Source: a virus. Taken from it: a stretch of DNA of 20,450 bases. The notes beneath the pieces were generated by a model that worked only from the letters and a program-made list of their open reading frames with translations, did not search any database and had not been told where the DNA came from. The position numbers and the translations under genes were made by a program. Position 1 is the stretch's first letter; every line of letters begins with the position of its first letter. Positions 1 to 20,450 of the stretch are shown here, piece after piece. The stretch spans positions 1-20,450 of IMG/VR virus record IMGVR_UViG_3300040816_000097. The stretch is one strand, 5' to 3'.

Positions 1-461
1 GCTATTGACATTAAGTCAGCACCTAAGCCCTGCACTGGATAGTTTAGTATCTTAGTGCGTGGATATTTAACTCCATAGCTCGTAACCTCTGGTTTATAGT
101 TGTATACACGACCAGTAGGCATAGTAAGTTTCCTATCTCGTTTTGCTAAGAACATTATTTCATCATGCCACTCCTTTAGTTTAGTATATTTATTGTAGAA
201 TTGATCTATAATATTTTGCCAATAGCTCTCATCACCAATGTCTTTGAAGTTAGGATCATTAGCATATGAGTATGCACTACCTCCGTAGATTAATCTAAAC
301 ACAAATGTTTTAGCAATTAATCTAGATGGTAATCCAAATCTTTCTTGGTTATCAGAGTGCATATCAGTACCTTCCCAGATCTCTTTGATTGCAAGATCAT
401 CTTGAGATAAATAGGCAGCACCTACCCACTCTAACTGTTTAGCATCAGCCTGTAATAACAT
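1..461 (-). CDS. DNA polymerase I-type, C-terminal (palm/fingers) part, incomplete
   Basis: Second half of a split family A DNA polymerase, running off the left edge of the window. Seen: the protein starts with MLLQADAKQLEW, so the motif A metal-binding aspartate is residue 6. It continues with DMHSDNQ, an O-helix (motif B) of the form R-x3-K-x3-F-x3-YG (RLIAKTFVFRLIYGG), and near the edge a PTGR followed by NYPVQGLGADLM. Motif C (HDE) would lie beyond the window. Known: these are the dNTP-binding and catalytic elements of polymerases such as T7 gp5 and E. coli Pol I. The ATG at 461-459 is the first start after an in-frame TAG at 467-465, and it overlaps the end of a small membrane-peptide ORF. 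It is in the same frame as the N-terminal part, 90 nt away. Together the two parts would make one complete enzyme; separate translation and assembly is inferred. Confidence 0.9.
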   Translation of the reverse strand, partial: MLLQADAKQLEWVGAAYLSQDDLAIKEIWEGTDMHSDNQERFGLPSRLIAKTFVFRLIYGGSAYSYANDPNFKDIGDESYWQNIIDQFYNKYTKLKEWHDEIMFLAKRDRKLTMPTGRVYNYKPEVTSYGVKYPRTKILNYPVQGLGADLMSI

Positions 462-546
462 TGTCTATCCAAGCTTTGTATGTAATTCCATAGAATGTGT
501 ATATTAAAACAAGGCTAACTAATATAATAAATATTTTATCCTTCAT
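445..546 (-). CDS. Putative 33-aa single-span membrane peptide in the polymerase seam
   Basis: Small ORF between the two polymerase parts. It starts with ATG eight bases after an AGGGTG ribosome binding site that overlaps the stop of the N-terminal part. It begins MKDKIFIILVSLVLIYTFYG, which is one hydrophobic stretch (about residues 5-20) after a charged start, then a short polar tail ending in TG. The last codons overlap the ATG of the C-terminal polymerase part in another frame, so translation coupling would carry ribosomes from part one through this ORF to part two. No family is recognised. It could be a real membrane peptide, or only a translational bridge or insertion remnant whose hydrophobicity reflects T-rich codons. 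The ribosome binding site favours real translation. Confidence 0.5.
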   Translation of the reverse strand: MKDKIFIILVSLVLIYTFYGITYKAWIDNVITG

Positions 547-551
547 AACAA

Positions 552-1712
552 TCACCCTGAAAATCTTGACAAGAACAAGGACTTGATTTCTCCGTCAAAG
601 TTTTGCAGGTTTGGTCTGCTACTTGAAAGTCTTCCTGTTCTTGCAACGCATTGGTTAAGTTGTCCATGTATTTCTCCTTTGTTCCACTTGTTATCATCAA
701 TCAACTTAACTAATCCATGATAGTAAGTTGATTTCCTTTTCTCTAATGTTGCTCTTGTAAGAAGCAACTCTAGAATTTCTTTACCTTCTTTGTTAGGTTT
801 AAGCGAGCGTAAGGTCTTTTCATCCGTAGAGTAAAGACCTTCTTTAGCGAGCTCTGATCCTTTCAATGGTCTAACTCTTTGAGGCAATTCTATTTGTTCG
901 TCGAACCACTGAAGCTTGACTTCACCCACACGATTGCCCGATTTGTAATGACCAACAGGACGCTGACGCTTGTATTTAATAATGCCACCATATAGGAAAG
1001 CACTAAGATGATCAACGCTATTAGGGTTAAAGTCATCAAATTGATGGTACATATACAATCGTTTATCCAGTTTAGATATTTGTTCTTCAAGTTCATCTCC
1101 TAATATTTTACTTTTATCATAGTCATATAGTATACCATTAAACTCCATCTCTTGCAAGACTAGTAAGTCTTGATTATGTAAACTAACTAAACGTTTTAGT
1201 TCTGGTTGATTGTTTAGATCTTCCATTTGTTTAATCATTATTTGTTCTGTTAGTTTAACATCCTGTTTTAAATACTCAACAAGAATGTCTTCTGGTATAT
1301 CAGGTGTATCAATACCATTCTTCCAGTATTGTTCTGATACTATATCTAACTTGCTTTCTAATCCATAGTGTTCAGCAACACCATTAAGACTAGGGTATGG
1401 GTTAGCTTGTCCATCAAGAATAAAGTGGACAAGCTGACAATCCCATATACGTTTGTTAGCAAATTTAATTCCATATCTTGCTAACCAATGTAAATCAAAC
1501 TTGATGTTGAACCCCACAAGAACAGTGGCAGAGTCAATAGACTCTTGGATTTTAAGGAGATTATCCTTGTAGGGCTCATCATCAAACTCTATGTTGTATA
1601 CGTCATCATTCATACCTACGTAACACAACTTGTTTGTTGTATCAAAGGGATTACCTTTGTTACTTGTTGTTGTTTCTACATCTAGTACTAAATGTGGTTT
1701 AGATGTCTTCAT
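552..1712 (-). CDS. DNA polymerase I-type, N-terminal part (3'-5' exonuclease and thumb)
   Basis: First half of a split family A replicative DNA polymerase, 386 aa. Seen: a DnaQ-like proofreading exonuclease with ExoI LDVET (D11, E13), ExoII VGFNIKFD (N69, D73) and ExoIII Y147-x3-D151. A helical thumb follows, then the start of the polymerase domain, TGRLSSSRPNLQNF (about 359-372). The protein stops at LFLSRFSG, just where intact homologues continue into motif A. Nothing appears lost, because the next polymerase ORF resumes with LLQADAKQLEW. It starts at ATG 1712 behind AGAGGT and overlaps the helicase gene by 14 nt. Known: T7 gp5 (about 700 aa) has this domain order in one chain. The exonuclease catalytic residues are intact, so proofreading should work. 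Confidence 0.92.
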   Translation of the reverse strand: MKTSKPHLVLDVETTTSNKGNPFDTTNKLCYVGMNDDVYNIEFDDEPYKDNLLKIQESIDSATVLVGFNIKFDLHWLARYGIKFANKRIWDCQLVHFILDGQANPYPSLNGVAEHYGLESKLDIVSEQYWKNGIDTPDIPEDILVEYLKQDVKLTEQIMIKQMEDLNNQPELKRLVSLHNQDLLVLQEMEFNGILYDYDKSKILGDELEEQISKLDKRLYMYHQFDDFNPNSVDHLSAFLYGGIIKYKRQRPVGHYKSGNRVGEVKLQWFDEQIELPQRVRPLKGSELAKEGLYSTDEKTLRSLKPNKEGKEILELLLTRATLEKRKSTYYHGLVKLIDDNKWNKGEIHGQLNQCVARTGRLSSSRPNLQNFDGEIKSLFLSRFSG

Positions 1713-2943
1713 ATCTTGCTACCTCTGGTTTAATTAATACTTGTGTGCTTCCATGACGTAAGTCAGGTAATGTATCAGCATCACCAATCAATTTGTTTTT
1801 AAGAATACTAAAGTATCTTAGTCGTGATGTGTTGTCTGCTTCTTTACCTATACCTAACATCCAATCAGCCTCACCTTGTTTGGCTGTCTTAGAACCATCT
1901 ACCATGTTCATAGTCAACCATAGTTTATTATCTGCTTCACCACTGGCTTGTGATACTGCAATTACTGGAGCATATCTTTTAGCTATTTCACGAGCCCATT
2001 GGTATATTGCTTTAAGTTCTAGATCATTACGATCACCTTTAAAACCTTTGATCTTATCTATCTGGTCAAAGATAATGAGAGCAGGATTAGTAGACTCAAG
2101 AATCTCTTCGATACGTTTGTAATGACTACTGTCATCAGAATCTAAAATCTTAATCCTGTCTCCCACTATGTCTTGGTACTGTATATTATATGCTTCTTTC
2201 TGTTGACCAAATAGTATTCGTTGCTCACATCCAAAGAAAGATTGGAATACTCTGATACCAACTTTTTTACCTTGTTCTTCGTTGTTAAACCACAGTATAT
2301 CACCATCAGTTTGTTTAATCATATGACTTACTTCACTAGCTAAGAAGGTAGTCTTACCTGTCTCTGGTCTAGCAAAGAGGAAACCAAAGTCACCTTTGCG
2401 TAGACTACCTAATGATTTATTAAGCCAATCAACTCTCCATCGTAGACCTGGAGTAGCTATCTGTGATTCATACAAATCATTTAAATCCATGTTAACAAAG
2501 TTAATATCTTCTTGTTCAATGTCTTGTATATCAAACTCTTTAAACTTATCAAGCAGAGTATCAACACTAGCTTCACCATCTTCTACATCAAGAGCAAGCT
2601 TGGCGAGGTCACCTGCTAATCCTCGCCTGCGATGCTCGCTAAGGAGATTAATGACAGCATCTTCGTTGGTAATTTCTACTGCGAAGATTCTTTCTACCAG
2701 AGCTATGAGTTCTTTACGCTCTGATTCTTGTAATAAATAATTACTATTATATTGTAATTCTAATTCATTACTATTAATGCTATCCTTTAAAGGATAGCTA
2801 TTATAATAATTATCAATACAAAGAAATAATTTATAATGATTATTATAATTAATCTTTATATAATTAAGGTTAACATACTTGTAATATTTTGTAAAGACTT
2901 TTTTATCTTGACAAAATAATTTTATTATTTGTTCTTCAACCAC
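1699..2943 (-). CDS. Replicative DNA helicase (DnaB/T7 gp4 helicase-like)
   Basis: Hexameric RecA-fold helicase expected to unwind the fork for the phage polymerase, 414 aa. Seen: about 165 N-terminal residues without a recognised motif, then the core. RKGDFGFLFARPETGKTTF (182-200) holds the Walker A motif, NEEQ (221-224) follows, then Walker B LIIFDQID (289-296). A segment VIAVSQASG resembles the DNA-contacting/sensor strand, and a conserved-looking MVDGSKTAKQGEADWMLGI follows. The start is GTG at 2943, chosen because AAGGAG lies 8 nt upstream. It overlaps the primase gene by 19 nt and the polymerase gene by 14 nt, so the genes are translationally coupled. Known: in T7 the primase and helicase are one polypeptide; here they are two. 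The tyrosine/asparagine-rich N-terminus is coded by a very AT-rich stretch (2740-2900). Confidence 0.88.
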   Translation of the reverse strand: MVEEQIIKLFCQDKKVFTKYYKYVNLNYIKINYNNHYKLFLCIDNYYNSYPLKDSINSNELELQYNSNYLLQESERKELIALVERIFAVEITNEDAVINLLSEHRRRGLAGDLAKLALDVEDGEASVDTLLDKFKEFDIQDIEQEDINFVNMDLNDLYESQIATPGLRWRVDWLNKSLGSLRKGDFGFLFARPETGKTTFLASEVSHMIKQTDGDILWFNNEEQGKKVGIRVFQSFFGCEQRILFGQQKEAYNIQYQDIVGDRIKILDSDDSSHYKRIEEILESTNPALIIFDQIDKIKGFKGDRNDLELKAIYQWAREIAKRYAPVIAVSQASGEADNKLWLTMNMVDGSKTAKQGEADWMLGIGKEADNTSRLRYFSILKNKLIGDADTLPDLRHGSTQVLIKPEVARYEDI

Positions 2944-3617
2944 TGTTCTATCTCCTTGTTGCTATATTCTTTTGGGTCTTTATCTGTAACAATGACTCTT
3001 GACTTCTTACCTAAACTTTTAATTCGATTCTTAAATCGAATAGCATTCTTTGCTTTGTCTCTGTCTAACCAGAGATGTATGTTATCAAACTGTTCTGTTA
3101 ATTTATGTTGCCATTCCAGAGGGAGACTGCTCCCCAACAAAGGGGCGGAGCAGTAACCCGATATTCTACTTACTTTAATTGCTGATAAAATATCTTCTAC
3201 TAATATTATTGTATCACCCTCTCCATAAATTGTCAAGGGTTTAAGTCCATTAGATAAATACTTAGGACCAATGTTTCTAAACGATCTACTTTGCCAATAT
3301 GATCCTGTGTTTAGTAGCACAAGAGTACCGTTATCTTCACACCATTCCATGTTATATTTTACTATCTCTTCTAAGGAGATACCGTAAGATAGCAACCATT
3401 TCATAGCAGATTGTGGAAGATCTTTAGTTGTATGTAGCAGACTTGTGGTTACATTACTGGGGCTTTTTGCCCTGTTAATTCTTGTTCGTAATGTATTAAG
3501 ATCATCTTTTACTTTGTAGTATTGACAACCAAAACAATAGTAATGGTCGTCATACTCACCTAGATTGTCTTTACTGCCACACTTAGGACAAGGTATATGT
3601 TTTAAAAACTTAGTCAT
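2925..3617 (-). CDS. DNA primase (zinc ribbon plus TOPRIM, T7 gp4 N-terminal type)
   Basis: Makes RNA primers on the lagging strand. 230 aa. Seen: an N-terminal zinc ribbon HIPCPKCGS with C10/C13 and YYCFGCQ with C28/C31, matching the template-recognition ribbon of T7 gp4. A linker and RNA-polymerase-like part follow. The TOPRIM fold shows TIILVEDILSAIKVS (catalytic E141) and HLWLDRDKAK (D185, D187). The final DKDPKEYS resembles the family's third acidic strand. It starts ATG 3617, 8 nt inside the end of the 97-aa gene, and its last 19 nt overlap the helicase start. The enzyme is physically separate from the helicase, unlike T7 gp4. Activity is likely, as all metal-binding residues are present. 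Confidence 0.9.
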   Translation of the reverse strand: MTKFLKHIPCPKCGSKDNLGEYDDHYYCFGCQYYKVKDDLNTLRTRINRAKSPSNVTTSLLHTTKDLPQSAMKWLLSYGISLEEIVKYNMEWCEDNGTLVLLNTGSYWQSRSFRNIGPKYLSNGLKPLTIYGEGDTIILVEDILSAIKVSRISGYCSAPLLGSSLPLEWQHKLTEQFDNIHLWLDRDKAKNAIRFKNRIKSLGKKSRVIVTDKDPKEYSNKEIEQWLKNK

Positions 3618-3903
3618 AAAATGTTAATTCTTTTTCTGGATTAAAACAATCTTTGTTTAATTCTTTAACTAACTTAGTAAGTGTTTCATATGTATACCAT
3701 TCATTACCACCTACAAATTTCCATTTCTTTTTAGGTGTTATAATATATACATCATTAACTATAAATCCCCAACGACAAGGTCGTATATTGTCTGATTGAA
3801 ATTGATTTTGTAATGTTTTAAAACATTGAAACCATTTAGATTTAGTAAAGTTATTAGCTTCCCAATGCCAAGGTCTTTTAACAAATTTAAATTTTCTTTT
3901 CAT
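3610..3903 (-). CDS. Hypothetical 97-aa basic protein, first gene of the replication operon
   Basis: Not recognised. A longer open frame reaches 3984, but the ATG at 3903 is preferred: AAGGAT lies 6 nt upstream, and the sigma70 promoter at 3922-3950 would place the transcription start near 3915, inside the longer version. The 97-aa protein is rich in Lys, Trp and aromatic residues (MKRKFKFVKRPWHWEANN at the start; KKKWKF around residue 60), with an acidic C-terminus. There is no signal peptide or membrane segment. Its basic, aromatic character and position ahead of the primase, with an 8-nt overlap, would fit a nucleic-acid-binding early protein, but that is only inference from context. Confidence 0.75.
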   Translation of the reverse strand: MKRKFKFVKRPWHWEANNFTKSKWFQCFKTLQNQFQSDNIRPCRWGFIVNDVYIITPKKKWKFVGGNEWYTYETLTKLVKELNKDCFNPEKELTFYD

Positions 3904-3921
3904 AGTAATCCTTAGTTGTAA

Positions 3922-3950
3922 ATCATACAATATAACAAGACTTTTGTCAA
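3922..3950 (-). promoter_or_regulatory. Sigma70 promoter of the replication operon
   Basis: On the minus strand, TTGACA (3950-3945), a 17-nt spacer and TATGAT (3927-3922). The predicted start is near 3915, followed by the AAGGAT ribosome binding site and ATG at 3903. The -35 is perfect and the -10 matches five of six bases, so host RNA polymerase should use it. It sits back to back with the regulatory DNA of the pqqA-like gene. Confidence 0.75.
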
Positions 3951-3955
3951 TAAAT

Positions 3956-3979
3956 AGTGTATAATATACATTATATACT
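3956..3979. promoter_or_regulatory. Operator-like dyad between divergent transcription units
   Basis: AGTGTATAAT (3956-3965), a 4-nt centre ATAC, then ATTATATACT (3970-3979): 10-bp arms with one mismatch. It is flanked by TTGTCA (3944-3949) and TGACAA (3979-3984), which are also inverted. It overlaps candidate -10 elements on both strands and abuts the -35 of the replication promoter, the right place for a repressor acting on both directions. A plus-strand promoter for the pqqA-like gene is probable here (TTGTCA, 17 nt, TACATT, or one of several TATA-like hexamers), but no single assignment is secure. Confidence 0.5.
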
Positions 3980-4017
3980 GACAATAGTATATAAATTTTA
4001 GACGAAAGGAGACTACT

Positions 4018-4089
4018 ATGTGGACTAAACCATCAGCAACAGAAATGCGCTTCGGCTTTGAAGTCACAATGTACGTATGTAATAAGTAA
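4018..4089 (+). CDS. pqqA: PqqA, pyrroloquinoline quinone precursor peptide
   Basis: 23-residue peptide: starts MWTKP, has Arg11 and Gly13, then the core FEVTMY (14-19) with Glu15 and Tyr19, and ends VCNK. Known: bacterial PqqA peptides such as the 23-aa Klebsiella one start MW-x-KP and carry R11, G13 and E15-V-T-x-Y19; PqqE cross-links that Glu and Tyr, and PQQ is built from them, so PqqA is used up one per cofactor. Length and every key position fit without gaps. AAAGGAGA lies 6 nt before the ATG, a strong ribosome binding site. The gene is on the plus strand, opposite to all neighbours, between the replication promoter and a GC-rich hairpin. GC is 28 of 69 sense bases, with CGC, GGC and GTC codons unlike nearby phage genes, suggesting recent capture from a host. 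No pqqB-E is visible, so processing must be by host enzymes (inference). Confidence 0.9.
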   Translation: MWTKPSATEMRFGFEVTMYVCNK

Positions 4090-4103
4090 TTCGTATACGC
4101 ACT

Positions 4104-4124
4104 AGCCCAGCTCATCGCTGGGCT
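4104..4124. terminator. GC-rich hairpin between pqqA and a convergent gene
   Basis: AGCCCAGC (4104-4111), loop TCATC, GCTGGGCT (4117-4124): a perfect 8-bp stem 14 nt after the pqqA stop and 6 nt before the end of the convergent zinc-ribbon gene. Neither side has a T-run, so it is not a textbook intrinsic terminator; it may slow polymerase in both directions or protect the short pqqA mRNA 3' end. Confidence 0.5.
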
Positions 4125-4130
4125 TATGCT

Positions 4131-4346
4131 CTACTCATCATCTAAATCAAAGTCTAATTCGATCCATTCATCATCGTCAAACATTTCATCATCACCTTCA
4201 ATTAAATCAGGACGTTCTTCTACTGCTTGAATGTCAGATTCAACTGAATGATAACAATGATTACATAGATCTAAGTAATGACCTTCACTATCCTTACGGG
4301 TAGATTCAAAGTCATTCAAATTCTTGTTGCAAGCTACGCACCTCAT
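4131..4346 (-). CDS. Small zinc-ribbon protein with acidic tail
   Basis: 71 aa. Seen: MRCVACNKNL (C3, C6) and DLCNHCYHS (C28, C31) form one C-x2-C/C-x2-C zinc site. From about residue 40 the protein is almost purely acidic, ending DFDLDDE. It starts ATG 4346 with AAGGAG 7 nt upstream, and its start overlaps the end of the ribbon-helix-helix gene by 35 nt. Known: short proteins of this form recur in phages, without a proven function. The acidic tail could mimic DNA or contact a basic partner such as an RNA polymerase subunit, but that is speculation. Confidence 0.8.
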   Translation of the reverse strand: MRCVACNKNLNDFESTRKDSEGHYLDLCNHCYHSVESDIQAVEERPDLIEGDDEMFDDDEWIELDFDLDDE

Positions 4347-4482
4347 TGGTATACTCCTTATCTATCATGAATGCAAGTTGTTTTGACATAGGTCTATAGT
4401 TTTTTGCAGCAATCGTCTTTAGTTTCCTATGTGTTTCTCTATTCATGAATATAGTTTTTAAATTTTCCATATTGTTAGGCAT
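4312..4482 (-). CDS. Ribbon-helix-helix (Arc/MetJ-like) DNA-binding protein
   Basis: 56 aa. Seen: a short strand NLKTIFMN (7-14), helix RETHRKLKTIAAKNY, a turn RPMS, and a second helix KQLAFMIDKEY. This is the strand-helix-turn-helix pattern of the ribbon-helix-helix fold, which binds DNA as a dimer with the strand in the major groove and reads dyad operators. The start is ATG 4482 behind AAGGAG; a second ATG at codon 5 is possible. It is followed with overlap by the zinc-ribbon gene. It is the only clear transcription-factor-like protein in the left block, and the dyad at 3956-3979 is about 330 bp from its stop codon, so it is a candidate regulator of the divergent replication/pqqA region (inference). 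An antitoxin role is less likely, as no toxin partner is visible. Confidence 0.65.
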   Translation of the reverse strand: MPNNMENLKTIFMNRETHRKLKTIAAKNYRPMSKQLAFMIDKEYTNEVRSLQQEFE

Positions 4483-4529
4483 ATAGATCTCCTTATTATT
4501 ATATCATATTTTTATTTAAAAGTATAGTA

Positions 4530-5387
4530 CTAATCCCAATATTCTGCATACTCATCAAGCATTAATTTTGTTGTTGATACATTGTAGAATACAAATGGTT
4601 TTGTAGGATCGTCTGCATCAGTTACAATATCTACTGATCCATCTTTATTACATCCTACAATTTCAACCCACTCACCTACATCTATTACAGATCCTGTAGC
4701 AAAATCTTTAATAGGTTTTATTACTTGACATTGATCTCCTTCTTTAAAAACAGACTGAGCAATCGGCTCGGGAGAGACCGAGTGCGTAAGCTGTTTACTA
4801 TATCTACCCCAGTCATACTTAGTCCATGATGTTTGAACAGGATACTTAGGTGCAGGTTGGTATGATTTATTAGAATACCATACACCATTATCCCACTCAC
4901 CTTTCTCTTCATTAAAGATCTTATGATTACCATGTCGATCAAGCATAATAAGTTTGCTCCAACCAATACGATTCTCAATAAGATCTACAATAGGGTCTTG
5001 AAACAATGCAAGATTACCCCATTTACCTACAAGTTTTTGTAAGATACCTTCATTGAACTGTATAGTATCACTGAATGTATCGTTACCAAAGCCTGTGATT
5101 GTACCATTATGTACAAAGCCCATTGAATTGTTAATATAAAATGGATGACAGTTTGTTTCATCTACTTTGCCATGTGTTTTAATACGGAAGTGGATGACAC
5201 ATTTCTTAGCTTCATGTTTCTTGTAAGCTTTGTAAAACTTTTCAAAGTTAAAGAATCCTTTTTGTATCTTAAGTTCTTTATCTTCTGCAAACATAAAGCC
5301 TGCACCATCAGGATTGTTTTGATAACATAAGTTAAGAATTTCTTTCTTAATATGTTTATCTTTTGGTTTATAAATTGCTATGCACAT
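4530..5387 (-). CDS. Class II glutamine amidotransferase (Ntn hydrolase) domain protein
   Basis: 285 aa. Seen: MCIAIYKPK, giving an N-terminal nucleophile Cys2 once Met is removed; NNPDGAGFMF (about 24-33); HFRIKTHG with the glutamine-site Arg; NCHPF; and FVHNGTITGF, the oxyanion Asn-Gly. These are the signatures of the glutaminase domain of GlmS/PurF-type enzymes, which release ammonia from glutamine. There is no synthase domain; the last 85 residues instead look like a small beta-rich module. It starts 10 nt inside the end of the amidoligase gene, with AAGGAG upstream, so the two are coupled. Known: Iyer and co-workers described class II amidotransferases next to GCS/GS-fold amidoligases in phages. 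Here it could feed ammonia to, or hydrolyse an amide made by, its partner (inference). Confidence 0.85.
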   Translation of the reverse strand: MCIAIYKPKDKHIKKEILNLCYQNNPDGAGFMFAEDKELKIQKGFFNFEKFYKAYKKHEAKKCVIHFRIKTHGKVDETNCHPFYINNSMGFVHNGTITGFGNDTFSDTIQFNEGILQKLVGKWGNLALFQDPIVDLIENRIGWSKLIMLDRHGNHKIFNEEKGEWDNGVWYSNKSYQPAPKYPVQTSWTKYDWGRYSKQLTHSVSPEPIAQSVFKEGDQCQVIKPIKDFATGSVIDVGEWVEIVGCNKDGSVDIVTDADDPTKPFVFYNVSTTKLMLDEYAEYWD

Positions 5388-7060
5388 AATGACTTCTCCT
5401 TACAAAAATTATACAAATCACTGTATGATTTGCGTTGTTCACTGAGCCAGTTAGTAAAATTTTCATAGTAGGTCTGGCTCTTAAGACCTACATTGTACCA
5501 TGCTAGTTGACAATAGTCAACTAATGCTTTTACAAATTCCATCTTAATCATAAACTCTTTATAAGTTCTGGGTGTACTGAATACACGGAACTCAATGGTA
5601 TGTTTTTTACTTAGATTAAGATTAGAATACTTTGGATAAGCATATAAATCATAGCCATCTTTAATTTTCTTACGAACTCGTAGTGCTGTTCGTAAACTAT
5701 GATCGCAAGGTCTTTGATAGTTATTAGACTCACGCATAGCTATCTTACGTATAAAGTTTTGATTGTCACTGCGATTCATGAAGTCAATGATACGACCTTC
5801 TTGAAGTGGTGACAAAGCATTACGAGATACATGGACATGCATGCCTGTTCTATTTGATACTGTAATGTTGTCGGGCAAATCATCAAGGAATGATTTGTAT
5901 ATGGGTTTGTGAATATCAAACTCAGCGGGACAACTAACTACTTCTACACCATCTCTAAGCGAACCATCTCTCTTCATAAGTGCATGATTCTTAAGCTTAT
6001 TTCCTGTGTAGATTCTAGTCTTACGCATCTTATGAGCGGACTCATACTCAAGTTCTATACCAAAGTAAAGAGGATTTTTCTTGACATTTGTCGCTTTAAA
6101 CTCTAAAGATTCTTCTACGTTAGTACTATAATCTAGTATACGATAATCTCTAGGTGCACAATCAAGACATAAATGTTGATCATTATGCTTAATAATATAC
6201 TCATCAATATGCTCACGATTACAATGGTCACACTCTTTCATAACTACACTATTTCTATCTACATACTCTTCATCAACATAGATTTCGTTAGGTAGTTTAT
6301 AATAATAAGTAGAAGAACTATACGAATCTCTATTAGTATCCATTTCATAACCGTGAGCTTCTGGATCTTCTGATTTAAGTATATGAACTACTCTACCTGA
6401 TAAACAAACCTTTCTAAGTTTTGGTTTTAGTGTAACTATATGTTTGTTAAAATGACAGTGACCGAATAATCCTCTATCTTGTATACCAAACTTATTACAG
6501 ATAGCTTGAGTAGGATTGTCTCTATCATCTGTCATGTCGAGACTATTTACTGCAATACTTAACATAATTGCAGTAGTTCTAGAGTTACTACTAAAGCCTG
6601 ATAGTCTACGATTAAGATGTCCACCAAAGCCACGCTTGATTCTACCATCTTTATAAAAACAATCAAGACCTTTGATACCATAGTATATACCGTCTGCTAT
6701 ACAGGAATCTATACCATAATTTCTGCCATTGTGTCCTCTTACTGTAATGATACCGAGTTCAATGCAGTTATTAGTAAAGATATCATAGATATGAAAGTTC
6801 CATGCATCTGGTTTGTATCTACCTTGATCAGATATACAGAAGGCTCGTCTAAATCTATTATCTTCTTGGTCGTAGAATCCAACAGCATGTTCTAAAGTAT
6901 AAACTATTTGGGATTCGCCTCTATCTAAAGTGCTATTGTATTCCCACTTTTCGTAAAAGCCTATCCTGTTTATTACCTCATAACCTTGCTCTCTGAAATA
7001 ATTAAGCACATCGTGCTTGCTTATTTGAGTAGCAAGATCATGCATTACTATAGGTTTCAT
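5378..7060 (-). CDS. COOH-NH2 amidoligase (Amidoligase_2-like) with zinc ribbon
   Basis: 560 aa. Seen: about 250 N-terminal residues without a recognised motif, a zinc ribbon C277-x2-C280/C298-x2-C301, then a glutamine-synthetase/glutamate-cysteine-ligase-fold domain. That domain shows YFGIELEYE (332-340), MKRDGSLRDGVEVVSCP (362-378), MHVHVS (407-412) and TIEFRVFSTP (488-497). Known: the glutamates and histidines in these motifs bind the metals and ATP used to activate a carboxylate and form an amide or peptide bond. The substrate cannot be read from sequence; a cell-envelope peptide, a protein side chain or a small molecule are all possible. It starts ATG 7060 with TAGGAG upstream. The next gene, overlapping by 10 nt, is its amidotransferase partner. 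This is the largest early gene in the window, hence a real investment by the phage. Confidence 0.85.
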   Translation of the reverse strand: MKPIVMHDLATQISKHDVLNYFREQGYEVINRIGFYEKWEYNSTLDRGESQIVYTLEHAVGFYDQEDNRFRRAFCISDQGRYKPDAWNFHIYDIFTNNCIELGIITVRGHNGRNYGIDSCIADGIYYGIKGLDCFYKDGRIKRGFGGHLNRRLSGFSSNSRTTAIMLSIAVNSLDMTDDRDNPTQAICNKFGIQDRGLFGHCHFNKHIVTLKPKLRKVCLSGRVVHILKSEDPEAHGYEMDTNRDSYSSSTYYYKLPNEIYVDEEYVDRNSVVMKECDHCNREHIDEYIIKHNDQHLCLDCAPRDYRILDYSTNVEESLEFKATNVKKNPLYFGIELEYESAHKMRKTRIYTGNKLKNHALMKRDGSLRDGVEVVSCPAEFDIHKPIYKSFLDDLPDNITVSNRTGMHVHVSRNALSPLQEGRIIDFMNRSDNQNFIRKIAMRESNNYQRPCDHSLRTALRVRKKIKDGYDLYAYPKYSNLNLSKKHTIEFRVFSTPRTYKEFMIKMEFVKALVDYCQLAWYNVGLKSQTYYENFTNWLSEQRKSYSDLYNFCKEKSLCA

Positions 7061-7108
7061 GTTGACTTCTCCTATTGATTACAAAATACACCCTCACTTT
7101 ATCCATGA

Positions 7109-7137
7109 GGATGCCCTTCGCCCCCGTAGGGGCATCC
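7109..7137. repeat. GC-rich hairpin with two alternative folds in the accessory operon
   Basis: GGATGCCC (7109-7116) pairs with GGGCATCC (7130-7137). On the minus-strand RNA an inner, competing hairpin GCCCC-UACG-GGGGC (7133-7120) carries a very stable UNCG-type tetraloop. It sits between a small membrane-protein gene and the amidoligase start, in DNA that is otherwise very AT-rich. No U-run follows on the minus strand, so mRNA processing, stability or attenuation is more likely than plain termination. Confidence 0.55.
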
Positions 7138-7144
7138 GAATTTA

Positions 7145-7264
7145 TTATATACCAAGATGTTTATCATCCTCTTCTTTTTGATCTATTTTGTTTTGAGATG
7201 TTCCTCTAAACAATAAGTATATAATACCCACTGTTACCAAGATTAATAACTCTTGATCTGTCAT
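7145..7264 (-). CDS. Small single-span membrane protein (39 aa)
   Basis: Starts ATG 7264 behind AAGGAGAAATAAG. Seen: MTDQELLILVTVGIIYLLF, one membrane segment at about residues 5-19, then a charged tail with DQKEEDDKH. The layout, a short outside end and a polar cytoplasmic tail, is that of small phage membrane proteins of unknown role. Upstream and downstream genes are in the same direction with short gaps. No family recognised. Confidence 0.65.
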   Translation of the reverse strand: MTDQELLILVTVGIIYLLFRGTSQNKIDQKEEDDKHLGI

Positions 7265-7279
7265 CTTATTTCTCCTTAA

Positions 7280-7486
7280 TTAAAATGGCTTACCATCAAC
7301 AGAACTTATATCAATGATATGCCTATCTTGACTACACACTTCAACCTTATTATCTCGATCATAATACGGTTGAAAATCCTCGAAGATACGCTCAGCTTGT
7401 TGCTGATCGTTTGCTCTAACCACATACTTCTTCATGGTCTCTTCACGAACAAGCAATTCAAAATATTTATCTTTACTTTGACTCAT
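7280..7486 (-). CDS. Hypothetical 68-aa soluble protein
   Basis: Starts ATG 7486 behind AAGGAG. Seen: a first half ELLVREETMKKYVVRANDQQQ, which looks like a beta strand followed by a helix (QQAERIFEDF), then a polar half with one Cys. The strand-helix pattern YVVRANDQQQAERI resembles small phage/plasmid proteins of the DpnD/PcfM kind, but the match is too weak to name it. Its start overlaps the end of the upstream membrane-protein gene by 14 nt. Confidence 0.7.
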   Translation of the reverse strand: MSQSKDKYFELLVREETMKKYVVRANDQQQAERIFEDFQPYYDRDNKVEVCSQDRHIIDISSVDGKPF

Positions 7487-7631
7487 TAGATTTCTCCTTA
7501 CAATTTATTTGTTCTTGTATAATGAAGGCTATCTTGTTATGTAGTTCATGGATCTTTACATCCATGTACACATAAACCATCATAGCAATAAATAACCCAC
7601 ACACTAATCCTAATATGAAAAGCATTATCAT
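7473..7631 (-). CDS. Small single-span membrane protein (52 aa)
   Basis: Starts ATG 7631 with AAGGAG 7 nt upstream; its ATG overlaps the stop of the preceding gene (ATGA). Seen: MIMLFILGLVCGLFIAMMVY, a long hydrophobic segment at residues 1-22, then KIHELHNKIAFIIQEQ, an amphipathic helix, and a polar end. It resembles a signal anchor with a short coiled-coil-like tail. No family recognised; could be a small membrane effector or holin-like peptide. Confidence 0.65.
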   Translation of the reverse strand: MIMLFILGLVCGLFIAMMVYVYMDVKIHELHNKIAFIIQEQINCKEKSNESK

Positions 7632-7780
7632 CTGTGTCTCCTTAATAAATCTATCCTATGTTCTAAAACATTCCTGTCTAGATTGACTCGACTAGGTGCA
7701 GGAAACCTATTAAAGTAACTATACCATACTACACAATAGACTTCAAGTAGTGTATCGTAATTATATTTATTTAGATTCAT
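7628..7780 (-). CDS. Hypothetical 50-aa protein
   Basis: Starts ATG 7780, 14 nt inside the upstream 110-aa gene, and ends with a 4-nt overlap (ATGA) with the next gene. Seen: aromatic N-terminal half (LLEVYCVVWYSYFNRFP) and a basic end HRIDLLRRHR. Not hydrophobic enough for a clear membrane span. No family recognised; tight coupling on both sides is the main evidence that it is expressed. Confidence 0.55.
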   Translation of the reverse strand: MNLNKYNYDTLLEVYCVVWYSYFNRFPAPSRVNLDRNVLEHRIDLLRRHR

Positions 7781-8099
7781 AATTCCATACTCCAGGTATT
7801 AATTTTTTATATAGCTTGACAACTCCCAGTGTTTGTGCTAACTCTTTGGCTTGTCTAGCTTGTTGTCTTTGCATATCTTTATAATACTTTTTTACCTCGA
7901 CAAGATTAGGTTGCCGATGCACTGGCTCATTGTTTGCCTTGTCTTGTCTATCTATTGTATCATATAACCACTTAATATAGTCTATCTTGCTTTCTTTGAC
8001 ATACTCTTTGAACCTCCATCCCTCTTCAAATAGTTCATCTGTAAGTTCTTCTACTATATCTTGAAGTTTACTAACTTTGTGTTCTATCTTGACTAGCAT
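7767..8099 (-). CDS. Hypothetical 110-aa helical protein
   Basis: Starts ATG 8099 with AAAGGT upstream. Seen: charged, largely helical sequence with heptad-like stretches (KVSKLQDIVEELTDELFEEG; KDMQRQQARQAKELAQTLG), no Cys pairs, no membrane span. A coiled-coil protein is likely. First gene after a terminator at 8146-8167, so it either has a weak promoter of its own or depends on read-through. Function unknown. Confidence 0.7.
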   Translation of the reverse strand: MLVKIEHKVSKLQDIVEELTDELFEEGWRFKEYVKESKIDYIKWLYDTIDRQDKANNEPVHRQPNLVEVKKYYKDMQRQQARQAKELAQTLGVVKLYKKLIPGVWNYESK

Positions 8100-8145
8100 A
8101 ATATTCTACCTTTCCAGTGAGTGTATCACTTTTGTTGAGACAAAT

Positions 8146-8167
8146 AAAAAGGAGCCGAAGCCCCTTT
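8146..8167 (-). terminator. Intrinsic terminator with UUCG tetraloop
   Basis: On the minus strand AAAGGGGC-UUCG-GCUCCUUU followed by UU (8167 to 8146): an 8-bp stem with one G-U pair, UUCG loop and a run of U. It lies 3 nt after the stop of the 95-aa gene and would end that gene's transcript. Confidence 0.85.
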
Positions 8168-8170
8168 CTA

Positions 8171-8458
8171 TTATGAAACATAACCAGCATCTGCTGATGT
8201 TGATTCATTTGGAAGAGTTATCTCTTCAGGACCTGAGTTTTGTTGACGCTCCCAGCTCTTTTTACGGATGTCACGAAGTTCGTGGATTTGATCCGCAGAG
8301 CCTTCTACTATCTCTCGTTGATCTGGGGCACTACGACCAATCTTAGAAGCAGCGAGGTCAAGAGCGAACTCAGCGATATACAAAAGTGATCCAACAGGTT
8401 GACCGTTGGTCATTTCATATAATTTTGTTTGAAAAGGACTGTATTTTTTTTCAGCCAT
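8171..8458 (-). CDS. Hypothetical 95-aa early protein
   Basis: Starts ATG 8458 with AAGGAG 8 nt upstream. Seen: a mostly helical N-terminal two thirds (SLLYIAEFALDLAASKIG), a charged middle HELRDIRKKSWERQQ, and a Ser/Glu-rich tail ending AGYVS. No catalytic motif, signal peptide or membrane span. It is the first gene leftward from the central interval, has its own probable promoter and dyad operator (8479-8510) and its own terminator (8146-8167), so it is probably expressed alone and early. Family not recognised. Confidence 0.75.
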   Translation of the reverse strand: MAEKKYSPFQTKLYEMTNGQPVGSLLYIAEFALDLAASKIGRSAPDQREIVEGSADQIHELRDIRKKSWERQQNSGPEEITLPNESTSADAGYVS

Positions 8459-8478
8459 GATTGTATCTCCTTAAAAAA

Positions 8479-8510
8479 TTGTGCGAAATTGCACAATAAT
8501 AGTTATACCA
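8479..8510 (-). promoter_or_regulatory. Extended -10 promoter with operator-like dyad
   Basis: On the minus strand TGG-TATAAC (8510-8502) is an extended -10; no good -35 is seen. The expected start is near 8495. Exactly there lies TTGTGC-N6-GCACAA (8479-8496), a perfect 6-bp-arm dyad in the classic position for a repressor. The half-site TTGTGCGA recurs at 8620-8627. Confidence 0.5.
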
Positions 8511-8522
8511 TAATCAAGGATG

Positions 8523-8582
8523 TTTTTGGTGATTAGTTATTCTTATCATCGTTTTTGTGATAAGAAAAAGTAATCCCAAAAA
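8523..8582. repeat. Long imperfect inverted repeat (23 bp, 9-nt loop)
   Basis: Left arm 8523-8548 and right arm 8558-8582. Pairing blocks are TTTTTGG/CCAAAAA, GATTA/TAATC, TT/AA and TTCTTATCA/TGATAAGAA, giving 23 pairs with one bulge (8530) and two mismatches, around a 9-nt loop TCGTTTTTG. It lies upstream of the leftward promoter, outside any gene. Confidence 0.8.
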
Positions 8583-8704
8583 TGGCCTGATTGTGGTAAA
8601 CGTTATTATTGTAGTAATTTTGTGCGATTATTTAAGGTGATAACAAGCATGAGTTGAAAGGAAATATAGTTCTATTCGAACTAAAAATTATAATGAAATG
8701 ATCA

Positions 8705-8809
8705 ATGGTTAAGATGTTGGTAATCAATTTTAGTATATTGATGATGTTTGCCTTGGCTGAAGATGATTCAAGATTGGTTCTTGTGCTTCAGATTAATGAG
8801 AGTAGTTGA
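8705..8809 (+). CDS. Doubtful 34-aa secreted/membrane peptide ORF
   Basis: Starts MVKMLVINFSILMMFALAED: a Lys then a hydrophobic stretch and an ALA-E junction like a signal-peptide cleavage site, followed by a short polar end (ends INESS). No convincing ribosome binding site and no clear promoter. Could be a real tiny exported peptide, part of a decayed gene, or chance. Confidence 0.2.
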   Translation: MVKMLVINFSILMMFALAEDDSRLVLVLQINESS

Positions 8810-8814
8810 AGTGA

Positions 8815-8958
8815 TGTGCGAGAACAAAGACTCGATACTTCTGTGGCGTCTGTGAAAAGATTGTCTGGGACTTCGACGAAACTAGGTTATGAAGTGTTAC
8901 TCAGACACATGAATCAGCATTAGTAGAAGCTTTATACCCCATAATAGAAAGGAGATGA
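8815..8958 (+). pseudogene. Possible decayed small zinc-ribbon ORF with in-frame TGA
   Basis: One plus-strand frame reads TRYFCGVCEKIVWDFDETRL, a TGA at 8890-8892, then SVTQTHESALVEALYPIIE and a final stop. The C-x2-C and the protein-like composition on both sides of the TGA suggest a former coding sequence. There is no start codon or ribosome binding site in frame, and several stops lie upstream. Confidence 0.25.
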
Positions 8959-9165
8959 GGATACTTATTAGGTGGTCGATATAAAAGTTATATACTCACA
9001 TTACCCCCATTAACTTTTCTTAATATAAACAATGATTTATATGTGTAGCACTGTTATAAATTGTAATACAAGTTACAAATAAGATATGTCCTATTTTGCT
9101 AAACAATCTCTTCTAGGGACCAGGGGGATACCTACCCACCTGTCATTAATTGCATAGTAACTAAA

Positions 9166-9184
9166 AAATTTCTCAGAGAAATTT
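9166..9184. repeat. 19-bp palindrome
   Basis: AAATTTCTC (9166-9174), one central A, GAGAAATTT (9176-9184): 9-bp perfect arms. Size and symmetry suit a dimeric protein-binding site; the loop is too short for an RNA hairpin without opening the centre. Confidence 0.6.
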
Positions 9185-9311
9185 CTAACATCAAGGGAAC
9201 TAATAACTTGCTCAGGGTCGTTAGACCCCTCGCATAGCTTGCTACTAAGGGGTAGTGTCTTATATTCTGTTTAGAGTGGGGTAATGATAAGTTTTTTAAA
9301 TCAAAAGTCTA

Positions 9312-9340
9312 TTGACTTTTATTTAAAAATATGATAAAAT
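9312..9340 (+). promoter_or_regulatory. Sigma70-like promoter upstream of a terminator
   Basis: TTGACT (9312-9317), 17-nt spacer, TAAAAT (9335-9340). The predicted start near 9347 is only about 50 nt before the end of the terminator hairpin at 9365-9396, so any product is a very short RNA. Confidence 0.6.
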
Positions 9341-9364
9341 ATTTGTAATTATTAATTATTAATT

Positions 9365-9396
9365 AAAAAAAGTTTCCTTTGGGGGAAACTTTTTAA
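9365..9396. terminator. Bidirectional intrinsic terminator
   Basis: AAAAAGTTTCC (9367-9377), loop TTTGGG, GGAAACTTTTT (9384-9394). The 7-bp G/C-containing core AGTTTCC/GGAAACT is flanked by an A-run and a T-run, so it works in both directions. It isolates the late promoter at 9443 from upstream transcription. Confidence 0.85.
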
Positions 9397-9442
9397 TTAT
9401 GTAATTATTTAATTATGTAGACTAAAATAAATAAATATCTTC

Positions 9443-9471
9443 TTGACAAAGACTATATTTTATGATATAAT
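9443..9471 (+). promoter_or_regulatory. Consensus extended -10 sigma70 promoter of the late block
   Basis: TTGACA (9443-9448), 17-nt spacer ending TGA, TATAAT (9466-9471): a perfect -35, perfect -10, ideal spacing and an extended TGn. Predicted start near 9478; the leader to ATG 9500 is about 20 nt with only a weak ribosome binding site. It is among the strongest promoters possible for host RNA polymerase and precedes all virion genes. Confidence 0.9.
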
Positions 9472-9499
9472 AATTATGTAAAGCGTATAATTATATCTT

Positions 9500-10045
9500 A
9501 TGAAAACATTTAATAGTCTCAACTTAAAAGACGACTTAGGTCGTTATCGCACTCAATCCCTTTTCTGGGAACTAAGGCATGGGGTGGATACTAACAAGTA
9601 TCCCCCTGTCTTTACGACCAAGGATGAGGATATAGAACGTGATGGTGTTAAGTATGTTTCTATGAAGAAACTATACATGGCATATGATCACATTCCAGGA
9701 TATGAATACGAGTTTGCTATGGAGGTTCTAGGATCATGGGATCACTGGAATAAATTAGCTAACGACACAATACCAGACATCAAGAACATGATACAGGGTT
9801 GGAGAGATGAATTAGATATTCGTCTGAAAGCTCATGGACTTAAAGCTTTGATACACGCATCTAGAGATAACGATGCGAAGGGAGTACAAGCTTCTAAGTA
9901 TCTCGTAGAGAAAGGATATATTCAGAAGAGGGGTAGACCTTCTAAAGAAGAAGTAGATAGAGAACTTAAAGCCAATACTAAACTTAAAAAAGAATTTGAA
10001 TCAGACCTTGAACGTATAGGTCTTAAAGTCGTAGGAGACAAATAG
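9500..10045 (+). CDS. Probable small terminase subunit / DNA-binding packaging protein
   Basis: 181 aa, first gene of the rightward late block. Seen: a mixed N-terminal half (FWELRHGVDTNKYPP; SMKKLYMAYDHIPGYEYEFA), then a helical segment IRLKAHGLKALIHASRD with a following KYLVEKGYIQKRGRPSKEEV. That last piece joins a helix and a basic GRPSKEEV arm as in many phage small-terminase or packaging proteins; the end is a charged coiled coil. Role: recognise viral DNA and load it on the large terminase. The assignment rests on this C-terminal signature and position, and is uncertain because terminase large lies 7 kb away. It ends at the G that starts the next gene (TAGTG). Confidence 0.5.
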   Translation: MKTFNSLNLKDDLGRYRTQSLFWELRHGVDTNKYPPVFTTKDEDIERDGVKYVSMKKLYMAYDHIPGYEYEFAMEVLGSWDHWNKLANDTIPDIKNMIQGWRDELDIRLKAHGLKALIHASRDNDAKGVQASKYLVEKGYIQKRGRPSKEEVDRELKANTKLKKEFESDLERIGLKVVGDK

Positions 10046-10389
10046 TGGCAAAGTTATCACTTAGTAATATAGAGTCAGGTTATGCCTCAATCTCATTATT
10101 GAACGCTTCATTTGATACTATTGAAAATGAATTTCAAAATAAAGTTTTATATCGAGATAATCCAACTGGTGAGCCTAACTCCATGGAAAATAATCTGGAT
10201 TTAAATGGTAATGACATTTTAAATGTAGGTGATATAGACGTAACAAGCTTTAGAGTAAATGGAGTTGACTATGTAGCTTCTATGAATACTATTTACAATA
10301 ATTATCAAAGTATCACGCAGAAGGTTACGATAAGTACAGCATCTCCTTCAGGAGGCTCTGATGGTGATATTTGGTTTAAAATAACTTAA
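10045..10389 (+). CDS. Tail-fibre-like virion protein (114 aa)
   Basis: Starts with GTG at 10045, overlapping the previous stop by one base, with AGGAG upstream. Seen: LSLSNIESGYASISLLNASFD with a following helix, then NNLDLNGNDILNVGDIDV, a beta-repeat typical of trimeric phage tail fibres, and a terminal SGGSDGDIWFKI, seen at fibre domain ends. Known: such N-terminal modules join fibres to the podoviral tail. At 114 aa it is much shorter than a full fibre, so it may be an adaptor or one piece of a fibre split over several genes. Confidence 0.7.
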   Translation: MAKLSLSNIESGYASISLLNASFDTIENEFQNKVLYRDNPTGEPNSMENNLDLNGNDILNVGDIDVTSFRVNGVDYVASMNTIYNNYQSITQKVTISTASPSGGSDGDIWFKIT

Positions 10390-10401
10390 CAGGAGAAATA
10401 A

Positions 10402-10794
10402 ATGGCAGCTTTATCAGATCACGCAGAGAATCTATTGCTTAATTGGTTAATGACAACAGACTCTGTTACACGTCCAACAGCATGGTATATTGGTTTATAT
10501 ACAGCAGCACCTAGTGATTCAGGTGGTGGTACAGAAGTATCAGGTAATGGATATTCTAGACAATCAGCTACATGGAATACAGCATCAGGTACTGGTGGTA
10601 CAACCGACAATACAGCTAATATTACATTTACTGCTAGTGGTGGTGGTTGGGGTACAATTACTCATATTGGTATTCATGATGCCTCATCAGGTGGTAACTT
10701 GTTATGGCATGGTGCTATGTCAGCATCTAAAACTATTGCAGACGGAGACACACTTCAGTTCAACACTGGCAATATTGACTTAACACTAGCTTAA
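10402..10794 (+). CDS. Virion structural protein (GGGTEVSG family, 130 aa)
   Basis: Starts ATG 10402 with AGGAG upstream. Seen: a short N-terminal helix LSDHAENLLLNWLM, then beta-rich sequence with WYIGLYTAAP, SDSGGGTEVSGNGYSRQSA and HIGIHDASSGGNLLWHGAM. This module recurs in many phage tail and fibre regions as a small stand-alone structural protein. Role in the particle (tail decoration, fibre or appendage) is not fixed by sequence. It follows another fibre-like gene by 12 nt and is in the same transcript. Confidence 0.7.
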   Translation: MAALSDHAENLLLNWLMTTDSVTRPTAWYIGLYTAAPSDSGGGTEVSGNGYSRQSATWNTASGTGGTTDNTANITFTASGGGWGTITHIGIHDASSGGNLLWHGAMSASKTIADGDTLQFNTGNIDLTLA

Positions 10795-10802
10795 GGAAAT
10801 AA

Positions 10803-11474
10803 ATGGCTAACGGGTATCGAATATCGGAAAGTGGTGACTTTCGTATTGCCGAGAATGGTGATTCTCGATTAACCGAAGGCTTTAATATAGTAGAGATAAC
10901 TCTCTCTGCTACAGGCAGTGTTGCAAGTGTAAGTGGTTTAATAACAGAAGGATCTGCAGATTTATCAGCTACAGGTTCTAAAGTAGTAGCAGGAGCAGGA
11001 ACTTTAGTAGGTATCGTAGATATAAATGCTTCTACTACATTAACATCAGAATCTATAATTATAAGTTTAGCAGAATCTGCATTAACAGCATCAGGAACAC
11101 AAAGTGTTAATGGTAGGCGAATTAGATATGCAATATCACCTTTAAGTGCTATTGGTTCACAAGTAGCTGCAGCAGAAAAAACTTTATTTGGTAAATTCTT
11201 AAATGGTGCTGTAGAAAATACTCGTATTTTAGAAAATGGAGATACTAGACATACTGAAGCAGGTGATACTAGAACAGCTACTAATATTTTTGGTAATGCA
11301 GGTGAAGGTTCTATTTTAGTTTCTGCAGATAAAACATTGTTTACAAGTCAACCTTATTATAATGATGAAGATACTTGGAAAACATTTGTTCCTTATGTTA
11401 AACATAATGGAGCATGGATAACAAATATTAAAATTTACAAACACACTAACGGAGCTTGGAAGAGGAGTTATTAA
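10803..11474 (+). CDS. Virion/tail-fibre protein with ENGD-R repeats (223 aa)
   Basis: Seen: an N-terminal repeat YRISESGDFRIAENGDSRLT (5-24), echoed in the middle as TRILENGDTRHTEAGDTRTA (140-159); between them, three repeats around LSATGS separated by about 25-30 residues (A/S/T-rich beta). The C-terminus has YVKHNGAWITNIKIYKHTNG, a tandem H/T-NGAW element that ends many podoviral structural proteins. It is a fibrous or appendage protein. Starts ATG 10803 behind AAGGAAA. The duplicated ENGD-R element suggests internal duplication. Confidence 0.7.
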   Translation: MANGYRISESGDFRIAENGDSRLTEGFNIVEITLSATGSVASVSGLITEGSADLSATGSKVVAGAGTLVGIVDINASTTLTSESIIISLAESALTASGTQSVNGRRIRYAISPLSAIGSQVAAAEKTLFGKFLNGAVENTRILENGDTRHTEAGDTRTATNIFGNAGEGSILVSADKTLFTSQPYYNDEDTWKTFVPYVKHNGAWITNIKIYKHTNGAWKRSY

Positions 11475-11477
11475 ACT

Positions 11478-11867
11478 ATGGCAAATGTAAAAATATCAGA
11501 CTTGACAGCAGCCTCAGCAGCAGCAGGTGCTAACGAGTATGAAATCAATGAAGCAGGTACAAGTAAAAAAGTTACTGGTACTCAAATTGCAACTTTTGTA
11601 GAAAGTACTTTAGGAGCACTAGCTTCTTTAGATACAGTTGATACAGCACAAATTGCAGACGATGCAATAGGTGCCGATCAAATTGATGAGACTTCTAGTC
11701 CTACAGTAGCTACATTAAATGCTACTACTGTAGACTTAGGAGACTGGACAGTAACTGAATCTTCAGGAGTACTTAAATTTGCATATCAAGGAACAGATAA
11801 AGCAAAACTAGATTCTAGTGGAAACTTTACAGTTGTTGGTGATGTAACAGCTTTTGGAACTATTTAA
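11478..11867 (+). CDS. Tail-fibre-like protein (129 aa)
   Basis: Seen: an N-terminal module MANVKISDLTAASAAAGAN with EYEINEAGTSKKVTGTQIA, common at the start of phage tail-fibre proteins, then beta-rich repeats (DDAIGADQIDETS; TVTESSGVLKFAYQGTDKAK). Ends DVTAFGTI. It lacks a receptor-binding end, which is supplied by the glycine-rich protein encoded 2 nt downstream, so the two may form one fibre in separate chains. Confidence 0.7.
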   Translation: MANVKISDLTAASAAAGANEYEINEAGTSKKVTGTQIATFVESTLGALASLDTVDTAQIADDAIGADQIDETSSPTVATLNATTVDLGDWTVTESSGVLKFAYQGTDKAKLDSSGNFTVVGDVTAFGTI

Positions 11868-11869
11868 TT

Positions 11870-12874
11870 ATGGCTATACCAGGACCAGGAACCCCAATTG
11901 ATTTAACAGACATAGCAACAGAGTTTAACGATGATGCTCCCCATAGTGTTAGTGAATTTTATAGAGGAGGTGGATTAGTTCCAGATAGTGCATCAAACTC
12001 TGCTGTACCTTCTGCAGGTGCTATTACATTAGGTAATTTTTATGGAGCTCAAAATAGAGTAGCACTAGCTTTAAGTATTACAGGTAATACTAATAATTAT
12101 AATTTATATACAGCAACTACAGCAAGTCCTGCATATGTTCCAGGTACTACTGATATTACTTTAACTGTAAATCCAGGTGTAACTGTAGGATCTACCTCTA
12201 CAGGCACTTATGCTTTATCTGTACCATCAGATTTTAATTCAGGTGATAATATTACATTTGTTAATCAAGGAACTATTGTAGGGCGTGCAGGTAATGGTGG
12301 TCGTGGAGGAAATCATCCAGGAGGAAATGGAGTTGCTGGACAGGCAGGAGGTCATGGATTATATATCAATCGCCCTGTAACTATTACTAACAATGGAACT
12401 ATTGCAGGTGCAGGTGGTGGTGGTGGTGGATCTGGATCTGTTTCTCTTGTCACTGCTGTAGGTCAAAAAGGTGCTACATATACTCCGATTGGTGGCTCTG
12501 GTGGTGGTGGTGGTGCAGGAGTTCAAGCAGGTACAGGTGGAGCAAAAGGAATTGGTGCACCACCTCCTGGAGCATTAGGAAGTGATCCAGACGTGTACAA
12601 TGGTTATGCAGGCTCATCAGGTAATGCAACTCAAGGTGGAGCAGGAGGTCCAGCGAAACAACTCGGCAATGCTCCTACTGGTACCATTGGAGCAACTGGA
12701 AAAGGTGGGAATGGTGGAGCCAGAGGAGCTAATGGTCAGGCAGGAGCAAGTGCTACTGGCGTTAAGCAAAACCCTAGACCTCCAGGAGGAGGAGGTTCTA
12801 CAGGTAGATACATTACAGGGCAATCTTTCGCAACATGGCAAACAACTGGCACTCGACTTGGTGGAGCCAGTTAA
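11870..12874 (+). CDS. Polyglycine tail-fibre adhesin (334 aa)
   Basis: Host-recognition protein. Seen: an N-terminal fibre module (IDLTDIATEFNDDAPHSVSE; YRGGGLVP; TLGNFYGA, residues 10-60), a beta-rich middle to 135, then glycine-rich blocks from about 137 to 333, such as AGGGGGGSGS and GGSGGGGGAG, with intervening NG and proline runs (GAPPPG, RPPGGGG). Known: T-even gp38-type adhesins fold such segments into polyglycine type II sandwiches whose loops touch receptors. The rest of the sequence is moderate in complexity, so recombination in loops is expected. Position after three fibre-like genes and before three oxygenases supports a tip adhesin that may itself be modified (inference). Starts ATG 11870, 2 nt after the previous stop. 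Confidence 0.75.
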   Translation: MAIPGPGTPIDLTDIATEFNDDAPHSVSEFYRGGGLVPDSASNSAVPSAGAITLGNFYGAQNRVALALSITGNTNNYNLYTATTASPAYVPGTTDITLTVNPGVTVGSTSTGTYALSVPSDFNSGDNITFVNQGTIVGRAGNGGRGGNHPGGNGVAGQAGGHGLYINRPVTITNNGTIAGAGGGGGGSGSVSLVTAVGQKGATYTPIGGSGGGGGAGVQAGTGGAKGIGAPPPGALGSDPDVYNGYAGSSGNATQGGAGGPAKQLGNAPTGTIGATGKGGNGGARGANGQAGASATGVKQNPRPPGGGGSTGRYITGQSFATWQTTGTRLGGAS

Positions 12875-12888
12875 TTAACGAGGACATT

Positions 12889-13254
12889 ATGAAGACAATT
12901 AAATTTAAAGTAAAAGAATATGATGAGGATACTAATTCTATTATAGTTTCTTTTTCATCAGACGAGACAAAAACTAATAATCCAGAAGATTATGAAGCAT
13001 TTGCAATACAACCAATAGAACAATATCCTGATATTACTGATGTTGAGGTATTGAAAAAAAGAATTGCAGAACAAGGTATTGGTTTAGCAGAACAAGCTAA
13101 GTTAGCAGAGCAAGCGAAAGCTAATACAAAAATGCAAACTAAATTAAAAGAAATGGTTGGACAAACATTTGAATATAATGTTTCTGATTTAATTAATACT
13201 AATATTGAAGTTACATACGCTAGTGAAGTGATTGTACCTCCAATGGCAGAGTAA
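12889..13254 (+). CDS. Hypothetical 121-aa protein following the adhesin
   Basis: A longer open frame starts at 12835 inside the adhesin gene; ATG 12889 is preferred because GAGGA lies 5 nt upstream and the following sequence begins naturally MKTIKFKVKEYDEDTNSI. Seen: a beta-rich first half, DYEAFAIQPIEQYPD in the middle, then a helix with KLAEQAKANTKMQTKL. Small proteins of this kind sit beside tail-fibre genes in marine phages; a fibre-assembly helper or minor structural protein is plausible, not shown. Confidence 0.65.
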   Translation: MKTIKFKVKEYDEDTNSIIVSFSSDETKTNNPEDYEAFAIQPIEQYPDITDVEVLKKRIAEQGIGLAEQAKLAEQAKANTKMQTKLKEMVGQTFEYNVSDLINTNIEVTYASEVIVPPMAE

Positions 13255-13264
13255 GGGGATCATA

Positions 13265-13738
13265 ATGAGAGTAATGAATCTTGTACAGTGCAGAGATTTT
13301 GCAATATGTTTTGGAGCAGCAACAGCAAATGATTCTATTGTGCATCCAAACACATTACAAGGCAATACGCAGATGCAGTTTTATCTTGCACATGGATATG
13401 TCAATGTATCTAATGGAGTAGTCAACTATGACTTACCATTAAAAGAATGGTTTGATCTGAGTGAGTTTAAGAATGATAAAAAGATTACTTATTCTACAAA
13501 TGAACAAGGATGTACATGGATAGTAATTCTACCTAAAAATAATACTGATGAATACACAGTTGCTAATGTTACTAGTGGTCAAGTAAATGCTGCTGAAAAC
13601 TCATTTTTATTAATTACTAATGGTGATAAAGTAACAGTTAATGGTGTAAAATTAAGACAGTTTAACTATGTTCCTTTAGATAAAAATGTTATGGTAGAGT
13701 TAAATGGTGGAGAAGTACATAAGTTTACTATTAAATGA
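13265..13738 (+). CDS. Hypothetical 157-aa beta-rich protein
   Basis: ATG 13265 chosen over an upstream ATG at 13232 because GGGGAT precedes it and the upstream residues overlap the previous gene. Seen: N-terminal NLVQCRDFAICFGAATAND, then alternating polar/hydrophobic strands (TWIVILPKN; FLLITNGDKVTVNGVKLRQF) and an end VHKFTIK. A cupin or jelly-roll fold is possible, which would suit its place before three other double-stranded-beta-helix enzymes, but metal ligands are not apparent. Ends with ATGATA overlapping the next gene's ATG. Confidence 0.65.
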   Translation: MRVMNLVQCRDFAICFGAATANDSIVHPNTLQGNTQMQFYLAHGYVNVSNGVVNYDLPLKEWFDLSEFKNDKKITYSTNEQGCTWIVILPKNNTDEYTVANVTSGQVNAAENSFLLITNGDKVTVNGVKLRQFNYVPLDKNVMVELNGGEVHKFTIK

Positions 13739-14295
13739 TAATTAAAAATCTTATACCAAAAGAATTTTGTCAGTATTTTACCCATATACTGCTACGCAAC
13801 ATAGACTTGCAAGAAAAAAAAGAAGACGATCAAGTGCCAAACTCATTAACTCTCATGAGTCATGACATTGTATTTGAAACATTACAAGAACGTTTATGGA
13901 GCAGAATTGAAGGGCATGTAGGTAGACCTTTAATACCAACTTATGCTTATGCAAGATTGTATCAAAATGGAAATGTGTTAGAAAAACATACTGATAGACC
14001 TGCATGTGAAGTCAGTGTTACTTTGCAGTTAGGAAGATCTCATCACTATTCTTATCCTATATATTTAGAAGGTACACGTGTTGATCTTGCAGAAGGCGAT
14101 GGCTTGTTATATAACGGAATAGAACAAGAGCATTGGAGAGATAAATGTGATGGTCCAGAAGGTTATTATTCTGGTCAAGTGTTCTTACATTATGTATATG
14201 CTGATGGTGAGCATGCCTCCGAGATAGGTGATAATAATCATAGAAAAGAATACTCATACATGAAAAACAGAACATTGTTGATGGAAGTAAAATAG
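13735..14295 (+). CDS. 2-oxoglutarate/Fe(II) oxygenase 1 (HWR-QVFLHYV type)
   Basis: 186 aa. Seen: VLEKHTDRPACEVSVTLQLG with the iron ligands H85 and D87; GDGLLYNGIEQEHWRDKC with the distal H133 and adjacent R135; and SGQVFLHYV (146-154). These define the double-stranded beta-helix of 2-oxoglutarate dioxygenases, in a phage-common variant with HWR followed by QVFLHYV. Reaction: O2-dependent hydroxylation of a substrate with decarboxylation of 2-oxoglutarate; the substrate is unknown (protein side chain likely). Overlaps the previous gene by 4 nt. First of three such genes in a row. Confidence 0.85.
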   Translation: MIIKNLIPKEFCQYFTHILLRNIDLQEKKEDDQVPNSLTLMSHDIVFETLQERLWSRIEGHVGRPLIPTYAYARLYQNGNVLEKHTDRPACEVSVTLQLGRSHHYSYPIYLEGTRVDLAEGDGLLYNGIEQEHWRDKCDGPEGYYSGQVFLHYVYADGEHASEIGDNNHRKEYSYMKNRTLLMEVK

Positions 14296-14300
14296 ATTGT

Positions 14301-14897
14301 ATGTTGTTATTGAATCCGAAAAATCATCATGGTATGGAAAGTTATGTGTATTGGGAAGATTTTTTAACTGAAGATGAAATTAGATTTTTAGCTTACCATA
14401 AATCATTTCAATATCCACATACAGCAGAAGTCGGAGGGCAAACCGATGAAAATAAAATTAATTTAAATGTAAGAAGAACGAATGTTGGATGGGTAGATTT
14501 TTCACAAGATCATCAGCATATATGGAATAAAATAGCTAATGTATTTTCGAAAGTAAATAGTCAATTCTTTCATGTAAACATTACAGGGCTGTATGAAGAG
14601 ATGCAGTTAACAGAATATAGTTCAGCTTTTCAAGGTCACTATGACTGGCATATTGATGGTAATATTGCTGATTTGAATATACCTAGAAAGTTATCAATGG
14701 TGTTAATGCTATCTGATCCATGTGAATTTGAAGGTGGTGAATTGCAAGTCAATACTGGTGGTGGAGAAGTTACGTTAGAAATGAAAAAAGGCAGAGCTTG
14801 GTTTTTCCCGTCTTATGTTTTGCATCGAGTCAAGCCTGTAACAAAAGGTATTAGAAAGTCTGCTGTTGTATGGGCAGGTGGAGAGCAGTGGAAATGA
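14301..14897 (+). CDS. 2-oxoglutarate/Fe(II) oxygenase 2 (prolyl-hydroxylase-like)
   Basis: 198 aa. Seen: N-terminal FLTEDEIRFLAYH, then HYDWHIDGN with H117 and D119, RKLSMVLMLSDPCEFEGGEL (129-148), KGRAWFFPSYVLHRVKPV with distal H175, and TKGIRKSAVVW with R185, ten residues after the histidine and so the 2-oxoglutarate-binding arginine. This is the complete HxD...H...R set of PKHD-type hydroxylases, so the enzyme should be active on a protein or peptide. Weak ribosome binding site before ATG 14301; its TGA overlaps the next gene's ATG (ATGA). Confidence 0.9.
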   Translation: MLLLNPKNHHGMESYVYWEDFLTEDEIRFLAYHKSFQYPHTAEVGGQTDENKINLNVRRTNVGWVDFSQDHQHIWNKIANVFSKVNSQFFHVNITGLYEEMQLTEYSSAFQGHYDWHIDGNIADLNIPRKLSMVLMLSDPCEFEGGELQVNTGGGEVTLEMKKGRAWFFPSYVLHRVKPVTKGIRKSAVVWAGGEQWK

Positions 14898-15475
14898 AAT
14901 TAAGCATTATAGAAAAGCCTAATTTAGATTTAGTAGTCATTGATGATTTCTACACACCCGAAGAGTTACATGATGTTAAAAATGAGTTAGTTAGTATTTA
15001 TAAATTTAGAAAGAGACCAGGTCAAACTGGTGATGCTATGAATGGATTTGAACACCAAAAGACTGGGACTGGTGTCTTCTTGCATGAATTATATTATGAT
15101 GCTAATGAATCTTCAATTGTAAATTATAATCAAAAAATATTTACACATCAGTATTTAGATGAGTTGATTGATCGTAGCGTACATTATAAACATATTAGAA
15201 ACTCTACAGTTGATACTGTATTAGTAAACTATTATAATGATAATGAAATGTACAATCAGCATACAGATCTATCATTATTTACTGTAATAATATTACTAGG
15301 TCTAGGGGACTTTAGTGGCGGAGGTATGTATTTTAAAGACATAGACCAGGAAATAGATTTTAAAGAAAACAGGGCTATTATTTTTCCTGGATGTGCTATA
15401 CATCAATCAAGACCAGTGCAAGGCAACGGAACAAGGGTAAGTATTGCTCAATTTATAAACTATGCAGCAAATTAG
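14894..15475 (+). CDS. 2-oxoglutarate/Fe(II) oxygenase 3
   Basis: 193 aa from ATG 14894, chosen over an upstream ATG at 14870 because GGAGAG precedes it and it gives a 4-nt ATGA overlap with the previous stop. Seen: VVIDDFYTPEELHDVKN at the start, MYNQHTDLSLFTVIILLGLG with H123 and D125, SGGGMYF, NRAIIFPGCAIHQSRPV with distal H170, and GTRVSIAQF with R181. All iron and 2-oxoglutarate ligands are present. It shares only the core with oxygenases 1 and 2, so the three are not recent duplicates and may have different substrates. Confidence 0.9.
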   Translation: MKLSIIEKPNLDLVVIDDFYTPEELHDVKNELVSIYKFRKRPGQTGDAMNGFEHQKTGTGVFLHELYYDANESSIVNYNQKIFTHQYLDELIDRSVHYKHIRNSTVDTVLVNYYNDNEMYNQHTDLSLFTVIILLGLGDFSGGGMYFKDIDQEIDFKENRAIIFPGCAIHQSRPVQGNGTRVSIAQFINYAAN

Positions 15476-15487
15476 TAGGAATATTTA

Positions 15488-15925
15488 ATGACAACTCCTA
15501 AAGAAGTAGAACAAGAATTACGATCTCATGAAGAGCTGTGTGCTGAACGTTATGCAACTATTCATCATAGATTAGATCGTATTGAAGGTATGTTAAATAA
15601 ACTAATCTGGGGATTAGTTGCAGGCTTTATAGGTTTACTTGTAAGTGTTATGACAAGTAAACTTAAAGCAGAAGAACTACCTCAAGTAATGGCTACTCCT
15701 ACTGACGTTGGTTTTATTTATTTAACTGTAGATCCTTGTCCTGAACAGATGGGACCTTTCTATCAATACCTTACAGTAGCTACTGAAGAAAACCATCAAC
15801 CTCATATTGGTTGTTGGAATGTAGATGGACCTTTAGTTATTGTAAGATGGTTTGAATTAGATGAATCAGTATCTTATGATAAAGCAGAGTTTAAACCTTG
15901 GCAAGGACCTAAACCTGAACTATGA
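15488..15925 (+). CDS. Membrane-anchored protein with holin-like N-terminus (145 aa)
   Basis: Seen: an N-terminal amphipathic helix EVEQELRSHEELCAERYATI, a membrane segment LIWGLVAGFIGLLVSVM (about 39-55), then a soluble beta-rich domain of about 85 residues with two Cys (PCPEQM; HIGCWNVDG). The N-terminal part resembles small holin/XhlA-like anchors; the soluble end is a module of unknown function. Orientation places either end outside. It precedes a 67-aa gene and a three-span holin, so a lysis or envelope role is plausible. Starts ATG 15488 behind AGGAAT. Confidence 0.6.
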   Translation: MTTPKEVEQELRSHEELCAERYATIHHRLDRIEGMLNKLIWGLVAGFIGLLVSVMTSKLKAEELPQVMATPTDVGFIYLTVDPCPEQMGPFYQYLTVATEENHQPHIGCWNVDGPLVIVRWFELDESVSYDKAEFKPWQGPKPEL

Positions 15926-16125
15926 TTAAGAAACTTAAAAAAATTTTTACAGGAGAGTTTATAGATGAGCTATTTAATTTTAGTGATACTGACAATAATT
16001 TTTTGGGAAATACTACTTCAGAAACCACTGAAAGAGTTTCTAAATCTAAACCTCGTCCCTTGGTACTTAACACAAAAAAACAAACTGAAGAAAATAAGAG
16101 ACGTTCTGAAAGAGGTCATATCTAA
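15922..16125 (+). CDS. Hypothetical 67-aa basic protein
   Basis: Starts ATG 15922 in a 4-nt overlap with the previous stop. Seen: MIKKLKKIFTGEFIDELF at the start (possible amphipathic helix), a Thr/Ser-rich middle, and a basic end KKQTEENKRRSERGHI. No family recognised; sits between two membrane-protein genes and ends just before the holin ATG, so it probably belongs to the lysis cluster. Confidence 0.6.
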   Translation: MIKKLKKIFTGEFIDELFNFSDTDNNFLGNTTSETTERVSKSKPRPLVLNTKKQTEENKRRSERGHI

Positions 16126-16521
16126 ATGATGTGGGGTCCTATAATTAGTGTAGTTAGTTCTGTATTAGACAGAGTTATTCCAGATAAAAATGCTAAAGAA
16201 AAAGCAGCACAAGAAATTGAAAAAGCTCTTATTGATAATGCAGCACAATTAAACTTAGCTCAAGCAGAAACTAACAAAGTAGAAGCATCACATAGATCAG
16301 TATGGGTTGCAGGTTGGAGACCTTGTTTAGGTTGGGTAGCTGCTTTAGGATTTGCATGGGTATTTGTATTACAACCATTAATTATTTGGATGATTACTTT
16401 ATATGGTGTAGATGTACCACTACCTGACTTTCAAACAGATGCATTACTTGAATTAACATTTGCAATGTTGGGTTTAGCAGGTTTAAGAACTTATGAAAAG
16501 CAGAAAGGTATAACTAAATAA
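16126..16521 (+). CDS. Holin, three-span (GTA_holin_3TM-like)
   Basis: 131 aa. Seen: an N-terminal amphipathic helix WGPIISVVSSVLDRVIPDKN, then a helix rich in Ala and Gln, then SHRSVWVAGWRPCLGWVAAL with a membrane segment, a second LGFAWVFVLQPLIIWMITLYG, and a third LELTFAMLGLAGLRTYEKQKG. The order V-AGWRP...G-W followed by LGL-GLRTYEK is the signature of the three-transmembrane holin family of phages and gene transfer agents. Role: permeabilise the inner membrane at the end of infection. No endolysin gene is visible in the window. TAA overlaps the next ATG by one base. Confidence 0.85.
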   Translation: MMWGPIISVVSSVLDRVIPDKNAKEKAAQEIEKALIDNAAQLNLAQAETNKVEASHRSVWVAGWRPCLGWVAALGFAWVFVLQPLIIWMITLYGVDVPLPDFQTDALLELTFAMLGLAGLRTYEKQKGITK

Positions 16522-16799
16522 TGGCTAAAGATCCTAGACTAGAAAGAGCTGGAGTATCAGGATATAATAAACCTAAACGTACTCCAGGACATCCAACTAA
16601 ATCTCATGTTGTTGTAGCTAAATCAGGAGATCAAGTAAAGCTTATTCGCTTTGGTCAACAAGGTAAAAAAGGTGCAGGAGCTAATCCTACTACACCTAAA
16701 GAAAAAGCTAGACAAAAATCTTTTAAAGCTAGACATGCTAAGAATATAGCTAGAGGTAAAATGTCAGCAGCTTACTGGGCAGATAAGGTTAAATGGTAA
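16521..16799 (+). CDS. Small basic phage protein (92 aa), DUF-type
   Basis: Seen: MAKDPRLERAGVSGYNKPKRTPGHPTKSHVVVAKSG at the start (residues 1-36), FGQQGKKGAG, and an end RHAKNIARGKMSAAYWADKVKW. It is a well-conserved small protein of many tailed phages next to terminase genes, very basic, with no known activity; binding DNA or a role at packaging is plausible. It starts at 16521, one base shared with the holin stop, and its own stop overlaps the next ATG. Confidence 0.7.
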   Translation: MAKDPRLERAGVSGYNKPKRTPGHPTKSHVVVAKSGDQVKLIRFGQQGKKGAGANPTTPKEKARQKSFKARHAKNIARGKMSAAYWADKVKW

Positions 16800-16930
16800 T
16801 GAGTTTAGTAGAGAATATAAATAAAAGAAAAAAAGCAGGTACTAGTAGAAGTAAAAAGAAATCTACTATAAGTGCTAAAGCATATAAAGATATGCAAAAC
16901 AACTGGGGTAAACCTAAAAAGAAAAAATAA
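16799..16930 (+). CDS. Small very basic phage protein (43 aa)
   Basis: Starts ATG 16799, overlapping the previous TAA by one base. Seen: MSLVENINKRKKAGTSRSKK then AKAYKDMQNNWGKPKKKK. Almost half the residues are Lys or Arg, there is no Cys, and the MSLV-NINKRKKAG-SRSKKKS start is one I recognise from other marine podoviruses and pelagiphages, always just before terminase. Likely a DNA- or terminase-binding peptide; function unproven. Confidence 0.7.
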   Translation: MSLVENINKRKKAGTSRSKKKSTISAKAYKDMQNNWGKPKKKK

Positions 16931-16931
16931 C

Positions 16932-18464
16932 ATGACTCAGATTGACCAAATCAGAGAGGCAGCAGAAGCAGATCTGCTTACTTTTATACGACTAGTAGCA
17001 CCTCATTTAATGTTAGGTGCAGTGCATGAAGAGTTAATAGCATGGTGGTGTAAACAAGATTCTAAGGCTAACCAATTAGTATTGCTTCCTCGTGGTCATA
17101 TGAAGTCAAAACTAGTAGCTTATAGAACTGCTTGGTGGATTACTAAACATCCTGAAACTACAATATTATATGTGTCAGCTACTGCTGACTTAGCAGAAAA
17201 ACAATTGTATGCTATTAAACAAATTATAGATAGCCCAATTTATAGAAGGTACTGGGCAGACATGATACATCCTGAAGAGGGTAAACGAGAGAAGTGGGCT
17301 GTTGCAGAGATTGCAGTAGATCATCCAAGACGAAAAGAGGAAGGAGTTCGAGATGCTACTTGTAAAGCTGTTGGGCTTACTAGTAATACTACTGGCTTCC
17401 ACGCTGACGTTGTTGTCCTTGACGATATCGTTGTACCAGGCAATGCTTATACTGAAGAAGGACGAGATAAGGTTGCAGCGGCATATTCACAATTGGCTTC
17501 CATTGAAAATCCTGGTGCTTATGAGTGGGTTGTTGGTACTCGTTATCATCCTAGAGATATATATGATACCATGGTAAACATGAAAGAATCTCTTTATGAT
17601 GATGAAGGTGAATTAGAAAAAGAAGAAGCAGTTTATGAATTGTTTCAAAGAGTAGTAGAAACTGAAGGTGAGTTTCTTTGGGCTAAACAAAAAAGATCAG
17701 ATGGTAAAGTATTTGGATTTGATGCAAGAGAACTTGCAAGAATTAAAGCTAAGTATATAGATCAAACTCAGTTTTATGCACAGTATTATAATGATCCTAA
17801 TAGTACAGAGACTGCTAATTTAAACTCAGAAGACTTTCAATATTATGATAGAGCAGTCTTAGTTAATAAAGAAGGTGACTGGTATATTAGAGATCGTAAG
17901 TTAAATATATATGCAGCTATTGACTTTGCTTTCTCATTACGTAAACAAGCTGACAGCACAGCTTTAGTTGTAGTAGGTGTAGATCATCAAGCTAACTATT
18001 ACGTATTAGATATAGATAGATTTAAAACAGATCGTATTGTAGATTACTATGATCACATACTTAGAGCTTGGGAAAAATGGGGATTTAGAAAACTAAGAGC
18101 TGAGATAACTGTAGCTCAACAAACTATCGTAAGAGAGTTAAAAGAAAGTTATCTTAAACCAAATGGTATACCTCTTGTTATAGATGAGTTTAGACCTACT
18201 AGACATTTAGGAGATAAGAATCAACGTATTAATTCTGTACTAGAACCTAAGTATCATAACAAACAAATATGGCATTATAAAGGTGGTAACTGTCAACCTC
18301 TAGAAGAAGAACTCAGTATGAGACACCCACCTCATGATGATATTAAAGATGCATTGTCAAATGCTATAGCTATTTCTATAGTACCTAGACAAAGAGCAAA
18401 TGGTTTTGCAGTAAGCAATAGCAATGTAATAACACACTCTCGTTTTGGTGGAGTAACTTACTAA
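16932..18464 (+). CDS. terL: Terminase large subunit
   Basis: 510 aa from ATG 16932; an upstream in-frame ATG at 16872 lies inside the preceding small gene and gives an atypical N-terminus. Seen: ATPase with QLVLLPRGHMKSKL (Walker A-like, 48-61, with Met in place of the usual Gly), ATILYVSATADL-type coupling strand, and DVVVLDDIVVP (Walker B, 159-169). The C-terminal nuclease shows IYAAIDFAFS, then VVVGVD, IDEFRP and HDDIKDALSNAI, the acidic metal-binding set. Role: ATP-driven packaging motor that cuts concatemers and docks at the portal, the next gene 9 nt downstream. Weak ribosome binding site. Confidence 0.93.
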   Translation: MTQIDQIREAAEADLLTFIRLVAPHLMLGAVHEELIAWWCKQDSKANQLVLLPRGHMKSKLVAYRTAWWITKHPETTILYVSATADLAEKQLYAIKQIIDSPIYRRYWADMIHPEEGKREKWAVAEIAVDHPRRKEEGVRDATCKAVGLTSNTTGFHADVVVLDDIVVPGNAYTEEGRDKVAAAYSQLASIENPGAYEWVVGTRYHPRDIYDTMVNMKESLYDDEGELEKEEAVYELFQRVVETEGEFLWAKQKRSDGKVFGFDARELARIKAKYIDQTQFYAQYYNDPNSTETANLNSEDFQYYDRAVLVNKEGDWYIRDRKLNIYAAIDFAFSLRKQADSTALVVVGVDHQANYYVLDIDRFKTDRIVDYYDHILRAWEKWGFRKLRAEITVAQQTIVRELKESYLKPNGIPLVIDEFRPTRHLGDKNQRINSVLEPKYHNKQIWHYKGGNCQPLEEELSMRHPPHDDIKDALSNAIAISIVPRQRANGFAVSNSNVITHSRFGGVTY

Positions 18465-18473
18465 GGAAAAAAT

Positions 18474-20291
18474 ATGGCAGGTAAAGTCGCACAATTTGAA
18501 AAGGCAGTTAATGCAGATACAATGGCAAGAAATCTTGCAGCTTTGTATAATCAATGGTGGATTCAAAGACAAAACAAAGAGTCAGAGTGGAGAGAATTAC
18601 GTAACTATCTTTTTGCTACTGATACTACTACAACATCTAACTCAGGACTTCCCTGGAAAAATAAAACTACTTTACCTAAGTTAACTCAAATTAGAGATAA
18701 CCTTCATGCTAATTATATGGATGCTTTATTTCCTAATGATGACTGGATGAAATGGGAAGGTGCTACATTAGAAGATAACTTTGTAGCTAAACGTAAAGCT
18801 ATTCAAGCTTACATGAAAACTAAAGTTAAAGAGTCTGGCTTTAGAGAAACCATATCACAACTTGTAGCAGATTATATTGATTATGGTAATTGTTTTGCAG
18901 ATGTTCAATATATAAATGAACAACATATAGATCCTGTTACTGGAGAAACAATTACTACTTATAATGGTCCTAAAGTAATTCGTATTTCTCCATTTGATAT
19001 TGTATTTAATCCTACAGCTCCTAGCTTCTCAGAAGCTCCTAAGTTTACTAGATATATTAAATCAGTTGGTGAGTTAATGACTGAGATTGAAGAACGACCA
19101 GATCTTAATTATGATCAAGCTGCAGTAAATCGTGCTTTAGAAATAAGAAACTCTTTATCTCAATTTAAAATAGAAGATATTAATAAATCAGAAGCTTATA
19201 TAGTAGATGGTTTTGGTTCTTTACAAGAGTATTATCAATCAGGTTACATTGAAATTTTAGAATTTGAAGGTGACTTTTATGATACTGTAGATCGTCAGTT
19301 ACATAAGAATAAAATTATTACTGTTATAGATAGAAGTTATATTGCTAGAATTATTGATAATCCTTCTTATATTGGTAGAGATTCTAAACATCATGTAGGT
19401 TGGAGAAAACGTCCTGACAATCTATATGCTATGGGTCCTTTAGATAACTTAGTTGGTTTACAGTATCGTGTAGATCATTTAGAAAACTTAAAAGCTGACG
19501 CTTTAGATTTAACTATACATCCACCATTAAAGATTAAAGGAGATGTAGAACCATTTCAATGGGGTCCTGAACAAACTATTCATATTCCTGAAGATGGAGA
19601 TGTAGAAGCTATGCCTCCTAATGCTGCTGCTTTTCAAGTTAACAATGAGATTGCAGCTATATTAAATATTATGGAAGAAATGGCAGGAGCTCCTAAAGAA
19701 GCTATGGGCTTTAGAACTCCAGGAGAAAAGACTGCATTTGAAGTACAACAGTTACAAAATGCTGCTTCTCGTATCTTCCAAAATAAAATTAATCAATTTG
19801 AAATTGAGTTCTTAGAACCAATTTTAAATACTATGCTTGAAGTAGCTAAACGTAATATGAACTTACCTGAGCTTGCTAAAGTTATGGATGATGATTTTGG
19901 TGTTACAGATTTTATATCTATTACTAAAGAAGACTTAACATCTCGTGGTAAGATTAGACCTATTGGTGCTAGACATTATGCAGCTCGAGCACAACTAATG
20001 CAGAATATGTTAGGTGTATTTAATAGTCCTATTGGACAAGTTATTGCTCCTCATATTTCAGCTAAGAAACTTGCTAATATGGTAGAAGAGTATATGGGTT
20101 TTGAAAAGTATGACTTCATTAAAGATAACGCTATGTTATTTGAGGGAGCAGAACAAGAAAAACTTAAACTTCAAATACAGCAAGATTTACAGCAACAAGC
20201 TGCTACTCCTCCAATAGAGGAACAAATGCTTGAAAATGATTTGCAAGGTGGGTTAGATACTAGCCCAGATGACATGGAAGACATGCTATAA
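18474..20291 (+). CDS. Portal (head-tail connector) protein
   Basis: 605 aa, long for a portal and typical of podoviruses. Seen: NLAALYNQWWIQRQNKESEW at the start, RNYLFATDT, KLTQIRDNLHANYMDALFPN, then a beta-rich clip/stem region with an acidic middle and HHVGWRKRPDNLYAMGPLDN, and a C-terminal helical part with NAASRIFQNKINQFE followed by FLEPILNTMLEVAKRN. The order and these motifs mark the T7-like/podoviral head-tail connector family. It forms the dodecameric ring at one capsid vertex through which DNA passes. It ends QGGLDTSPDDMEDML. Starts ATG 18474 behind AAGGAAA; a new promoter follows 4 nt after its stop. Confidence 0.93.
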   Translation: MAGKVAQFEKAVNADTMARNLAALYNQWWIQRQNKESEWRELRNYLFATDTTTTSNSGLPWKNKTTLPKLTQIRDNLHANYMDALFPNDDWMKWEGATLEDNFVAKRKAIQAYMKTKVKESGFRETISQLVADYIDYGNCFADVQYINEQHIDPVTGETITTYNGPKVIRISPFDIVFNPTAPSFSEAPKFTRYIKSVGELMTEIEERPDLNYDQAAVNRALEIRNSLSQFKIEDINKSEAYIVDGFGSLQEYYQSGYIEILEFEGDFYDTVDRQLHKNKIITVIDRSYIARIIDNPSYIGRDSKHHVGWRKRPDNLYAMGPLDNLVGLQYRVDHLENLKADALDLTIHPPLKIKGDVEPFQWGPEQTIHIPEDGDVEAMPPNAAAFQVNNEIAAILNIMEEMAGAPKEAMGFRTPGEKTAFEVQQLQNAASRIFQNKINQFEIEFLEPILNTMLEVAKRNMNLPELAKVMDDDFGVTDFISITKEDLTSRGKIRPIGARHYAARAQLMQNMLGVFNSPIGQVIAPHISAKKLANMVEEYMGFEKYDFIKDNAMLFEGAEQEKLKLQIQQDLQQQAATPPIEEQMLENDLQGGLDTSPDDMEDML

Positions 20292-20294
20292 ACC

Positions 20295-20323
20295 TTGACT
20301 TTTTAATAAAATTATGGTATAAT
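20295..20323 (+). promoter_or_regulatory. Strong extended -10 sigma70 promoter after portal
   Basis: TTGACT (20295-20300), 17-nt spacer ending TGG, TATAAT (20318-20323): near-perfect -35, perfect -10 and extended TGn. Predicted start near 20330, which coincides with the A of the next ATG. Confidence 0.85.
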
Positions 20324-20329
20324 ATTTAT

Positions 20330-20450
20330 ATGGATTTGAAATCAGATAAAGGCAAAAGCCTCTCAAAGGCTGAAGCCTTCAAAGAAATAAGAACTTATTT
20401 AGAAGAACAAATAAGTTTATCTCAAAGAAAGTGTTTAGATGAGGATAACT
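20330..20450 (+). CDS. Gene cut by window end, probably translated from leaderless mRNA
   Basis: Open from ATG 20330 to the edge (40 codons seen). Seen: MDLKSDKGKSLSKAEAFKEI, then RTYLEEQISLSQRKCLDED, charged and helical. The upstream promoter predicts transcription starting at this ATG, so there would be no ribosome binding site. The downstream function is unknown; a scaffold or other head-assembly protein would be expected after portal, but the visible part does not identify it. Confidence 0.55.
   Translation, partial: MDLKSDKGKSLSKAEAFKEIRTYLEEQISLSQRKCLDEDN

Follow-up and report, generated by a model that had tools for sequence, protein, structure and literature searches.

A 23-codon pqqA gene in a podovirus-type phage and its probable role in phages of methylotrophic bacteria

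The pqqA reading frame and the phage that carries it

Why should a virus carry a gene for a 23-residue peptide that looks like PqqA, the precursor of the cofactor PQQ, when PqqA is consumed one-for-one in PQQ synthesis? The window analysed here, a stretch of 20,450 nucleotides from an IMG/VR virus record, raises this question through a single short reading frame, which an earlier note had read as a full-length PqqA with its own ribosome-binding site, running opposite to its neighbours. The features of the locus are as follows.

4018..4089, plus strand: pqqA, 23 codons, encoding the PQQ precursor peptide PqqA; over the cut-offs of TIGR02107 and PF08042
4005..4011, plus strand: ribosome-binding site AAAGGAG, 6 nt upstream of the ATG, read in the sequence
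4104..4124, plus strand: hairpin AGCCCAGC-TCATC-GCTGGGCT, 14 nt past the pqqA stop, with no T-rich tail, from folding
3944..3972, plus strand: candidate pqqA promoter TTGTCA-17-TACATT, 9/12, weak, not above shuffle expectation
3922..3950, minus strand: promoter-like TTGACA-17-TATGAT, strong, 11/12, facing the leftward gene at 3610-3903 and not part of pqqA

The translation of 4018-4089 is MWTKPSATEMRFGFEVTMYVCNK, 23 aa followed by a stop. It matches the Pfam PqqA profile PF08042 with 43.3 bits (cut-off 21.1, E 3.2e-11) over 19 of 19 profile positions and the NCBIfam equivalog TIGR02107 with 44.7 bits (cut-off 20, E 7.9e-12) over 21 of 21. When the whole record was searched in six frames with the HMM, this reading frame was the sole match (E 2.6e-12), and the same PqqA search gave no match in control genomes. 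The full-length scores against both profiles, together with this single match, exclude a chance resemblance. The peptide has E15 and Y19, three residues apart in an E-V/I-T-x-Y motif, which are presumably the residues that PqqE cross-links. Judged from its sequence, the reading frame is a genuine PqqA, as the earlier note had proposed, and the other two parts of that description also hold: AAAGGAG is present at 4005-4011, and the nearest plausible genes, at 3610-3903 and 4131-4346, both lie on the minus strand. A search of the PDB for a solved PqqA-like chain gave no hit, and no family in PHROGs matched the window peptide.

The window also encodes a family A DNA polymerase, a DnaB-like helicase and a head-tail connector, as a true phage does. 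Its terminase-portal DNA is 76-77% identical to that of MEP401 and MEP402, phages of OM43 strain FZCC0133, and on the strength of this identity its host is very likely a member of the Methylophilales. The window virus is best described as a podovirus-type phage with pqqA as a self-contained one-gene unit. In MEP402, pqqA lies immediately upstream of gp69, a homologue of the window gene at 9500-10045 (62% identity), and the sole copy in the window lies 5.5 kb from that gene, so the position of pqqA varies even between related phages. Elsewhere in the window, three plus-strand ORFs in series at 13735-15475 (186, 198 and 201 aa) have matches among the PHROG moron families, ‘ferrochelatase’ families for the first and 2OG-Fe(II) oxygenase for the other two, a striking cluster given the small genome. 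On the minus strand, 4530-5387 encodes a 285-aa protein with weak similarity to class-II glutamine amidotransferases, and its DNA is 67-70% identical to MEP401/402.

The signals around pqqA recur across viral copies. An SD-like core lies upstream of 141 of 144 dereplicated viral copies among the matches listed, compared with 7.7 expected. The 60 nt downstream of the window stop fold with -20.8 kcal/mol, and the hairpin at 4104-4124 is a probable transcription stop or 3' stabiliser; perfect hairpins within 60 nt of the stop were found in 72 of 144 viral copies (again among the matches listed), against 3.3 in shuffles. In 41 of 120 cases (34%) the genes on either side of viral pqqA are both antiparallel to it, an arrangement seen for 3% of the ORFs in these loci. 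Our search for a conserved or clear sigma-70 promoter of viral pqqA gave none convincingly above chance. From the hairpin and antiparallel-neighbour statistics, therefore, viral pqqA appears often to act as its own transcription unit.

Distribution of pqqA among phages and viral contigs

The earlier note had suggested that homologues might be widely overlooked and had proposed looking for PqqA in phage and viral DNA; tblastn, HMM and pattern scans all recovered such homologues. A tblastn search with the window peptide against 50,697 phage records found pqqA in all nine isolates infecting Methylophilales (OM43/LD28) that were met, namely Venkman, MEP301, MEP401, MEP402, P19250A (at 28085-28153) and four Melnitz phages, a set that spans podoviruses to the T4-like Melnitz. 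The other matches were one metagenomic phage (Manatee Spring), two Acinetobacter contigs and one at E 5, and all seven distinct phage records tested passed the PqqA HMM cut-off. Among the 50,697 records, no phage with another stated host had PqqA except for the two Acinetobacter contigs, which are mislabelled. A Pseudomonas-type PqqA query returned the same phage set and a Methylobacterium-type query returned Melnitz only; at this sensitivity, therefore, PqqA does not show up in phages that infect other bacteria with PQQ genes. We rejected ‘Acinetobacter phage MD-2021a’ (CAKLQF020000010.1, 105210-111263) as a pqqA phage, since it looks like a bacterial contig; it carries pqqA with pqqB, C and D, a radical-SAM gene and a polyphosphate kinase gene.

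None of the isolate records annotates the gene, and in the Melnitz and Manatee Spring records an unrelated minus-strand ORF is annotated across it. In Melnitz EXVC044M this opposite-strand ORF, gp152, is probably spurious. The EXVC044M pqqA (76134-76205) begins with MKW and lies just upstream of a tRNA-Leu gene.

Pattern scans of IMG/VR found pqqA on at least 457 distinct viral contigs, which, with the nine isolates, bears out the expectation of widely overlooked homologues. No pqqB-E gene lay beside pqqA in 356 viral loci among the matches listed, in contrast to 35 of 118 genome loci, where pqqB-E adjoined it. Each of the 35 records tested had just one copy of the gene. A search of 36 pqqA records for a PQQ-dependent alcohol dehydrogenase gave no hit, and we accordingly discarded the idea that a phage methanol dehydrogenase accompanies pqqA, as in the Lake Baikal virus discussed below. 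Most viral pqqA contigs are fragments; among 48 long records, Terminase_6N was detectable on the same contig in 25, including contigs of 98 to 356 kb. Clustering the terminases of those records with those of the window and MEP402 gave ten groups at 35% identity and five at 25%. Two IMG/VR contigs, L318 (265,895 bases) and L349 (18,226 bases), encode an alphaproteobacterial-type PqqA (MKWSAPIVQEVCVGMEVTSY...) in DNA of local GC 0.55-0.62. Terminase_6N was sought in both and not found, and the two may come from phages that infect other methylotrophs or may be host DNA filed as viral.

Selection on viral pqqA and its relation to host copies

To avoid circularity, only patterns that fix residues 1-13 and make no demand on residues 14-23 were used to count conservation. 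Among the matches listed, E15, T17 and Y19 are retained in 337 of 338 complete viral copies, so that the loss of E15/Y19 in related phages, which the earlier note had named as evidence against its reading, did not occur. The length is 23 aa in 336 of these 338, one copy being frameshifted (L566) and one 24 aa long. For codons 14-23 of 99 representatives of the first two scans, taken among the matches listed, pN/pS is 0.12, and diversity is 0.40 at third codon positions against 0.11 and 0.07 at the others. Viral pqqA is under purifying selection. The earlier note had also called the gene captured and kept, partly on account of its GC content. That description holds in view of the at least 457 contigs and the low pN/pS, but GC is a weak sign of capture: the ORF has 38.9% GC against 31.8% nearby, and among 72-nt stretches across the window 26% equal or exceed it.

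Putative hosts carry pqqA in abundance. It was present in 80 of 80 Methylophilaceae genomes sampled, in 1-12 copies (median 4), with two or more in 78, and PqqE passed its cut-off in 76 of the 80, normally once. This agrees with the 3-12 pqqA copies and normally single other pqq genes described for the Methylophilaceae (PMC4109929). For the most part, the OM43-type copies examined stand as single-gene units followed by a terminator hairpin, and none of those inspected had an obvious pqqB-E neighbour. At the OM43-type host loci (L373-L391), most pqqA start with MWTTP or MWTQP, not MWTKP, and three OM43-type genomes have two copies about 200 bases apart. Of the 394 viral peptides compared among the matches listed, 153 have exactly the sequence of a fetched host PqqA; at the DNA level, only 7 of the 394 viral copies agree fully with a fetched host copy. 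The longest exact run that the window copy shares with any fetched host copy, counting 60-nt flanks, is 20 nt.

These data bear on the suggestion that viral pqqA is a neutral passenger, either host DNA acquired by chance or host contigs filed as viral. Dispersed, multiple host copies would make pick-up easy, and virus collections do include some misfiled fragments, L318 and L349 with no Terminase_6N among the possible examples. We nevertheless regard this as highly improbable: the nine cultured genomes and the purifying selection already contradict it, and the spread over at least ten terminase lineages, the lack of pqqB-E neighbours and the scarcity of DNA-identical copies among the matches listed all point the same way.

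Retention of the stretch as DNA, for example as an integration site or a recombination anchor, and not for its peptide, is scarcely credible. Short host-gene copies are often found at the attachment sites of phages, which would fit such a role, but here the variation sits at third codon positions, which already contradicts it; furthermore, the shared run with host DNA is short and the position of the gene differs among related phages.

The earlier note had raised the alternative that the peptide is a decoy that occupies PqqD/PqqE and blocks PQQ synthesis. A decoy would have to bind the same enzymes as a substrate, and an overproduced partner can titrate another. However, the reactive residues are kept in all but one of the copies counted above, and the many viral peptides identical to host PqqA should be processed just as the host peptide is. 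We therefore consider a decoy very unlikely.

A further suggestion is that the phage exploits some other role of PqqA, such as lanthanide uptake or signalling by orphan PqqA. PMC11317620 describes orphan pqqA genes of M. extorquens that respond to the form of lanthanide and suggests a part in lanthanide uptake, and OM43 hosts do have orphan pqqA units. Conservation, on the other hand, is centred on the two residues to be cross-linked and on the EVTxY motif around them, as for a PqqE substrate, and we judge such a role unlikely.

Proposed function and comparison with known systems

Phage pqqA is most probably a minimal auxiliary metabolic gene that supplies PQQ substrate and supports the methanol dehydrogenase of the host. 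The phage would make extra PqqA during infection; host PqqD and PqqE would link E15 with Y19, leaving PqqB/PqqC and proteases of the host to complete PQQ, the phage contributing substrate only, at one PqqA spent per PQQ. More PQQ could keep the PQQ-dependent methanol dehydrogenase loaded, so that methanol oxidation might go on giving energy and carbon until lysis, and a replicating phage pqqA would raise gene dosage further at a cost of about 100 bp. The hosts already meet PqqA supply by gene dosage, with many pqqA and normally one pqqE. For another genus, PMC11317620 cites a report (Ge 2015) that PqqA availability was rate-determining for PQQ in Methylovorus MP688; in M. extorquens AM1, pqqA was reported to be dispensable, a test that did not extend to the orphan copies. 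Of the uses of PQQ that the earlier note had listed, methanol oxidation stands and glucose or alcohol oxidation in general does not, because in the context of a Methylophilaceae host the function narrows to the oxidation of methanol.

Taking the distribution and function together, pqqA is probably a near-obligatory micro-gene of the phages of obligate methylotrophs, kept or repeatedly acquired by at least ten terminase lineages and lying below gene-caller length limits, that would reprogram host energy metabolism through a consumable peptide and not an enzyme. Methanol-using OM43 and LD28 bacteria abound in coastal seas and in lakes; should carriage of the PQQ precursor be common among their phages, infection would bear directly on how methanol is turned over, and the supply of PQQ would be a likely bottleneck in the infected cell. 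The usual gene-length cut-off conceals a whole auxiliary gene, one that is unannotated in isolates and has no PHROGs family.

Like other members of the PqqA family (PF08042/TIGR02107), the product of the first gene of bacterial pqqABCDE, the window peptide matches over its whole length, with 23 aa, E15/Y19 and EVTxY; unlike that operon, the window gene sits on a phage genome, alone and without pqqB-E. The window gene also resembles the orphan pqqA genes of the Methylophilaceae (PMC4109929; L373-L391), which are also single-gene units with a ribosome-binding site and a 3' hairpin, away from pqqB-E, and the P19250A peptide is identical to an OM43-type host peptide. The two differ in that the hairpins of host orphan copies mostly end in a T-run, which the window hairpin lacks, and in that OM43-type host copies mostly begin with MWTTP where the window copy begins with MWTKP.

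PqqA has been reported before from Lake Baikal virus population VP_266 (2020), which has a predicted Methylophilaceae host (PMC7678222), and viral PqqA is named in a 2026 list (PMC13188868). VP_266 and the phages described here share methanol oxidation as the proposed purpose, but VP_266 is T4-like and also encodes a methanol dehydrogenase, and PqqA is a single note in that study; here pqqA occurs alone, without a PQQ alcohol dehydrogenase, and in unrelated phages including P19250A. According to the same paper such genes are absent from P19250A, contrary to our finding that this phage encodes PqqA. The OM43 phage papers do not mention PqqA, and in a literature search that covered few subscription journals or bioRxiv preprints, we found no report of pqqA as a common gene of methylotroph phages that stands alone, is under selection and spans unrelated lineages. 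Viral PqqA itself was thus already known; what appears to be new is its near-universal, hidden occurrence in phages of methylotrophs.

Photosynthesis genes of cyanophages, psbA and others, are the classic auxiliary metabolic genes. Like phage pqqA, psbA is host-derived and kept, and sustains the main energy reaction of the host during infection. The difference lies in the product, which is a reaction-centre protein for psbA and a consumed substrate of 23 aa for pqqA.
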